64,000 nt of DNA from the NCBI RefSeq assembly GCF_039822265.1, contig NZ_JBAJEX010000002.1:1-64000 (forward strand), in the 5' to 3' direction. Position numbers and translations under genes: made by a program. Source of the stretch: Thiobacter sp. AK1. GTDB taxonomy: Bacteria; Pseudomonadota; Gammaproteobacteria; Burkholderiales; Thiobacteraceae. The notes under the pieces are model-generated. The model did no database searches, was not told the DNA's origin, and saw nothing but the letters and a program-made list of their open reading frames with translations. Positions 1 to 64,000 of the stretch are shown piece after piece. Position 1 is the first letter of the stretch. Every line of letters starts with the position of its first letter.

Positions 1-217
1 CCGAACGCTTCAACCGCACCCTCCAGGAGTCCTTCGTCGACTACCACGAAGACTTGGCTCTACCGACCTGGCCCTCTTCAACCAAAAACTCGCCGATTGG
101 CTCATCTTCTACAACACCCAGCGCCCCCACCATCGACTCGGCCAACAAACCCCTCTATCCTTCCTCCTCCAACACCAACCCGAGTGCCAAAGGTGGTGGA
201 CTCATACATTGCGTTGA
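1..217 (+). pseudogene. IS481-like transposase, C-terminal fragment with frameshift
   Basis: This is the end of a DDE integrase-type transposase whose beginning lies before the window. The first frame (from base 3) reads ERFNRTLQESFVDYHED; after a frameshift near bases 54-62 a second frame continues TDLALFNQKLADWLIFYNTQ, then RPHH and a PLSFLLQHQPE tail, ending at a TGA at 215-217. This is the typical C-terminus of IS481/IS3-type integrases, including the catalytic-Glu helix region. The frame change means it is broken unless the IS uses programmed frameshifting. The same IS family recurs, internally deleted, at 55002. The IS end is probably base 219, since both copies share CATACATTG-GTTGACA and then diverge. 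Confidence 0.8.
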
Positions 218-242
218 CAGGGGTGGGGCCCCTCCCTATAAT
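214..242 (+). promoter_or_regulatory. Consensus sigma-70 promoter for tRNA-Lys, -35 inside IS end
   Basis: TTGACA (214-219), a 17-bp spacer and TATAAT (237-242) form a perfect sigma-70 promoter whose predicted start is a few bases before the tRNA at 257. The -35 box is the last six bases of the IS481-like element and overlaps the transposase stop codon. The -10 box lies in flanking DNA, so this is probably a hybrid promoter created by the insertion. Confidence 0.75.
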
Positions 243-256
243 TCCGCTTCTTTTTC

Positions 257-332
257 GGGTCGTTAGCTCAGCCGGTAGAGCAGCGGACTTTTAATCCGTT
301 GGTCGTTGGTTCGAATCCAACACGACCCACCA
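257..332 (+). tRNA. tRNA-Lys (anticodon TTT)
   Basis: A full 76-nt cloverleaf with encoded CCA. The acceptor arms GGGTCGT and ACGACCC pair, the D-loop has AGCTCAGCCGGTAGAG, the anticodon loop is CTTTTAA and the T-loop is GGTTCGAATCC. It lies between a consensus promoter and an intrinsic terminator, so it looks like a single-gene transcription unit and is probably functional. Confidence 0.97.
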
Positions 333-340
333 AATACGTA

Positions 341-374
341 AAAAGGGTTGGCGTCTGCCAACCCTTTTTCTTTG
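341..374 (+). terminator. Intrinsic terminator after tRNA-Lys
   Basis: The arms AAAGGGTTGGC (342-352) and GCCAACCCTTT (357-367) pair perfectly around a GTCT loop and run into a T-rich tract. Confidence 0.92.
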
Positions 375-436
375 GCCGCTGGGCCCCTCCCAGCCATCCC
401 GCCCGTTTTCGTGCGATTACTTTGCGCGCGATTACT

Positions 437-729
437 TATTGAGCGTCACGTAAATAGTTGACAGGCTGCGTAAGTCAAACGTCATGCCCCCGAAAGCGAG
501 AATCCAGAGTATTCCTCGCCATGTGCCTGGGTCCCCGCCTTCGCGGGGACGACGCGCAGCTACTTACGCCGTGCTCAACAAGGCCCATCAAACTAGGGGA
601 CAGGCGCAGTAAGTACCCCCCGTCATTCCCGCGAAAGCGGGAATCCAGAGTACTCTTGGCCCTTTTTCCTGGGTCCCCGCCTTCGCGGGGACGACACAAA
701 GGTGTCACCTACTTACGTAATGCTCAATA
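437..729 (+). mobile_element. MITE copy 1 (tandem double unit)
   Basis: A non-coding element bounded by TATTGAGC and GCTCAATA, with terminal inverted repeats of consensus TATTGAGCRTTACGTAAG. It looks like two units in tandem: one from 437 to about 580 and one from about 606 to 729, joined by a short spacer. Each carries two GC-rich hairpins built on CCCGCGAAAGCGGG-like arms. The TA at each outer end could be the 2-bp target duplication typical of IS630/Tc1-mariner elements. It codes for nothing convincing. Other copies are at 1973, 11352 and 55439. Confidence 0.85.
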
Positions 730-1228
730 ATCTCGCGCGAGAGGGAAAGGCTCGTGTAGAAGCGGCCTTGACCGCGACACCAAGGCCGCCTCGCTTCTCC
801 TAAAGCGCCTCCTACCGTGTCTCGGGCCGTGCAAGCCCTGTCGGACCGGCTTTGCCCGCGATGCCAATTCGCCACGACCAGCAAATCGAGTCCGGGCGCG
901 GCTTGGGCACGACTTTCCCGCCAAACATGCACAGGACACGCAGTTGCAGCCAGCAGTGGGGCGCGCCTTGAACCCGAACCGGTAGCTTGACGCAACCAAC
1001 TGTTTCTATGCGTATTTATTGCCGTGCGTTTTTTGGTCACGGGAAAAATGTCTTTGCCTCGATGGAGCTTAAGGTCGGTTCCTACAAGCTATCCACAAGC
1101 TTGCCCACAGATTTTGTGGACAGTCTGACCCGACGAACGGCGCGCCGCCGCCCCTCCCTTGCTCATACAATGCAAGCACGAACAGCCTGGGGACATTGCG
1201 GCCCAACGGGGCCGCGGGGAGATCGGGC
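730..1228. other. Intergenic region with DnaA-box-like inverted repeat
   Basis: No gene can be supported here; the minus-strand open frames lack domains and one ends inside the MITE. At 1092-1120 TCCACAA and TTGTGGA form a 7-bp inverted repeat with a CCCACA between them. The left arm lies in CTATCCACA, one mismatch from the DnaA box TTATCCACA. No cluster of further boxes or AT-rich unwinding region is seen, so an origin is not supported. The FHA gene's promoter should lie in this region. Confidence 0.5.
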
Positions 1229-1978
1229 ATGGCCAGCGTCATCCTCACCCTGGATGGCGAAATCGTCCAGGAACACCACTTGAGTCAGGCGCGCACCACC
1301 ATCGGGCGCCGGCCTTATCACGACATCGTGATCGACAACCTCGCGGTGAGCGGCGACCACGCGATCATCATTCGTACCCCGGACGGGTGGGTGATCGAAG
1401 ACTGTGGCAGCACCAATGGCACCCTCTACCAGGGTGAGCCCATCACGCGCCGGGTCCTGAAGGATGGCGACCTGTTTCAGATCGGCCGCTACAAGCTGCG
1501 CTTCGTGGCGGGCCCCGCTACGCCCGCCATGAAGCAGCTGGAAAAGACGCTGGTCATGAGGAGCCCCTTCGCAGGCAAGACACTGGCCCAACTCAAGGGC
1601 GAAGCGCCATCGGCGGATGCGCCCACGGAAACTTTCCCTACTACCCTCGCGCCGGAACTCTCGCCCCGCGCCCACGGCGGCGTGGTGACCGTGACAGGCC
1701 GGGAAGCCGCCGCCCATCCCGCCGTGCTGAAAGTCCTCTCCGGGCCCCAGGCGGGACAGAAAATTCCCCTCGACAAGCCGCTCCTGTCCCTGGGCAAGCC
1801 TGGTGTGGCGGTGGCCCTCATCACCCGCAAGGCCTCGGGCTATTTTTTGGCCCATGTGGATGGGAAGCGGCGCCCCCTCGTCAATGGCCATGCCATCAAT
1901 GACAAACCCTGCCCCTTGAACCACCATGATCTCATCGAGCTCGGGCCGATCAAGATGCAGTTCTGTCTGCTCTATTGA
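1229..1978 (+). CDS. FHA-domain protein (two FHA modules)
   Basis: A 249-residue soluble protein. Residues about 20-85 form a clear forkhead-associated (phosphothreonine-binding) domain with GRRPYHDIVIDN, SGDHA and STNGT motifs. Residues about 170-245 look like a second, degenerate FHA module (SLGKPGVA, VNGHAI). No enzyme domain or membrane segment is visible, so it is probably an adaptor for Ser/Thr phosphorylation signalling; no kinase or phosphatase is nearby. The ATG at 1229 was chosen over one at 1196 because GGGGAG precedes it and the domain starts at once. Its last codon (TAT) and stop (TGA) belong to the MITE at 1973, so the original C-terminus may have been altered. Confidence 0.88.
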   Translation: MASVILTLDGEIVQEHHLSQARTTIGRRPYHDIVIDNLAVSGDHAIIIRTPDGWVIEDCGSTNGTLYQGEPITRRVLKDGDLFQIGRYKLRFVAGPATPAMKQLEKTLVMRSPFAGKTLAQLKGEAPSADAPTETFPTTLAPELSPRAHGGVVTVTGREAAAHPAVLKVLSGPQAGQKIPLDKPLLSLGKPGVAVALITRKASGYFLAHVDGKRRPLVNGHAINDKPCPLNHHDLIELGPIKMQFCLLY

Positions 1979-2123
1979 GCGTTACGTAAGTAGTTGACAG
2001 GCTGCGTAAGTCAAACGTCATTCCCGCGAAAGCGGGAATCCAGAGTATTCCTCGCCATGTTCCTGGGTCCCCGCTTTCGCGGGAACGACGCCCAGATGTC
2101 ATCTACTTACGTAATGTTCAATA
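1973..2123 (+). mobile_element. MITE copy 2 (151 bp, complete)
   Basis: The cleanest full-length copy: TATTGAGCGTTACGTAAG at the left, matched by CTTACGTAATGTTCAATA at the right, with two internal hairpins of CCCGCGAAAGCGGG type. Same orientation as copy 1. It overlaps the end of the FHA gene, giving it its stop codon. Confidence 0.9.
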
Positions 2124-2387
2124 ATCCTTCGGCGCCGACAACAATATAAGCGCGCCGCAGCGCTTGACGCGAAGGCAGGGCCTCGCGGGGCAAGCGCACC
2201 CACTTGTCTCGCCCATTCCGCGGGCGGGCGCGGCAGACGATGCGCCCCAGAGCGGCCAAAACTGCCGCTTGGCGTCACCATCGAGCCGCCTCTGCCGACC
2301 TCCAAGCAGCGTCAGCACCTGCGCGCGCAGCCACTGGGGCCCTTGAAAAGTCCTCGAACCTGGTCCCTCGCCACCGTTTGCGCTCGC
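2124..2387. other. Intergenic region upstream of the pilin
   Basis: GC-rich sequence in which I see no supported gene. It probably holds activator sites for the sigma-54 promoter that follows, since such promoters need an enhancer-binding protein, but none can be recognised by eye. Confidence 0.4.
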
Positions 2388-2403
2388 TGGCACGCAGTTT
2401 GCT
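2388..2403 (+). promoter_or_regulatory. Sigma-54 promoter of the pilin gene
   Basis: TGGCACGCAGTTTGCT matches the RpoN -24/-12 consensus (TGGCACG-N4-TTGCW) perfectly, with exactly 10 bp between the invariant GG and GC. It lies 63 bp before the pilin ATG. Type IV pilin genes are commonly RpoN-dependent with a PilR-type activator. Confidence 0.92.
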
Positions 2404-2466
2404 TTGTTGTCCGCAGACACTCGCGTGTCGGTTCTTTCCATCCATTTTCAGCGAAGGAGTGACAAC

Positions 2467-2901
2467 ATGAAACGCGTTCAACAAGGTTTCACCTTGATCG
2501 AACTGATGATCGTCGTGGCGATCATCGGCATTTTGGCGGCCATCGCCATCCCGGCTTATCAGGACTACACCATCCGGGCGCGGGTATCGGAAGGGTTGAG
2601 TCTCGCTTCCTCGGCAAAAACCACCGTATCCGAGAATGCCATGAACGGCAACGCAGACCTGGCCGCGGGCTGGGTGGCCCCCGCCGCAACGGACAACGTG
2701 GCGAGCGTAGCCGTGGACGGTACCAATGGGCAAATCACCATTACCTACACCGCGCGGGCCGGCAACGGAACCATCATCATGACGCCCCAGTCGGGCGGCG
2801 CGGCTCTTGCGGCGGGAACGGTGCCCACTGGTGCCATCACTTGGAACTGCACGGGCGGCACCTTGGATAACCGTTATCGGCCTGCCGAATGCCGCTCCTG
2901 A
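2467..2901 (+). CDS. pilA: Type IV major pilin
   Basis: A 144-residue prepilin. A short positively charged leader (MKRVQQG) is followed by the cleavage/methylation site [21 protein letters not shown], with the invariant Glu5 and the long hydrophobic helix that packs in the pilus core. A pair of cysteines near the C-terminus (NCTGG and AECRS) would form the D-region disulfide loop. The start is fixed by GAAGGAG 9 bases upstream and by the leader length. A perfect sigma-54 promoter precedes it and a strong terminator follows, so it is a single-gene unit. Likely roles are twitching, adhesion or DNA uptake; the assembly machinery is not in the window. Confidence 0.95.
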
Positions 2902-2924
2902 GTCTCTAGATAGTGTGCTGGGCG

Positions 2925-2955
2925 AAAAGCCCGACCCTTTGGGGTCGGGCTTTTT
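2925..2955 (+). terminator. Intrinsic terminator after pilA
   Basis: The arms AAAAGCCCGACCC and GGGTCGGGCTTTT pair perfectly over 13 bp around a 4-base loop and end in a T run. Confidence 0.95.
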
Positions 2956-3248
2956 GCTCTGCGCTCATTCAGCCGAGATGATCCATGGCGACGTGCGTGA
3001 TTCCGTCGGCGCGAAGTACCGGCCGTAAACCCTGATTTCCAGCGCCCAACGCGAGCGGCACGAAGGGACAGTTTCGGCCAGGGCCACGCAGGTCTGGGCT
3101 CGCTGCGGAGGTATGAGGGGGCGAGGCACGTTTCCGTGTTCGCAAAATGACATGCTAAGCTGCCCCTCCTTGGGAGTTGCAAGTCGCGCCCGGCGTCGGG
3201 CAGACATGGCGAGTGGGCAGGCTTGCCCGGCGATGTCTCTCAATGAGG
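2956..3248. other. Intergenic region between convergent pilA and sox units
   Basis: Open frames on both strands are short and without recognisable domains. I see no gene, RNA or repeat. Confidence 0.4.
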
Positions 3249-3272
3249 CAAAAAAGGGGCGCCGCGCGCCCC
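3249..3272 (-). terminator. Intrinsic terminator after soxB
   Basis: On the minus strand, a GGGGCGC/GCGCCCC stem with a 3-base loop is followed by seven T residues, 27 bases after the soxB stop. Confidence 0.9.
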
Positions 3273-3298
3273 TTCTCGCTGCACCCGTAGAAGGCCGC

Positions 3299-5014
3299 TC
3301 AGGCCAGGCCCGGGTTCTTGCCGACGCCCACGATGGTGGGCCGGTTGAGTTTGACTTTTTTGATAACCTTGACGCTGCGCAGGTATTCCGCTACCACGTC
3401 CCAGATGGGGGTGCCAGTGACGCCTTCCTGCACTGAGGCCCAGCCTGCGACCAGGTATTTCTTGTTCGGGTCCAGCGGCTTGCCCTTGAGCATCATGTTG
3501 CTGATGCGGCTACCCATCTTGGCATTGGGATTGACGGTGTACTGCAAGCCGCCCACCCGCACCATGTCCCCCCCCTGCTGGTAGTAGGGATCCGGGTTGA
3601 AGAGGTTGTCGCAGACATCCTCCATGATGTCCTTGATCTGGGCCCCAGTCAGTTCGTTCAAGGTGGTGGCCGGGTAGGTGAGGCTGGTCTGATCCATTAA
3701 GCGCTCCATGGTAATGGTGTCGCCCGGCAAAAGCGTGGTGCCCCAGCGGAAGCCCGGGGAAAAAGCAATGTCCGCGCCTTTCACTTCCAGCAGCGCATCG
3801 ACGATGAGCTGGTCGAAGGTGCCGTTGAAGTTGCCGCGCCGATAGAGCAGATCCTCGGTGACCGCCAGTTTCTCGTTGAGCTTGGCCTCATAGGGCGCGC
3901 GCACTTTGCGGATATAGTCCGCCATGGCGCGATCCGGCTCGATGAGGTTGGAGAATACCGGCAGCAGCCGGTATTTGTATCCCTGGATCTTGCCGTTACG
4001 CACGTCAAGGTCCATGACGCCGAGGAACTTGCCGTTGGAGCCGGCGTTGGTGACGAGGGTGGTGCCCTTGGCATTCTTGACGGGAATGGCCTGGGGGACG
4101 GCGTCGTGGGTGTGGCCGCCGAAGATCACGTCGATGCCGGTGACACGGGAGGCCATCTTGAGATCCACGTCCATGCCATTGTGGGACAGCACGGCCACCA
4201 CCTGCGCGCCCTTCGCGCGCACTTCGTCCACGTATTTCTGCAGGCTCTCTTCCTGGATGCCGAAGGTCCAATCCGGTACGAAGTGGCGCGGGTTGGCGAT
4301 GGGCGTGTAGGGGAAGGCCTGCCCGATGATGGCCACCGGAACACCGTTGACGTGCTTGATGACGTAGGGCTTGAACACCTGATCGCCAAAGTCGGCGGTC
4401 TTCACGTTCTGTGCCAGGAAATCGACGCTGCCCGCGAAATCTTTCTCGACGATTTCCTTCACCCGCTCGGCGCCCAGAGTGAATTCCCAATGGGGTGCCA
4501 TGACGTTCACGCCCAACAGCTTTTGCGCATCCACCATGTCCTGGCCTTTGGTCCACAGGGCGGTGGCCGAACCCTGCCAGGTATCGCCAGAATCCATGAG
4601 GAGGGCGCCGGGCCGCTGAGCACGAATGTTCTTCACCAGGGTGGCCAGATGAGCAAAGCCCCCCACCTTGCCATAGGTGCGCGCCGCGGCGACGAAATCC
4701 AGGTAGGTGAAGGCGTGGGCTTCAATCGTTCCCGGTTTGATGCCGAATGCCTTGAGGAAGTTTTCCCCCACCAGGTGGGGCGGCCGACCTGCTGCAGAAC
4801 CAATGCCGATGTTGACGTCCGGTTCCCGGAAATAGATGGGCAGCAACTGAGCGTGGCAGTCGGTGAAGTGCATCAAGCAGACGTTGCCGAACTTGGGCAG
4901 TTCGTAGAAGTTCGCCGGCACGTTGCCCGCCAGTACCTGTTTGCTGTCCATCGCCAAGCCCGCAGCCACACCGGCTGCCAGCACCTGCATAAACTCACGA
5001 CGCGTCATCGACAT
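3299..5014 (-). CDS. soxB: Thiosulfate oxidation protein SoxB (sulfate thiol esterase)
   Basis: A 571-residue periplasmic enzyme of the 5'-nucleotidase/metallophosphoesterase family that hydrolyses sulfate from the sulfonated cysteine arm of SoxY. The N-terminus has a twin-arginine signal (TRREFMQ then a hydrophobic stretch). Metal-site motifs are seen in order: HFTDCHAQL, DSGDTWQG, SHNGMD and GGHTHD, the expected dimanganese ligands. The C-terminal half is the nucleotidase-type substrate domain. Length is normal. It is last in the sox operon but is separated from soxA by a 157-bp gap with an internal terminator, and has a GCAGGAG ribosome site. Confidence 0.97.
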   Translation of the reverse strand: MSMTRREFMQVLAAGVAAGLAMDSKQVLAGNVPANFYELPKFGNVCLMHFTDCHAQLLPIYFREPDVNIGIGSAAGRPPHLVGENFLKAFGIKPGTIEAHAFTYLDFVAAARTYGKVGGFAHLATLVKNIRAQRPGALLMDSGDTWQGSATALWTKGQDMVDAQKLLGVNVMAPHWEFTLGAERVKEIVEKDFAGSVDFLAQNVKTADFGDQVFKPYVIKHVNGVPVAIIGQAFPYTPIANPRHFVPDWTFGIQEESLQKYVDEVRAKGAQVVAVLSHNGMDVDLKMASRVTGIDVIFGGHTHDAVPQAIPVKNAKGTTLVTNAGSNGKFLGVMDLDVRNGKIQGYKYRLLPVFSNLIEPDRAMADYIRKVRAPYEAKLNEKLAVTEDLLYRRGNFNGTFDQLIVDALLEVKGADIAFSPGFRWGTTLLPGDTITMERLMDQTSLTYPATTLNELTGAQIKDIMEDVCDNLFNPDPYYQQGGDMVRVGGLQYTVNPNAKMGSRISNMMLKGKPLDPNKKYLVAGWASVQEGVTGTPIWDVVAEYLRSVKVIKKVKLNRPTIVGVGKNPGLA

Positions 5015-5115
5015 CTGAATCGCTCCTGCAAAGTTTCAACTTGTTTCCGGCCTCCGACGCGTTGCATCACGTCGGCACACTAGTGCATTTGGGTGCATTT
5101 GGGGTGGCGCCAAGC

Positions 5116-5156
5116 ACAAAAAACAAGGCTTGCCGGCAATGCCCACAAGCCTTGTT
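5116..5156 (-). terminator. Intrinsic terminator between soxA and soxB
   Basis: On the minus strand, AACAAGGCTTG and CAAGCCTTGTT pair over 11 bp around a 13-base loop and run directly into a T tract, 16 bases after the soxA stop. This is a classical terminator inside the sox cluster, expected to reduce soxB transcription relative to soxXYZA. A CAAATGCAC tandem repeat lies just downstream, before soxB. Confidence 0.85.
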
Positions 5157-5171
5157 CCGACCCAGCGCTGA

Positions 5172-6005
5172 TTATTTGCGGAACACCGATGCGTGCATCG
5201 GCAGCCCGTTGCTGATGTAGGAGTGGAAATACTCCAAGTCGTTATACTCTTCACTACCTTCTTTGTAGGGCTTGGCACGCACCTGTCTGTTGCAACCGAC
5301 GTAGCGGTTCTGCAGCGTCACCAGGTTTTCACCAGCGCGGAACACCGGCCAATGGGTGGCTTGTCCTAGCACGGGAGACAGGTACTCCGTGCGCAGGATG
5401 TTGCCCGCATTCTGGATGTGGCAGGTGGCACAGGAGAAATTCAGCTGACCGCGGCGCTGGAAGAAATGCTGCTTGCCGCGCTCGTAGGCCTGGAGAGCTT
5501 TGTCCCCTTCCACCTTGATTTGCATCTTCATGCCGTCGGACAAGGTACGCGCGTAAGCCGTCAGCACCCCCATGGTCTTCATGTCGCTGTAGGAGAGCTC
5601 GTCCTCGCCATTGGCCTTACGACAGGCGTTGATGGCCATTTCGAAGGTCACCACCTTGCCCAACTGCTCATCGAAGTAGGGGTACAGCCCCGCGACATTT
5701 TTGCCCCCATTGGGGAAACAGCTGGCGTAGGTCTTGCCGTTCTTGAAGGGCGTCTCCCACATCTTCTTGCCCTGTTCGATGACCGTCACGAAGGGCGGAA
5801 ACTCCATGATGGCCTGATACTGGGCAAAAGCATCAGGCGAGAAAATGAACGCCCCGTGGACATAGTCCTCGAACTTGACGTTGGGAAATTTGTTCTTGAA
5901 ATAGTCCAGGATTTCCTTGCGGTCCTGCTCCGGGCTCGCGTGCGCCGTCGCCAACGTCCCCACGGCCAGACTCGCGCCCAAAATCGCCATCAGCCATTTT
6001 TTCAT
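5172..6005 (-). CDS. soxA: SoxA, c-type cytochrome subunit of SoxAX
   Basis: A 277-residue periplasmic cytochrome with a Sec signal (MKKWLMAILGASLAVGTLATAHA). With SoxX it joins thiosulfate to the SoxY cysteine. One haem site (CATCH, about residue 193) is present. The Cys of YVGCNRQ near the C-terminus is the expected active-site haem ligand, which is modified to a persulfide in characterised SoxA. The N-terminal domain has lone cysteines (ASCFPN, NACRK) where dihaem SoxA proteins have a second CxxCH, so this is a monohaem type. A terminator hairpin follows its stop. Confidence 0.96.
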   Translation of the reverse strand: MKKWLMAILGASLAVGTLATAHASPEQDRKEILDYFKNKFPNVKFEDYVHGAFIFSPDAFAQYQAIMEFPPFVTVIEQGKKMWETPFKNGKTYASCFPNGGKNVAGLYPYFDEQLGKVVTFEMAINACRKANGEDELSYSDMKTMGVLTAYARTLSDGMKMQIKVEGDKALQAYERGKQHFFQRRGQLNFSCATCHIQNAGNILRTEYLSPVLGQATHWPVFRAGENLVTLQNRYVGCNRQVRAKPYKEGSEEYNDLEYFHSYISNGLPMHASVFRK

Positions 6006-6065
6006 TGCGTCCTCCTCGTCAATGCGGGTGGGTGCGGCAGCCTGCGCCGCCGCACCGCGTCGATC

Positions 6066-6380
6066 TCAAGCCACCGTGGCTTCGGCGCTATTTTTGTCGC
6101 CCTTGTTGTCGGTCCAGCTCACCGTGACCTTGTCGCCCGCCTTGGCACCTTTGACCTTGAAGCCAAGGAAAGGATTGCGGGAGATGGCCACGCTCCACTG
6201 GGCATCCAGCACGGTCTTGCCGTTCACTTCCGCCTTGACGGTCTGGATGAAGTGGGCGGGAATCAGCTGGCCGGTTTTGGCATCCTTGCGCTGGCCAGTT
6301 TCCATGGGATGGTTCATGAGGACTTTGATGTCGGCCACGTCGCCGGCCATCGTCGCACGGATTCGCATCGGTTCTGCCAT
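6066..6380 (-). CDS. soxZ: Sulfur carrier complex subunit SoxZ
   Basis: A 104-residue protein with the SoxZ immunoglobulin-like fold (MRIRATMAGDVADIKVLMNHPMETG start; GDKVTVSWTDNKGD end). It has no signal peptide of its own; SoxZ normally leaves the cytoplasm bound to SoxY. It forms the SoxYZ carrier on which all sulfur intermediates are held. It lies between soxY and soxA with short gaps. Confidence 0.96.
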   Translation of the reverse strand: MAEPMRIRATMAGDVADIKVLMNHPMETGQRKDAKTGQLIPAHFIQTVKAEVNGKTVLDAQWSVAISRNPFLGFKVKGAKAGDKVTVSWTDNKGDKNSAEATVA

Positions 6381-6426
6381 GTTCGTCTTCCTCGAAATCT
6401 GTTTAAGGGTTAACGCGGGTGCCGCA

Positions 6427-6897
6427 TCAGCCGCCGCAACCGCCGATGGTGACTTTCACTTCCTTGACCGCGGCATAGTACTTGCCGCCAGCCTTGACCA
6501 CCACACGCACGTTGGAGGTCTGGCCCATCTTGATGCGGGTGCTGACATAGCCCACGGCGCCATTGGAAAGGGCGAAGTCCGCCACCAGAGGCGTGGCATT
6601 CTTCTCCACCAGCAGGGCGATGGCTTCCGTGCCGGCGATATTGCTGGTCACCTCCACGGGCACCACGGCGCCATTCTCGGCGATATCCGGTGCTTTGATC
6701 TGAATGTCCTTGCTGTCGGCCGCGCTGGCCACACCGATGGCCTTGAGCGCGTCGGCCACACCCTTGGCCTCGAAGGCAGCCTTGTTCCATTCGCTGGCCA
6801 ATACCTCGGTGGGCTTGATGAGGCCCGCGGCCACCGCCACGGCCACCGTGCCGGCCGCACCCGCGCCCTTGATGAATGTTCTGCGTGCAAAATTCAT
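6427..6897 (-). CDS. soxY: Sulfur carrier subunit SoxY
   Basis: A 156-residue carrier with an N-terminal twin-arginine signal (ARRTFIKGAGAAG). The C-terminus ends in the diagnostic swinging arm GGCGG, whose cysteine carries thiosulfate-derived sulfur through the Sox cycle. The body is the SoxY beta-sandwich. It follows soxX by 17 bp and precedes soxZ, so the three are almost certainly co-transcribed. Confidence 0.97.
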   Translation of the reverse strand: MNFARRTFIKGAGAAGTVAVAVAAGLIKPTEVLASEWNKAAFEAKGVADALKAIGVASAADSKDIQIKAPDIAENGAVVPVEVTSNIAGTEAIALLVEKNATPLVADFALSNGAVGYVSTRIKMGQTSNVRVVVKAGGKYYAAVKEVKVTIGGCGG

Positions 6898-6915
6898 GAA
6901 CTCACTCCTTCTTGG

Positions 6916-7278
6916 TTACAGACCGTAAACGTAATCGACCACCTTGTCGATCTCCTGCTCACTCAGGATCTTGTGCTTACCGAAAGGCGGCATGGAAGTG
7001 TAGGGATTGGCCGCAGTGGCATCCCAAATCTGGGCGCGCAGCTTGGATTTGTCCGGGAAGCGCGCCTTCATGGCGATGAGGGGAGGACCGATGTTGGCGA
7101 TGGTCACCGCCTTGGGGTCACCAGGAATGGAATGGCAGGCCAGACAGTTGCCCTTGCGATTGTTGAACGCGATGTCCTGGCCGGTTTCTTCCTTTTTCTC
7201 CTCGGCGGCGAAAACGGAAGTTGTCAAGAGCGCGCCGACGATGCTGGCGGCCAGCAGCATGGCTGGGGCTTTACGCAT
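6916..7278 (-). CDS. soxX: SoxX, c-type cytochrome subunit of SoxAX
   Basis: A 120-residue periplasmic cytochrome c with a Sec signal. The haem site is CLACH (about residue 45) and the axial methionine is probably in TSMPPFGKH. First gene of the operon. Two ATGs lie two codons apart; the downstream one (7278) was chosen because AAAGGAGG sits at proper spacing from it but touches the upstream one (7284). Partner of SoxA in the step that loads thiosulfate onto SoxY. Confidence 0.95.
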   Translation of the reverse strand: MRKAPAMLLAASIVGALLTTSVFAAEEKKEETGQDIAFNNRKGNCLACHSIPGDPKAVTIANIGPPLIAMKARFPDKSKLRAQIWDATAANPYTSMPPFGKHKILSEQEIDKVVDYVYGL

Positions 7279-7414
7279 GTACATCCTCCTTTAACCTCTG
7301 ATTGGATTTTTAGCGAGCAAATCGGCCGGGGACGGGAGGCGCACCATCTGCCCTGGCGATCCGTCGGGTGTCGATAGGATAACCAAACCTTTCCGCAGCA
7401 AGCAACCCTGGATG

Positions 7415-7454
7415 GCGAAAATTTTCGCAGGAAAATCTAGTCTTTAAAGACTAG
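7415..7454. promoter_or_regulatory. Twin palindromes upstream of soxX
   Basis: Two perfect palindromes lie 9 bp apart: GCGAAAATTTTCGC (7415-7428) and CTAGTCTTTAAAGACTAG (7437-7454), about 140-175 bp before soxX. AT-rich dyads in this position suggest binding sites for a dimeric regulator of the sox operon. No sox regulator gene is in the window, so the protein is unknown. Confidence 0.6.
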
Positions 7455-7693
7455 CGCAGCCGGTCATTGGCTACGGGTCGCCCGCGCCGGCGAGAGGGGG
7501 AAGTTAGACCCATCTGGCCACGACCAAGGTGGTGCACTGGATCCCGGCTCTCGTCGGGCTCGACCGGAATGACGATGAAGGCGTGAGGTGCGCGCAAGCG
7601 CCAATCCAGACGCGGGTTTCTAGCGTCACAGCGGCATGCTGAAGGCGGATTCGCCTGCACCGGGGGCAATGATTTGTTCCGCGCCATGGGGCT
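7455..7693. other. Intergenic region with a decayed palindromic repeat
   Basis: No gene is supported. Bases 7536-7576 (GGATCCCGGCTCTCGTCGGG, then GACCGGAATGACG) resemble a degraded unit of the same GGAATCC/GGAATGACG hairpin family found inside the MITEs. Confidence 0.4.
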
Positions 7694-9136
7694 TCATCGC
7701 TTGCGCGTCTCGGCGTCGAGGCTGCGCAGTTCCTTCAGCCGGGCTTCCACGCTGGAGAGTTGATAGAAGTCCCCCTGGCCGCTTCTCAGGGCGATCTGCA
7801 GCTGCTCGATGGCAGCAGGCAGGTTGCCGCGCAGAACCTGGGCCTCGGCCAGCGCACGGTGTTGCGCGAGGACCTGGCCAAGCTGCGCATAGCCGCGCGC
7901 CTGCAATTCGTAGAGCCGCGCATCGGCAGGCGTGCTACGCAGACGGTTTTCCACCAGCTTGAGTGCGTCCTGCGCTTGGCCGGCCTTGAGCAGAGCATCG
8001 GCGTAACCGTAGATCAGGGCCCGGTGGAAGGGAAAACGCTCGAGGGCCTGGCGGTAGTGGTCCAGCAGCGCCTGGCTGCGTCCCTGAGCCGTCAGAATCT
8101 CTCCGGCGAGCGTCTCCACCCACGGATGGGGCGCAGCCAGGCGAGCGCGCAAGCGGGTGAGCGCCTCCCATGCGGCGTCCACCTGACGGTCGCGCAGGAG
8201 GGCCATCGCCAGACCATAACGCGTCGCCGTCTCGTTGGCGTACTTGTGCTCGCGCAGACTCTCGCGAAAATACGTCACCGCCTCGCGGGGGTTGCCCGTC
8301 ACGGCGCGCAGCTTGGCGCGCGCGAACTGGAACTCGAGGCTGTCCGGCACTTGGCGATAGGGGAGCTCCGCCACCCGCGCTTCCATGTCGGCGATACGTT
8401 CGGTGGTAAGGGGATGGGTGCGCAGATAGCTGGGCGCGTTGTTCTCGTAGATGCGGTTATATTTTTGCAGCCGCTCGAAGAAGCTCACCATCCCGCGAGG
8501 ATCGAAGCCCGCGGCCTGCAGGGTCTGCAGCCCGACGCGGTCGGCTTCCCGCTCGTTCTCCCGGGTAAAATCGAGCTGACTCTGGATCGCGCCCGCCTGC
8601 GCCGTGGCCACGGCCGCGCTCGCCACTTGGCTGTTGGAACGCGCGGCGAGAATGGCCACCGCCAACGCGGCGAGGGTGGTGAGCGTGTTGCGGCTTTCCG
8701 CCGCCACCATGCGGGCGATATGGCGCTGGGTGACGTGGGCGATTTCGTGGGCCAGCACACCGGCGAGTTCCGACTCGTTCTGCGCGGCGAGCAACAGGCC
8801 GGTATGCACACCGATGTAGCCGCCCGGCAGGGCGAAGGCGTTGAGGGTGTCATCGCGCATCAGGAAGAACTCGAAATCCTGGCCACTGGCGCCACTGTGG
8901 GCGGCAAGCCGCCAACCGAGCGCGTTGAGATAGTCGGTGATTTCGGGATCATCGTAATAGGCTCGGTCCAGACGCAGCTCGCGCATGATGGCCTCGCCCA
9001 CCTTGCGCTCAGTCTGGGCCGAGAACACGGACTGGGACGCCTCGCCCAGATCCGGCAGATTGTCGGCGGCCAAGAGGGGCGTAGCAAATGGCAGCGCCGC
9101 GAGAAGCGCGACGAGCCAGCGGAAGCGGAAGGTCAT
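7694..9136 (-). CDS. M48 family periplasmic metalloprotease with TPR repeats (BepA-like)
   Basis: A 480-residue exported protein: Sec signal (about residues 1-23), then an M48 zinc metallopeptidase domain with HEIAH (about residue 130) and the third ligand in ENEREADRVG, then a helical region of TPR-like repeats from about residue 265. This is the architecture of BepA/YfgC, which assists assembly or degradation of LptD and BAM components in the outer membrane. Length is close to that of BepA (487). It diverges from moaC across a 43-bp gap that must hold both promoters. Confidence 0.9.
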   Translation of the reverse strand: MTFRFRWLVALLAALPFATPLLAADNLPDLGEASQSVFSAQTERKVGEAIMRELRLDRAYYDDPEITDYLNALGWRLAAHSGASGQDFEFFLMRDDTLNAFALPGGYIGVHTGLLLAAQNESELAGVLAHEIAHVTQRHIARMVAAESRNTLTTLAALAVAILAARSNSQVASAAVATAQAGAIQSQLDFTRENEREADRVGLQTLQAAGFDPRGMVSFFERLQKYNRIYENNAPSYLRTHPLTTERIADMEARVAELPYRQVPDSLEFQFARAKLRAVTGNPREAVTYFRESLREHKYANETATRYGLAMALLRDRQVDAAWEALTRLRARLAAPHPWVETLAGEILTAQGRSQALLDHYRQALERFPFHRALIYGYADALLKAGQAQDALKLVENRLRSTPADARLYELQARGYAQLGQVLAQHRALAEAQVLRGNLPAAIEQLQIALRSGQGDFYQLSSVEARLKELRSLDAETRKR

Positions 9137-9179
9137 GGTGCTATGATAACGCCCCTTGCGTTTGGTTCAGGGTTCACCC

Positions 9180-9656
9180 GTGAGCGAATTCACCCATTTC
9201 GACGAAGCCGGCCAGGCCCATATGGTGGATGTTGGGGAAAAGGCGGAGACGAAGCGCGTGGCGCGCGCCGCTGGGCGGATTTGCATGCAGCCCGAGACGC
9301 TGGCCATGATTCGCGCCGGTGATGCCAAAAAGGGCGACGTGCTGGGCGTGGCACGCATCGCTGCCATCCAGGCGGCAAAACGCACGCCGGATTGGATTCC
9401 CCTGTGCCATCCCATTGCGCTGACCCGGGTTGCGGTGGAGTTCGAAGTGTGCGAGGCGGAATCAGCCATCGACTGTATCGTCACCACCGAGACGGTGGGG
9501 CGCACCGGGGTGGAAATGGAAGCCCTCACGGCGGTGGCCGCGGGCCTGCTCACCATCTATGACATGTGCAAGGCGGTGGACCGCGGCATGCGCATGGAGG
9601 CGATTCGCCTGCTGGAAAAATCCGGCGGGCGGTCCGGGCATTGGCAAGCCGCATGA
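9180..9656 (+). CDS. moaC: Cyclic pyranopterin monophosphate synthase MoaC
   Basis: A 158-residue enzyme for the second step of molybdenum cofactor synthesis, forming cyclic pyranopterin monophosphate. Family motifs are clear: [38 protein letters not shown] and [11 protein letters not shown]. Length is normal. The GTG at 9180 is preferred over an upstream TTG because family members begin SEFTHFDE. The gene overlaps the next by ATGA. The window also encodes molybdate import (modABC), about 43 kb away. Confidence 0.96.
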
Positions 9657-10411
9657 GGCAGCTGGCGGCGTGTCTGCTTGGCCTGATGTTGGCCAGCGCC
9701 GGATGGGCGGTGGAAGATGCCACCACCCTGCGGGTGCCGGCTGGCGAGACGGAGATACCCGTCGCGCGCTACTCGGCTGCGGGGTCCCGTGTCCTGCTCT
9801 GGTTACCTTCGGAATACGGCGTGCTGCCCCAGGAGCATCGAGCGGCGCGCGCCCTCGCTCAACAGGGCATCGAAACCTGGCTCGCCGATCTCTACGGAGC
9901 GCGTTTTCTGCCTGCTGTGGCGAGCAGTGCGGAAACGTTGCCCGCCGAGGATGTCTATCACCTCATCCGCGCAGCGTTTGCGGCCAAGCGGGAAGTGTGG
10001 CTCTCGAGCGCGGGCCGCGGCGCCAAATACGCGCTGGAGGGCGCGCGTCTGTGGCAAGAGCGGGAAGGGCAGGGCAAGCCGCTGGCCGGTGCAATTCTCC
10101 TTTACCCCAATCTCTACCTGGCACAACCCGAGCCGGGTAGCGAGCCCGCCTATCTTCCCGTTACGGCGCAGACGCGCCTGAACGTTTACATTCTGCAAGG
10201 CGAGCTGTCGCCTTGGTATTGGACCCTGGACACCTTGACGAGCGTAATGCGAAGCAGTGGCAGCCAGATCGTCGTGCGGACTGTTGCCGGTATCCGTGAC
10301 CGTTTCTACTTCCGAGACGACGCCATGCCCGCAGAACGCGAGCTGGGGGAACACCTGCCGACCTTCATGCGCGATCTCATACTTCACCCACCAGCCGAGA
10401 GTCCCAAATGA
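9653..10411 (+). CDS. Secreted alpha/beta-hydrolase-like protein of unknown function
   Basis: A 252-residue protein with a Sec signal ([19 protein letters not shown]). The body suggests an alpha/beta-hydrolase fold ([29 protein letters not shown], a nucleophile-elbow-like [14 protein letters not shown], and [12 protein letters not shown]), but a full catalytic triad cannot be shown. It is translationally coupled to moaC upstream (ATGA) and the TlpA-like gene downstream (ATGA), forming a three-gene operon. Confidence 0.7.
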
Positions 10412-10950
10412 TGCGCGCCACGTTTTTGCTGCTCTGCCTGGTCCTGTTTGCTGCGCCTGTTGTCGCAGGCGAGCTCAAACCGCTCACACCGCGCACTGCG
10501 CCGCCACTCCTTCTTAAGGATCTCGACGGCAAGCGCCACGACCTGGCGGATTATCGCGGCAAGGTGGTGCTGGTAAATTTCTGGGCCACCTGGTGCCCGC
10601 CCTGCCGCGCCGAAATGCCCTCCATGCAGCGGCTCAAGACCATGATGCGAGACCAACCCTTCGCCATCCTGGCAGTGGACATGGCAGAAACGGAAAAGGA
10701 GATCCGCGATTTCCTCAAGGAGTTCAAGGATGCGCCCCTCGACTTCACCATCCTGCTCGACCCAAAAGGCGAAGCCATGAAGGCGTGGAAAGTGCACGTC
10801 TTTCCCACCAGTTTCCTGGTCGACACGGAAGGCAAACTGCGCTACGGCGTGGCCGGCTCGATGGAATGGGACGAGGTCGATCCCATAGCCAAGATCCAGA
10901 GCCTGCTGCCCGCACCAGTGGCACCCGCAGCCCCTGTCACCGCGCAGTAG
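10408..10950 (+). CDS. TlpA/ResA-like periplasmic thiol-disulfide protein
   Basis: A 180-residue protein with a signal peptide and an AhpC/TSA-type thioredoxin domain. The active site is WATWCPPCRAEMP (about residues 57-69) and the cis-proline region is FPTSFLVD. Such proteins keep cytochrome c or copper-site thiols reduced in the periplasm, plausible in a cell with Sox and bc1 cytochromes. It has a short Pro/Ala-rich tail. Last gene of the moaC operon. Confidence 0.88.
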   Translation: MMRATFLLLCLVLFAAPVVAGELKPLTPRTAPPLLLKDLDGKRHDLADYRGKVVLVNFWATWCPPCRAEMPSMQRLKTMMRDQPFAILAVDMAETEKEIRDFLKEFKDAPLDFTILLDPKGEAMKAWKVHVFPTSFLVDTEGKLRYGVAGSMEWDEVDPIAKIQSLLPAPVAPAAPVTAQ

Positions 10951-11091
10951 CGCCGCCGTCGTTCCCATCAGCCGCGGCACGAAGCACGCGCCGCGCGTGC
11001 CCCGCCATCGCCGCACGCAGGTGACGGCCGCGGCAGCTTCCCGCCTGCCCCGCGGTTTGCCTTCGGTTAAACGGTTTGTTTGAATAGCGGA

Positions 11092-11376
11092 ATGAGCGCC
11101 CCGCTGTCCCCCAAGAAACGCCTGTACGAACAACTCGCCCGCGTCGCCAAGGCGCTGGCTCAGCCCGGACGATTGGAACTGCTGGAAGCCCTGGGACAGG
11201 GCGAGCGCAGCGTGGATGCGCTCGCTCAGGTGACCGGCATGTCGGTGGCCAACACCTCCCATCACCTGCAGACCTTGCGCGACGGCGGGCTCGTGACGTC
11301 GCGGCGTGAGGGTCTGCAGGTCATCTACCGGCTGAGCGATCCGGCCATCCCTATTGAGCATTACGTAAGTAGGTGA
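11092..11376 (+). pseudogene. ArsR-family regulator truncated by a MITE
   Basis: About 86 native residues form the complete ArsR winged helix-turn-helix (RLYEQLARVAKAL, PGRLELLEAL, VANTSHHLQTLRDGGLV, GLQVIYRL). At 11352 the MITE interrupts the gene, and the reading frame runs into it, adding PIEHYVSR and a stop. Relatives with this N-terminus often carry a C-terminal rhodanese domain; no such remnant is seen beyond the MITE. A DNA-binding stub might still be made. Confidence 0.8.
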
Positions 11377-11501
11377 CACCTTTGTGTCGTCCCCGCGAAA
11401 GCGGGGACCCAGGAACATGGCGAGGATACCCTGGATTCCCGCTTTCGCGGGAATGACGTTTGACTTACGCAGCCTGTCAACGACTTACGTAACGCTCAAT
11501 A
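11352..11501 (-). mobile_element. MITE copy 3 (150 bp, complete, inverted)
   Basis: Bounded by TATTGAGC (11352) and GCTCAATA (11501), in reverse orientation relative to copies 1 and 2. Both inverted-repeat ends and both internal hairpins are intact. It sits inside the ArsR gene. Confidence 0.9.
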
Positions 11502-11845
11502 GTTATCTTTACCGCCTATTGTTTTCAGGTCGATTAGGCCGCCTGCCAAAACTTGAACTGGTCTCCATTCACACCCACGCTCACACCGGATTGGTTGTCG
11601 AGACAATTCCCTTGGGCGTCGCAGAGGCCGCCGGGCTGCCTGGTGTCGCCAGTGGGGCGCCACTCCGCACACTGGTGCGGTTGGTGACAATGCCGGAGGT
11701 GCGAACGCCCAGGTCGCGCCCCTCAGCACACAGACCGGGATCGCCCAGGTGGGTGAGGGTAAGAGACGCGCTGGCACAAGAGGCTGGCGGATCGCAATGG
11801 AAAGGTCAGGGGGACGCGAGAGCAGCAGACTATAAAGTAAAGGCC

Positions 11846-11889
11846 TGACCCCGCGAGCGCCGCTGACCCCGCGAGTGACCCCGCGAGCG
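11846..11889. repeat. Three direct repeats of TGACCCCGCGAG
   Basis: Units start at 11846, 11864 and 11876. The second and third abut. The preceding AAAGTAAAGGCC is AT-rich. No function is evident. Confidence 0.7.
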
Positions 11890-12193
11890 CCAGGGTCGTC
11901 GAACACCTGATGCCGAACCGGCCCCCCTGGGGCGCCCTGCTCCTGGCGGCGGGAGATAAGGCACAGTAGCGAATTCCGGAAGAGCGAAACACCCTGCTGT
12001 ATTCGTCCAGTACCTTTGGCGCTCGGGGTGGTGAGTGAGGCGCCATTTTACGGGCGGCAGTCATGGCCGGCCCGGGTTGCACCTGCATCGGCGCCACGCT
12101 CGTGGCGCAACAAGTCGTGCCGCTGCCCTGCCAGGCGGCTGGCGCAGGCAATCTGCGCCTGGGAAAGCGTCCAGCCTTGCGTGGGCCGCACCG

Positions 12194-12223
12194 GCTCATT
12201 CCGGCGGGCCCGCCGGAATGAGC
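12194..12223. repeat. Perfect 30-bp palindrome
   Basis: GCTCATTCCGGCGGG is followed directly by its exact reverse complement. No T tract follows on either strand, so a standard terminator is not supported. It may be a REP-like element or a cruciform-forming site; on the minus strand it lies about 100 bp past the sspB stop. Confidence 0.75.
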
Positions 12224-12330
12224 TGGCACCGTGGTCGAAAGCGTTGGAGCGCGCCACTGGGGGCGCGCCTGCGACGCGGACCTGGCGGACTTGCGCGAAC
12301 GCTGGCTTGCCGCCCTGGCGCGACGGCGGC

Positions 12331-12768
12331 TTATTTGATGACCTTGAGATGGCTGCCGCGGGCGGGCTTGGGGGATTGGGGGCTGGGTGGCTCGTCACGG
12401 GGCGGCGTAGCCGGCAGACTGGTCGGCGCGGTATCGCCCGCAATGGGCGCCCCTGGGCTTCCCACCTGGAAGAAAAGGCCCTGGCCGGTCTCCTTGGCGA
12501 AGATACCGGACACCGCCTCCACCGGAATTTTCAGCTCGCGCGAGACGCCGTTGAAACGCGCGGCGAAGCGGATGAAGTCGTTGTCGATCTTGAGTTTGTG
12601 GGTGGCGGTGTAGCTGATGTTGAGCACGATCTGCCCGTTTTTCACGTACTCCATGGGCACGCGCGTGCGCCCGTCCACCTGCACCGCGAGGTAGGGCGTG
12701 TAGCCCTGATCCACGCACCACTCATAGATGGCGCGGATCAGGTAGGGCTTGGTGGAGGCATCGAACAT
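12331..12768 (-). CDS. sspB: ClpXP protease specificity factor SspB
   Basis: A 145-residue adaptor that delivers ssrA-tagged proteins to ClpXP. The N-terminal substrate-binding domain is clear (TKPYLIRAIYEWCVD, VPMEYVKNGQIVLNIS, FIRFAARFNG). A Pro-rich flexible linker leads to the ClpX-docking tail ending RGSHLKVIK, like the XB peptide of characterised SspB. It overlaps the sspA stop (TAATG), so the two are coupled. Confidence 0.95.
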   Translation of the reverse strand: MFDASTKPYLIRAIYEWCVDQGYTPYLAVQVDGRTRVPMEYVKNGQIVLNISYTATHKLKIDNDFIRFAARFNGVSRELKIPVEAVSGIFAKETGQGLFFQVGSPGAPIAGDTAPTSLPATPPRDEPPSPQSPKPARGSHLKVIK

Positions 12769-13367
12769 TATTTTCGCATCGCCTTTTCCGAGGGCGTCAT
12801 GGCTTCGATGAAGGCGGGGCGGGAAAACAAGCGCTCGGCGTATTTGAGCACGGGCGCGGCCTGCTTGGGCAGCTGGATGCCGTAGTATTCCAGGCGCCAG
12901 AGCAACGGCGCGATGGCCACGTCCAGCATGGAGTACTCATCGCCCAGCATGTATTTCTGTTTCTGGAACACCGGCGCAATCAGGGTCAGATGGTCGCGGA
13001 TGATGGCGCGCGCTTTGTCTGCTTCTTTCTTGGGGCCCTTCTCCAGGGTATCGATGTGGCAGAACAGCTCGTTTTCGAAGCGAAACAGGAACAGGCGCGC
13101 ACGGCCGCGCATCACCGGGTCCGCCGGCATCAGCTGGGGATGGGGAAAGCGCTCATCGATGTACTCGTTGATGATGTTGGCTTCGTGCAGCACCAGGTCG
13201 CGTTCCACCAGGACCGGCACGCGGTTGTATGGATTCATCACCGCGATGTCTTCCGGCATGTTTTCCACGTCCACGTCGATGACCTGGAAGTCCATGCCCT
13301 TTTCATAGAGCACGATGCGACAGCGTTGGCTGAAGGGATCGGTGGTCCCCGAGTACAAAGTCATCAT
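12768..13367 (-). CDS. sspA: Stringent starvation protein A
   Basis: A 199-residue GST-fold protein that binds RNA polymerase and alters transcription in starvation. The thioredoxin-like N-terminal domain (MTLYSGTTDPFSQRCRIVLYEKG, NPYNRVPVLVERD, LHEANIINEYIDE) and the helical C-terminal domain are complete. The position directly downstream of the bc1 genes and overlapping sspB is typical of betaproteobacteria. Confidence 0.95.
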   Translation of the reverse strand: MMTLYSGTTDPFSQRCRIVLYEKGMDFQVIDVDVENMPEDIAVMNPYNRVPVLVERDLVLHEANIINEYIDERFPHPQLMPADPVMRGRARLFLFRFENELFCHIDTLEKGPKKEADKARAIIRDHLTLIAPVFQKQKYMLGDEYSMLDVAIAPLLWRLEYYGIQLPKQAAPVLKYAERLFSRPAFIEAMTPSEKAMRK

Positions 13368-13453
13368 AGGCGTTTACCTGTAGCGTATGCTCACTGGCCC
13401 CATTAGATGGGGCAAGGCGGCACGGGTTCAAGGGCGCAGCCCACAATGGACGA

Positions 13454-13477
13454 GGGGCGGAACCGTGGTTCCGCCCC
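13454..13477 (-). terminator. Strong hairpin after petC
   Basis: GGGGCGGAACC and GGTTCCGCCCC pair over 11 bp around a 2-base loop, about 40 bp after the petC stop. No T run follows on the minus strand, so it may act as a 3'-end stabiliser or partial terminator between petC and sspA. Confidence 0.55.
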
Positions 13478-13515
13478 CATCCGGCCAGGCCCTGCATGGG
13501 CCACGCAGGGCGCGT

Positions 13516-14253
13516 TTAGTGCACGTCTTTCCAGAATTCCTTCTTCAGGTAGTAAGTGAGGACTGCCAGGCCCAGCAGGAAGAAAATGACAATGATGCCC
13601 AGCTGCTTGCGCTTGGCCTGGGCCGGCTCACCCATATAGACCAGATAGTTCACCAGGTCGCCCACTGCAGCATCGTACTCCGCGCGGCTCATCTTGCCCG
13701 GCTTGATGAGCTCGAAGCGATCGAACACGTGTTGTTCTCGACCTTCGTGATCTTTCACGGTCTTGAAGTGCGCCACTTGCTCCCCCTGGAGTTCCCACAG
13801 CACGTGGGGCATGCCCACGTTGGGGAACACGGTGTTGTTCCAGCCAGTGGGCCGCGAAGGGTCGCGGTAGAAGCTGCGCAGGTAGGTGTAGAGCCAGTCC
13901 GGGTCGCGCGAGCGCGCGATCACGGTCAGATCGGGGGGCGTGGCGCCGAACCAGGCCTTACCATCCGCTGGACGCAGGGCGATGGTCATGGGCTGGCCCA
14001 CCTTCTCCTGGGTGAACAGCAGGTTATCGGCGATCTGCTGCTCCGTCAGCCCCAGGTCGGTCAGACGCGAGTAGCGCATGTAGTTGGCGCTATGGCAGTT
14101 CAGGCAGTAGTTGACGAACAGGCGCGCCCCCTTCTGCAGGGAGATCTTGTCATTGACGTTGACGGGCGCCCGATCCAGGTGTACCGGAGCACCGCTGGCA
14201 AAGACGGCGGCCGGCAACCACGCAGCCAAGAAGAGGATCAGTTTGCTTTTCAT
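13516..14253 (-). CDS. petC: Cytochrome c1 of the bc1 complex
   Basis: A 245-residue haem subunit that passes electrons from the Rieske protein to soluble cytochrome c. An N-terminal signal is cleaved or anchors; the haem site is NYCLNCHSANYMR (about residue 54). A C-terminal transmembrane helix (IIVIFFLLGLAVLTYYL) ends in a charged tail. Its ATG overlaps the end of petB. Confidence 0.96.
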   Translation of the reverse strand: MKSKLILFLAAWLPAAVFASGAPVHLDRAPVNVNDKISLQKGARLFVNYCLNCHSANYMRYSRLTDLGLTEQQIADNLLFTQEKVGQPMTIALRPADGKAWFGATPPDLTVIARSRDPDWLYTYLRSFYRDPSRPTGWNNTVFPNVGMPHVLWELQGEQVAHFKTVKDHEGREQHVFDRFELIKPGKMSRAEYDAAVGDLVNYLVYMGEPAQAKRKQLGIIVIFFLLGLAVLTYYLKKEFWKDVH

Positions 14254-15488
14254 TATCCAGTCACCCTTTCCGGTTCCGGTTTGGTCTTGTCAATCCTGGT
14301 GTACCACGGCATGAGCAGGAAGAACAGGAAGTAGATCACGCTGAAAACCCGCGCCAGCACGGTGTACACCGGCGTGACCGGCTGCATGCCCAGGTAGGAC
14401 AGGCCGATGAAGGAGATGGCAAACAGGGCAAGAGCGGTTTTGTAGAGCACGCCACGGTAGCGGATGGACTTCACCGGCGACTTGTCCAGCCAGGGCAGGA
14501 AAAAGAGCAGCACGATCGCCGCACCCATGGCCACCACGCCCGGGAACTGGGAACCGAGAATGGGTGGCACCGCCCGCAGGATGGAGTAGAAGGCCGTGAA
14601 GTACCACAAGGGCGCGATGTGCTCGGGCGTCTTGAGTGGGTCGGCCGGGATGAAGTTGTTGGCCTCCAGGAAGTAGCCACCCATCTCGGGCGCGAAGAAG
14701 ATGATGGCCGAGAACACGATCAGAAACACCACCACCCCGAAAATGTCCTTCACCGTGTAGTAGGGGTGGAAGGGGATGCCATCCAGCGGGATGCCAGTTT
14801 TCGGATCCTTTTTCTTCTTGATCTCGATGCCATCGGGGTTGTTGGAGCCCACCTCGTGCAGCGCCACCAGGTGCACGAACACCAGAGCGATCAGCACCAG
14901 GGGCAAAGCGATCACGTGGAAGGCGAAGAAGCGGTTGAGGGTGGCGTCCGAGATCACGTAGTCGCCGCGAATCCATACCGCCAGATCGGGACCGATCACG
15001 GGAATGGCGGCAAACAGATTCACGATCACCTGGGCGCCCCAGAAGGACATTTGCCCCCAGGGCAGCAAATAGCCCAGGAAAGCCTCGGCCATCAGCGCCA
15101 GGTAGATGAACACGCCGAAGATCCAGATCAGTTCGCGCGGCTTGCGGTAGGAGCCGTACATGAGACCGCGGAACATGTGCAGGTAGACCACCACGAAGAA
15201 CATGGACGCGCCGGTGGAGTGCATGTAGCGGATCAGCCAGCCCCAGTCCACGTCGCGCATGATGTATTCCACAGCGCCAAAAGCCAGGTTGGCGTCGGGC
15301 TTGTAGTTCATGGTGAGGAAGATGCCGGTGACGATCTGGATCACCAGAACCAGCAGGGCAAGCGAGCCGAAGAAGTACCAGAAGTTGAAGTTCTTCGGTG
15401 CATAGTACTCGGACAGGTGGGCCTTCCAGGTGGCGGTGAGCGGAAAGCGCTCGTCCACCCAGGCGAGCAGTTGCTGCATCTTGGTCAT
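14253..15488 (-). CDS. petB: Cytochrome b of the bc1 complex
   Basis: A 411-residue polytopic membrane protein holding the two b haems and both quinone sites. Typical segments are YYAPKNFNFWYFFGSLAL, GWLIRYMHSTGASMFF with haem-ligand histidines, GYLLPWGQMSFWGA and PEW-like PLWYFTAFYSILRA. Single-chain (bacterial) form, about eight helices. It is 4 bp downstream of the Rieske gene. Confidence 0.97.
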   Translation of the reverse strand: MTKMQQLLAWVDERFPLTATWKAHLSEYYAPKNFNFWYFFGSLALLVLVIQIVTGIFLTMNYKPDANLAFGAVEYIMRDVDWGWLIRYMHSTGASMFFVVVYLHMFRGLMYGSYRKPRELIWIFGVFIYLALMAEAFLGYLLPWGQMSFWGAQVIVNLFAAIPVIGPDLAVWIRGDYVISDATLNRFFAFHVIALPLVLIALVFVHLVALHEVGSNNPDGIEIKKKKDPKTGIPLDGIPFHPYYTVKDIFGVVVFLIVFSAIIFFAPEMGGYFLEANNFIPADPLKTPEHIAPLWYFTAFYSILRAVPPILGSQFPGVVAMGAAIVLLFFLPWLDKSPVKSIRYRGVLYKTALALFAISFIGLSYLGMQPVTPVYTVLARVFSVIYFLFFLLMPWYTRIDKTKPEPERVTG

Positions 15489-15492
15489 GTTG

Positions 15493-16083
15493 TTACGCTC
15501 CCTTGGTGTCTTCGCCGATCAGGATGCGGGTATCGGTCACGTAGCGGTGAGGCGGCACCACCATGTTGGTGGGCGCGGGCGAGCCTTTGAACACGCGCGC
15601 CGCCAGGTCGAAGCGGGAACCATGGCAGGGGCAGTAGAAACCGCCGGGCCAATCGGGACCGGTCTCGTTGTCGGAAACGGGCTTAAGCTTGGGGCTTGGC
15701 GAGCAGCCCAGGTGGGTGCAGATGCCGATGACCACCATGTACTGATCCTTGATCGCGCGGTGGTTCTTGCAGTACTCGGGTTGGATGGAGCTTTCGGATT
15801 TCGGATCGGACAGGCGGTCGTCATGCTTGTCCAGAAGCTCCAGCATTTCCTTGGTGCGGTAGATCACCCACACCGGTTTGCCGCGCCATTCCACCGTAGC
15901 GTAGCTGCCGGGCTCGATCTTGCTGATGTCCACCTCCACCGGCGCGCCGGCGGCCTTGGCCCGCTGACTGGGGTTCATGCTGGCGATGAACGGCCAGGCC
16001 GCCGCCAGCACGCCTGCCCCACCCACCACCGAGGTGGCGACGATGAGACGGCGGCGGGTGCGATTGACTCCTTGGTTACTCAT
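15493..16083 (-). CDS. petA: Rieske iron-sulfur subunit of the bc1 complex
   Basis: A 196-residue protein with an N-terminal twin-arginine-type segment ([25 protein letters not shown]) that also serves as membrane anchor. The 2Fe-2S ligands are in ICTHLGC and [10 protein letters not shown]. First gene of petABC; the unit probably extends to sspAB. This complex carries electrons from quinol, and it links to the Sox cytochromes through the shared cytochrome c pool. Confidence 0.97.
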
Positions 16084-16186
16084 ATCCCGTCCTGTCCAAA
16101 TGGTGAAAAAGGCAAAAGCAGCATTCTAACCAAAAGCCTTGCGCAAATAGAAGCCCCAGCATCGCATCCGATTGATTTTCATCAAG

Positions 16187-16933
16187 TTAGACCGGGTTGG
16201 GGATGTCGATAAAACGATGTTCGAGCCCGAATTGGGCGGCCAGATGGTCCCCCAGGGCCTGGATGCCGTCCCGTTCGGTGGCGTGGTGGCCGGCGGCGAT
16301 GAAGGCGACGCCAGATTCCCGTGCGAAGTGCACGTTGTGCTCGGAGGCTTCACCCGTGAGGTAGGCATCCACGCCCAGGGCCGCTACCGTCTCGAAATAG
16401 CCTTGGGCGCCGCCGCTACACCAGGCGATGCGCTTTAGCGGCCGGTCCCGCTCTCCCACCACCAGGGGAGTACGGCCCAAGGCGTGTTCCACCCGCGCGG
16501 CGAATTCTCCCAGCAGGCAAGGCGCGCTTAGTCGGCCCAAGGCGATCAGGCCCTGCTCCCCGGTCCACTCCTCGACGGTAAGCCCCAGGCGGCGTCCCAG
16601 CCGGGCGTTGTTACCCAATTCCGGATGGGCATCCAAAGGCAGATGGAAGGCGAATAAGCTCACCTCGTGGGCCAGCAGCAACCCGATGCGCGCGCGCTTG
16701 ACACCGACGATGGGCGCGGGTTCGTTTTTCCAGAAGTAGCCGTGATGCACCAGCACCGCATCGGCACCGGCTGCGATGGCGGCTTCCAGCAGGGCGAGAC
16801 TTGCGCTCACGCCCGTGACGATGCGCAAGACCTCGGCGCGCCCTTCCACCTGCAAGCCATTGGGGCAGTAATCCCGGAAGCGGGAAACGTCGAGCAACGC
16901 GCGCGTATAATGGTCCAGGTCTTCGAGCCGCAT
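16187..16933 (-). CDS. NIF3-like dinuclear metal-centre protein
   Basis: A 248-residue protein of the NIF3/YbgI family (DUF34). The metal-binding motifs VLVHHGYFW, FAFHLPLDAHPELGNN and AGHHATER are present. Function in the family is poorly settled (a GTP cyclohydrolase I type 2-like annotation is often given). It diverges from the DegS/AlgW-like protease gene with only 14 bp between the starts, so each promoter lies within or against the other gene. Confidence 0.9.
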   Translation of the reverse strand: MRLEDLDHYTRALLDVSRFRDYCPNGLQVEGRAEVLRIVTGVSASLALLEAAIAAGADAVLVHHGYFWKNEPAPIVGVKRARIGLLLAHEVSLFAFHLPLDAHPELGNNARLGRRLGLTVEEWTGEQGLIALGRLSAPCLLGEFAARVEHALGRTPLVVGERDRPLKRIAWCSGGAQGYFETVAALGVDAYLTGEASEHNVHFARESGVAFIAAGHHATERDGIQALGDHLAAQFGLEHRFIDIPNPV

Positions 16934-16947
16934 CCCTTTGTCTCCCG

Positions 16948-18108
16948 ATGAAAAAGCTCTGGCTGCTGTTCGCCCAGTTCACCACCCTGTGCGTGGCGGC
17001 CCTGTTCGTGATCAGCGTTTTTCGGCCTGAGCTATTGCGCCGCGAGGCACCGCCTTTTGCCCCCGCCGCGCCAGTGGCAAGGCCGGCCGAGCCGGCGCCC
17101 GCATCCTACCGCCTGGCGGCGAAAAAGGCGATGCCCGCAGTGGTCAACATCTACACCAGCAAGCAAGTCCGCCCCACCCCCCACCCGCTGCTCAACGACC
17201 CCCTGTTCCGGCGCTTCTTCGGTGAGCGCTTTCCCAGCCAGCCGCAGCGCCTGGCGAGTCTGGGCTCGGGGGTGATCGTCGATCGCCGCGGCTACATCAT
17301 CACCAATCATCACGTGATCGAATCCGCAGATGCCATCGAGGTCCTGCTCGCCGATGGCCGCACCGCAGCGGCGAAAATCGTCGGCTCCGATCCGGAGACG
17401 GATCTCGCCGTGATTCGCATCGACCTGCCGGATCTGCCCACCATCGAGTTCGGCCATGCCGATCGGCTGGAAGTGGGGGACGTGGTGCTCGCCATCGGCA
17501 ACCCCTTCGGTGTGGGGCAAACGGTCACCATGGGCATCGTAAGCGCCCTGGGCCGCAGCCATCTGGGCATCAATACCTTCGAGGACTTCATCCAGACCGA
17601 TGCGCCCATCAACCCCGGCAACTCCGGCGGCGCGCTGGTGGACACCAACGGTGCCCTGGTGGGCATCAACAGCGCCATCTTCTCCCGTACTGGCGGCTCG
17701 CTGGGCATCGGCTTCGCCATTCCGGAAACCCTGGCGCAACAGGTGATGGACCAAATCCTCGCCCATGGCGCCGTGGTCCGTGGCTGGATCGGCGTCTCGA
17801 TGCGGGATCTCTCCCCGGAACTGGCCCACAATCTTGGACTTCCCCAGGTGAGCGGTACCCTGGTGGTAGGCGTGCTGCGCGGCGGACCAGCCGATGCGGC
17901 CGGGGTAAAGCCAGGTGATGTGCTCATGCGCATCGACAGCAAACCGCTGCCAAATGCCAATGCCGCGCTCGCCACCATCGCCAAGCTTCCGCCGGGACGC
18001 CGGGTCAAAGCGACTCTCCTGCGCCAAGGCCGGGAGCGGGAAGTCCAGATCGTGATCGAGCGCCGTCCCCCCATGCCGCGCGCCACGCTGGAGCAAGACC
18101 AGCCATGA
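16948..18108 (+). CDS. DegS/AlgW-like periplasmic serine protease
   Basis: A 386-residue trypsin-like protease anchored by an N-terminal membrane helix (LWLLFAQFTTLCVAALFVIS). The catalytic triad is seen as TNHHVIES, ETDLAVIR and GNSGGAL. One PDZ domain follows (about residues 285-370; PADAAGVKPGDVLMRIDSKPL). A single PDZ and an uncleaved anchor fit DegS/AlgW, which sense envelope stress, better than two-PDZ DegP. A TATAAT at 16906-16911, inside the NIF3 gene, is a candidate -10 box. It overlaps the next gene by ATGA. Confidence 0.92.
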   Translation: MKKLWLLFAQFTTLCVAALFVISVFRPELLRREAPPFAPAAPVARPAEPAPASYRLAAKKAMPAVVNIYTSKQVRPTPHPLLNDPLFRRFFGERFPSQPQRLASLGSGVIVDRRGYIITNHHVIESADAIEVLLADGRTAAAKIVGSDPETDLAVIRIDLPDLPTIEFGHADRLEVGDVVLAIGNPFGVGQTVTMGIVSALGRSHLGINTFEDFIQTDAPINPGNSGGALVDTNGALVGINSAIFSRTGGSLGIGFAIPETLAQQVMDQILAHGAVVRGWIGVSMRDLSPELAHNLGLPQVSGTLVVGVLRGGPADAAGVKPGDVLMRIDSKPLPNANAALATIAKLPPGRRVKATLLRQGREREVQIVIERRPPMPRATLEQDQP

Positions 18109-18824
18109 GGGCAGCCACCAGTGCCCGTTCAAGGGGGTTCTCCCTGATTGAGATGGCCGTGGTGCTGTTCATCGTGGTGCTGCTCCTGGGCAGCCTGCTG
18201 GTGCCCTTCGCCACCCAGGTGGAGCAGCGGCGCATTGCAGAGACGCAGAAGACGATGGAAGAGATTAAGGAAGCGTTGATCGGCTTTGCCATCCAGCAAG
18301 GCCGCCTGCCGTGTCCGGCCATTTCCGCCACCGACGGACATGAGCAGTCGCCCTGCTCGACCCAGTCCGGCTTCGTTCCCTGGGCCACGCTGGGCGTGAG
18401 CAAACTCGACGCCTGGGGCCACCTGTTCCGCTATGCCGTGAGTCCTGCATTCAGCTCCCAGGCGAATCCCATTCGGTTTGACTCTGCCCCCACGCTCACG
18501 ATCAAGACCCGCGACGCCGCCGGTAGCCTCGTGAATGTGACCGACCTTTCGTCCGTTCCCGTGGTGCTGCTGTCTTACGGTCCCAATGGTTACGGTGCCA
18601 CCAATGACGACGGCAGCACGGCGGCGCCGGTCCCGGCCCAGAATCTGGATGAGGCCAACAATGCGCAGCCTGCCCCCAACGCCTATATCACCCGCCCTCC
18701 GAAAAAAGCCCAAGTAGGGTGTAACGACAACGGTAGTCCCGCCTGCGAGTTCGACGATATCGTCGGCTGGCTCTCGCCCTATGTGCTATTCAACCGCATG
18801 GTCGCCGCCGGCCGCCTGCCCTGA
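18105..18824 (+). CDS. Prepilin-type pseudopilin
   Basis: A 239-residue protein with a type IV prepilin leader: positively charged, then the cleavage site G|FSLIEMAVVLFIVVLLLGSL with Glu5. The C-terminal domain has cysteines at LPCPA, SPCSTQSG, VGCNDN and PACEF, which could form two disulfides. It is longer than a major pilin, so it is a minor pilin or type II secretion-like pseudopilin. It is coupled to the protease gene upstream by ATGA, an unusual pairing. Confidence 0.85.
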   Translation: MRAATSARSRGFSLIEMAVVLFIVVLLLGSLLVPFATQVEQRRIAETQKTMEEIKEALIGFAIQQGRLPCPAISATDGHEQSPCSTQSGFVPWATLGVSKLDAWGHLFRYAVSPAFSSQANPIRFDSAPTLTIKTRDAAGSLVNVTDLSSVPVVLLSYGPNGYGATNDDGSTAAPVPAQNLDEANNAQPAPNAYITRPPKKAQVGCNDNGSPACEFDDIVGWLSPYVLFNRMVAAGRLP

Positions 18825-18843
18825 CGCGGCGGCGGCAATCGCA

Positions 18844-18867
18844 CCTGCGTCAGCGCTAAGACGCAGG
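18844..18867. terminator. Hairpin between convergent genes
   Basis: CCTGCGTC and GACGCAGG form an 8-bp stem around an 8-base loop, and it covers the stop codon of the histidine kinase on the minus strand. A TATTTT tract follows on the plus strand. It probably acts for the pseudopilin gene. Confidence 0.5.
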
Positions 18868-20595
18868 CGGGGTATTTTCGTTGGCAACCACCAGCCGGAG
18901 CGCAGGCCGCAATTCGAAGCACACCCGGCCCACTTCGTTGTGGAGCAGGCGAAGCTGGTAGCCCAAGGCTTCCGCCTGGCGCGCCGCCTGATACAGGCCG
19001 ATGCCGAAACCCGTGGTCGAAACCACGGGCGCGTTAATCAGACGCGCGGCCGTCTCTTGGCTCATGGGTCGCCCCGTGTCGCACACGGTAAAGGCGCGCC
19101 GCGGCCCGGCGGCGAAACGCACGCGAATGAGGATATCCTTCTGCTGGGCACGTTTCTTGAGGGCGTTTTGCAGCAGGTTGTCCGCCACGCTATCGAACAG
19201 GTCCACCGGGATGGGGGTATCGTCGGGCTCGCCTTCGGCTTCGAATTCGATGTTTTCGTCTTCGTAGCGGGTCATGAGCGCCGCCCACCACTGGCGCGCC
19301 GGCGCCTCCTCCTTGCCCACCAAGTGGGGCGCACGCAGCTTTTTCAGCGTCTGGTCAAGACGCGTGGTGATCAGGGGCAACTGACGTCTCATGAGGGCTT
19401 GCAGGGCCTCGGCCTGGTCGGTCCCGCTGGATTCCGCCGCGCTGCACAGGGTGGTGAGGGATTGCAAGAGATTCTTCACGTCGTGGGTCAGACGCGCCCC
19501 CGTCTCGTGAATGGCCTGCATGTAGGCATTCTGGCGCTGCTGCTGTTCCCGCAGCTTGGCCTCGTAGAAGAATTCGATGAGCTCGACCAACAGCCGGGTG
19601 TGCATCACCAGTGCGGGGGCGGGATGAGTACGGGTGTAGAGATCCAGGGCCAGGCGCCGCAAGGAAATCTCCAGGCAGTAGGCCGTGGGCAGACCGAACT
19701 CGCCTTTGGCCTCCGGGGTACGCCAGGTCCCGCCGGATACCCAGGGCAGTTTCTCGATCTCCCCCATGGCACGGCGTAGAAAGGCCTCTGGCTCGCGCTC
19801 ACTTTCCGCCAGCCGCGCCAGATTGCGCAACCAGTCCTCGAAGGGTAGCCCCACACTCAAGAGATAGCGGGACAAAAGCTGCCCGAAGCCGGCGAAGCCC
19901 GCGCGCGGCTGCCACAGCCAGGCCAGCACCAGGAGCAGCCCGGCCAAGGCAATCAGGGCGCCGGCCAGCGCCAGCAGGTAGTGCTCACCGCTGATCACCT
20001 GGAGGGCGAAGCTGCCCAGTACCAGCACCAGCACCAGCAGGAACAGCATCAGACTGTAGATGAAGTCCACCACGTGGGGCTTTTCGGAAGCGGCCGCGTC
20101 GCGACCCAGGAGCAGGAGCAACAGTGGGAAGACGGGCAAGCCGAAGCGAATCAGAGCCGTCACCGGGGGCGGCACCGGTTGGGCGGCAAACAGATGGGGC
20201 ACCACCCAGCCCAGGAGCATGCCCAGCAAATAGGTCACGGCCAGCAGGGCCGCCAGACGCGTGCGTCGATGCTCGATGCCGAAGGCGCGACCACCGATGA
20301 GGCCCACCAGCACCCCAATCCAGAGGGCCGCCGTCCACCAGCCCGCGCCCAGCACCAAAAGCGCCGCGAGCAGGGCGAGCGCCACGCCAGAGGCGGGACC
20401 CACCGGCTGGTCCGTTCGCCACACCGGTTGCCACAGCAGGAAGAAACCCAGATGGGCCAGCAGCAGGGCGCGCGCCCACCAGGGCTGCACCCCCCAGGCC
20501 AGGGAGGCGTGGAGAGTCAAAAGCATCAGCGCAAGCCACCAGGGGGGCCGCCCACGCAGCCCGTCCGGGCGGCTAGGCCGAGGGGTTTCGGTCAT
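18856..20595 (-). CDS. Membrane sensor histidine kinase (orphan)
   Basis: A 579-residue kinase. Residues about 20-230 carry some seven or more hydrophobic helices. A GAF-like linker domain follows (about 255-320), then the phospho-acceptor helix with LTHDVKNLLQSL (about residue 385). The ATP-binding domain shows DNLLQNALKK (N box), CDTGRPM and GFGIGLYQA (G boxes). The layout resembles membrane sensors of the PrsK type. No response regulator is adjacent, so the partner is unknown. It diverges from the ABC permease gene across 80 bp. Confidence 0.88.
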   Translation of the reverse strand: MTETPRPSRPDGLRGRPPWWLALMLLTLHASLAWGVQPWWARALLLAHLGFFLLWQPVWRTDQPVGPASGVALALLAALLVLGAGWWTAALWIGVLVGLIGGRAFGIEHRRTRLAALLAVTYLLGMLLGWVVPHLFAAQPVPPPVTALIRFGLPVFPLLLLLLGRDAAASEKPHVVDFIYSLMLFLLVLVLVLGSFALQVISGEHYLLALAGALIALAGLLLVLAWLWQPRAGFAGFGQLLSRYLLSVGLPFEDWLRNLARLAESEREPEAFLRRAMGEIEKLPWVSGGTWRTPEAKGEFGLPTAYCLEISLRRLALDLYTRTHPAPALVMHTRLLVELIEFFYEAKLREQQQRQNAYMQAIHETGARLTHDVKNLLQSLTTLCSAAESSGTDQAEALQALMRRQLPLITTRLDQTLKKLRAPHLVGKEEAPARQWWAALMTRYEDENIEFEAEGEPDDTPIPVDLFDSVADNLLQNALKKRAQQKDILIRVRFAAGPRRAFTVCDTGRPMSQETAARLINAPVVSTTGFGIGLYQAARQAEALGYQLRLLHNEVGRVCFELRPALRLVVANENTPPAS

Positions 20596-20675
20596 GGCTC
20601 ATTCCGTTTCGTCATGAGAGCGCCGGGGCGCGGCCCGTTTTGTTACCATCGGCGAGTTAGCTTCCCCCGTTTGCC

Positions 20676-21419
20676 ATGAGCCAGGTCCTCGCCATCGCCC
20701 GCTACACCGCCCTGGAAGCTTTGCGTGCGCGCAGTCTGCGTTGGGCGCTTTTCACCTTGTGCGCCCTGTTCGCGGCAAGCTTATTCTTGCGCGAGCTGAC
20801 CCTCACCGACAGCCAGCGGCTGCAAACGACCTTCCTGGCCGCAGCCAGCCGCTTGGCCTGCGCCGTCATCGTGGCGACGCTCATTATCGGCGCCGTGGTA
20901 CGCGAGTTCAACGAAGAAGGGCACTTGTTGCTGCTTTCCCTGCCCCTGCCACGCACGCGCTACGTGCTGGGCAGGTTCCTCGGCTTCGTGGCCGTGGCAC
21001 TGGCACTCGCGCTAGCCAGTGCCAGTCTTCTTGCCCTCACCGCGCCACCGGCTTTGGTGCTCGGCTGGACGGTGGGCCTGTATCTGGAATTGAGCCTGGT
21101 GAGTGCCATGGCGGTTTTCGCCGCCTTCGGCCTACGGCAGTGGCTGCCCGCGCTTTTGGCCACACTGGGTTTCTACCTCCTCGCCCGCAGCATCGGCGGC
21201 CTGCAGTTGCTCGCCCATGCCAGTCGAGGGGACAGCGCTTGGCTTGCTCCCATGACGGACGTCCTGGCTTGGCTCATGCCGCGCCTGGATGGCTTCGCTA
21301 GCTCGGCGCGCCTTCTGGGTGAGACCGGCGGGCTGGCGGCGGCCTTGGTCCAGACCCTCCTCTATTGCGCCCTGCTGCTCACGGCGGCGGCTCTCGATGT
21401 CAGCCGACGTGATCTGTGA
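20676..21419 (+). CDS. ABC-2 type transporter permease
   Basis: A 247-residue membrane protein with about six helices, matching ABC-2 permeases (IARYTALEALRARSLRWAL start; REFNEEGHLLLLSLPLPRTRYVLGRFLG). No ATP-binding subunit is encoded next to it, so its ATPase must be elsewhere or it has another role. It overlaps the following gene by 23 bp. Confidence 0.82.
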   Translation: MSQVLAIARYTALEALRARSLRWALFTLCALFAASLFLRELTLTDSQRLQTTFLAAASRLACAVIVATLIIGAVVREFNEEGHLLLLSLPLPRTRYVLGRFLGFVAVALALALASASLLALTAPPALVLGWTVGLYLELSLVSAMAVFAAFGLRQWLPALLATLGFYLLARSIGGLQLLAHASRGDSAWLAPMTDVLAWLMPRLDGFASSARLLGETGGLAAALVQTLLYCALLLTAAALDVSRRDL

Positions 21420-22161
21420 ACGGCCCGCGCGGCGCGGCCTTATGCCCTTGCTCGTCCTGCTTTTGGCAGCGCAGATCGCCTGGCGCGCAGCCGAGCCCTT
21501 GCCCGAGGCCAGCACCGGCAAGCTGCCGGCACCGCCCCCAGTGGCGGTGCTTGAGGCTTTCTCCCTGGGCGAGCCCGTGCCGCTGGCGGGCCTGCTCACC
21601 CTATGGCTACAGACAGTGGACGAGGCCCCGGGGGCGACCACACCCTTCGCCCACCTGGACTACGGACGACTGCAAGCCTGGCTTTCCACCCTGCTCGCCC
21701 TGGATCCCCATGCCGACGCGCCCCTGCTCTTGGCCAGTCACGTGTATAGCCAAGTGCCCGACCCGGCCAAAGCGCGCCGCATGCTGGAATTCGTGCGGCG
21801 CGCCTTCGAGGCCGATCCCGACCGGCGCTGGCGTTGGCTCGCCCATGCTGCCCTGGTGGCACGCCACCGGCTGGGCGACCCCCACCTCGCCCTCGCCTAC
21901 GCGCAGCAAGTCGCGCAACAGGCACGCGGCCCTGCGGTACCCCACTGGGCGCGCCAGATGCCGATCTTCATCCTGGCCGATCTGGGCGAAGTGGAGGCGG
22001 CGCGCATCGAGCTCGGGGCCTGGCTGGCTTCCGGCAGCGTGACCGATCCCCAGGAACGCCATTTTCTCACCGAGACTCTAGGAGAACTGGAACGCCGCGC
22101 CGCAGACGAAAAATCGCCAGCCCCGTCGAACACTCGACAGCCGACAAAGGCGAGCCCATGA
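21397..22161 (+). CDS. Membrane-anchored helical-repeat protein of unknown function
   Basis: A 254-residue protein with one N-terminal hydrophobic segment (LMPLLVLLLAAQIAWRAA) and an outward helical domain. Repeated Ala/Leu-rich helix pairs (ARRMLEFVRRAFEADPDRRW, LALAYAQQVAQQA, ARIELGAWLASG) suggest TPR-like repeats. The ATG at 21397 overlaps the permease gene, and a GTG at 21409 is an alternative. It is probably co-expressed with the permease. I do not recognise a function. Confidence 0.65.
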   Translation: MSADVICERPARRGLMPLLVLLLAAQIAWRAAEPLPEASTGKLPAPPPVAVLEAFSLGEPVPLAGLLTLWLQTVDEAPGATTPFAHLDYGRLQAWLSTLLALDPHADAPLLLASHVYSQVPDPAKARRMLEFVRRAFEADPDRRWRWLAHAALVARHRLGDPHLALAYAQQVAQQARGPAVPHWARQMPIFILADLGEVEAARIELGAWLASGSVTDPQERHFLTETLGELERRAADEKSPAPSNTRQPTKASP

Positions 22162-22201
22162 AAGGCCAGCGCCAGCATCGCGCGCGACCGGCCCTGGCGC
22201 G

Positions 22202-22217
22202 TGGCATAAAACTTGCA
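22202..22217 (+). promoter_or_regulatory. Sigma-54 promoter of the second pseudopilin
   Basis: TGGCATAAAACTTGCA fits the RpoN -24/-12 consensus, with 10 bp between the GG and GC elements and one deviation (T for C at the sixth base). It lies 37 bp before the ATG. Confidence 0.82.
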
Positions 22218-22254
22218 TCCGCTTGATCATCACGACATGCATGGAAGCCGTACC

Positions 22255-22935
22255 ATGAATGCAAGGCAGCAGGGCTTCACCCTGATCGAAATCGCCATCG
22301 TCCTGGTAATCATCGGCCTACTCTTGGGCGGCGTGCTCAAGGGCCAGGAGCTGATCCAAAACGCCCGCGTGCGCAACATCATCGCGCAGCAGGATGGCAT
22401 CAAGGCCGCGTTCTTTGGCTTCCAGGACCGTTACCGCGGCATTCCCGGGGATTATCCGGTGGCGCTTGCCAACCAGAACATCCCGGGTGCGGGAAACGTA
22501 TGCGGGGGCAACGGCAACAGCCTGATCGAGGACAAGACTACCACCGGTTCGCCGGAGTACATCTGCGCCTGGTACCACCTGTCCAAGGCAGGCTTCATCA
22601 CCGGCAACTACACTGGCACCGGCACCACGGCCGATGCCAACAACTCGCCGGCCAACCCCTTCGGCGGCCTGATCCAGCTCATCTTCGACAACGTTTATCT
22701 GGATGCCGCGAGCAACCCGCCGGCCGTGCACAACATCAAGACCGGAATTAACATTCCCAGCACGGTGCTGGCCGAGGTGGACCGCAAAATCGACGATGGC
22801 AATCCCGCAAGTGGCAGTTTCCGCTATACGCCCTGGAACGTGCCGAACACATCCACCTGCGTGACCAGCGCCACGCCACCGGCTTGGGACAATACCGGTG
22901 CCCAGACCGTGTGCGGCGGCGTGACCCTGTTCTGA
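22255..22935 (+). CDS. Prepilin-type pseudopilin, sigma-54 driven
   Basis: A 226-residue protein with leader MNARQQG and cleavage site G|FTLIEIAIVLVIIGLLLGG, Glu5 present. After the helix a conserved stretch reads FQDRYRGIPGDYP; later cysteines (NVCGG, YICAW, STCVT, TVCGG) could pair. It resembles large pseudopilins common in betaproteobacteria whose role is not settled. The ATG at 22255 was chosen because it gives a normal leader and follows the sigma-54 promoter closely; upstream starts lie in the promoter. Confidence 0.87.
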   Translation: MNARQQGFTLIEIAIVLVIIGLLLGGVLKGQELIQNARVRNIIAQQDGIKAAFFGFQDRYRGIPGDYPVALANQNIPGAGNVCGGNGNSLIEDKTTTGSPEYICAWYHLSKAGFITGNYTGTGTTADANNSPANPFGGLIQLIFDNVYLDAASNPPAVHNIKTGINIPSTVLAEVDRKIDDGNPASGSFRYTPWNVPNTSTCVTSATPPAWDNTGAQTVCGGVTLF

Positions 22936-22947
22936 TGCCCGCCTCCG

Positions 22948-24921
22948 TTAACCACGCGTAAGGCGCAGCTCGGCTAGGGCCAGATCGTCCGGCAGCCCCA
23001 TGAGAATCAACGAATCGCCGGCCTCGAGCCGCAGCTCGGGGCCCGGGTCCAGGCCGCGCACGCCATGGCGCCGCACCGCGGTGACCTCAACCCCTAGGCT
23101 GTCCAAATCCAGCTCCGCGAGGGTGCGCCCCAAGGTGGGGGCTTGCTCGGGAATGGTCACGGTATAAAGCCGCGGCTGCACGGTCTCGCCCCCTTCTTCT
23201 GCGCCCGCCTCACTCAAACCTAGGAAAAAGGCCTTGAGCAGTCTGTAGCGCTGCGCCCGCACCTCCCGCACCCGCTTGACCACGCGTGAGGGCGGCACGC
23301 CCAGCAGCATCAGGGCATGGGAGGCGAGCATCAGGCTACCTTCCAGTACTTCCGGCACCACTTCCTGGGCACCTGCGGCGATGAGCGGCTCCATCTGGCT
23401 GTCGTCCAGCGTGCGCACCACCACCGGCAGGCCCGGGCGCGCCTGCCTGACCACGGCAAGCACTTTGAGGGCGGAAGGCACATCGGCATAGGTGACCACC
23501 ACCATACGCGCCCGCGACAGCCCCGCCGCCATGAGGACCTCCAGACGCCCGGCATCGCCGTAGACCACGCTCTCGCCGGCCGCGGCGGCCTGCTTCACCC
23601 GCACCGGGTCCAGGTCCAGGGCGATGGAGGGCACCTGTTCCTGGTCCAGCAGGCGCGCCAGAATCTGCCCGCTGCGTCCATAGCCACAGATGATGACGTG
23701 ACCTTCCCGACCGAAGCTGGTGGCGGCGATGGCATGCAGCTCGGCGGCGCGGCTCATCCATTCGCTCGCGCACAGGCGGCGCACCAGGGCATCGCTATGC
23801 TGGATGACGAGCGGTGCGGCCACCATGGACAGCAGCATCGCCGCCAGCACCACCTGGGCCACGGGTCCTGGGATGAGACCCTGCGTCGTGGCAAGGGCCA
23901 GCAGCACCAGGCCGAATTCACCCGCCTGGGCAAGGGACAGACCCACGCGCCAGGCATCAGCGGTGCTCGCGCCCATGAGCCGCGCCAGTCCCGCCACGAT
24001 GGCCAGCTTGCCCAAGACCAACACCAACGTGGCCGCCAGCACCCAGGGCAGCTCGCCCATTACCTGCGCGGGATCAAGCTGCATGCCCATGGTGATGAAG
24101 AACAGACCAAGCAAGACATCGCGGAAAGGCCTGATGTCCGCTTCCACCTGGTGGCGGTATTCGGTCTCGGAAATCAGCACACCGGCCAGAAAGGCCCCCA
24201 GGGCCAAAGAGAGCTCGGCGCGCTGAGTGAACCAAGCCAGGCCCAGGGTCACCAGAAAGACATTGAGCATGAATAGCTCCGGCGTCTTGCGCGCCGCGAC
24301 CAGGGCGAACCAGGGGCGCATCAGCCGCTGCCCGAAGAAGAGGATTAGCGCCAGCGCCCCCGCCGCCTTCAACACCGCCAGGCCAAGCGTCGTGGCCAAG
24401 GCGTCGTCCCCACGGGCGAGCGCGGGAACCAGGATCAGCAGCGGCACCACGGCGAGATCCTGAAACAGCAACACGCCGACGATGCTCTGCCCGTGGCGCG
24501 ACTGCAATTCGTAGCGTTCTGCGAGCAGTCGGCTGACGATGGCAGTGGAAGACATGGCAAGAATGCCGCCCAACGCGAGCCCCGCGCGCCAGTCCAGTCC
24601 CGCCGCGAGCGCGATGACCAACACGGCGAGGGCGGTCACGCCCATCTGCAGGCCACCCAAACCAAACACCAGATGGCGCATGGCCTTGAGCTGGGGGAGA
24701 CTGAATTCCAGGCCGATGCTGAACATCAGGAACACCACGCCAAATTCTGCGAGGTAGCGGGATTCCTCCGTGTCTGGCACCAGTCCCCAGGCATGTGGGC
24801 CGATGACCACGCCTGCTGCCATGTAGCCTACTAGCGATGGCAGCCTGAGCAGGCGCAGCAAGGCGACGATGAGGACCGCAGCGGCAAGAAGGATGAGGAC
24901 GAGTTCCAGCGTGTTGTGCAT
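22948..24921 (-). CDS. CPA2 cation:proton antiporter with TrkA domains (KefB-like)
   Basis: A 657-residue inner membrane protein. Residues 1 to about 385 form the antiporter domain of some 12 helices (LPSLVGYMAAGVVIGP, GLEFSLPQLKAMRH, FLAGVLISETEYRHQ). Then a TrkA-N nucleotide-binding domain (VIICGYGRSGQILARLLD) and a C-terminal TrkA-C domain (TLAELDLDSLGVEVTAVRR). It matches KefB/KefC/YbaL-type K+/H+ exchangers gated by NAD(H) or glutathione adducts. The ATG at 24921 is preferred over an upstream alternative because the first helix starts at once. Confidence 0.9.
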   Translation of the reverse strand: MHNTLELVLILLAAAVLIVALLRLLRLPSLVGYMAAGVVIGPHAWGLVPDTEESRYLAEFGVVFLMFSIGLEFSLPQLKAMRHLVFGLGGLQMGVTALAVLVIALAAGLDWRAGLALGGILAMSSTAIVSRLLAERYELQSRHGQSIVGVLLFQDLAVVPLLILVPALARGDDALATTLGLAVLKAAGALALILFFGQRLMRPWFALVAARKTPELFMLNVFLVTLGLAWFTQRAELSLALGAFLAGVLISETEYRHQVEADIRPFRDVLLGLFFITMGMQLDPAQVMGELPWVLAATLVLVLGKLAIVAGLARLMGASTADAWRVGLSLAQAGEFGLVLLALATTQGLIPGPVAQVVLAAMLLSMVAAPLVIQHSDALVRRLCASEWMSRAAELHAIAATSFGREGHVIICGYGRSGQILARLLDQEQVPSIALDLDPVRVKQAAAAGESVVYGDAGRLEVLMAAGLSRARMVVVTYADVPSALKVLAVVRQARPGLPVVVRTLDDSQMEPLIAAGAQEVVPEVLEGSLMLASHALMLLGVPPSRVVKRVREVRAQRYRLLKAFFLGLSEAGAEEGGETVQPRLYTVTIPEQAPTLGRTLAELDLDSLGVEVTAVRRHGVRGLDPGPELRLEAGDSLILMGLPDDLALAELRLTRG

Positions 24922-25228
24922 GATCGCGGCCGAGTATAACAAGCGTGCCCGCAGGGCGGCCGCTGCTATAATCGCGAACAACTCCGCCGAGCGCTTCCCA
25001 TGCAGTGAAGTACCGCGGCCATGGCAGCATCACAGCCTCACTCACCTTGGGTGAGCACATCACGCGGTTGCTAGGACAATCCCAGGTCATCCATGAGGCC
25101 GGCTTGTGCCCAATGAACGGCACTGCACATGACATTCAGCCCCGTTTTTCGATTGGCCACCCGCGCCTGCGGGGCTGTGCGCGGCCTCATGCCGCGTCCT
25201 AATGGATAATCTGGGATAATTGCGTCCC
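24922..25228. other. Divergent intergenic region before kdsD
   Basis: About 300 bp without a supported gene. It holds a TATAAT at 24967-24972 on the plus strand, a CTCAC/GTGAG hairpin near 25037, and two GGATAAT/GGGATAAT repeats just before kdsD that may be overlapping -10 boxes. Confidence 0.4.
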
Positions 25229-26221
25229 ATGTCAGACGATACGCTCACACATGCCCGGCCCCAGGCCCTCGACCTGGCGCGCCAAGTGCTCACCATCGAG
25301 GCCCAGGCAGTATCGGCCCTGGCCGAGCGGCTGGACGAGCGGTTTCTCGCCGCAGTGGAGCTGGTGCTCAACTGCCGCGGCCGGGTGGTGGTAAGCGGCA
25401 TGGGCAAGTCAGGACACATCGCCCGCAAGATCGCCTCCACCTTGGCCAGCACTGGCACACCCGCCTTCTTCGTGCACCCCGCGGAGGCAAGTCACGGCGA
25501 TCTGGGCATGATCACCCGCGAGGACGTGGTGATCGCCCTGTCCAACTCGGGCGAGAGTCCTGAACTGCTCACCATCGTGCCCCTCATCAAGCGCACCGGT
25601 GCCAAGCTCATCAGCATGACCGGCCGCCCCCAGTCCACTCTGGCACGCGAGGCCGACGTGCATCTCGATGCCAGCGTGGCACGCGAGGCCTGTCCGCTGG
25701 GGCTCGCACCCACCGCCAGCACCACCGCAGCGCTGGCCCTGGGTGATGCGCTGGCAGTCGCTCTGCTGGATGCGCGCGGCTTCGGCGCCGAGGATTTTGC
25801 CCGTTCCCACCCAGGCGGCGCGCTGGGCCGACGTCTGTTGGTGCGCGTCTCGGATGTGATGCGCAAGGACGAAGCTCTACCGCGAGTGCGCCCGGAGGCG
25901 AGCCTGCGCGATGCCCTGCTGGAAATGACCAAGAAGGGCATGGGCATGACTGCCGTCGTGGACGCCGACGACCGGGTGGTGGGAATCTATACCGACGGTG
26001 ATCTGCGACGCAGCTTGGACCGCGGCTGCGACATCCACGCCACGCGCATCGCCCAGGTGATGACCCCAAGTCCGCGCACGATCGCGCCGGAACGGCTTGC
26101 CGCGGAAGCAGTGGAACGCATGCAGAATCACAACATCTACAGCCTGCTGGTGGTGGATGGCGCCGGTCGTCTCATCGGCGCGCTCTCGATGCACGACCTG
26201 ATGCGCGCCGGCGTGGTGTGA
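25229..26221 (+). CDS. kdsD: Arabinose-5-phosphate isomerase KdsD
   Basis: A 330-residue enzyme making arabinose-5-phosphate from ribulose-5-phosphate, first step of KDO synthesis for LPS. The SIS domain (about residues 35-170; VVVSGMGKSGHIARKIASTLASTG, HPAEASHGDLG, SNSGESPEL) is followed by two CBS domains (VMRKDEALPRV and VMTPSPRTIAPE). Length is standard. Leads the kdsD-kdsC-lptC-lptA-lptB cluster. Confidence 0.96.
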   Translation: MSDDTLTHARPQALDLARQVLTIEAQAVSALAERLDERFLAAVELVLNCRGRVVVSGMGKSGHIARKIASTLASTGTPAFFVHPAEASHGDLGMITREDVVIALSNSGESPELLTIVPLIKRTGAKLISMTGRPQSTLAREADVHLDASVAREACPLGLAPTASTTAALALGDALAVALLDARGFGAEDFARSHPGGALGRRLLVRVSDVMRKDEALPRVRPEASLRDALLEMTKKGMGMTAVVDADDRVVGIYTDGDLRRSLDRGCDIHATRIAQVMTPSPRTIAPERLAAEAVERMQNHNIYSLLVVDGAGRLIGALSMHDLMRAGVV

Positions 26222-26229
26222 GTTTGGTC

Positions 26230-26787
26230 ATGACCCGTCATCCCATCACCAACGTCCTCTCCCTCGACGAGGTGAACCTGCGCGCAAAACAGCTGCGCCT
26301 GATCATCTTCGATGTGGACGGCGTGCTCACCGACGGTTCCCTCTACTTGAGCGACGATGGCCAGGAGATCAAGGCTTTCTTTTCCCTGGATGGGCACGGC
26401 ATGAAGATGCTCAAGCGTTCCGGCGTGGAGCTGGCCATTATCACTGCCCGCAATTCCCAGCTCATGGTGCATCGAGCGCGCAACCTGGGCGTCACGCATC
26501 TCTATCAGGGTGCGGAAGACAAGCTCGCGGCCTATCAGCATTTGCTTGCGGAACTCGAGATCGCGCCTGAGCACATCGCCTACATGGGCGACGACGTGGT
26601 GGACCTGCCGGTGATGCGCCGCTGCGCACTGGCCATCACCGTTCCATCTGCTCCGGACATCGTCAAAGAGCACGCCCATTACATCACCGCTCTGCCCGGT
26701 GGCCGCGGCGCAGTGCGCGAAGTGTGTGAACTCATCATGCGCGCCCAGGGCACCTGGGAGGCACAGCTCGCGCCCTATCTGAAATGA
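26230..26787 (+). CDS. kdsC: KDO-8-phosphate phosphatase KdsC
   Basis: A 185-residue HAD-superfamily phosphatase that releases KDO. The motifs are FDVDGVLTDG (nucleophile Asp), ITARNS, and YMGDDVVDLPVM. The cap-less tetrameric form fits the length. A GTG at 26218 overlapping the kdsD stop is an alternative start. It overlaps lptC by 4 bp. Confidence 0.96.
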   Translation: MTRHPITNVLSLDEVNLRAKQLRLIIFDVDGVLTDGSLYLSDDGQEIKAFFSLDGHGMKMLKRSGVELAIITARNSQLMVHRARNLGVTHLYQGAEDKLAAYQHLLAELEIAPEHIAYMGDDVVDLPVMRRCALAITVPSAPDIVKEHAHYITALPGGRGAVREVCELIMRAQGTWEAQLAPYLK

Positions 26788-27359
26788 GCCGCGACCTCGC
26801 CACGTGGGCGGCCCTCACCCTGTTGGGGCTTCTCGCAGCCCTCACCTATTGGCTGGCGCAGGTGGTGGAGCCGCCGCCTCCCAAGCGCGATGGCAGCACG
26901 CGCCACGATCCGGATTTCATCGTGGAAAACTTCAGCGCCGTGCGTCTGGGCGAGGATGGTAAGCCGCGCTTCACCCTGGCAGCGGCGAAGATGACCCATT
27001 ACCCCGATACCGAGACCAGCGAGCTGGAACGTCCCCACTTCACACGCTTTTCCCCCACCGCCGCGCCGTTACACGCGCTGGCGCAAAAAGGCACCATCAG
27101 CCGCGACGGCGAGAACGTCTATCTGCGTGACCAGGTGCGTATCATCCGCGAGGCCCATGGCGACCGGGGCGAACTCACTCTGGCTACGTCTTATCTACAC
27201 ATCCAGCCGGAAAAGGAGCTCGCAACCACCGACGAACCGGTAACCCTCAGCGACCCGCATACCCAGATCACCGGTGTTGGCTTAAAATTGAACGCCAAGA
27301 CCCGCCACTTCCAGATCCTCTCCCGCGTGAAAGTCCATTATGCGAAACCCCGCAGCTGA
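26784..27359 (+). CDS. lptC: LPS export protein LptC
   Basis: A 191-residue bitopic protein: one N-terminal membrane helix (WAALTLLGLLAALTYWLAQV), then a periplasmic OstA-like beta-jellyroll (DFIVENFSAVRLGEDGKPRFTL). It passes LPS from LptB2FG to LptA. It overlaps both neighbours, as usual in this cluster. Confidence 0.94.
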   Translation: MSRDLATWAALTLLGLLAALTYWLAQVVEPPPPKRDGSTRHDPDFIVENFSAVRLGEDGKPRFTLAAAKMTHYPDTETSELERPHFTRFSPTAAPLHALAQKGTISRDGENVYLRDQVRIIREAHGDRGELTLATSYLHIQPEKELATTDEPVTLSDPHTQITGVGLKLNAKTRHFQILSRVKVHYAKPRS

Positions 27360-27957
27360 GGCCGTGCGCGCCTCGGCCCGCCTCGCCCGCCTCGCGCTCC
27401 TCGCCCTCCTTCTCGGGCTTGCGGCTCCGCCGCTCGCCCGCGGCGAGAAGGCTGACCGAGACAAGCCCATCAACCTGGAGGCGAACACCATGGAGGTGGA
27501 CGATGCCGCCAAGGTGGCCACCTACACCGGCAATGTGCGCCTGTCCCAGGGCACCTTACTGATCCTGGCCGACAAGCTGGTGGTGCGCCAGGACGCCCAA
27601 GGTTTCACCAGCGCCACCGCCTATGGCAATCCAGCCAGCTTCAGGCAGAAGCGCGACGGCGTGGACGAGTACATCGAAGGCTGGGCAGCCCGCATCGAAT
27701 ACGATGGCCGGCGTGACCGCGTGGAATTGTTCGGCAATGCGCGCGTCAAGCGCGGCCAGGACGAGGTGCGCGGCAGCTACATCTCCTATGACGCCAAGAG
27801 CGAGTTCTACCAGGTGAAGGGCGGACCCGATGCGGTGACGGAAACCAATCCCAAGGGCCGAGTACGAGCGGTGATCCAGCCCAAGTCCCGCAACGTTGCG
27901 CCGCCGCCGGGGGACGGGCTCGAACTACGGCCGGCGCAAACACCGCGTCAGCCATAA
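27340..27957 (+). CDS. lptA: LPS periplasmic bridge protein LptA
   Basis: A 205-residue periplasmic protein with a signal peptide (hydrophobic Leu/Ala run, cleavage near ARG-EKAD) and the OstA domain ([40 protein letters not shown]). It forms the filament carrying LPS to LptD. The start overlaps the last 20 bases of lptC. Confidence 0.94.
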
Positions 27958-27976
27958 GCCGGGAAGCCGGCCTACC

Positions 27977-28699
27977 ATGAGCACGCTGGAAGTCGTTGGC
28001 CTAAGCAAGCGCTACAAGGCGCGCACGGTGGTGAAAGACGTCTCCCTCACGGTTCACAGCGGGGAAGTAGTGGGTCTTTTGGGACCGAACGGTGCAGGCA
28101 AAACCACCAGTTTCTACATGATGGTAGGCTTGACCCCGACCGACGGCGGCAAGATTCTCCTCGACGGGCAAGACTTGAGCCGTTTGCCCATCCATCGGCG
28201 TGCGCTTCTTGGGCTGTCCTATCTGCCCCAGGAAGCGTCGGTGTTCCGCAAGCTCACCGTGGAGGAAAACATCCGCGCCATCTTGGAGCTGCAGCCACTG
28301 ACGGCCTCCGAAATCGACAGTCATCTGGATTTGCTCCTTGACGAGCTCAATATCGACCATTTGCGTCATGCGCCCGCCACCAGCCTGTCCGGCGGCGAGC
28401 GCCGGCGCGTGGAAATCGGCCGGGCACTGGCCACGCGACCGCGTTTCATCCTGCTCGACGAACCCTTCGCGGGAGTCGATCCCATCGCCGTGCTGGACAT
28501 CCAGAAGATCATCCGTTTCCTGTCGCAGCGGGGCATCGGTGTGCTGATCACCGATCACAACGTGCGCGAAACCCTCGGCATTTGCGACCGGGCCTACATC
28601 ATCAACGAAGGTTCGGTTCTGGCCAGCGGACAGCCGGATGAAATTGTTTATAATGAGGCGGTGCGACGGGTCTATCTCGGCGAGCATTTTCGCCTCTGA
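27977..28699 (+). CDS. lptB: LPS export ABC transporter ATPase LptB
   Basis: A 240-residue ATPase that powers LPS extraction. It has Walker [13 protein letters not shown]-loop [11 protein letters not shown], signature LSGGERRR and Walker [14 protein letters not shown]. The ATG at 27977 was chosen from the family N-terminus ([13 protein letters not shown]), 17 bp after lptA. Confidence 0.97.
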
Positions 28700-28854
28700 G
28701 CCCAAACCGCGCCTTCATCCGGAATGCAGGGCTCATGCTAATGCAACCGGCCTGAAGGACTATTCGGGCTCGAGCCTAGGCAGGTGACGCCCGCCGTAAG
28801 CACGGTCGGCTGCCAGCCGATCACACATCCGGCACGGAGCTGGGCTAGTCCCCT
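28700..28854. other. Intergenic region before rpoN
   Basis: A 155-bp gap with no supported gene. It probably holds an rpoN promoter, but no clear -10/-35 pair is seen. Confidence 0.35.
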
Positions 28855-30300
28855 ATGAAACACAGTCTGCAGCTCAAGCTTTCCCAGCAGCTCACGCTCA
28901 CGCCCCAACTGCAGCAGTCCATCCGCCTGCTGCAGCTCTCCACCCTGGAACTCAACCAGGAGCTGGAAGTCATGCTCCAGGAAAACCCCCTGCTAGAGCG
29001 CTACGACCTGGAAAGCGAGGAGGAAGGCGGCGCGCCGGCCCTGGATGGTTTCGCCACGACGCTGCCGGCTCCAATCACCGAGGAGGCCGTCAGCAAAGTG
29101 GAAGTGGAAGGCGCGCCGGAAAGCGCCGAGGTACCCGAGAGCCTCTGGGACCAGGATATTCCCAGCGGTCCACGAGGCGAGGACGAAGAAGGCGATTTCC
29201 CCCAACTGGCCACTGGTGCGGAAACACTGCGCGAGCATCTGTTATGGCAGCTCAACCTGCTCACCGTCTCCGAGCGGGACAAGAGTCTGATCGCCCTAAT
29301 CATCGACGCCCTCGACGAAGACGGGTATCTCAAGCAACCACTCAGCGAAATCGCGGAAATGCTGCCGCCGGAGCTGGAGGTGGATCCGCTGGAACTCACC
29401 GCCGCCCTCAAGCATCTGCAAAACATGGACCCGCCCGGGGTAGGCGCACGCAACCTGGCGGAATGCCTGGTGCTGCAGCTGGAAAACAGTGAGGCACCCG
29501 AGCCGGCACGCGACTTGGCGATCAACATCGCGCGGGAGCATCTGGACCTGCTCGCGGCACGTGACTTCAACAAACTGAAGAAGCTGTTGCAATGCTCGGA
29601 TGAATTGCTGCGCGAGGCGCATGAGCTCATCACCCATCTCACGCCCCGACCGGGCGCGGCCTATGGCCGGGATGAAACGCGCTACATCGTGCACGACGTA
29701 GAGGTTCGCAAAATCAAGGACCGCTGGCTGGTGCGCCTCAACCCAGAGGCCATGCCGAAACTGCGCATCAACCGGGTCTATGCCGACATCCTGCGCCGCA
29801 ACCGCAACGCCACCAGCAAGGAACTCGCCAGTCAGCTGCAGGAAGCGCGCTGGCTGATCAAGAACGTGCAGCAGCGCTTCGACACCATCCTGCGTGTCTC
29901 CCAGGCCATCGTCGATCGCCAGCGCCATTTCCTGGAACACGGCGAGGTGGCCATGCGGCCGCTGGTACTGCGCGAGATCGCGGAAGCGGTGGGCTTGCAC
30001 GAATCCACCGTCTCACGCGTCACCACGCAGAAATACATGCTTACACCGCGGGGCATCTACGAGCTCAAGTATTTCTTCGGCAGCCATGTCGCAACCGAGT
30101 CCGGCGGCGCCTGTTCCGCCACGGCGATCCGCGCGCTGATCAAGCAATTGGTGGCGGCAGAAGACCGCACGCGGCCTCTGTCTGATGCCCAGATCGCCGA
30201 CATCCTGGCCAAGCAGGGCATCATCGTCGCCCGCCGCACCATTGCCAAGTATCGCGAATCACTGCAGATTCCGCCGGCCAGTCTTCGTAAGGCCTTCTAA
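28855..30300 (+). CDS. rpoN: RNA polymerase sigma-54 factor
   Basis: A 481-residue sigma factor. Region I is Gln-rich (LKLSQQLTLTPQLQQSIRLLQLSTLELNQEL), followed by an acidic region II (about 55-125), the core-binding domain, a helix-turn-helix (EIAEAVGLHESTVSRVTTQK) and the RpoN box ARRTIAKYRE near the C-terminus, which reads the -24 element. At least two matching promoters, both for pilin genes, are in this window. Followed 14 bp later by hpf. Confidence 0.98.
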   Translation: MKHSLQLKLSQQLTLTPQLQQSIRLLQLSTLELNQELEVMLQENPLLERYDLESEEEGGAPALDGFATTLPAPITEEAVSKVEVEGAPESAEVPESLWDQDIPSGPRGEDEEGDFPQLATGAETLREHLLWQLNLLTVSERDKSLIALIIDALDEDGYLKQPLSEIAEMLPPELEVDPLELTAALKHLQNMDPPGVGARNLAECLVLQLENSEAPEPARDLAINIAREHLDLLAARDFNKLKKLLQCSDELLREAHELITHLTPRPGAAYGRDETRYIVHDVEVRKIKDRWLVRLNPEAMPKLRINRVYADILRRNRNATSKELASQLQEARWLIKNVQQRFDTILRVSQAIVDRQRHFLEHGEVAMRPLVLREIAEAVGLHESTVSRVTTQKYMLTPRGIYELKYFFGSHVATESGGACSATAIRALIKQLVAAEDRTRPLSDAQIADILAKQGIIVARRTIAKYRESLQIPPASLRKAF

Positions 30301-30314
30301 CAGGAGCACACACC

Positions 30315-30635
30315 ATGAACCTCACCGTCACCGGGCATCACGTAGAAGTCACCCCCGCGATTCGCGACTACGTCAAGGCCAAACTGGAACGCATTACCCG
30401 TCACTTCGACCACGTGATCGACGTCAACGTGATCCTCTCCGTGGAAAAGCTGATTCACAAAGCGGAAGCCAACATCCACGTAAGCGGTCGCGATCTCTTC
30501 GCCGCAAGCCAGGACGCGGACATGTATGCCGCCATCGATGCACTCGCCGACAAACTCGACCGCCAGGTACTCAAGCACAAGGAAAAGAATGGTGGCCACG
30601 GCCGCGAGGCGCTCAAGCGCCAGGCGGCGGAATAG
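30315..30635 (+). CDS. hpf: Ribosome hibernation promoting factor (short form)
   Basis: A 106-residue protein of the YfiA/HPF family (MNLTVTGHHVEVTPAIRDYVKAKLERITRHFDHV start is typical). It lacks the C-terminal dimerisation domain of long HPF. It sits between rpoN and ptsN, as in many proteobacteria. It binds the 30S decoding region and stabilises idle ribosomes. Confidence 0.95.
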   Translation: MNLTVTGHHVEVTPAIRDYVKAKLERITRHFDHVIDVNVILSVEKLIHKAEANIHVSGRDLFAASQDADMYAAIDALADKLDRQVLKHKEKNGGHGREALKRQAAE

Positions 30636-30656
30636 CCGTTCCCGGCCACGCCGGCC

Positions 30657-31112
30657 ATGAGCCTGCTGCCCGACCTGCTCGCACCCGAGCGCATCCTGCT
30701 CGACGTGGCCGCCGCGAGCAAGCAAGCCCTCTACGAGGTAGTGGGACAACGCCTTGCAGAAACGCTCAAGGTTTCCGCCAAGACGATCACCGCCAGCCTG
30801 CTGGCGCGGGAGAAACTGGGCTCCACCGGACTGGGACAGGGGGTGGCCATTCCCCATGGCCGCATCAAGGGCCTGAAGCAGGCCACCGGCTGCTTTTTGC
30901 GGCTAAAGGAGCCCATTTCCTTCGGGGCGCCAGACAATCAACCCGTCAGCCTGGTGTTCGTGCTGCTGGTGCCGGAGCAGGCCACCGAGCTGCACTTAAG
31001 AATCCTCTCGGAACTGGCCAGTCGGCTGGGTGACAAGGCGTTCCGCGATCAGCTCGCCCAGCTCGCCGATCCCGTTGCCATCCACCGCCTGTTTATCCAT
31101 GCCCCAGATTAG
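30657..31112 (+). CDS. ptsN: PTS IIA-like nitrogen regulatory protein PtsN
   Basis: A 151-residue EIIA-Ntr protein. The phospho-acceptor histidine is in GLGQGVAIPHGRI (about residue 66). It regulates K+ transport and other targets according to nitrogen/carbon state. It overlaps hprK by 14 bp. Confidence 0.95.
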   Translation: MSLLPDLLAPERILLDVAAASKQALYEVVGQRLAETLKVSAKTITASLLAREKLGSTGLGQGVAIPHGRIKGLKQATGCFLRLKEPISFGAPDNQPVSLVFVLLVPEQATELHLRILSELASRLGDKAFRDQLAQLADPVAIHRLFIHAPD

Positions 31113-32055
31113 CGTCGCGCGGCTGTTCGAGGACATGCGCGCCAAGCTTCAGCTCGCTTGGGTGGCGGGCATGACCGGCGGCCACCGGGTGCTCACCAGC
31201 GAAACAGTCTCCAAGCCTTCGCTCGCCTTGATTGGGCATCTGAACTTCGTTCACCCCAACCGGGTGCAGGTGTTGGGCTGCGCCGAGATGGACTACCTAT
31301 CCCGCCTCGACGCAGCAGGTCTCAAGCAGGCCATCGACAACCTGTTCTCTACCGAACTCGCGGCCGTGATCGTGGCCAATGGCATCGCCGTCCCGCAGCC
31401 GCTTCTGGACGCCGCCAACCGCACTGAAACGCCCCTGTTCACCACGCCACAGGAAAGCCCGCGTCTGATGCAGCTATTGCAGCATTATCTGACCAAGGTA
31501 TTGGCGGAGTACGTCACGCTGCATGGGGTGTTCATGGAGGTGATGGGCATCGGTGTGCTGATCACGGGTGAAGCGGCCATCGGCAAGAGCGAGCTGGCAC
31601 TGGAGCTTATCAGCCGTGGCCATCGCCTGATCGCAGACGACGTGGTGGAGATTTACCAGACCTCGCCCGATACCCTGGAAGGCCGTTGTCCCTCACTGCT
31701 GCAGGACTTCATCGAAGTACGCGGACTGGGGATTCTCAACATCCGCGCCCTGTTCGGCGAAGTGGCGGTGAAGCCGAAGAAGACCTTGCGTTTCATCGTC
31801 CATCTGGAACAGCCCGAGGACATCCACAGCGCGGGCTACGACCGGTTGCAAATGCAGCAGGAGGTGCAGGAGATCCTGGGTGTGGCCATTCCCAAGGCGC
31901 GCCTGCCGGTGGCGGCGGGCCGCAACATCGCGGTGCTGCTGGAAGTGGCGGTGCGTAGCCACATCCTGCAGCTACGTGGCATCGATAGCAGCCAGCAGTT
32001 CCTAGAGCGGCACGACCGCTTCCTGCGTGCCGTGGATGACGAAGAGAAACGCTGA
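31099..32055 (+). CDS. hprK: HPr kinase/phosphorylase
   Basis: A 318-residue enzyme that phosphorylates and dephosphorylates HPr on Ser46. The N-terminal domain is followed by a Walker [15 protein letters not shown] (about residue 154) and the signature [18 protein letters not shown]. Its ATG lies inside ptsN and its stop touches rapZ (TGATG). Genes for HPr and EI are not in the window. Confidence 0.96.
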
Positions 32056-32894
32056 TGCAGGTGATCCTAGTGAGCGGCTTGTCCGGTTCCGGAAAAAGCA
32101 TCGTCCTCAACGTGCTGGAGGACGCAGGCTTCTACTGCGTGGACAACCTGCCGGTGGAATTCCTGCCCACGCTAATCGAACTGCTCCACGACGAAGGCCG
32201 CGGCCAGGTGGCCATCAGCATCGATGCGCGTACCGGTCACACCCTTTCCCAACTGCCGCAGCAAGTGCACGCCCTGCGCCACCAGGGCATCGACGTGCGC
32301 GTGCTGTTTCTGGAAGCGAACACCGAGACTCTGGTCAAGCGCTACAGTGAAACACGCCGCCGCCATCCTCTTTCGGACGGCAAACGGACCCTGCCCGAAT
32401 GCGTGGAAGCCGAGCGCGAGGCCTTGGCGGAGATCGGGGAACTTGGCCACCACATCGACACCAGCGAACTCTCCCCCAATACGCTGCGGAGCTGGGTCAA
32501 GGACTTTCTGGCGCTGGACCGCTCCCGCATCACTCTTTTGTTCGAGTCTTTCGGCTTCAAGCACGGCCTGCCGCTGGATGCGGATTTCGTGTTCGACGTG
32601 CGCTGTGTACCCAACCCGTACTACGATCCACGGCTGAGGCCCTTGACCGGCTTGGATGCGCCGGTGATCGAATTCATCGAAAGGCAGGAGGCAGCCATCG
32701 GCATGCTGGCCGACATCCGCTATTTCATCGAGAAATGGTTGCCCGCCTTCGTGCGCGACAACCGCGCCTACCTCACCGTGGCCATCGGCTGCACCGGTGG
32801 CCAGCACCGCTCCGTCTATTTCGCCGAGCGGCTGGCGGAACGCTTCCGCGCCGAGTACCAGGTGCTGGTACGCCATCGGGGGCTTACCTCATGA
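32055..32894 (+). CDS. rapZ: RNase adapter protein RapZ
   Basis: A 279-residue P-loop protein ([19 protein letters not shown]) with a C-terminal RNA-binding domain ([22 protein letters not shown]). In enterobacteria it guides RNase E to the GlmZ sRNA. It overlaps hprK and the next gene by a few bases. Confidence 0.96.
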
Positions 32895-33265
32895 GGCTAC
32901 TATCCCTCCTGCGTCCAGGCGATGCCCTCACCCTTGGCATGGGACTCATGCTGGTAGTCTGGCTCGCCATCGCCGCCCTGCACCGTGATGCGCCTCAGCG
33001 TGTCATCGTGCGGGCCGGCGGTCAGGTGGTGGCGGTGGCCGGCCTCGACGGGCCTCGCCGCATCCTCGCCCATGGCCCGCTCGGGCTGAGCGTGATCGAA
33101 ATCGAACCGGGACGTGCGCGCGTGGCCGCCGATCCAGGGCCACGTCAGTACTGCGTGAAACAAGGCTGGCTCACCCGCGCGGGCGATGCCGCCTTGTGCC
33201 TGCCCAACCAGGTGAGCGTGGAGCTCGCCGGCGCGACGCGCCGCTTCGATTCCATCACCTACTAG
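32891..33265 (+). CDS. NusG domain II-containing membrane protein
   Basis: A 124-residue protein with one N-terminal helix ([18 protein letters not shown]) and a small beta domain ([46 protein letters not shown]) like the NusG domain II family. Two cysteines in CVKQG and LCLPN could pair outside the membrane. Such genes often sit beside a Gx-type membrane protein, as here. It overlaps rapZ by ATGA. The function is unknown. Confidence 0.85.
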
Positions 33266-33269
33266 CCCC

Positions 33270-33794
33270 ATGCGCATCACGCTGCCCGTCACCGCAGAAG
33301 ACCGACGCATCGCCTGGCTGGCTAGCCTGGCGTTGGGTCTCACCCTGGCGGAGAATGCCCTTCCCTCGCCCCTGCCCGGCGTGAAACCGGGACTGGCCAA
33401 CATCGTCACGCTGGTGGTGCTGGACCGCTTTGGCTGGCGGGTGGCTGCCTGGGTGTCGGCTCTGCGAGTGGTCGCAGGCAGCATCCTGCTGGGCACTTTC
33501 CTCTCCCCGGGCTTCGTGCTGAGCTTCGTCGGCGCGCTGGCGGCCTTGCTGGCCCTGGCGGCCACCCGCCCTCTCCCCGCCAAGTGGTTCGGTCCCGTCA
33601 CCCACAGCGTAGTGGCCGCCTTTGCCCACCTGAGCGGGCAGCTTGCCGTGGTCTATCTCTGGCTCATTCCCCATGCGGGGCTGGTTTCGCTTGTGCCGGT
33701 TCTGGCTGGGGCCGCGCTGGTCTTTGGCACGGTGAACGGTCTGGCCGCCACGCGCCTGCTGCAACAGCTTCCCTTGCGGCCTAAACCCGCATGA
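33270..33794 (+). CDS. Gx transporter family protein
   Basis: A 174-residue membrane protein with about five helices, of the family once called heptaprenyl diphosphate synthase component I (LALGLTLAENALPSPLPGVKPGLANIVTLVVLDRFGW is diagnostic). It is thought to be an ECF-like transporter subunit. It follows the NusG-II gene by 4 bp and overlaps the next gene by ATGA. Confidence 0.88.
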   Translation: MRITLPVTAEDRRIAWLASLALGLTLAENALPSPLPGVKPGLANIVTLVVLDRFGWRVAAWVSALRVVAGSILLGTFLSPGFVLSFVGALAALLALAATRPLPAKWFGPVTHSVVAAFAHLSGQLAVVYLWLIPHAGLVSLVPVLAGAALVFGTVNGLAATRLLQQLPLRPKPA

Positions 33795-34264
33795 GGTGGC
33801 TGTGGCTCTTCGCCTGTCTGGTGGCGGCCGCACCTGTCCTGGCCGCCGACTGGATGCGCCTGCCCATCCGCGCCGAGGATCAGTATTTCTATGATCGCAG
33901 CAAGCTGGTGATCCAAGGCGAGGAGATCACCTACTGGAAAAAAGTTGTATTCCGTCAGCCGCCCTTGGTGAAGGGCCAGGCGGCGGCCTGGGCGCTGATG
34001 CGTGAGCGCATCCATTGCGGGCAGCACACCCTGCGCCTGATCAGCTATGTCTATTACGCCAGCGATGGCACCATGCTGGATTACATGCCTGAAGCAGAGA
34101 AGGAAGCAACACCCATCATTCCCGACACCCTGGGCGATGCCTTCGAACGTCACTTGTGCGTCCTCGTCACACGCAGCCGAGAAGAGGACGCGGCACGCAA
34201 GAAGGAACAGGATGAGCCCCGCACGCGAGAACGGGAAGCGCAGCCGTTGGAGCTCACACCATGA
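33791..34264 (+). CDS. Exported surface-adhesin E-like protein
   Basis: A 157-residue protein with a Sec signal (MRWLWLFACLVAAAPVLAADW). The pattern of YFYDRSKLVIQGEEITYWKKVVF, a single Cys in IHCGQHT and SYVYYASDG resembles the surface-adhesin E/CNP1-like group of small exported beta proteins. The highly charged tail (EEDAARKKEQDEPRTREREAQ) is unusual. It is coupled to both neighbours by ATGA overlaps. Confidence 0.65.
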   Translation: MRWLWLFACLVAAAPVLAADWMRLPIRAEDQYFYDRSKLVIQGEEITYWKKVVFRQPPLVKGQAAAWALMRERIHCGQHTLRLISYVYYASDGTMLDYMPEAEKEATPIIPDTLGDAFERHLCVLVTRSREEDAARKKEQDEPRTREREAQPLELTP

Positions 34265-34869
34265 AGACCCTCACCCTCGCCCTCACCGGGGCTTCCGGCA
34301 TGCCCTATGCCTTCCGCCTGCTGGAATGCCTGCTCGCCGCAGGCTGCCGGGTGCAGCTTCTCACCTCACAGGTGGCTCATGTCACCGCCAAACAGGAACT
34401 GGGGCTTACCTTGCCTGCGCGCGCCCAGGCGCTACAGGCATTTCTCGAGCAACGTTACCAACCGCAGCCAGGCCAACTCGCCGTTTACGGCCGCGACCAA
34501 TGGTTCGCGCCGGTGGCCTCCGGTTCCAACCCGCCCGATGCCATGGTGGTCTGCCCCTGTACCATGGGCACGCTGGCGGCCATCGCCAACGGTCTGTCCG
34601 ACGACTTGATCGAACGTGCAGCAGACGTGGTCATCAAAGAGGGCCGCAAGCTCATCCTGGTGCCGCGTGAGACACCGTTTTCCGCCTTGCATCTGGAAAA
34701 CATGCTCAAGCTGGCCCGTCTGGGTGTCGTTATACTCCCTGCCAATCCCGGCTTTTACCACCACCCCCAAACTGTGCAGGATCTCGTGGATTTCGTCGTC
34801 GCGCGCGTGCTGGACCAGCTCGCGGTGCCGCACCAGCTCATGCCGCGCTGGGGCGAGACCGCGACCTGA
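34261..34869 (+). CDS. ubiX: Flavin prenyltransferase UbiX
   Basis: A 202-residue enzyme that makes the prenylated FMN cofactor for UbiD decarboxylase in ubiquinone synthesis. It has the flavoprotein motif LALTGASGMPYAFRLLE, VCPCTMGTLAAIANGL and VPRETPFSALHLENML. ubiA is about 1 kb away on the other strand; ubiD is not seen. Confidence 0.95.
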   Translation: MKTLTLALTGASGMPYAFRLLECLLAAGCRVQLLTSQVAHVTAKQELGLTLPARAQALQAFLEQRYQPQPGQLAVYGRDQWFAPVASGSNPPDAMVVCPCTMGTLAAIANGLSDDLIERAADVVIKEGRKLILVPRETPFSALHLENMLKLARLGVVILPANPGFYHHPQTVQDLVDFVVARVLDQLAVPHQLMPRWGETAT

Positions 34870-34870
34870 G

Positions 34871-35515
34871 ATGCTGCGCAAACTCCGTGACCGCATCGTG
34901 GATTACCTCCAGGAATCCGCCCAGGGCACGCCCTTCGATCTGCCCTTGTTTCCCCTCCACACCGTGCTGTTCCCCGGCGGCATGCTGCGGCTAAGAGTAT
35001 TCGAGCCACGCTACATGGACATGGCCAAGGCCTGCCTCAAGGCGGATCGCCCGTTTGGCGTATGCCTGATTCGCGAAGGCGCCGAAGGGGGCGAAGCGGC
35101 CACGCCCCACGCCGTGGGCACCACTGCGCGCATCACCGACTGGCACATGCAGGCAGTGGGCGAGCTCCATCTCACGGTGGTCGGCGGCCAGCGTTTCCAG
35201 GTACTGGCAAACCAGGCACAAGCCGATGGATGGGTGGTAGCAAAGGCGCGGCTGCTACCGGTGGAGCCGCCCCTGGCGCTACCGTCTAAGCACGCGGCCT
35301 GCGCCGATGTGCTGCGTGCCATCGTGCAACAGGTGGGAGAGGAACGCTTTCAGCCACCCCTGGCCTTCGACGACGCGGTGTGGCTGGGCTACCGGCTGGC
35401 GGAGATGCTGCCCTTGAAGCTCGCCGCCAAGCAAAGCATGTTGGAAATGAACGACAGTCGCGTGCGTCTCGAAATCCTGCATCGCTTCCTGGGCCAGCAG
35501 GGTCTGGCGACCTGA
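34871..35515 (+). CDS. LON substrate-binding domain protein
   Basis: A 214-residue protein that is only the N-terminal LON domain (FDLPLFPLHTVLFPGGMLRLRVFEPRYMDM), with no protease or ATPase part. Such stand-alone proteins (YcaP/peptidase S16-like) are common; the function is unproven. It begins 1 base after the ubiX stop. Confidence 0.88.
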   Translation: MLRKLRDRIVDYLQESAQGTPFDLPLFPLHTVLFPGGMLRLRVFEPRYMDMAKACLKADRPFGVCLIREGAEGGEAATPHAVGTTARITDWHMQAVGELHLTVVGGQRFQVLANQAQADGWVVAKARLLPVEPPLALPSKHAACADVLRAIVQQVGEERFQPPLAFDDAVWLGYRLAEMLPLKLAAKQSMLEMNDSRVRLEILHRFLGQQGLAT

Positions 35516-35578
35516 GCATTTATCAGCCAGCCAAGCCAAGCTTGGCTTGCAAGCCAGCGGCATGACAGCTTGCCCGCG

Positions 35579-36088
35579 TCACGCGATGGATGCACGGATG
35601 GCGCGGCGCAGGCTCTCCTCCAGCATGGGCACGGTGTCGTAGTCGGCAAGGTTTTGCGGCTCGATCCACTCGAAATCGGTGTGCTCCCAGTCGATCTCGA
35701 TGCGGGGTGTGCCGGCAAGCCGCGCCAGCATGGGAAAAAGGCGCCAGGTGCGCTCCCCACTTGGGTCGGTGTACTCGTATGGCTCGCCCAGGGCGAAATG
35801 GGCCACGCACTCGGGCGGCACACCCAATTCCGCCTTCAACTCGGCGCAGGCGAGCGCCTCCAAGGACAAGGCCCGGTCGATGAAGCCCGCCACCGTGCCC
35901 CACTTGCCCGGGTAGCTGCGCACCTTGGCGCTGCGCTTGAGGAGCAGGATGCGGCCCGCACATTCCACGAAACATAGCAGCACCGGCAGGCGGCGTGCCG
36001 AAGAGTAATCCACACGGCCCCCAGCCAGGCGCGGCAGGCCCTGGGCGAATTCTTCCAGAATAGCGGCGGTGTCCACCTTCACCGGCAT
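35579..36088 (-). CDS. Nudix-fold hydrolase with degenerate Nudix box
   Basis: A 169-residue protein with a Nudix fold (LPVLLCFVECAGRILLLKRS, YPGKWGTVAGFID). The box reads GFIDRALSLEALACAELKAELGV. Against the consensus GX5EX7REUXEEXGU, the first Glu is Leu, Arg is Ala and one of the two metal-binding Glu residues is Ala. It may be inactive or have a changed metal site. It starts 1 base downstream of the ubiA stop and is probably co-transcribed. The ATG at 36088 was chosen as the family-like start. Confidence 0.8.
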   Translation of the reverse strand: MPVKVDTAAILEEFAQGLPRLAGGRVDYSSARRLPVLLCFVECAGRILLLKRSAKVRSYPGKWGTVAGFIDRALSLEALACAELKAELGVPPECVAHFALGEPYEYTDPSGERTWRLFPMLARLAGTPRIEIDWEHTDFEWIEPQNLADYDTVPMLEESLRRAIRASIA

Positions 36089-36089
36089 G

Positions 36090-36962
36090 TCAGCGCAGGA
36101 GGTAGTCGAGGGCGATGCCAGCAAAAACCGCCGCGCCCAGCCAGTTGTTATGGAGAAAGGCCTTGAAGCAGCCTTCGCGGCTGCGGTCGCGGATGAGGCG
36201 ATAGTGGTAGAGGGCTATGCCGCCCGCGACGGCGAGTCCCGTGTAGTAGAGGGTCCCCATGCCGAGGCGTTGTCCCGCATAGGCCAGCACAGCCAGCAGG
36301 GTGGCGTAGCAAAGCATCACCGCTGCCACGTCGAAGCGACCGAAAGTGATGGCCGAGGTCTTGATACCCAGCTTGAGATCGTCGTCCCGGTCCACCATGG
36401 CGTATTCCGTGTCGTAGGCGATGGACCAGAACACATTGGCCAGCAAAAGCAGCCAGGCGATGGACGGCACCGTGCCGGTCTGGGCGGCATAGGCCATGGG
36501 AATGCCAAACCCAAAGGCGATGCCCAGATAGGCCTGGGGTACGGCGAAGAAGCGTTTGGTCCAGGGGTAGCTCGCCGCCAAAAGCACGGCGGGCACGGAT
36601 AACACCCATGTGAGGCGGTTCAAAGGCAGGATCAGCAGGAAAGCCGCCAAGGCCAGCGCCCCAGCGAGCACCAAGGCCTCGCGTGGGCTCACACGCCGCG
36701 CGGCGAGGGGCCGCTCCCGCGTGCGCGCCACGTGGGGATCGATGTCGCGGTCGGCGTAATCGTTGATGACGCAGCCGGCCGAGCGCATGAGTACGGTGCC
36801 CAGCAGGAAGATCCACAAGATCAGGGGGTCTGGGTGACCGGCCGAGGCAAACCATAAGCCCCAAAGCGTGGGCCAAAGCAAAAGCAGGATGCCGATGGGC
36901 TTATCGAGCCGCATCAGCTTCTCGTATTGGTTGAGTCGCTCGGCAAGCGTCGCGCTGTTCAC
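36090..36962 (-). CDS. ubiA: 4-hydroxybenzoate octaprenyltransferase UbiA
   Basis: A 290-residue membrane prenyltransferase that attaches the isoprenoid tail to 4-hydroxybenzoate. The two Asp-rich motifs are NDYADRDID and [12 protein letters not shown]; about nine helices. The GTG at 36962 is preferred over an upstream TTG because family proteins begin near [15 protein letters not shown]. Confidence 0.95.
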
Positions 36963-37015
36963 AGGTCTTGCTCGGGCCGGGGGATTTTTCCTTATAAACC
37001 GGCCGCGTGGACCGG

Positions 37016-39670
37016 TCAACCCGCGCCGCTGGGTGCCAGCAGACGCGCCATCAGGGTGTCGGCTGGCAGCGGTCGGCTGAAGTAGTAGCCCTGGTATTCG
37101 TCGCAGCCACGCTCACGCAGAAAGGCGAGCTGCTGTTCCGTTTCCACCCCTTCCGCGACCACGCTACAGTCCAGGCTATGGGCCATGGCGATGATGGCGG
37201 TGACGATGGCCGCATCCTCCGGATCCGTAGCCAGGTCGCGGACGAAACTGCGGTCGATCTTGATCTTGTGGATGGGAAAACGCTTGAGGTAGCTCAAGCT
37301 GGAGTAACCGGTGCCGAAATCGTCCACCGAGATCTGGATGCCCATGTCGGACAGTACAGTGAGCACCCGGATCGCTTCCAGGGGATTGGCCATCAGCAGG
37401 CTTTCGGTGATTTCCAGTCCCAGCTGTTCCGGCGCGCAATCCGCCTCGTCGAGGGCCCGCCGCACCACGCTCACCAGGTTGCGGTGGGCGAACTGGCGCG
37501 CCGATAGGTTCACCACCACCCGCCCCAGGGGAACACCCATAGCCTGCCAGCGCTTGAACTGGGCGCAGGCCGCCTTGAGCACCCATTCGCCGATGGGCAC
37601 GATGAGCCCCGTCTCCTCCGCCACCGGGATGAAACGATCGGGCGCCACCGCTTTGCCCCCTGGCTGCCAGCGCAGCAGCGCCTCGGCACTCCGTACCACG
37701 TCGCCATCGAGCGCGACGATGGGCTGGAATTCCAGGTGGAACTCACGCCTGTCGAGCGCGTGGCGCAGGCTGGTCTCGAGCTCGAGGCGTTCGCGCGCGG
37801 CGCGGTTCATTTCCGGCGCGAAAAACTGATAATTGCCACGCCCGGTGCCCTTGGCGTAATACATGGCGGTATCAGCATGACGCAGCAGGGTATCCACGTC
37901 CTGCCCGTCCTCGGGATACACCGCCACGCCGATGCTCGCGCCGGTGTGCAGCGCCTGGCCATTGATCTGGTAGGGTGCGGACACCGCGGCGAGAATCTTG
38001 CTCGCCACCATGGCCACGTCCTCGAAACGGGTGACCGCCGGCAGCACAACGATGAACTCATCGCCACCCTGACGCGCCACCGTGTCACCCTCGCGCAGGC
38101 AACCGGAGATACGGTTCGCTACCGTTTTGAGCAGGATGTCTCCCACCTGGTGACCCAGGGAATCGTTGATGGTCTTGAAGTGATCGAGATCCAGGAACAA
38201 CACGCCCACGTGGTCGCCGGCACGCGCGGCACGCACAATGGCCTGCTGTAGCCGATCCTTGAGGAGGATGCGGTTGGCCAGGCCGGTGAGTGGGTCATGG
38301 TGCGCCAGATGCAGCATGCGCGCTTCTTGCGCCTTGCGCTCGGAAATATCGCGCACCGCGGCGATGTAAAGGCTCTGACGCCGGCATTGCAGACGGCTGA
38401 CGCGAATCTCTAAGGGAAAGACCGTGCCATCGTAGCGTCGCCCCATCATCTCGCGGCCGGTCGCCGTGGGGGTGGCATCACCACTGTCCACGAGACGTTC
38501 GAAACACTTACCGTCCTCGCCGCAGGCATCGGGAATCAGCTGGCCCACGTTGTGTCCCAACACCGCCTGCGGCGGATGGCCGAACATGCGCTGGGCCGCC
38601 AGGTTATAGGTTTGCACCTCACCCTTGGCGTTCACGGTGAGGATGCCCTGATCGACGCTATCCAGCACTGCCCGGCTGCGCGCCTCGCTTTCCGCCAGCG
38701 ATGCGCCCATGGCCCGTGCGCGCCTCTCCGACACCAACACTTGACGTACCAGCGGCAGCACCTGCCAACGCAGAAGCAAAGCCCCCAGCAGCACCAAGCC
38801 AAGCACCAGCGGCAGCCAGGGCAGCAGCCGCCCCTGCATGGGCACGAACAGCTCCGCCGTATCGGCCTTCAGCACCGCGCCCAGGCCCATGGTGCCCACC
38901 GGTGCGAAAGCAGCCGCCACCCACTGCCGGCGATAGTCGCGTGCGAACGTAAAGCCCGCCTCACCCGCCAGCGCCCGCGCCATGGGTAGAGGCTCGCCCT
39001 CCACCCGGCGCGGCAAATCTCTAAGCGGTCGCGACAGCAAGCGCACCGGCAGGCAGTCCATGTGGTCATTGCCCTTGCCAGCGCACAGGGCAAACTCGCC
39101 GGTTTGCCCCAGCCCCCGGTAGCCGCTGGTGAGCGCTCCCAGCAAAGGCGCCGCGCGGCTGGCGGTGAGGGTGCCGCGCCAGCCACCAGCAAGTTCCACC
39201 CGGCTGCTGAGGCGTGGGCCATCCGCCCATTCGATCCAAGTGGGCAGCGTGCCCCGCACGGGCAGGGCCAGCTGCGACTCGCCCGAGACCGGGCCGAACT
39301 GGGCCAGCTGCCGCCCCGCGCCGTCGGCGAAGCGCAGTCCATAGCCTGCGCTTACCCGCACCGCCGCCACCGCGCGGCGCAGGGCAGCCAGAGCCTGGGC
39401 ATCCCGCGGCGCCCGCGCCAGCCGGTCCAGGGCACGCTGGACTGCCTCATCCTGGGTCAAGGCCAACACCACGGCCTCGTGCTCGCGAATCTCCCGTTCC
39501 ACCAGGGCCACATGACTGCTCAGGGTGAGCTCCAAACTGCGCGCCACCCAGGCTTTGCTCTGGCTCACCGTCAGCCACCACGTGGCCATGCCCGTGACCG
39601 CAGCCAGTAGCGCAAGCACCAGGGCCGCGCTGAGCGTGATGCGCCGTTCCTGCACGGAATGGAAGAACAT
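37016..39670 (-). CDS. Membrane PAS-GGDEF-EAL c-di-GMP signalling protein
   Basis: An 884-residue protein. Two membrane helices (about 12-32 and 284-302) bound a periplasmic sensor region. A PAS domain (about 330-445) is followed by GGDEF (about 455-615) with an intact GGDEF at 535-539 and an RxxD inhibitory site (REGD at 526-529), then EAL (about 625-875) with the EAL signature at 663-665 and [10 protein letters not shown]. Both activities appear possible. The ATG at 39670 places the first helix at the N-terminus; upstream codons run into the trmB side. Confidence 0.93.
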
Positions 39671-39778
39671 CGTGCCGTTCGCCAAAGAAGGTCGATCGTG
39701 TGATAACGGCAGACCCGCTCGCTTCTTGAGGGGCGGCCAGGGTGCTTGCAGTACAATGCGCAGTTTTGGATAGCAGCC

Positions 39779-40465
39779 GTGTCCCAGGCCACCCATCGTC
39801 CCATCCGCAGTTTCGTGCTGCGTGCCGGCAGGATGTCACGCGCCCAGAGCCGGGCGCTCAAAACCCTGCTGCCCGTCTACGGCCTACCCTACCGGCCGCA
39901 ATGGTTGAATCTGGACGAGGTCTTCGGGCGCCACGCCCCGCGCATCCTGGAAATCGGCTTCGGCATGGGCGAAACCACCGCCGCCATCGCGTGCGACCAT
40001 CCGGAGCTCGACTTCATCGGCGTGGAAGTGCACACCCCCGGCATCGGCAGCCTGCTCAAACAGATCCACGAAAAAGCGCTTACGAACGTGCGCATCATCG
40101 CCCATGACGCGGTCGAGGTGCTCGCCCACATGATCCCGCCGCAAAGCCTCGACGGGGTGCACATCTTCTTTCCGGATCCGTGGCCGAAGAAGCGACATCA
40201 CAAGCGGCGCCTCATCCAGCCAGCGTTCGTGGCCCTGGTCGCCGACCGACTCAGGCCGGGCGGCTACCTACACATCGCCACCGACTGGCAACCCTATGCG
40301 GAGCAAATCCTCGCCGTGCTATCGGCACAGCCGCACCTGGAAAATACCGCTGCCGGCTTCGCCCCCCGTCCCTCCTGGCGGCCGATCACCAAGTTCGAAT
40401 CGCGGGGCCTGAAGCTAGGGCATGGCGTGTGGGACGTACTCTTTCGCAAACGCGCCACGCCTTGA
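39779..40465 (+). CDS. trmB: tRNA (guanine-N7)-methyltransferase TrmB
   Basis: A 228-residue SAM-dependent enzyme that methylates G46 of tRNA. It has the SAM motif [16 protein letters not shown] and the family signature [20 protein letters not shown] start at 39779 is likely ([18 protein letters not shown]), with no ATG in frame close by. It lies just upstream of tRNA-Phe. Confidence 0.95.
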
Positions 40466-40534
40466 CGGATCACCGCCTTTTCGGTTGTAATGTCGCGCTT
40501 TCCCGCCGCGGGTGGAGTGGTTTTGACGACTTGC

Positions 40535-40569
40535 GGCCACGTCGCTCAGTTGGTCGCGCAGCAGATAAG
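40535..40569 (+). pseudogene. tRNA-Phe 5'-half remnant
   Basis: The 35 bases from GGCCACGTCGCTCAGTTGGT match the acceptor, D-arm and start of the anticodon arm of the real tRNA-Phe at 40642 with few differences, but no matching 3' half follows. It looks like a decayed partial duplication. The following TAACG...CGTTA hairpin (about 40582-40605) is of unknown role. Confidence 0.65.
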
Positions 40570-40641
40570 TTGCGGTGAAGGGTAACGTGAGCGAAGCGAA
40601 CGTTAGCCGGAACCAAAATCCGCGTCACGGCGCTAGTTTTG

Positions 40642-40717
<76 letters not shown>

Positions 40718-40722
40718 ATCCC

Positions 40723-40752
40723 AAAAGCCCGAACCCGTTTCGGGCTTTTTTA
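40723..40752 (+). terminator. Intrinsic terminator after tRNA-Phe
   Basis: AAAAGCCCGAA and TTTCGGGCTTTT form an 11-bp stem with a short loop followed by a T run. Confidence 0.92.
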
Positions 40753-40916
40753 CGTCCGCCGTGAGCGCCAGTTCGTGTCTTGACAGACATGGCGCCATTC
40801 GCCCAAAGCGCGTGCGTTGCCGCGTCTGCTGCCACCTTCTCTCCCGCAGGCAACTGAGCACTGCGCAACGTTCCCGTCAAGCCTGTCCGCTTTTTCGACG
40901 CCAGCACGCAGCGGGA

Positions 40917-43900
40917 TCAGGTCTCCAACCCGAACCACAGGGCATACAGCGCCGGCACGAACAGCAGCGTGATCGCCGTGCCCACGGCCACACCGCCGAT
41001 CAGCACGTAAGCGAGCGGGCCCCAGAAGCTGTCGAAGGTGAGCGGCACGAAGGCGAGTGCCGCGGCGAGCGCCGTCAGCACCACCGGCCGGGCACGGCGC
41101 ACCGCGGCCTCGACCACGGCTTGCAGCGCCGGCAGGCCTTCCGCGAAGTTGTCGGAGACCTGTTGTGTGAGGATGAGGGTGTTGCGCATCAGGATGCCGG
41201 CCAGGCCCGTGAGTCCCAACAGGGCGACGAAGCCGAATGGCTGGTTGAACACCAGGAGGGCGAGGACCGCGCCGATCAGTCCGAGCGGCGCGGTGGCGAC
41301 GACCATGAAGGTGCCGGCGAAGGAGCGCATCTGCAGCATGATGAAGATGAGCATGAAGGCGACCATGGCCGGCTGCAGCTTCTGGATGGAGCGGTCGGCC
41401 TTGGTCGATTGTTCCACCGAGCCGCCGATGTCGATGCGATAGCCCGCCGGAAGGCTGGCCCGGATCGATTCCAGCTTGCGCCAGACGGCGGCGGTGACGT
41501 CGTTGGGCTGCGCGCCCGCCACGTCCGCCTGCACGGCGACGAATGGCTCGCGGTTGTAGCGCTTGATCACCGGCGCCTCGTAGCGCACTTCCAGCTTGCC
41601 CACCTGGTCGAGGGGAAGCTTGCGGCCATCGGCGGTGGTGAACTCGTAGGAATAGGTCCTCGCCGCGCCGCGGGCGATTACTTCCACGGTACGCACATCC
41701 TGCCGCACCTGGGTCACCGGCACGCCGTTGAGCTGGAACTGCAACTGTTGGGCGACTTCCAGCGGCGTGAGTCCCATCAGGCGCAGGCGCTCCACGTCCA
41801 TGGCCAGATGCAGGGTGGGCGCGCGCTCGTCCCATTCCAGATGCGGGTCGCGCACGTGGGGGTTGGCCGCCATCACCGCGCGCACCTCGTGGGCGATGCG
41901 GCGCAGTTGGTCGGGATCGGGACCGAGGATGCGAAAGCTCACCGGCCAGATCACCGGCGGGCCATACAGCAGGCGATAGACGCGCACCCGCGCCTCGGGA
42001 AATTCCCCGTTGGCGATGTGGCGCGTAAGCGTCGCCATGACGCGGTCGCGTTCCTCGGCATTGCCCGCCACGGCGATGATCTTGGCGAAGGCGGGATCAG
42101 GCGGCTCCGGATTGGCCGAGATAAAAAAACGCGGCGCGCCGGCGCCCACATAGGCCGACAGCGTCTTCACCTCGGGCAGGGGCGCGAGAATGGCCTCCAC
42201 CTTCTTCGCCACGCGGTCGGTGGCGGCGATGCTGCTGCCTTGCGGCAGGTAGATGCTGACCAGCACCTCCGGCCGGTCGGAGCCCGGGAAGAACTGTTTC
42301 TGCACCGGGCCGGCCAGCCCCGCAATGGCCAGCACGAGCAGGCCCACGGTAGCGCCGACCACGGTCTTGCGGTGGGTCACGCACCAGGTGATGAGGGCGC
42401 GCAGACGCTGGTAAGCGGTGGTCTGGTAGGGGTCGATTTCACCGTGGCCGCTGTGGGGAAAGTCGCGCAAGAGCTTCACGCCTAGATAGGGCGTGAACGT
42501 CACCGCCACGAACCAGGAAACGATCAGGGCGATACCCAGCACCCAGAAGATGTTGCCCGCGTACTCGCCCACGCCCGAGCGGGCGAAGCCGATGGGCAAG
42601 AAGCCCGCCACCGTCACCAGGGTGCCGAACAGCATGGGCGCGGCGGTGACGGTCCAGGCGTGGGCCGCGGCACGCACGCGCTCCCAGCCCTGCTCCATTT
42701 TCACCAGCATCATCTCCACCGCGATGATGGCGTCGTCCACCAGCAGGCCCAGGGCAATGATGAGCGCGCCCAGGGTGATGCGGTCGAGGTTGATGCCCAT
42801 CAGCTTCATCACCAGGAAGGTGATGCCCAAGGTCAGCGGCACAGCGATGCCGACGATGAGCCCGGCGCGCAGGCCGATGGCGAGGATGCTCACTCCCATG
42901 ACCACGGCGACGGCGACGAGGAACTTGATCTGGAACAGATTCACCGCGGCTGCGATGGCATTGGCCTGGTTGGTGAGCACCGTGAGCGACATCCCCAGCG
43001 GCAGCGCGTGGCGTTCCCGTTCGACGAAATCGGCCAGACGCTTGCCGAGTTCCAAGCCGTTCTCGCCCTTGTTCATCACCACCCCCAAGAGCACCGCATC
43101 CTGGCCACGCGCCCGCACCAGATAGCTGGGCGGTTCCTCATAGCCGCGACGGATGGTGGCGATGTCGGCAAGCTTCACGAGCCGCTCGCCGATGCGGATC
43201 GGCACCGCCGCGAGTTGCGCCGGGTCCGACAGGTCGGCGTCCACGCGCAGATACAGGCGTGGGCCCGCCGTCTCGATGTGCCCGGCCGGCACCAGCCGGT
43301 TGTTGGCGTCGATGGCGTCGAACACGGCCTGCGGCGAAATGCCCAGGTTGGCGAGGCGTGCGCTGTCGAATTCCACATACACGCGTTCGCTGCGCTCACC
43401 CAGCAACACCGCCTTCTGCACGCCTTCGATGGCCTGCAGCCGGTCGCGCAGGGCTTCGGCCTCGCGCGTCAGCTCGCGCATGGGCATGCCCGGTGCGGTG
43501 AGCGCCATCAGGTTGAAATACACATCGGAAAAGTCGTCGTTGACGATCGGCCCGATCACCCCCTTGGGCAAGTTGGGCGCCTCGTCCTGCATGCGTTTGC
43601 GCACTTGATAGAAGAGGTCCTGGATGCGCGACTGCGGCGCGTAGTCCTGGAACTCCACCTGCAGATCCGCCCGTCCGGGACGCACCGTGGTCTCGATGCG
43701 GTAGAGGTATTCGACTTCCTGGATGCGTTTTTCCAGCCGGTCCACCACCTGTGTTTGCAGCGTCTCGGGGGTCGCGCCCGGCCACACCACCGACACCATC
43801 ATCACCCGCACGGTGAAGGCCGGGTCCTCGGCGCGGCCCAGGGAAAGAAAGGCATAGACGCCGGCGAAGACCGACAGCAACAAAAAGAACAGGGTGACGG

Positions 43901-43943
43901 CGCGCTCGCGCACCGCCAGCGCGGAAAGATTGGGGAAACTCAT
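40917..43943 (-). CDS. RND efflux transporter inner-membrane subunit
   Basis: A 1008-residue AcrB/MexB-superfamily pump with the N-terminal FPNLSALAVRERAVTLFFLLLSVFAGV, proton-relay region LLVDDAIIAVEMMLVKMEQG and the usual two-fold repeat of 12 helices and large periplasmic loops. It overlaps the membrane-fusion gene by 4 bp. No outer-membrane channel gene is adjacent, so it must borrow a TolC-like protein. Confidence 0.94.
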   Translation of the reverse strand: MSFPNLSALAVRERAVTLFFLLLSVFAGVYAFLSLGRAEDPAFTVRVMMVSVVWPGATPETLQTQVVDRLEKRIQEVEYLYRIETTVRPGRADLQVEFQDYAPQSRIQDLFYQVRKRMQDEAPNLPKGVIGPIVNDDFSDVYFNLMALTAPGMPMRELTREAEALRDRLQAIEGVQKAVLLGERSERVYVEFDSARLANLGISPQAVFDAIDANNRLVPAGHIETAGPRLYLRVDADLSDPAQLAAVPIRIGERLVKLADIATIRRGYEEPPSYLVRARGQDAVLLGVVMNKGENGLELGKRLADFVERERHALPLGMSLTVLTNQANAIAAAVNLFQIKFLVAVAVVMGVSILAIGLRAGLIVGIAVPLTLGITFLVMKLMGINLDRITLGALIIALGLLVDDAIIAVEMMLVKMEQGWERVRAAAHAWTVTAAPMLFGTLVTVAGFLPIGFARSGVGEYAGNIFWVLGIALIVSWFVAVTFTPYLGVKLLRDFPHSGHGEIDPYQTTAYQRLRALITWCVTHRKTVVGATVGLLVLAIAGLAGPVQKQFFPGSDRPEVLVSIYLPQGSSIAATDRVAKKVEAILAPLPEVKTLSAYVGAGAPRFFISANPEPPDPAFAKIIAVAGNAEERDRVMATLTRHIANGEFPEARVRVYRLLYGPPVIWPVSFRILGPDPDQLRRIAHEVRAVMAANPHVRDPHLEWDERAPTLHLAMDVERLRLMGLTPLEVAQQLQFQLNGVPVTQVRQDVRTVEVIARGAARTYSYEFTTADGRKLPLDQVGKLEVRYEAPVIKRYNREPFVAVQADVAGAQPNDVTAAVWRKLESIRASLPAGYRIDIGGSVEQSTKADRSIQKLQPAMVAFMLIFIMLQMRSFAGTFMVVATAPLGLIGAVLALLVFNQPFGFVALLGLTGLAGILMRNTLILTQQVSDNFAEGLPALQAVVEAAVRRARPVVLTALAAALAFVPLTFDSFWGPLAYVLIGGVAVGTAITLLFVPALYALWFGLET

Positions 43944-44986
43944 TGCGCCAGCTCGCGCACCGCCATGCCGGGCGTGAGCAAATGCGTGCCCAGGGCGATC
44001 ACCCTGTCACCTGGCTTAAAGTCGCCGCGCACACGCGCCTGTTCCGTGTCCATGCTCAGGATGGTCACCGGCACCGGCTGGGCCTGGCCGTTGACGATGC
44101 GCCACAGCCGCGGCCCCTGCCCGCGCTCATCGAGCGCGGAAAGCGGCACGCTCAAGCTGGAATCGCTCGCTTCGCCCGTGCCGAAGGCCACCCGCAGCAC
44201 GGCGCCGAGCGCCAGGGGCGCCTGCGCGCCCTCGACCCGGTAGCGCGCCCGCCAAGTGCGGCTTTGCGGATCCACTGCGCCGGAGACTTCGCGCAGACGC
44301 AGCGTGCCCGGCGCATCCAACAGCCGGCCGCTTGTCGGCGGCCGAATCTGCTCGGGGAAATATGCCTCGATCTCGCGTTCGCCTTCGCGCGCCAGCACCG
44401 CCACCGGCTGGCCCGCGGGCACCACCTGGCCCGGTTCGCCCGTCACCTCGGTGAGCACCCCTGCGGCAGGCGCGCGCAGCTGCGCATAGGCGAGACCGTT
44501 GCGCGCCTGGGCGAGCCGCGCCCGCGCCGCTTCCAGCCGGGTGGCCGCTTCCCGCTCCGCGAGCACGCTGCGGTCCAGCGCCTGGGCGCTGACGAATTTC
44601 TGCTCGAAGAGCTGGCGCGCCCGCGCCAGGTCTGCGCGCGCCGTGGCCAGCGCCGATTCCGCCGCGGCCACATCGGCCCGGGCGGCCTCGACACCCTGTT
44701 GGAGATCGCGCGGATCGAGTTCGAACAGGGTCTGCCCTGCATCGACACGCTGGCCGGCATCCGCCCGCCGGCTGGTGATGCGGCCACCGACCTGGAAGGC
44801 CAGCGGCGTCTCGAAGCGCGCACGCACGATGCCCGAGAGCACCAGTCTGTCGGCCGCGGCCGGCGCGAGCGCGACGGTGCGGACATAGGGCGCGCTCGCC
44901 GCGTCCGTGGTGGTTTTGTCTTCGCGACCACAGCCGGCCACGAGGGCACCGGCCACACAGGCCCACAGCAAGGAACGCAGGTGCAT
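43940..44986 (-). CDS. RND efflux membrane-fusion lipoprotein
   Basis: A 348-residue periplasmic adaptor. It begins with a lipoprotein signal ending at the lipobox LVAGC. The hairpin of long helices (about 95-165; VEAARADVAAAESALATARADLARARQ) is flanked by lipoyl-like halves (AGQRVDAGQTLFELDP, LRAPAAGVLTEVTGEPGQVV). The ATG at 44986 gives the signal peptide; the upstream frame runs into the promoter. Confidence 0.93.
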   Translation of the reverse strand: MHLRSLLWACVAGALVAGCGREDKTTTDAASAPYVRTVALAPAAADRLVLSGIVRARFETPLAFQVGGRITSRRADAGQRVDAGQTLFELDPRDLQQGVEAARADVAAAESALATARADLARARQLFEQKFVSAQALDRSVLAEREAATRLEAARARLAQARNGLAYAQLRAPAAGVLTEVTGEPGQVVPAGQPVAVLAREGEREIEAYFPEQIRPPTSGRLLDAPGTLRLREVSGAVDPQSRTWRARYRVEGAQAPLALGAVLRVAFGTGEASDSSLSVPLSALDERGQGPRLWRIVNGQAQPVPVTILSMDTEQARVRGDFKPGDRVIALGTHLLTPGMAVRELAQ

Positions 44987-45045
44987 GCTCGATCCCGGTG
45001 ATATAGTGAACGTCCGCGTATTGTAATGGATAGGGGAGCCGTACG

Positions 45046-45672
45046 GTGCCAAAAAAACGGGCGGGCAGACCGATCGACCGCAGCAAGGACGGCGCCATAC
45101 TTCGCGCCGCCCGCGCCCTGCTCTTCACCCACGGGCCGCAGGCCGTGACCATGGAAGCCGTGGCGCAGCGCGCCGGCATCTCCAAGGCCACGCTCTACAC
45201 GCGCCATCCTGATCGGTATCACCTCCTGCGCGCAGTGGTCGCCCGGGAATCCTTCGCCTTGAGCCGCAGCCTGGAACAGGCCCCACGTGACCTGAACGAA
45301 TTGCGCGCGGCCCTGGTGAGTTTCCTGACCGATCTTGCGACATTTCTCGTGAGCAAACACCATCAGCGCCTGATGCAGGCCATGGCGCTGCCCGCCTCGG
45401 CCCTGGCGAGGGCGCGCCAGACCATTTACCGCAACGGTCCGCAGCGCACCCAGCGCATGCTGGCGGACTATCTCGAAGCAGCCGCCGCGCAGGGGCTGAT
45501 CGCCTGCCCCGATCCCGCGCACAGCGCGGAGCTGCTGCTCGGCATGATGATGGGGCTCAACCCTCTGCGCCTCGCCTTCGGCACGCCGACCAGGCATCGC
45601 CGGCGGGCAGAGCGGGCGTCCCACGCCCAGCTCATCGTGCGCGCCTTTCTATCCCTGCACGCGGTGCAGTGA
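45046..45672 (+). CDS. TetR-family regulator of the adjacent efflux pump
   Basis: A 208-residue protein with an N-terminal TetR helix-turn-helix (AARALLFTHGPQAVTMEAVAQRAGISKATLYTRHPDR) and a C-terminal ligand domain. It starts with GTG after AGGGGAG. It is divergent from the efflux pair across 59 bp and probably represses it. Confidence 0.9.
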   Translation: MPKKRAGRPIDRSKDGAILRAARALLFTHGPQAVTMEAVAQRAGISKATLYTRHPDRYHLLRAVVARESFALSRSLEQAPRDLNELRAALVSFLTDLATFLVSKHHQRLMQAMALPASALARARQTIYRNGPQRTQRMLADYLEAAAAQGLIACPDPAHSAELLLGMMMGLNPLRLAFGTPTRHRRRAERASHAQLIVRAFLSLHAVQ

Positions 45673-45687
45673 TGCCTCCAGTCGAGT

Positions 45688-46494
45688 TCAGCCGAAACGG
45701 AACGCGCTTTGCACCGCGCCCAGCACGCGGTCCTCGAAAATCTTCGCGCCGGGCGCATTGCCCCCGGCGCCCGCGACAACCAAAAGCGGGATCAGGTGCT
45801 CTTCCCGCGGCGCGGCCTCACGGGCCCCGGGGGCGGATGACCAGGCGATGAGACACCGCTCCCGCTCTACCGCATCCGCTTGGGTGACCGTCTCGGTAAG
45901 CCAGGCGTCGAAATCGAGTCCGTGCGTGGTGAGCGCACCGCTCTGCCAGGCCCGCAGCATCACCTGCATGTTGTGATAGCTGTTGCCGGAGCCGAGGATC
46001 AGCACGCCCTCGTCACGGAGCGGCATCAGGGCCTTGCCGGCGGCGAGATGCGCCGCGGGGTCGAGATCGGCGCGCAGGGAAAGCTGCACGCAGGGGATGT
46101 CGGCCTCGGGGAAGGCGAGCTTGAGCGGCACGAACACGCCGTGGTCGAAGCCGCGCCGCTCATCGAAGCCACAGGCAAGCCCCGCTGCCTGCAACAACCC
46201 GGCCACCTGCTCGGCGAGCAGCGGCGCGCCGGGCGCCGGCCAGGTGAGTTGGTAGGTGTGCGGCGGAAAACCGGAGTAGTCGAACACGAGGGGCGGCGCG
46301 GGATGCTTCTGCACGGTGAACTGCGGTGCTTCCCAGTGGGCCGAGATCACCAGCAAGGCGCGGGGCCGCTCCGGCAGGGTGGCGGGCAGATTTTCCAGAA
46401 AGGCGCGATGTCGCGCCCAGGTATCGGGCGGCTCCCAGTCCATGAAGAAGCACGGCCCGGCGCCATGGGGAAGGTACAGCGTGGGTTGGCGCAT
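45688..46494 (-). CDS. Class III extradiol dioxygenase family protein (YgiD-like)
   Basis: A 268-residue LigB-superfamily protein. Likely metal-binding motifs are YLPHGAGP, ISAHWEAPQFTV, FDHGVFVPLKLAFP and GSGNSYHNM. It matches the 4,5-DOPA dioxygenase/YgiD group; the actual substrate is unknown. Start overlaps the stop of the ene-reductase gene (TGATG). Confidence 0.88.
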   Translation of the reverse strand: MRQPTLYLPHGAGPCFFMDWEPPDTWARHRAFLENLPATLPERPRALLVISAHWEAPQFTVQKHPAPPLVFDYSGFPPHTYQLTWPAPGAPLLAEQVAGLLQAAGLACGFDERRGFDHGVFVPLKLAFPEADIPCVQLSLRADLDPAAHLAAGKALMPLRDEGVLILGSGNSYHNMQVMLRAWQSGALTTHGLDFDAWLTETVTQADAVERERCLIAWSSAPGAREAAPREEHLIPLLVVAGAGGNAPGAKIFEDRVLGAVQSAFRFG

Positions 46495-47558
46495 CAGAGC
46501 TCGGTGTAGCCCTTGGCGTCCGGCGTATAGAAGGTGGCGGGATCGGCGGGTTGGATCTCGCCGCCCGTCTTGAGCTTCTGCACCAGATCGGGGTTGGCGA
46601 TGAAGGGCCGGCCGAAGGCGACGAGATCGCCCTTGCCCGCGGCGAGATCCGCTTCGGCGCGCGCGGCGTCATAGCCGCCGGAGAGGATGTATCTGCCTTT
46701 GAAGGCCGCACGCAGTTGGGCCTTGAGTTCGTCGCTCACCGGCGGCGCGCCCATGGAGCTGTGATCCACCACGTGGATATAGACGAGGCCGATGTCGTTG
46801 AGGGCTTCGATCAGGCGCAGATAGAGCGCGTCCATCTCGGCGTCCGGCGTCATGCCGTTGAATACGCCGTAGGGCGAGATGCGCATGCCGACGCGCTCGG
46901 CGCCGATGGCCTGGGCCGCCGCACGGGCTACCTCCACCGCGAAGCGGATGCGATTGTCGATGCTGCCGCCCCAGCGGTCGCTCCGGTGGTTGGACGCGGT
47001 GTTGAGGAACTGGTCGATGAGGTAGCCGTTGGCGCCGTGCAGCTCGACGCCGTCGAAGCCCGCCGCCAGGGCGTTTCTGCAGGCGGCGGCATATTCCTGG
47101 ATGGCTGTTTCGATATCCGCTTCGCTCATCTCCGCGGGCACGGGATGGGGCTGCGGGCCTTCGCTGTCGGTCCACATCTCGCCCGGCGCGGCGATGGCCG
47201 AAGGCGCGAGGATGCGCGCGCCCGCCGGCAGGTTGGCCGGATGCGCCACCCGCCCGCAGTGCATGAGCTGCACGAAAATGCGTCCGCCTGCCTGATGCAC
47301 GGCGTCCGTCACCTTGCGCCAGCCGGAAACTTGCGCTTCGGAATAGAGGCCCGGAATGCGGGCATAGCCCAGGCCGTCGGGCGAGGGCGAGGTGCCTTCG
47401 GTGATGATGAGCCCGGCCTCGGCGCGCAGGCTGTAATACTTCGCCATCAGATCATTCGGCACATTGCCCAGCGCCCGGCAGCGGGTCATGGGCGCCATCA
47501 CGATGCGGTTGGGCAGATGCAGGGGACCGAGTTGAAGGGGCGTGAACAAGATCGTCAT
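46494..47558 (-). CDS. Old yellow enzyme family alkene reductase
   Basis: A 354-residue FMN enzyme of the NemA/OYE family (NRIVMAPMTRCRA, FDGVELHGANGYLIDQFLN, NHRSDRWGGSIDNR, FGRPFIANPDLV). It reduces activated C=C bonds or nitro groups with NAD(P)H. It is 10 bp downstream of the GST gene, so the three redox genes form an operon. Confidence 0.92.
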   Translation of the reverse strand: MTILFTPLQLGPLHLPNRIVMAPMTRCRALGNVPNDLMAKYYSLRAEAGLIITEGTSPSPDGLGYARIPGLYSEAQVSGWRKVTDAVHQAGGRIFVQLMHCGRVAHPANLPAGARILAPSAIAAPGEMWTDSEGPQPHPVPAEMSEADIETAIQEYAAACRNALAAGFDGVELHGANGYLIDQFLNTASNHRSDRWGGSIDNRIRFAVEVARAAAQAIGAERVGMRISPYGVFNGMTPDAEMDALYLRLIEALNDIGLVYIHVVDHSSMGAPPVSDELKAQLRAAFKGRYILSGGYDAARAEADLAAGKGDLVAFGRPFIANPDLVQKLKTGGEIQPADPATFYTPDAKGYTEL

Positions 47559-47568
47559 GGCGTTTTCC

Positions 47569-48183
47569 TTATTTTGCGGGGACCAGGCCTTCGGCCGCGA
47601 GCGCGGCCTGGACGGCGGGACGGGCCGCCACGCGGCCCAGATAGGCGAGGAGCGCCGGCCAGGGCGCGAGGTCCACATTCACATATTCGCCCCAACCCAG
47701 CACGGTGAAGAGATAGGCGTCGGCCACGGAAAAATCCTGGCCCATCGCATAGGGACCGGTGCCGAGCTTGCGCTCCACATGCGCGAGGCGCTGGGCAAGC
47801 TGTGTCTGGATGATCGCTCTGGCTTCCTGCGGAAACGCCCGGTTGAACAGCGCGCCGAACCCCTTGTGCAATTCGGTGGAAATGAAATTGAGCCACTCCA
47901 TCAGGCGATAGCGTTCCAGCGTGCCGGCGGGCGGCGCGAGGCGTTTTTCCGGCACGCGGTCGGCCAGATACTGCACGATGGCCGGACCCTCGGTGAGGAT
48001 GCTGCCGTCGTCGAGCTGCAGGGCCGGGACATACCCCAGCGGGTTGATAGTACGGTAGTCGGTGCCGGTCTCGGTCTGCTTGCTCTGCAGATCCACGCGC
48101 TCCAGCCGGAAATCGAAGCCGCCCTCGCGCAGCACGATGTGCGGTGAGAGGGAACAAGCGCCCGGGCTGTAATAGAGCTTCAT
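47569..48183 (-). CDS. Glutathione S-transferase
   Basis: A 204-residue beta-class-like [18 protein letters not shown] is the typical start with the active-site Cys10; [23 protein letters not shown] is the glutathione site. The ATG at 48183 is set by GAGGAGAC at good spacing. First gene of the GST-OYE-dioxygenase set, opposite the HxlR regulator. Confidence 0.93.
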
Positions 48184-48289
48184 GCGGGTCTCCTCGTGGT
48201 TCATTTGCGGGTGTTGGTCTTATAAAGTAACCTTGAGCGTCGCACAAGAAGGCACCGCCGCCGCCCCTGGTTACCTGCGAGGAACCGCC

Positions 48290-48691
48290 ATGAAACCCGA
48301 CGACCTGAACCCCGCCCCCGTGGCGCCGGCGCGCCCTGGCCAACACAAGCATTGTCCCGTGCGCGACGTGCTGGACCGCCTGGGCGACAAATGGTCCACC
48401 CTGATCCTGGTGACCCTGGCCCAAGGCCCGCAGCGCTTCAATGCGCTGGCCCGCTCCGTGCCCGACATCTCGCGCCGGATGCTCACCGAGACCCTGCGCC
48501 ACCTGGAGCGCGACGGGCTGATCTGGCGCGAGGTCACGCCCTCGACACCGCCCTCGGTGCGCTACGGGCTCACCCCGCTCGGGAATTCGCTGATGCCGCC
48601 CCTCAAGGGTCTGATCGAGTGGGCGCAACGGCACCAACCCAAGATCCTGGCCGCCCGCACCCGCTTCGATGGCAGCCGGCGCAAGGCCTGA
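48290..48691 (+). CDS. HxlR-family transcriptional regulator
   Basis: A 133-residue winged-helix protein ([44 protein letters not shown]). The Cys before PVRDVL is the residue that senses electrophiles in several HxlR/YodB regulators. It is divergent from the GST operon over 106 bp, so it probably controls it. Confidence 0.9.
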
Positions 48692-48904
48692 ACCCGATCA
48701 CCCGTCCGACGCCGGCCGAAATTCATGACGCGCCTCCGCGGCGCCGGAAGCAGCCTGCGTGATGCCGGCAGCAGCTTTCCTTCCTTGGCAAACAAGATGG
48801 GAAATTTTGCAAGGGGCATACGTACGTCACCGGCTGGAAGGCGCGATCTACGGGTGACGGCAAGGTGCCGCCCCATTCCCCTGGCCTCCCCGCGTGGCCA
48901 CCCA
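48692..48904. other. Intergenic region
   Basis: No supported gene; open frames are short and without domains. It is the left edge of the decayed restriction locus. Confidence 0.35.
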
Positions 48905-49354
48905 TTACGCCATTCCCTGCCGCGCTGCGCTGCATGCCGCCGCCCGCGCATTCGGGCGCTTCGCCGCCGGAATGAAGTCACGCCCAGCCATGCTGCAAGA
49001 CGGCCCTTTTTTTGTCGGGCCGATGGCTACTGTCGAGAGTGCGTAGTACAGGAACTTGGTGTCCTCGTCAGTTGCTACCTTCAGCACGTGCGCATGGTTG
49101 TTAACCCAGAACCTGCCATCGACGAGTTGCAGGAAAGGCTTGCCGTCTGGCCGCGCAACGGAGCCATCTTCAGCTAGGAAAAGATGTAGCCCTTGGAACA
49201 GGAAGCCATCGACGTAATCCATGATTCCGGTGGCGCCGTAGTAGGGATAGTCGCCACGACGCTTCTCCCTCTCGCGGTTCGATAGCGGTACTCGCCGGGA
49301 GTCGAAGTTCTGGACGAGTTCGCCGAGCGGCGTCTCAGGCCACTCGCCCGCCAT
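48905..49354 (-). pseudogene. Type I restriction specificity subunit HsdS, N-terminal fragment
   Basis: The first 105 or so residues (PETPLGELVQNFDSRRVPL, YPYYGATGIMDYVDG, LAEDGSVA, FLYYALSTV) form the start of a target-recognition domain. After GPTKKGP the sequence leaves the family and ends, at 149 residues against about 400 for a full HsdS. It is deleted at the 3' end, so it cannot give full specificity. GAAGGAGG precedes the ATG at 49354. Confidence 0.85.
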
Positions 49355-49439
49355 ACCCAACCTCCTTCAAGTCGGCTTCAATCGCCGCACCCCGCCGCGC
49401 GGCTTCGCCCTGCCATTTCGCCAGCGCCGAGTTGTTCAT
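49335..49439 (-). CDS. 34-residue ORF like the HsdM C-terminal tail
   Basis: It begins MNNSALAKWQGEAARRGA and continues IEADLKEVGYGG. This matches the pattern at the HsdM end ([24 protein letters not shown]). Its ATG overlaps the fic stop by 4 bases (ATGA) and its end overlaps hsdS by 20 bases. It looks translated, coupled to both, and could be a split-off HsdM tail displaced by fic. It may also be a chance remnant. Confidence 0.5.
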   Translation of the reverse strand: MNNSALAKWQGEAARRGAAIEADLKEVGYGGRVA

Positions 49440-50605
49440 TCCGCCGCCTCCTCGAACAGCCGCAGATACGGATCAAAACGAAACCGCCGGTTGCGGGCGT
49501 AGCCGGTCATCTCGCGTAACAGTCCGATCGCTTCGAGGCGCGCGACGATCTGGTTGGCTCCGGCGGGTGTGATACCGAGCCATTCGCGCACGGTGGCCAC
49601 GCTGACGATGGGGTGCTCGAACAGGCGGTCCATGACGCGCTGGCCGTTGGCGGCGGCGCGGCCGAGGTGTTCGGTGATCTTGGCGCGGTAGTCCTCGCGC
49701 ATGCGCAGGATGGCCGCGGCGGTGGCCGTGGCTTCACGGCTGACCGCCTCGACGCCCGCGAGAAAAAAACCGAGCCAGCCCTCCCAGTCGCCCGCATCGC
49801 GCACGGCTTGTAGGCGTTCGTAGTATTCGGCGCGGTGCTGCTTGAAGTAATGCGACAGATACAGCACGGGCTTGGCGAGCAGCCGTTTCTCGGTGAGCAA
49901 AAAGGTGATCAAGAGCCGCCCGATGCGACCGTTGCCGTCCAGAAACGGGTGGATGGTCTCGAACTGGGCGTGGGCAAGCCCCACCTGTACCAGCGGCGGC
50001 AGGCCGGCGCCGTCGTGCAGGAATGTTTCCAGGTGGGAGAGGGCCTGCGGCACTTCGTGCGGCGGCGGGGGCACGAAGCGGGCGGTGGCAAGGGTGCAGC
50101 CCGCGGGGCCGATCCAGTTCTGGCTGGTGCGCAACTCGCCCGGTTGCAGGCGGCCGCCGCGCACGCCGCGCATGAGTTCAGCGTGGATTTCGCGGATCAG
50201 CCGCACTGAGATCGGGAGTTCACGTAGCCGTTCGAGCCCCAGGTTCATCGCCCGCACGTAGTTGGCAACTTCGTTCACGTCCTTGGGCGTGTCCGGGTCG
50301 AAGAGCTGCGCTTCGGCGGCGAGCAGGTTTTGCAGGGAAGACTGCGTGCCTTCGATCTGGCTGGACAGCACGGCCTCTTTGCGCACGTACATGAAGACGA
50401 AGAGGTCAGGATTGGGCAGCGTGAGCACGGCGCCGTCGAGCCGACCGAGGGCGTAGTCGGCAGCCGAGAGCCGCTCGCGCAGCGGAGCGCCAAGATCGAG
50501 CGGCGGATTGGGCGGCAGCGGTGCCGGGATGAAGGCGCGATAGCCCGTGAGCTGGCGGACGTAGCGGCCGGCGCGTCCTGCCTTATTTTCATCTGCGTTA
50601 TTCAT
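49436..50605 (-). CDS. Fic-domain adenylyltransferase
   Basis: A 389-residue Fic/DOC protein. The inhibitory helix motif (S/T)xxxE(G/N) is at the N-terminus (SSQIEGTQSSL), giving self-inhibition of class II type. The active motif is HPFLDGNGRIGRLL (about residue 219). A C-terminal winged-helix (VATVREWLGITPAGANQIVARLEAIGLL) is typical of COG3177 members. The gene appears intact inside an otherwise broken type I restriction locus. It may modify a host or phage target with AMP; the target is unknown. Confidence 0.92.
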   Translation of the reverse strand: MNNADENKAGRAGRYVRQLTGYRAFIPAPLPPNPPLDLGAPLRERLSAADYALGRLDGAVLTLPNPDLFVFMYVRKEAVLSSQIEGTQSSLQNLLAAEAQLFDPDTPKDVNEVANYVRAMNLGLERLRELPISVRLIREIHAELMRGVRGGRLQPGELRTSQNWIGPAGCTLATARFVPPPPHEVPQALSHLETFLHDGAGLPPLVQVGLAHAQFETIHPFLDGNGRIGRLLITFLLTEKRLLAKPVLYLSHYFKQHRAEYYERLQAVRDAGDWEGWLGFFLAGVEAVSREATATAAAILRMREDYRAKITEHLGRAAANGQRVMDRLFEHPIVSVATVREWLGITPAGANQIVARLEAIGLLREMTGYARNRRFRFDPYLRLFEEAAE

Positions 50606-50678
50606 GGCCCAAAACCCGGTGCTTAATAAACTGTGAGTTTATTATGTCGGCCGTTTGGATCCATCGTCAACGCTCGGT

Positions 50679-51446
<768 letters not shown>

Positions 51447-51544
51447 TCATTTAACAACCTTCCCCTCAATTCACCTCAATTCTTACGACACCCCACAAAG
51501 CGCTTGCCAAGCGCTACCCCTTCGGCATATCCATCCGCTGCTCC
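51447..51544. other. Junction between hsdM fragment and IS remnant
   Basis: Short AT-richer stretch with CTCAATTCACCTCAATTC; probably a deletion or insertion boundary. Confidence 0.3.
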
Positions 51545-51930
51545 CCAGCCGCCGCAACGCCGACGGGGTCGCCTCCCACATCTACCGCCTGGTCGAGTCT
51601 CGGCGTGAAGGCACTCGAGTTCGCGAATCCACCCTTCTCAACCTCGGCAGGGCCTTCGACCTCCCCGAGGCCCTTTGGCCCGACCTGTGCGTCCGTCTCG
51701 CCCGACGCCTCAGCCAGCGCGGCGATCTCCTCGCGTAAACATTGGCTGTCCGGCTTATCGTCAGCCGTGCGCAACGCCTGCCTGGAAGCGATTTCGTCGA
51801 GTTAGGTGGCTGCTCCCTGGAACCGACCCGACTGCGTTCCGTTGGCGTCGACCAGGTTGGGCTGCATGCGCTGGCCCAGGTGGAATTGGAACCGCTCCGG
51901 AAATCGCGGGGCAGCAACGCCATCACCTGT
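51545..51930 (+). pseudogene. IS1634-like transposase remnant
   Basis: The plus strand reads HIYRLVESRREGTRVRESTL, then LLNLGRAFDLPEALW, with a stop at 51736-51738. After a frameshift it continues DFVELGGCSLEPTRLRSVGV and then DQVGLHALAQVELEP, the N-terminal pattern of IS1634/IS4-type transposases. The catalytic part is gone. Sequence beyond about 51930 no longer fits the family. Confidence 0.7.
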
Positions 51931-52113
51931 GCCCCGATCCTTGCCCAGCGTCTGGCGCTGCGTCAGGTCGAGGTCTTTGGCGTGATCGATGAAATCGGCA
52001 TCGCCGATGATCACATCCACACGCTCCCGGGCGCGCGTCGCTGCAAAGCCCTTGGCGCCGCAGGGGACGGAACATGACGAGAGGTGAGGGAGGATATCGT
52101 GTTGGTCTGCATG
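51931..52113. other. Unassigned sequence between IS remnant and modC
   Basis: No supported gene. It may be further decayed transposase. Confidence 0.3.
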
Positions 52114-53196
52114 TCAACGCTCCACCGACGCGGCCTTGATCAGCGCAATCACGGTCTCGTTTTCTCTGAGCTGCAGCGCCGCAAGGGCGGTTTCGGTGAT
52201 CTCGCTCCATAGCCCTTGCCCGTCGGCTAGACAGAGCCGCACCAGGACATGGCCGCGGCGGCTTTCGGCAAAGCTGCAGATGCGCGCGGGAAGGTGGTTG
52301 AGCATGCTGATGTCTGCGGGCACGCGGCGCGCCAGCGCCACGTCACGCGCGTACACCCGCAGCCGCGCCCGGGGGCTCGCCGCAATGCCAGGAAAGGTGA
52401 GCAGGCTGCCGTCGATGTGCAATTGCGCCAGGCCCTCGGCCAGCGTGCTGGCCTGCCCTTCGAGCACGGCCACCGGCCCGAGGCGGTCGAACAGCGGCGA
52501 GTCCGCGCGCATCAGCGCATCGGCCAGCGGTTCCACGCGCAGGATGCGCCCGGCGTCCATGAACACCACGCGCTGCGCCAGACGCTCGATCTCCTCTGGC
52601 GCGTGGCTGACCAGCAGCATCGGCAAGCTGCGGCTTTGCGCAAGCTCGGCGATGAGTTCGAGCAGATCGTCCTTGGCGCGCCAGTCCAGCGCAGCCAGCG
52701 GCTCGTCGAGCAGCAGCAGCCGCGGCCGCGACAGCAACGCGCGCGCGATCGCCACCCGCTGTTTTTCGCCGCCGGACAGCGCACCGATGCGCCGCTCCAG
52801 CAGATGCGCGATGCCGACCGCTTCGGCCTGCGCCTGCACGGCCGCCGCGTCGACGCCGCCGGGGGCGCGGCGCGCGGCAAACTCCAGATTGCCGCGCACG
52901 GTGAGGTGCGGAAACAGCGCCGCGTCCTGGAACACATAGCCGACGTTGCGCGCCATCGGCGGCGTCTGTCGCGCGCCGTCGAGCCAGACCACGCCGCCCA
53001 CCTCCAGCCGACCGTGCACCCGCGGGATCAGCCCGGCGATGGCGCGCAGCAGCGTGCTCTTGCCGCAGCCGGAGCGGCCGAAGATCGCGGTGATGCCGTC
53101 GAGCGGCCAAGAGAATGTGCCCGTGTTCAGCGTGAAGGCACCGAGCCGCACGGCAAGCTCGCCGCGCACGGCGGCATCGCTCGGTTCCTGCATCAT
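52114..53196 (-). CDS. modC: Molybdate ABC transporter ATP-binding protein ModC
   Basis: A 360-residue ATPase: Walker A FGRSGCGKSTLLRA, signature ALSGGEKQRVAIARAL, Walker B LLLLDEPLAALD, then a C-terminal Mop/TOBE domain (ARICSFAESRRGHVLVRLCL) that senses molybdate. The ATG at 53196 overlaps the modB stop (ATGA). Last gene of modABC. Confidence 0.96.
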   Translation of the reverse strand: MMQEPSDAAVRGELAVRLGAFTLNTGTFSWPLDGITAIFGRSGCGKSTLLRAIAGLIPRVHGRLEVGGVVWLDGARQTPPMARNVGYVFQDAALFPHLTVRGNLEFAARRAPGGVDAAAVQAQAEAVGIAHLLERRIGALSGGEKQRVAIARALLSRPRLLLLDEPLAALDWRAKDDLLELIAELAQSRSLPMLLVSHAPEEIERLAQRVVFMDAGRILRVEPLADALMRADSPLFDRLGPVAVLEGQASTLAEGLAQLHIDGSLLTFPGIAASPRARLRVYARDVALARRVPADISMLNHLPARICSFAESRRGHVLVRLCLADGQGLWSEITETALAALQLRENETVIALIKAASVER

Positions 53197-53891
53197 GCTG
53201 CGTGCTCCCGACTGCCTTGCCGGTACAGGCCGTAGACCACGGTCAGCACGATGACCGCAAACACCAGCATCAGCGCCGAGAGGATGTGCGCCTGCGCATA
53301 CTCCATCGCCTCGACATGGTTGTAGATGTCGATCGACACCATCCGCGTCTTGCCCGGGATGTTGCCGCCGACCATCAGCACCACGCCGAACTCGCCCACC
53401 GTGTGCGCGAAGGTGAGGGTGAGTGCGACGATCAGGCCGCCGCGCGACAGCGGCAGCACCACGTTGAAAAAGCGGTCCCACCAGCCGGCGCGCAGGGTGG
53501 CCGCGGCATCGAGCAGGTTCTGCGGCAGCGCCTCGAACGCGCGCAGCAACGGCTGCACCATGAACGGCAGCGAATACACCACCGAGCCGATGATCAGGCC
53601 GATTTTGTTGAAGGTGAGCTGCCCCTCATAGCCCAGGCTATGCAACGTCTGCGTCAGCCAGCCCTGCGGGTTGAGGAAAACCAGCAGATAAAAGCCCAGC
53701 ACCACCGGCGGCAGCACCAGCGGCAGCGCGACCACCGCCTCGACCGCAGCGCGCAGCGGCGACTTCCAGTGCGCCAGCACCCAGGCGATCGCAATCCCCG
53801 GAACCAGCAGGATGGCGGTCGAGATGCTCGCGACTTCGAGCGTCAGCCACAGCGGGCCGAGGTCGATGGCATGACCGAAAAGCTCCACCAC
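53193..53891 (-). CDS. modB: Molybdate ABC transporter permease ModB
   Basis: A 232-residue permease with about five helices and the ATPase-coupling EAA loop (FEALPQNLLDAAATLRAG). MVGGNIPGKTRMVSIDIYNHVEAMEY is typical of ModB. It lies 16 bp after modA. Confidence 0.96.
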   Translation of the reverse strand: MVELFGHAIDLGPLWLTLEVASISTAILLVPGIAIAWVLAHWKSPLRAAVEAVVALPLVLPPVVLGFYLLVFLNPQGWLTQTLHSLGYEGQLTFNKIGLIIGSVVYSLPFMVQPLLRAFEALPQNLLDAAATLRAGWWDRFFNVVLPLSRGGLIVALTLTFAHTVGEFGVVLMVGGNIPGKTRMVSIDIYNHVEAMEYAQAHILSALMLVFAVIVLTVVYGLYRQGSREHAA

Positions 53892-53907
53892 GCGCGTGCA
53901 CCCCGAT

Positions 53908-54672
53908 TTACTGCGGGATGGTGTAGCCGTATTTGTCGATCACGGCACGCGCCTCGGGCCCGCGCAGGAAGTCCAGATACGCCTTGGCCGCCGGCTTGTC
54001 GGCGCCGGGCTTGAGCACGACCGCGCTCTGGTCGATCGGGCTGTAGTCGGCCTGCGGCACCACCCACCACTGCCCCTTGCCCGCACCGATCGCCTGCGAC
54101 AACGCGACGAAGCCCGCCTGCGCGTTGCCGGTGGCGACAAAGTCGAAGGTCTGGCCGATGTTCTGCCCCTCGACGATCTTTGGTTTGATCGCCTCATACA
54201 CGCCCATTTTTTTCATCGCCTCGATCGCTGCGGCACCGTAGGGCGCGGTCTTTGGGTTGGCGATCGCCAGATGCTGGAAGTCACCCTTGCGCAGGATCTG
54301 CTCGCCCTGCGCCTTCACCGGCAGCGTCGTGCTGTAGAGCACGAGCGCGCCGCGGGCGTAGATGAAATCGGTCGCGGCGACGGCGTGGCCCTCTTTGGCC
54401 AGCGCCTTGGTCGTCGTGTCGTCGGCGGCGAGCAGCACGTCGAACGGCGCGCCGTTGCGGATCTGCGCAGCGAACTGACCGGTGGCACCGAAGGCGTACT
54501 TCACCTCGTTGCCGGTCTTGGCCTTGAACAGCACGCCGATTTCCTCGGCGGGTTTTTTGAAGTTGGCGGCAACCGCCACCGTGATGGTTTCGGCGCGTGC
54601 CTGCGCTGCAAACGCCAGGGGCAGGGCCAGCAGCAACGCGGCACCGCGCAGCACATGGGTGAATCGTGTCAT
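53908..54672 (-). CDS. modA: Molybdate-binding periplasmic protein ModA
   Basis: A 254-residue substrate-binding protein with a Sec signal (LRGAALLLALPLAFAAQARA). ITVAVAANFKKPAEEIGVLF and YAFGATGQFAAQIRNGAPFD carry the anion-binding loops of ModA. ACGGAGTG is its ribosome site. Directly upstream lies a molbindin fragment. Confidence 0.96.
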   Translation of the reverse strand: MTRFTHVLRGAALLLALPLAFAAQARAETITVAVAANFKKPAEEIGVLFKAKTGNEVKYAFGATGQFAAQIRNGAPFDVLLAADDTTTKALAKEGHAVAATDFIYARGALVLYSTTLPVKAQGEQILRKGDFQHLAIANPKTAPYGAAAIEAMKKMGVYEAIKPKIVEGQNIGQTFDFVATGNAQAGFVALSQAIGAGKGQWWVVPQADYSPIDQSAVVLKPGADKPAAKAYLDFLRGPEARAVIDKYGYTIPQ

Positions 54673-54673
54673 C

Positions 54674-54880
54674 TCACACTCCGTCAGGTTTTGTCACAAC
54701 AAAGGGAAAAAGGCGGCCCCGGGCACAGGCCCGGAGCCGGCAAGCGAGGTGAGATGCTTGGTCCACCCCGAGGATGACATGGCTCGCCTTGATCAGCGCG
54801 CAGACTGCGTCGCCCACCTTCAGGCCGAGTGTTTTTTCGGTGCCGGTGGTGATCATCACCGGCCCTGCGCAACCACCATC
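54674..54880 (-). pseudogene. Molbindin (Mop/TOBE) gene fragment
   Basis: The frame from a stop near 54883 reads MITTGTEKTLGLKVGDAVCA and then LIKASHVILGVD, which is the second half of a Mop domain. The first half is missing, and an ordinary stop after ILGVD has been lost, so the frame runs 28 codons on to just before modA. It probably came from a mop or modE gene once heading the operon. A short product is possible but could not bind molybdate alone. Confidence 0.75.
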
Positions 54881-54962
54881 TTACAAACACCGAAGGAAAA
54901 ACAGCGCCTTACACCGATGCTTGCGCCTAGCAGGAGGTTGCCTATTTTGCATTGCGCCACCT

Positions 54963-54986
54963 CGCTATATTCACATAAATATAGCG
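54963..54986. promoter_or_regulatory. ModE-like operator upstream of the mod operon
   Basis: CGCTATATT, six bases, then AATATAGCG form a perfect 9-bp inverted repeat. This matches the ModE box form known upstream of E. coli modA (CGTTATATT...TACATAACG). It overlaps the -10 box of the predicted mod promoter, so ModE-molybdate should block transcription. No modE gene is intact in the window. Confidence 0.85.
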
Positions 54987-55007
54987 GTCAGGCGCGGTGT
55001 GTGTCAA
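54978..55007 (-). promoter_or_regulatory. mod operon promoter with IS-derived -35
   Basis: On the minus strand TTGACA (55007-55002) is followed by an 18-bp spacer and TATATT (54983-54978). The -35 is the last six bases of the IS481-like remnant; the -10 lies in the ModE box. Confidence 0.7.
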
Positions 55008-55335
55008 CTCAATGTATGGATCCCCCAGCTTTGCCACTCGGGTTGATGTTGGAGGAAGAATTGTATGAGTGCGGCGGCGGTGGCGGCTGGTTTTGCTTGG
55101 GATCGCCAGGCCAAAGGCGAAGCGGCTGGTCGGATCGATGAAGGTAAGGAAGTCGCGGCGAAGTCTATCGCGCACCCGCTCGATGGTATCCACCGCCAGG
55201 TGCTGCCATGGGACGACCGTGACGGCCTTGGGCTTGCGCGGCTTGGGGTGACGGCGCACGGGCTTCAGGCGTTGCCGGGCATGGCGCCGAGTCGTGCTTG
55301 GGCATCTTTGGGCGTCATCTGCCAAAGATGCCGCA
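55002..55335 (-). pseudogene. IS481-like transposase remnant, internally deleted
   Basis: The minus strand reads RHPKPRKPKAVTVVPWQHLA, then VDTIERVRDRLRRDFLTFID and PTSRFAFGLAIPSKTSRH: the first catalytic Asp and the next strand of a DDE integrase. It then jumps to the extreme C-terminus (LQHQPEWQSW, HTLS), losing the other two acidic residues. The end CATACATTGAGTTGACA equals that at base 203-219, so both belong to one IS family. Confidence 0.8.
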
Positions 55336-55438
55336 ATCCCGCTGCCCGGTAAAACCCCCTGATCCTGTATCCAATGTGCTGCCCTTGCATGGCGTTCCTC
55401 CGTCATCGAAGCAGTGCCAAAGGTTTCTGAACTTATGC
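55336..55438. other. Sequence between IS remnant and truncated MITE
   Basis: No gene is seen; probably deletion junctions. Confidence 0.3.
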
Positions 55439-55541
55439 AGCGGGGACCCAGGAACATGGTGAGGAATACCCTCGATTCCCGCTTTCGCGAGAATGACGTT
55501 TGACTTACGCAGCCTGTCAACGACTTCCGTAGCGCTCAATA
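55439..55541 (-). mobile_element. MITE copy 4 (truncated)
   Basis: It matches the last 103 bp of copy 3 from AGCGGGGACCCAGG to GCTCAATA, same orientation, with several substitutions. The other inverted-repeat end is lost, probably by the neighbouring IS. Confidence 0.85.
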
Positions 55542-55698
55542 GGCCGCATTTCGGTCTCTCCGGCTCCCGCGTCATCTGGCCCGAATGCGGTGTGCCGGGT
55601 TGCCCACGGTGCCCGGCACGATGAAGTGATCCCTGCGCCGAAGACGGCTCGCCGTCGTTCGCCACCCGTTCTTGTGGGCTTGCCAAACCCACGCCGAG
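55542..55698. other. Region after rng with hairpins
   Basis: No gene. GTGCCGGG/CCCGGCAC (55592-55619) and GACGGC/GCCGTC (near 55643-55656) can fold; the second may end the rng transcript on the minus strand. Confidence 0.4.
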
Positions 55699-57147
55699 CT
55701 ACATCAGGACGATGTCGTACTGCTCCTGGGTGTACTGGTTTTCCACCTGCAGCGAGATGGGCTTGCCGATGAAGTCGGCAAGCTGGGCGAGGCTCTGGGA
55801 TTCCTCGTCCAGGAACAGGTCGATCACCGGCTGCGAGGCGAGGATGCGGAATTCCCGCGCATTGTACTGGCGAGCCTCGCGCAGCAGTTCACGCAGGATC
55901 TCATAGCAGACGGTCTGCGGGGTCTTGAGCTCGCCCCGCCCTTGGCAGACGGGACAGGGCTCGCACAGCACATGGGCAAGACTTTCTCGGGTACGCTTGC
56001 GCGTCATCTCCACCAGTCCCAGCGCGGTGAAGCCGTTCACCGTCATGCGCGTGCGATCGCGCGCCAAGGCCTTGCGGAACTCCTCCAGGACCGCCGCCTT
56101 GTGTTCCGCGTTGTCCATGTCAATGAAGTCGATGATGATGATGCCGCCCAGATTGCGCAGCCTCAGCTGGCGCGCGATGGCGTGGGCGGCCTCGAGATTG
56201 GTCTTGAAGATGGTGTCGTCAAAGTTGCGCCCGCCGACGAATGCACCGGTGTTCACATCGATGGTGGTGAGCGCCTCGGTCTGATCGATGATGAGATAGC
56301 CGCCAGACTTGAGCGCGACCTTGCGCGAAAGGGCCTTCTCGATTTCCGCTTCCACCTGGTAGAGGTCGAACAGGGGTCGCTCGCCCTGGTAATGCTCGAT
56401 GCGCGGCGCGACGTTAGCCACATAGCTGGCAGCGAAGGCCTGCATGCGCCCGTAGGTCTCGCGGGAGTCCACCAGGATGCGCGCGGTGTCGTCGTGGACG
56501 AAGTCGCGCAGCACGCGCAAGGGGAGGTCGAGCTCCTGGTAGAGCAGGGTCTGGGGCGGGGCGCTACGCGCCTTTTCTTCGATGCCCTGCCAGATGCGCT
56601 GCAAATACTGGATATCGGCGGCAAGTTCGCTTTCGCTGGCCGTCTCCGCACTGGTGCGCACAATGTAGCCACCACGAGCATCAAGAGGCAGCAGATGCAG
56701 GAGTCGCTCGCGTAACAGCTCGCGTTCCTCTTCGTCTTCGATGCGTTGGGAAATGCCGATGTGGGTCTCCTGGGGCAGATAGACCAACAGCCGTCCGGCA
56801 ATGCTCACTTGCGTGGACAGGCGCGCCCCCTTGGTGCCGATAGGATCCTTGATCACCTGGACCAGTAGGGTCTGTCCCTCGTGCAGGATTTTCTCGATCG
56901 GCTTTCCCTCCTGCGCCTTCTGCTGCCAAATGTCGGCCACGTGCAGAAAAGCAGCCCGTTCCAGGCCGATCTCCACGAAGGCCGATTGCATGCCGGGCAG
57001 CACGCGCGCCACCCGGCCCTGGTAGATGTTGCCCACCAAGCCTCGGCTGCTCGCCCGCTCGATGTGCAGTTCCTGTACCACGCCCTGCTGCATCACCGCC
57101 ACACGCGTTTCCTGGGGCGTGACGTTGATCAGGATTTCTTCGCTCAC
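55699..57147 (-). CDS. rng: Ribonuclease G
   Basis: A 482-residue endoribonuclease for 16S rRNA 5'-end processing and mRNA decay. An S1 domain (about 38-120; GNIYQGRVARVLPGMQSAFVEIGLERAAFLH), the catalytic DNase I-like region with IDVNTGAFVGGRN and IIIIDFIDM, and the zinc-link CEPCPVCQGRG are all present. No RNase E-type C-terminal tail. It overlaps maf by 4 bp. Confidence 0.97.
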   Translation of the reverse strand: MSEEILINVTPQETRVAVMQQGVVQELHIERASSRGLVGNIYQGRVARVLPGMQSAFVEIGLERAAFLHVADIWQQKAQEGKPIEKILHEGQTLLVQVIKDPIGTKGARLSTQVSIAGRLLVYLPQETHIGISQRIEDEEERELLRERLLHLLPLDARGGYIVRTSAETASESELAADIQYLQRIWQGIEEKARSAPPQTLLYQELDLPLRVLRDFVHDDTARILVDSRETYGRMQAFAASYVANVAPRIEHYQGERPLFDLYQVEAEIEKALSRKVALKSGGYLIIDQTEALTTIDVNTGAFVGGRNFDDTIFKTNLEAAHAIARQLRLRNLGGIIIIDFIDMDNAEHKAAVLEEFRKALARDRTRMTVNGFTALGLVEMTRKRTRESLAHVLCEPCPVCQGRGELKTPQTVCYEILRELLREARQYNAREFRILASQPVIDLFLDEESQSLAQLADFIGKPISLQVENQYTQEQYDIVLM

Positions 57148-57740
57148 GGTATGCGGATTCCGATCTTTCGCAAAAGCTCAGCCGTCTCGAACAGGGGCAG
57201 GCCCATCACTCCGCTGTAACTGCCCTCGATGCGACGCACGAACGCCGCCGCCCGGCCCTGAATCCCATAACCCCCTGCCTTGTCCAGCGGCTCACCACTG
57301 GCCACATAGGCTTCGATCTCGGATGCTGCAAGGCGCCGAAACACCACCTGCGTATCCGATAGGGCAAGCTGGAGTTTACCTTGAAACGCCAGCGCCACGG
57401 CCGTGAGCACCCGGTGGCGGCGTCCTGACAGGCGCGCCAGCATGGCCGCCGCCTCCGCAGCATCGACGGGCTTGCCGAGAAGGGTGCGGCCCAGCACCAC
57501 CACGGTGTCTGCCGCCAGCACCGGTAGGGGCGGCCAGCGACGCTTTAGCACGCGCATCGCGCCCACCTCGGCCTTGATACGCGCCAGCCGCCGCACGTGG
57601 TCCTCCGGCGTCTCGCGCGGCAGGGGTGCTTCGTTGACATCGGGCACCAAGACGCGGTGGGGAATGCCCAGCTGGCGCAGCAGTGCGCGCCGGCGCGGCG
57701 ATTGGGAAGCGAGGTAGATCAGGGGCGCGGCGTGCTTCAT
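57144..57740 (-). CDS. maf: Maf family nucleotide pyrophosphatase
   Basis: A 198-residue protein with YLASQSPRRRALLRQLG, ADTVVVLGRTLLGKPVD and GGYGIQGRAA motifs. Maf proteins hydrolyse dTTP/UTP or modified NTPs. The ATG at 57740 overlaps the end of the DUF2238 gene. Confidence 0.94.
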   Translation of the reverse strand: MKHAAPLIYLASQSPRRRALLRQLGIPHRVLVPDVNEAPLPRETPEDHVRRLARIKAEVGAMRVLKRRWPPLPVLAADTVVVLGRTLLGKPVDAAEAAAMLARLSGRRHRVLTAVALAFQGKLQLALSDTQVVFRRLAASEIEAYVASGEPLDKAGGYGIQGRAAAFVRRIEGSYSGVMGLPLFETAELLRKIGIRIP

Positions 57741-58345
57741 GAGCGAGGGCTCAGGCGTGCGAGCTGGCGGTCGTGCAGGCGCGTCAGGATGATGAGGGCG
57801 AGAATCGCACCTGCCAAGGCGAAGGCCATGTCGGACTGCGTGTCCCATTCGTCCCCCTGGGTGGCGAGGAAAGCCACCGCCGCATCACCCGAGGCTGCCG
57901 CCACCGCCCACTCGATCAGTTCATAGGCTGCGCTCAAGGCCAGGCAAAAACAGAGGATGAAGAAGTTCAGCCAGCCCCGGCCGCGAATGACATCGAGCCG
58001 GATCAGGATTTCCCTTGCCAACATGGCCGGGACGAAACCCTGGGCCAGGTGTCCCACCTTGTCGTAATTGTTGCGCTGCCAGTGGAAGACCTCGCGTAGC
58101 CAGTCGAAAAGCGGCACGTGCGCATAGGTATAGTGGCCTCCCACCATGAGGATCACCGCGTGGACCAGGATCAGCCAGTAAGCCAGGGGCGTGAGGGGAA
58201 AGCGCCGGCGCGTCGCCATCAGCAGCGGCAAGGCAATGAGCGCCGGCAGGACTTCCAAGAACCAAGTGAAATAGTCTCGCGGTGCGATGGCGGACCATAG
58301 CAGCACGCCGCCATAGATAACGAACCAGGTTGGACCCATGCTCAT
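57737..58345 (-). CDS. DUF2238 (YjdF-like) membrane protein
   Basis: A 202-residue inner membrane protein with about six helices (FVIYGGVLLWSAIAPRDYFTWFLEVLPALI, GGHYTYAHVPLFDWLR, RNNYDKVGHLAQGFVPA, GDEWDTQSDMAFALAGA). The conserved His/Asp/Glu residues are as in the family; function unknown. It overlaps rlmH by ATGA. Confidence 0.9.
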   Translation of the reverse strand: MSMGPTWFVIYGGVLLWSAIAPRDYFTWFLEVLPALIALPLLMATRRRFPLTPLAYWLILVHAVILMVGGHYTYAHVPLFDWLREVFHWQRNNYDKVGHLAQGFVPAMLAREILIRLDVIRGRGWLNFFILCFCLALSAAYELIEWAVAAASGDAAVAFLATQGDEWDTQSDMAFALAGAILALIILTRLHDRQLARLSPRS

Positions 58346-58812
58346 GGCCGATGATAGGGATGGCCCTGGCGGATGCTCATGGCGCGATAGAGGGCCTCTG
58401 CCACCAGCACCCGCACCAGGCCATGGGGCAGGGTGAGAGGCGAGAGCGACCAGGTCAGATCGGCCTGGCGCTTGATCTCGTAAGCCAGCCCATCGGCGCC
58501 ACCAATCAGGAAAGCCACGTCGCGCCCACTGGCAAGCCACGCGTCGAGCTTGGCGGCGAGCAGCCGGCTCGTGAGACCCTGGCCATGCTCGTCCAGCACC
58601 ACCCGCAGCGCGCCCCGCGGCAGCGCCGCCTCGATGCGCGCCGCTTCCGCTTGCAGCACCTGCTCTTTGCTGCGGCCACTCTCGCGTTTTTCGGGACGGA
58701 TTTCGATCAACTCGATGCGCGCTTCGCGCGGCATGCGTTTCTGATATTCGGCGAACCCTGCTTCGACCCAGTCCGGCATGCGAGTGCCGACGGCGATGAT
58801 GGCCAGCCGCAT
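58342..58812 (-). CDS. rlmH: 23S rRNA pseudouridine-1915 N3-methyltransferase RlmH
   Basis: A 156-residue SPOUT methyltransferase (AIIAVGTRMPDWVEAGFAEYQKRMP, FLIGGADGL, LPHGLVRVLVAEALYRA). It acts on the 70S ribosome. It lies 4 bp after rsfS, its usual partner. Confidence 0.96.
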   Translation of the reverse strand: MRLAIIAVGTRMPDWVEAGFAEYQKRMPREARIELIEIRPEKRESGRSKEQVLQAEAARIEAALPRGALRVVLDEHGQGLTSRLLAAKLDAWLASGRDVAFLIGGADGLAYEIKRQADLTWSLSPLTLPHGLVRVLVAEALYRAMSIRQGHPYHRP

Positions 58813-58816
58813 GCGA

Positions 58817-59179
58817 TTACGGTGCGTTGCGGCGGGCCCGGCTGGGTGAGGCGCCCCAGAGTTCTTCCAGGTTGTAATAGGCGCGCACCGCAGGGTGCAT
58901 GATGTGGACGATCACACTACCCAGATCCACCAGGATCCAGTCGCCGGCCTCCTCGCCCTCCACGCCCATGACCTGGGCACCCGCGGCCTTGGCCTTCTCT
59001 GTCACGTTGCGCGCCAGCGCCTTGGTCTGACGCGCAGACTCGCCGCTGGCCACGATCATGAAGTCGGCGATGGCAGTAAGATGCTTCACGTCCATCACCA
59101 CGATATCCTTGGCCTTGATGTCTTCCAGGGCGGCCACGACCACTTGGCGCAGGGTTTCACTGTTGGGGGCTTCGTTCAT
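58817..59179 (-). CDS. rsfS: Ribosomal silencing factor RsfS
   Basis: A 120-residue protein that binds uL14 and blocks subunit joining in starvation (DIKAKDIVVMDVKHLTAIAD, VGVEGEEAGDWILVDLGSVIVHIM-like). It overlaps nadD by about 20 bp. Confidence 0.96.
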   Translation of the reverse strand: MNEAPNSETLRQVVVAALEDIKAKDIVVMDVKHLTAIADFMIVASGESARQTKALARNVTEKAKAAGAQVMGVEGEEAGDWILVDLGSVIVHIMHPAVRAYYNLEELWGASPSRARRNAP

Positions 59180-59816
59180 AGAGTCGGTTGCGGTGAATGT
59201 AATCGAGCACGATGTCCGGCAGCAGGTAGCGGGCGCTCCGGCCCGCAGCCAGGTCGGCGCGAATGCGGGTGGCAGAAATGTTGAGGGCCGTGATGGTCTG
59301 CAGGTAGATGTGGCCCGCAGCCGTGTTTCGCAAGGCCGCGGTGTCCGTCACACGCCGTGCGCGCCACTGCGCAGCCAGGGCAGGCGGCAGGCCCGCCTGA
59401 TCGTCGGGCGACGGGAAACCGGGACGTTGCGCCACCACGATGTGGGCCAGCTCGAATAGCAAAGGCCAGCGATGCCAGCTGGTGAGTCCCAGAAAGGCAT
59501 CGGCGCCGAGGATGAGACACAGGGGCAGGTCTTGGCCCAGTTCTTGGCGCAGAGCGCTTAAAGTATCCACGGTATAGCCCGGCGCTTGGCTTGCCACCTC
59601 GCGCGCATCCGCCCAAAACAGGGGATTGCCCGCACAGGCCAGCCGCGCCATGGCCAGCCGATGGCAACCCGAGGCGTGGGGCGGGGCGCGGTGCCAGGGC
59701 TTGCCGGTGGGGATGAAGCGCACCGCGTTGAGCGCCACCCCTTCCGCCACCTCCTGGGCCAGGCGCAGATGCCCATAGTGGATGGGGTCGAAGGTGCCGC
59801 CCAGGATGCCGATCAT
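59157..59816 (-). CDS. nadD: Nicotinate-nucleotide adenylyltransferase NadD
   Basis: A 219-residue nucleotidyltransferase for NAD synthesis. IGILGGTFDPIHYGHL carries the (T/H)xxH site and ISATRIRADL the second motif. The ATG at 59816 begins MIGILGGTFDP; the longer open frame is not needed. Confidence 0.96.
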   Translation of the reverse strand: MIGILGGTFDPIHYGHLRLAQEVAEGVALNAVRFIPTGKPWHRAPPHASGCHRLAMARLACAGNPLFWADAREVASQAPGYTVDTLSALRQELGQDLPLCLILGADAFLGLTSWHRWPLLFELAHIVVAQRPGFPSPDDQAGLPPALAAQWRARRVTDTAALRNTAAGHIYLQTITALNISATRIRADLAAGRSARYLLPDIVLDYIHRNRLYERSPQQ

Positions 59817-59874
59817 GGATGGCCCATGGCCAACCGCCGTGGCCCCCGCGTGCTGCCGCCATGCCGCTGGCGCG

Positions 59875-61131
59875 TCACGTCCGCACCTGGCCGTCGCCCA
59901 GCACGACGAATTTCTGGCAGGTGAGCCCTTCCAGCCCCACCGGGCCGCGTGCGTGGATCTTGTCGGTGGAAATGCCGATCTCCGCGCCGAGGCCGTATTC
60001 GAAGCCATCGGCGAAACGCGTGGAGGCATTGACCATCACCGAGCTGGAATCCACCTCGCGCAGGAAGCGCCGCGCCCGCGTGTAGTCTTCGGTGACGATG
60101 GCATCGGTATGCTGGGAACCATAGGTGTTGATGTGCTCGATGGCGGCGTCCATGTCCGGGACGACACGGATGGAAATGATGGGAGCGAGATACTCAGTGC
60201 TCCAGTCCTCCTCGCTGGCGGGTTTCATCTCCGGGACGATGGCACGCGACTTGTCGCAGCCGCGCATTTCCACGCCCTTCTCGGCATAGATCCTCGCGAT
60301 GCGCGGCAGCACCGCAGCCGCCACGCCTTCGGCCACCAAGAGTGTCTCCATGGTGTTGCAGGTGCCGTAGCGGCTGGTTTTGGCGTTGTCGGCGATTCTC
60401 ACCGCCTTGTCCAAATCGGCCCGATCGTCGATATAGACGTGGCATACGCCATGCAAATGCTTGATCACGGGAATGCGCGCCTCGTTGATCAGCCGCTCGA
60501 TGAGCCCCTTGCCGCCGCGGGGTACGATCACGTCCACGTATTCCTTCATGGTGATGAGCTCGCCCACTGCCGCCCGGTCCGTGGTTTCGATCACCTGCAC
60601 CGCCGTCTCCGGCAGGCCGGCGGCGAGGAGCCCCTCGCGCACACAGGCGGCGATGGCTTGGTTGGAGTGGATCGCTTCCGAGCCGCCCCGCAGGATAGCG
60701 GCATTGCCACTCTTGAGGCACAGGCCCGCCGCGTCCGCGGTGACATTGGGGCGCGCCTCGTAAATGATGCCAATCACACCCAGTGGCACGCGCATGCGCC
60801 CCACCTGGATGCCCGAGGGCCGGTAATTGAGATCCGTGATGCTCCCCACCGGATCCGGCAGGGCCGCGATTTGACGCAAACCTTCGGCCATGCCCGCCAC
60901 GGTCTTGGCGTTCAAGGCGAGGCGATCGAGCAGCGCGGACTCCAGCCCGGCGGCGCGCGCGTGCTCCAGATCGCGCGCATTGGCGGCGAGGAGTTTCTCC
61001 GCATCCCGCTCGATAGCAGCGGCCATGGTGATGAGCGCGTGGTTCTTGACGCGGGTGTCCGCCCGCGCCATGACGCGGGAAGCGGCGCGGGCCTGCTGGC
61101 CCACTTGCTTCATGTACTGTTTGATGTCCAT
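59875..61131 (-). CDS. proA: Gamma-glutamyl phosphate reductase ProA
   Basis: A 418-residue enzyme of proline synthesis. The aldehyde-dehydrogenase fold shows [23 protein letters not shown], and [10 protein letters not shown] with the catalytic Cys. The ATG at 61131 has AAGGAG upstream and gives the family start MDIKQYM. Confidence 0.96.
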
Positions 61132-61187
61132 CTTAAGGAGTGCCCACGAAAGCCTTCGAAAAAGCGGCGCGCTTTTGCAGAAATTCT

Positions 61188-62195
61188 CTAAGCCGGCCGG
61201 GCGATGCGCAAGGCGAGCTGCAGCAAGCCATCCCACACGTCGCCCGCTGCCAACCCCTTGCTCATTCTATCAACTTCCGCTGCCCACCCCAGGGCGGCGG
61301 CGAGCCGACCCGCCGAGAGCTTGGCCAAAGCCCGGCGCGCCAGCTGCTGGCGTGACCCCCAAAAGCCCGCTTCCCGCAGCGCGACCTCCATCGCCACGCC
61401 GCGATCCAAGGCCGCGCGGGCGCGCGCCAGCCCGCGGATGGCCCAAGCCAGAACGCCCAGCACCGGCACCGGTTTTTCCCCTGCCGCCGCCAGCGCATCC
61501 AGGATGCGCGCCAGCCTCGCCACCTGGCCCGCGAGCATGGCGTCGGCGAGCTGGAATACGTCGTAACGGGAGACGTCCAGCACCGCCTCGCTCACTTCTT
61601 CGAAGCTGAGGCGGCGCGGGGGGTAGAGCAGGCCCAGTTTCTGCACTTCCTGGTGGGCGGCGAGGAGATTGCCCTCCACCTGCTCGGCGAGAAAGCGCAG
61701 CGTCTGTGCATCGGCGCTCTGTCCCTGGCGCGCCAGGCGCTCCGCCAGCCAGTCGGGCAGCTGCTCGAGCTCCACGGGGGCAATGTCCACCACCATGCCC
61801 GCATGGGCCAAGGCCTGGAACCAGCTGGCCTGGGCGGCGCGCCGGTTGACGCGCGGCAGGGTGATCACGGTGAGGGTATGGGGCGGAAGGCTGGCACAAT
61901 AGGCTTCCAACGCAGCCGCACCTTCCACGCCGGGCTTGCCCCCAGGAATGCGCAACTCGAGCATGCGCCGTGCCGCAAACAAAGACAGGCTCGCGCCGCG
62001 CGCGGCCAGCTCGGTCCATCTGAAGCCGCCTTCCACGGTGAGCACTTCGCGCTCGGTATAACCCTGGGTAACTGCCGCGGCGCGGATGGCATCCACCGCC
62101 TCCATCACCAGCAGCGGCTCATCGCCCGTGATCACGTACAACGGCGCGAGTCCGCACGCCAGATGCCGGGACAGATCGGCCGCCCGCACCTGCAT
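61188..62195 (-). CDS. holA: DNA polymerase III delta subunit HolA
   Basis: A 335-residue clamp-loader subunit ([23 protein letters not shown] start; [23 protein letters not shown]). It opens the beta clamp. It lies 2 bp after lptE, as commonly found. Confidence 0.95.
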
Positions 62196-62197
62196 GG

Positions 62198-62680
62198 CTA
62201 GAAAGTGGGGCGACGCCCCGCCAGCCGGCGCAGGATCTGCTGCACGGCGTCGCTTTGCATGTCACGGTAGAGGACAGCTTCCTCGGCTTCCTTGGCCAGG
62301 GCGCGCGAGGCATCGTAGGTGAGCTCGCGCGCGAGCTCGATGCTTTGCACCGGCAGCAGTTCCTTGCCTGCCGCGTCACGCACGCGGAAAGTCACACGAT
62401 AGAGGAGGCGGTATTCGCTCACGCGGCCGGCGCCACTGATGGAGAGAATCTGCTTTTCCCGCTGCTGAGACAGCACCTGGAGCACGGCCTGGGCTTTTGC
62501 AGGGTCGTCCACCACGCGGGTGTCAGTGGTGCGGATGGCGCGCGCCAGCTCCACCCCCATCTCTGGGCCGGCGTTTTCGATATAGAGACTCTGGTAGGGC
62601 AGGCTCGCCGCGCCGCGCAGCGCAAAGCCGCAGCCGGCGAGAACGAGTAGCAGGCAAAAACCGATCACGCGTGGCAACAT
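62198..62680 (-). CDS. lptE: LPS assembly lipoprotein LptE
   Basis: A 160-residue outer membrane lipoprotein with lipobox VLAGC followed by GFALRGAASLPYQSLYI, the LptE signature. It plugs LptD. lptA-lptC are 35 kb away. Confidence 0.95.
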   Translation of the reverse strand: MLPRVIGFCLLLVLAGCGFALRGAASLPYQSLYIENAGPEMGVELARAIRTTDTRVVDDPAKAQAVLQVLSQQREKQILSISGAGRVSEYRLLYRVTFRVRDAAGKELLPVQSIELARELTYDASRALAKEAEEAVLYRDMQSDAVQQILRRLAGRRPTF

Positions 62681-62682
62681 GA

Positions 62683-64000
<1,318 letters not shown>

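Follow-up and report, generated by a model that had tools for sequence, protein, structure and literature searches.

The modABC operon of Thiobacter sp. AK1 is preceded by a predicted operator of the ModE type and by a piece of a Mop-domain gene that lacks its beginning. This combination raises the questions of which protein would act at the operator and how that protein would sense molybdenum. A first-pass annotation had proposed that the operon lost its own sensor (mop or modE) while keeping the operator, leaving control to a ModE encoded elsewhere. We examined the locus in a window of 64,000 nt (positions 1-64,000 of contig NZ_JBAJEX010000002.1, assembly GCF_039822265.1), in the genome as a whole (G000; 2.54 Mb, 32 contigs, estimated completeness 99.97%), and in related genomes. 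Comparison of these sequences makes it likely that this is a modG-modABC operon of the Thiomonas type whose first gene has been cut to 33 codons, and that a single-domain ModE binds the predicted operator together with two others.

Table 1. Features of the mod region, in window coordinates
Feature	Position	Strand	Remark
modC, ATPase with C-terminal TOBE	52114..53202	-	TIGR02142, 315.2 bits; PF03459, 35.2 bits
modB, permease	53193..53891	-	TIGR02141, 220.4 bits
modA, molybdate-binding protein	53908..54672	-	TIGR01256, 235.8 bits
61-codon frame	54674..54859	-	33 codons plus read-through beyond the lost stop; ends one base before the modA ATG
Terminator- or attenuator-like hairpin, then T run	54714..54739	-	same place in Thiomonas
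Last 33 codons of two-Mop (ModG-like) molbindin gene	54761..54859	-	Thiomonas homology begins at 54860
Predicted operator, ModE-box type	54963..54986	.	perfect 9+9 dyad, 6-base spacer
Predicted promoter TTGACA-18-TATATT	55007 to 54978	-	11/12 matches; -10 within one dyad arm
IS481-like transposase remnant	55013..55403	-	NF033577, 18.1 bits, under cut-off; repeats elsewhere in genome

A predicted ModE operator overlaps the mod promoter

The operator reads CGCTATATT-CACATA-AATATAGCG and contains the inverted repeat form CGNTATAT-N8-ATATANCG. Its ninth base per arm is T/A, whereas the consensus given in the available portion of PMC545781, ATCGNTATATA-N6-TATATANCGAT, has A/T. No other place in the window matches the dyad pattern at up to three mismatches, and none of 100 dinucleotide shuffles contained a match. 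At the same stringency the 2.54-Mb genome holds one further place, and a reversed-pattern control found none. These results bear out the earlier description of a perfect ModE-form dyad covering the -10 of a predicted mod promoter.

Overlap of such an operator with the promoter of mod or Moco genes is not confined to this site. The -10 again falls within the box at the genome's own moaA (TTGTCT-18-TATATT), and the same geometry is found at modA of G054 and at the molbindin gene promoters of three related loci (L131, L132, and L135). The window dyad is perfect, and the Thiomonas dyads that we saw are less good.

We also aligned the 142 bases between the IS end region and the breakpoint of the molbindin gene (54861-55002) locally with eight targets (five Thiomonas-type leaders, the modA promoter of G001, and the genome's own moaA-mobB region on both strands) and scored the alignments against shuffles. 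The score was equalled by 1 of 200 shuffles for L131, where it reflects a 14-base match, by 2 of 200 for L133, where it lies in the box region, and for the remaining six targets by between 16 and 106 of 200. In a separate, earlier alignment with G001, 5 of 300 shuffles did as well.

The gene before modA is a remnant of a molbindin gene

A single scan of named genomes for ModA relatives yielded 12 confirmed loci, the closest of which belong to Thiomonas and to an unclassified proteobacterial bin (76-84% identity where most of the protein matched). Nucleotide homology to L131 (T. bhubaneswarensis) and L132 extends from 54860 down to 52110, past modC, at 81-82%. Both of these loci carry, directly before modA, a complete 140-residue gene that has two Mop repeats and lacks a DNA-binding domain. 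The same 140 residues lie within a longer frame in L135, and a run of N falls inside the molbindin gene of L134.

Within the window, 33 of the 140 codons are left, with no stop codon of their own. The fragment covers positions 37-69 of 70 in TIGR00638 (28 bits, E 1.7e-6, cut-off 55) and 37-64 of 64 in PF03459 (19.7 bits, cut-off 22.3), scores that stay under the curated cut-offs as expected of half a domain, and it contains no complete Mop domain. Its best match among solved structures is the end of the second repeat of PDB 1h9j, which we take to be ModG of Azotobacter vinelandii. Both this match and the alignment with Thiomonas indicate descent from a Mop/ModG gene. The half domain without an N-terminal half that had been noted before modA was correctly recognized. 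The intact Thiomonas gene matches the ModG described in the available text of PMC11980592 (PDB 1h9j) in carrying a pair of Mop repeats, and it lacks a DNA-binding domain.

The former stop codon has changed from TAA to CAA (54758-54760) and is kept as TAA in L131, L132, and L135; the open frame runs on past it and through the hairpin. This frame, previously given as 62 codons, is real but counts 61. Three of its 33 gene-derived codons differ non-synonymously from L132, the same number as separates the intact L131 and L132 genes, a comparison of 33 codons and four relatives that makes a small sample. An intact short ORF of exactly this form was not seen among the loci inspected, where L131, L132, and L135 have the intact gene and L133 only a few codons of it. 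We conclude that the 61-codon frame is most likely debris.

Because the closest operons encode a two-Mop protein that lacks a DNA-binding domain, the lost gene is, on sequence comparison, a storage-type molbindin and not a transcriptional regulator. The proposal that the operon lost its own sensor therefore holds for a two-Mop molbindin, as found in Thiomonas, and not for modE; no transcriptional regulator of its own was lost. A full-length modE as the lost gene was ruled out by these same Thiomonas operons. More distant operons do have a full-length modE directly before modA, namely that of G056 and those of Azospirillum L136, L137, L138, and L140, the four inspected of six Azospirillum loci.

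Separately, in the Thiomonas MAG MS_R2_3 (L133:1955-2050) the molbindin gene is reduced to some five to seven 3' codons with the hairpin kept, which is apparently a second, independent loss.

A conserved hairpin lies between the molbindin gene and modA

The hairpin is shared with L131 (2934-2959), L132, L133, and L135, and in each case it lies between the molbindin gene or its remnant and modA. Single-fold z-scores of the five sequences range from -1.90 (L132) to -5.64 (L133); the L132 fold is unexceptional, with 11 of 200 shuffles as good. In the consensus of these five, both sides have changed in 3 of 11 pairs, and breaks or gaps affect three pairs in one or two sequences. The paired changes are supportive of a conserved structure, short of proof. 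The form and place of the hairpin suggest a terminator or attenuator separating the molbindin gene from modA, one that probably reduces read-through into the latter. A possible role would be to attenuate modABC expression relative to that of the molbindin gene.

A single-domain ModE is the sole candidate regulator found

A search of the genome for modE returned one ModE domain that stands out (C1:181534-181797, 92.9 bits, next match 21.2), so the outcome that would have spoken against the earlier proposal, no ModE anywhere in the genome, was not seen. The domain aligns with positions 3-90 of 100 of TIGR00637 at 93.4 bits, slightly under the cut-off of 98.5, and belongs to a 114-residue ORF, the last gene of a mobB-moeA-moaD-moaE-modE operon from which moaA diverges. 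This protein has the DNA-binding domain alone: the two C-terminal Mop (TOBE) domains are absent, and there is no TOBE match. It is thus a single-domain ModE encoded inside a molybdenum gene cluster. Its relatives measure 111-148 residues in G001, G002, G003, G004, G037, and G054 (115 in G001, of the same genus). The closest solved relative is PDB 2ijl (135 residues; 104.9 bits, residues 3-106), for which "molybdenum-binding transcriptional repressor" is the depositors' name.

At up to one mismatch to the general form, boxes occur at three places in this genome and at three in G001, in both cases before moaA, mobB, and modA. The box before moaA differs from the modA dyad at two positions, and the one before mobB is the third dyad. 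The same Moco cluster recurs in three further genomes of the family (G002, G004, and G009), where a dyad separates moaA from mobB; in G003 the contig starts inside moeA. What had been called a ModE elsewhere can be replaced by a named gene with a predicted three-operon regulon.

In three genomes, a single-domain modE sits directly between Moco and mod genes (L088 in G009, L091 in G037, and L096 in G027), so that the regulator gene is flanked by uptake genes and cofactor genes in a single cluster. The first mod gene after modE is modA in G009 and G037 and modB in G027.

The earlier claim of control through a ModE encoded elsewhere stands as far as the identity of the candidate goes, and it leaves sensing unexplained, because the protein is a DNA-binding domain only and ModC has the genome's sole TOBE domain over cut-off. 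In the same-family genomes G001, G002, and G005-G008 no Mop match was found at E <=1e-6, which argues against a Mop partner being required.

Single-domain ModE proteins are an already known kind. In the available portion of PMC545781 (2004) they are reported from three delta-proteobacteria, and molybdenum sensing in Desulfovibrio is called unclear. Like the ModE described here, the Desulfovibrio/Desulfotalea proteins consist of the ModE DNA-binding domain alone, and the box predicted for them there is CGGTCACG-N14-CGTGACCG, as opposed to the E. coli-type box of the window. Conversely, E. coli-type control of modABC and moa resembles the window in its box form at mod and Moco genes but relies on full-length ModE, which has two Mop domains according to the available text of PMC545781 and PMC11980592, whereas the regulator here has none. 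To this kind the present genome contributes a predicted regulon whose boxes are of the E. coli type. Among the literature matches listed, drawn from a collection of mostly open papers, there was no report of a Mop-less ModE with such boxes.

The box follows ModE across the order

We surveyed 399 genomes of the order, scoring boxes at up to one mismatch and Mop matches at E <=1e-6. A ModE match was present in 220 genomes, a box in 125, and a Mop match in 227. The box was found in 113 of the 220 genomes with ModE versus 12 of the 179 without, while the reversed control pattern occurred in 11 of 220 and 20 of 179, respectively. Of the 53 genomes that had ModE but lacked a Mop match, 37 carried a box and 2 the control, which speaks against the need for a separate Mop partner. 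Fisher p-values range from 4e-18 to 9e-24 and are too optimistic, since the genomes are related and some are incomplete (among the 53, G006 at 70% and G015 at 68%).

The genome of strain AK1 falls outside the 53 on account of one Mop match at 2.3e-9, for which ModC and the fragment are the candidates. Sixteen of the 53 had no box at one mismatch, including G002 and G006 of the same family; G002 has a weaker dyad at its Moco cluster. As a prediction from these distributions, control in trans of the modA operator by the single-domain ModE is well supported.

The mod block probably has a history distinct from that of modE

The alignment of G001 with the window covers 64000 to 55701 and ends there, and the ModA of G001 is only 36% identical to that of the window. 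The ModE proteins show the opposite pattern, with 77% identity to G001 and 53-56% to the Thiomonas-type genomes. This discord, with ModA close to Thiomonas and ModE close to G001, suggests that the mod block was acquired horizontally, and differential loss may be an alternative explanation of the same pattern. In a search for close plasmid-borne relatives, all 110 plasmid records with a ModA relative were below 60% identity. Of five Thiomonas-type genomes searched, four encode a ModE domain, in ORFs of 125-216 residues that lack Mop repeats; no ModE was found in the bin of L133, even though the mod operon is present there.

Downstream of modC, a piece of about 100 bp (51939-52037) matches Thiomonas L131 and L132 at 83-84% identity; it is separated from the main block by about 1.1 kb in those loci and by about 70 bp in the window. 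A gene for a Fic-family protein (49436-50605, minus strand; PF13784, PF02661, HTH_13) also lies in the vicinity of the mod block, past the end of the gene order shared with G001.

Proposed control of the operon and alternatives

We infer that the 114-residue ModE most likely binds the operators of modA, moaA, and mobB, the last of which precedes the operon that encodes ModE itself. The protein would probably repress modA transcription when molybdenum is sufficient, by covering the -10 and competing with RNA polymerase. Weighing against this model are the sub-cut-off score of the single-domain ModE, the 16 genomes with ModE and without a Mop match that lack a box, the L133 bin with its mod operon and no ModE found, and the different box linked to single-domain ModE in Desulfovibrio. 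Molybdenum would then be sensed by a route that uses no Mop domain of the regulator. Tentatively, and with slightly more doubt than conviction, we suggest that in this lineage and many of its relatives the whole ModE regulon, uptake and cofactor synthesis included, works through a Mop-less ModE with no Mop protein found, and hence through an undescribed molybdenum route. Candidates within this suggestion are direct binding of molybdenum to the DNA-binding protein or a partner, namely ModC (with its TOBE domain), MoeA, or MoaE. With this regulon, an old question about molybdenum sensing by single-domain ModE, left open in the available text of PMC545781 (2004), becomes testable.

With the leader gene broken, its stop lost, and an IS remnant abutting the promoter, the operator might be a relic, modABC constitutive, and the dyad and the 61-codon frame both in decay. 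We consider this unlikely because the dyad is perfect, surpassing the Thiomonas ones, and the genome retains ModE and two further boxes. The frame might instead be translated and useful, for instance by yielding a half-Mop peptide or by acting as a leader whose stop codon couples it to modA; its end next to the modA ATG and its non-synonymous count, no higher than that between intact genes, would fit such a role. Nevertheless, the N-terminal half of the domain and the stop are missing, the frame crosses the hairpin, and L133 has lost still more of the gene. Moreover, the available text of PMC11980592 describes buried sites in Tub, a relative, that use residues from both halves. We therefore judge a functional frame to be quite improbable.

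The remaining alternatives leave out ModE. A dyad alone names no protein, and a box-like site occurs in 12 of the 179 genomes without a ModE match, so an unrelated regulator could occupy it with the single-domain ModE uninvolved; yet that count is not above its reversed control, unlike the one for genomes with ModE, and the boxes sit at molybdenum genes, which makes another regulator very improbable. Control by the leader RNA, as a molybdenum riboswitch, appears the most remote of these ideas. The leader of about 300 nt does fold well (z -2.18, with 1 of 100 shuffles as good) and includes the terminator-like hairpin, but the hairpin can also be explained as the terminator of the lost gene. In addition, RF01055 had no match in 54600-55100 up to E 10 and nothing over cut-off in nine genomes, G000 included, and two tRNAs are the only RNA families above threshold in the window. 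Repression by the single-domain ModE thus remains the reading that we prefer.

IS481-like ends and other repeats near the promoter

The IS481-like remnant lies between rng and the mod promoter, with its end 5 bp before the -35 hexamer. We considered whether the IS end supplied the -35 and ruled this out, as the copies diverge before the hexamer. The end itself, about 32-50 bp and sometimes alone, is present in the window at 55013-55060 (minus strand) and 161-208 (plus strand), with further copies on contigs C4, C5, C7, C10, C16, and C21 of this genome and C9, C15, and C33 of G001. No second end or target duplication of the element was found. In seven of eight own-genome copies (up to three mismatches), as at the mod promoter, a gap of exactly 5 bp separates the end from a downstream sigma-70-like -35, followed by a -10 at a spacing of 17-18 bp; the exception is C21:62, and in G001 one of three copies (C9) fits. 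Promoter scores of at least 8 of 12 were reached at 1.2% of 3000 random places. The element may insert at a fixed distance upstream of promoters.

Finally, a repeat of about 100 bp containing GTCATTCNCGCGAAAGCGGGAATC (window 55439-55542) has further copies, 87-93% identical, close to the beginning of its contig (L166:437-538 and 1972-2075).
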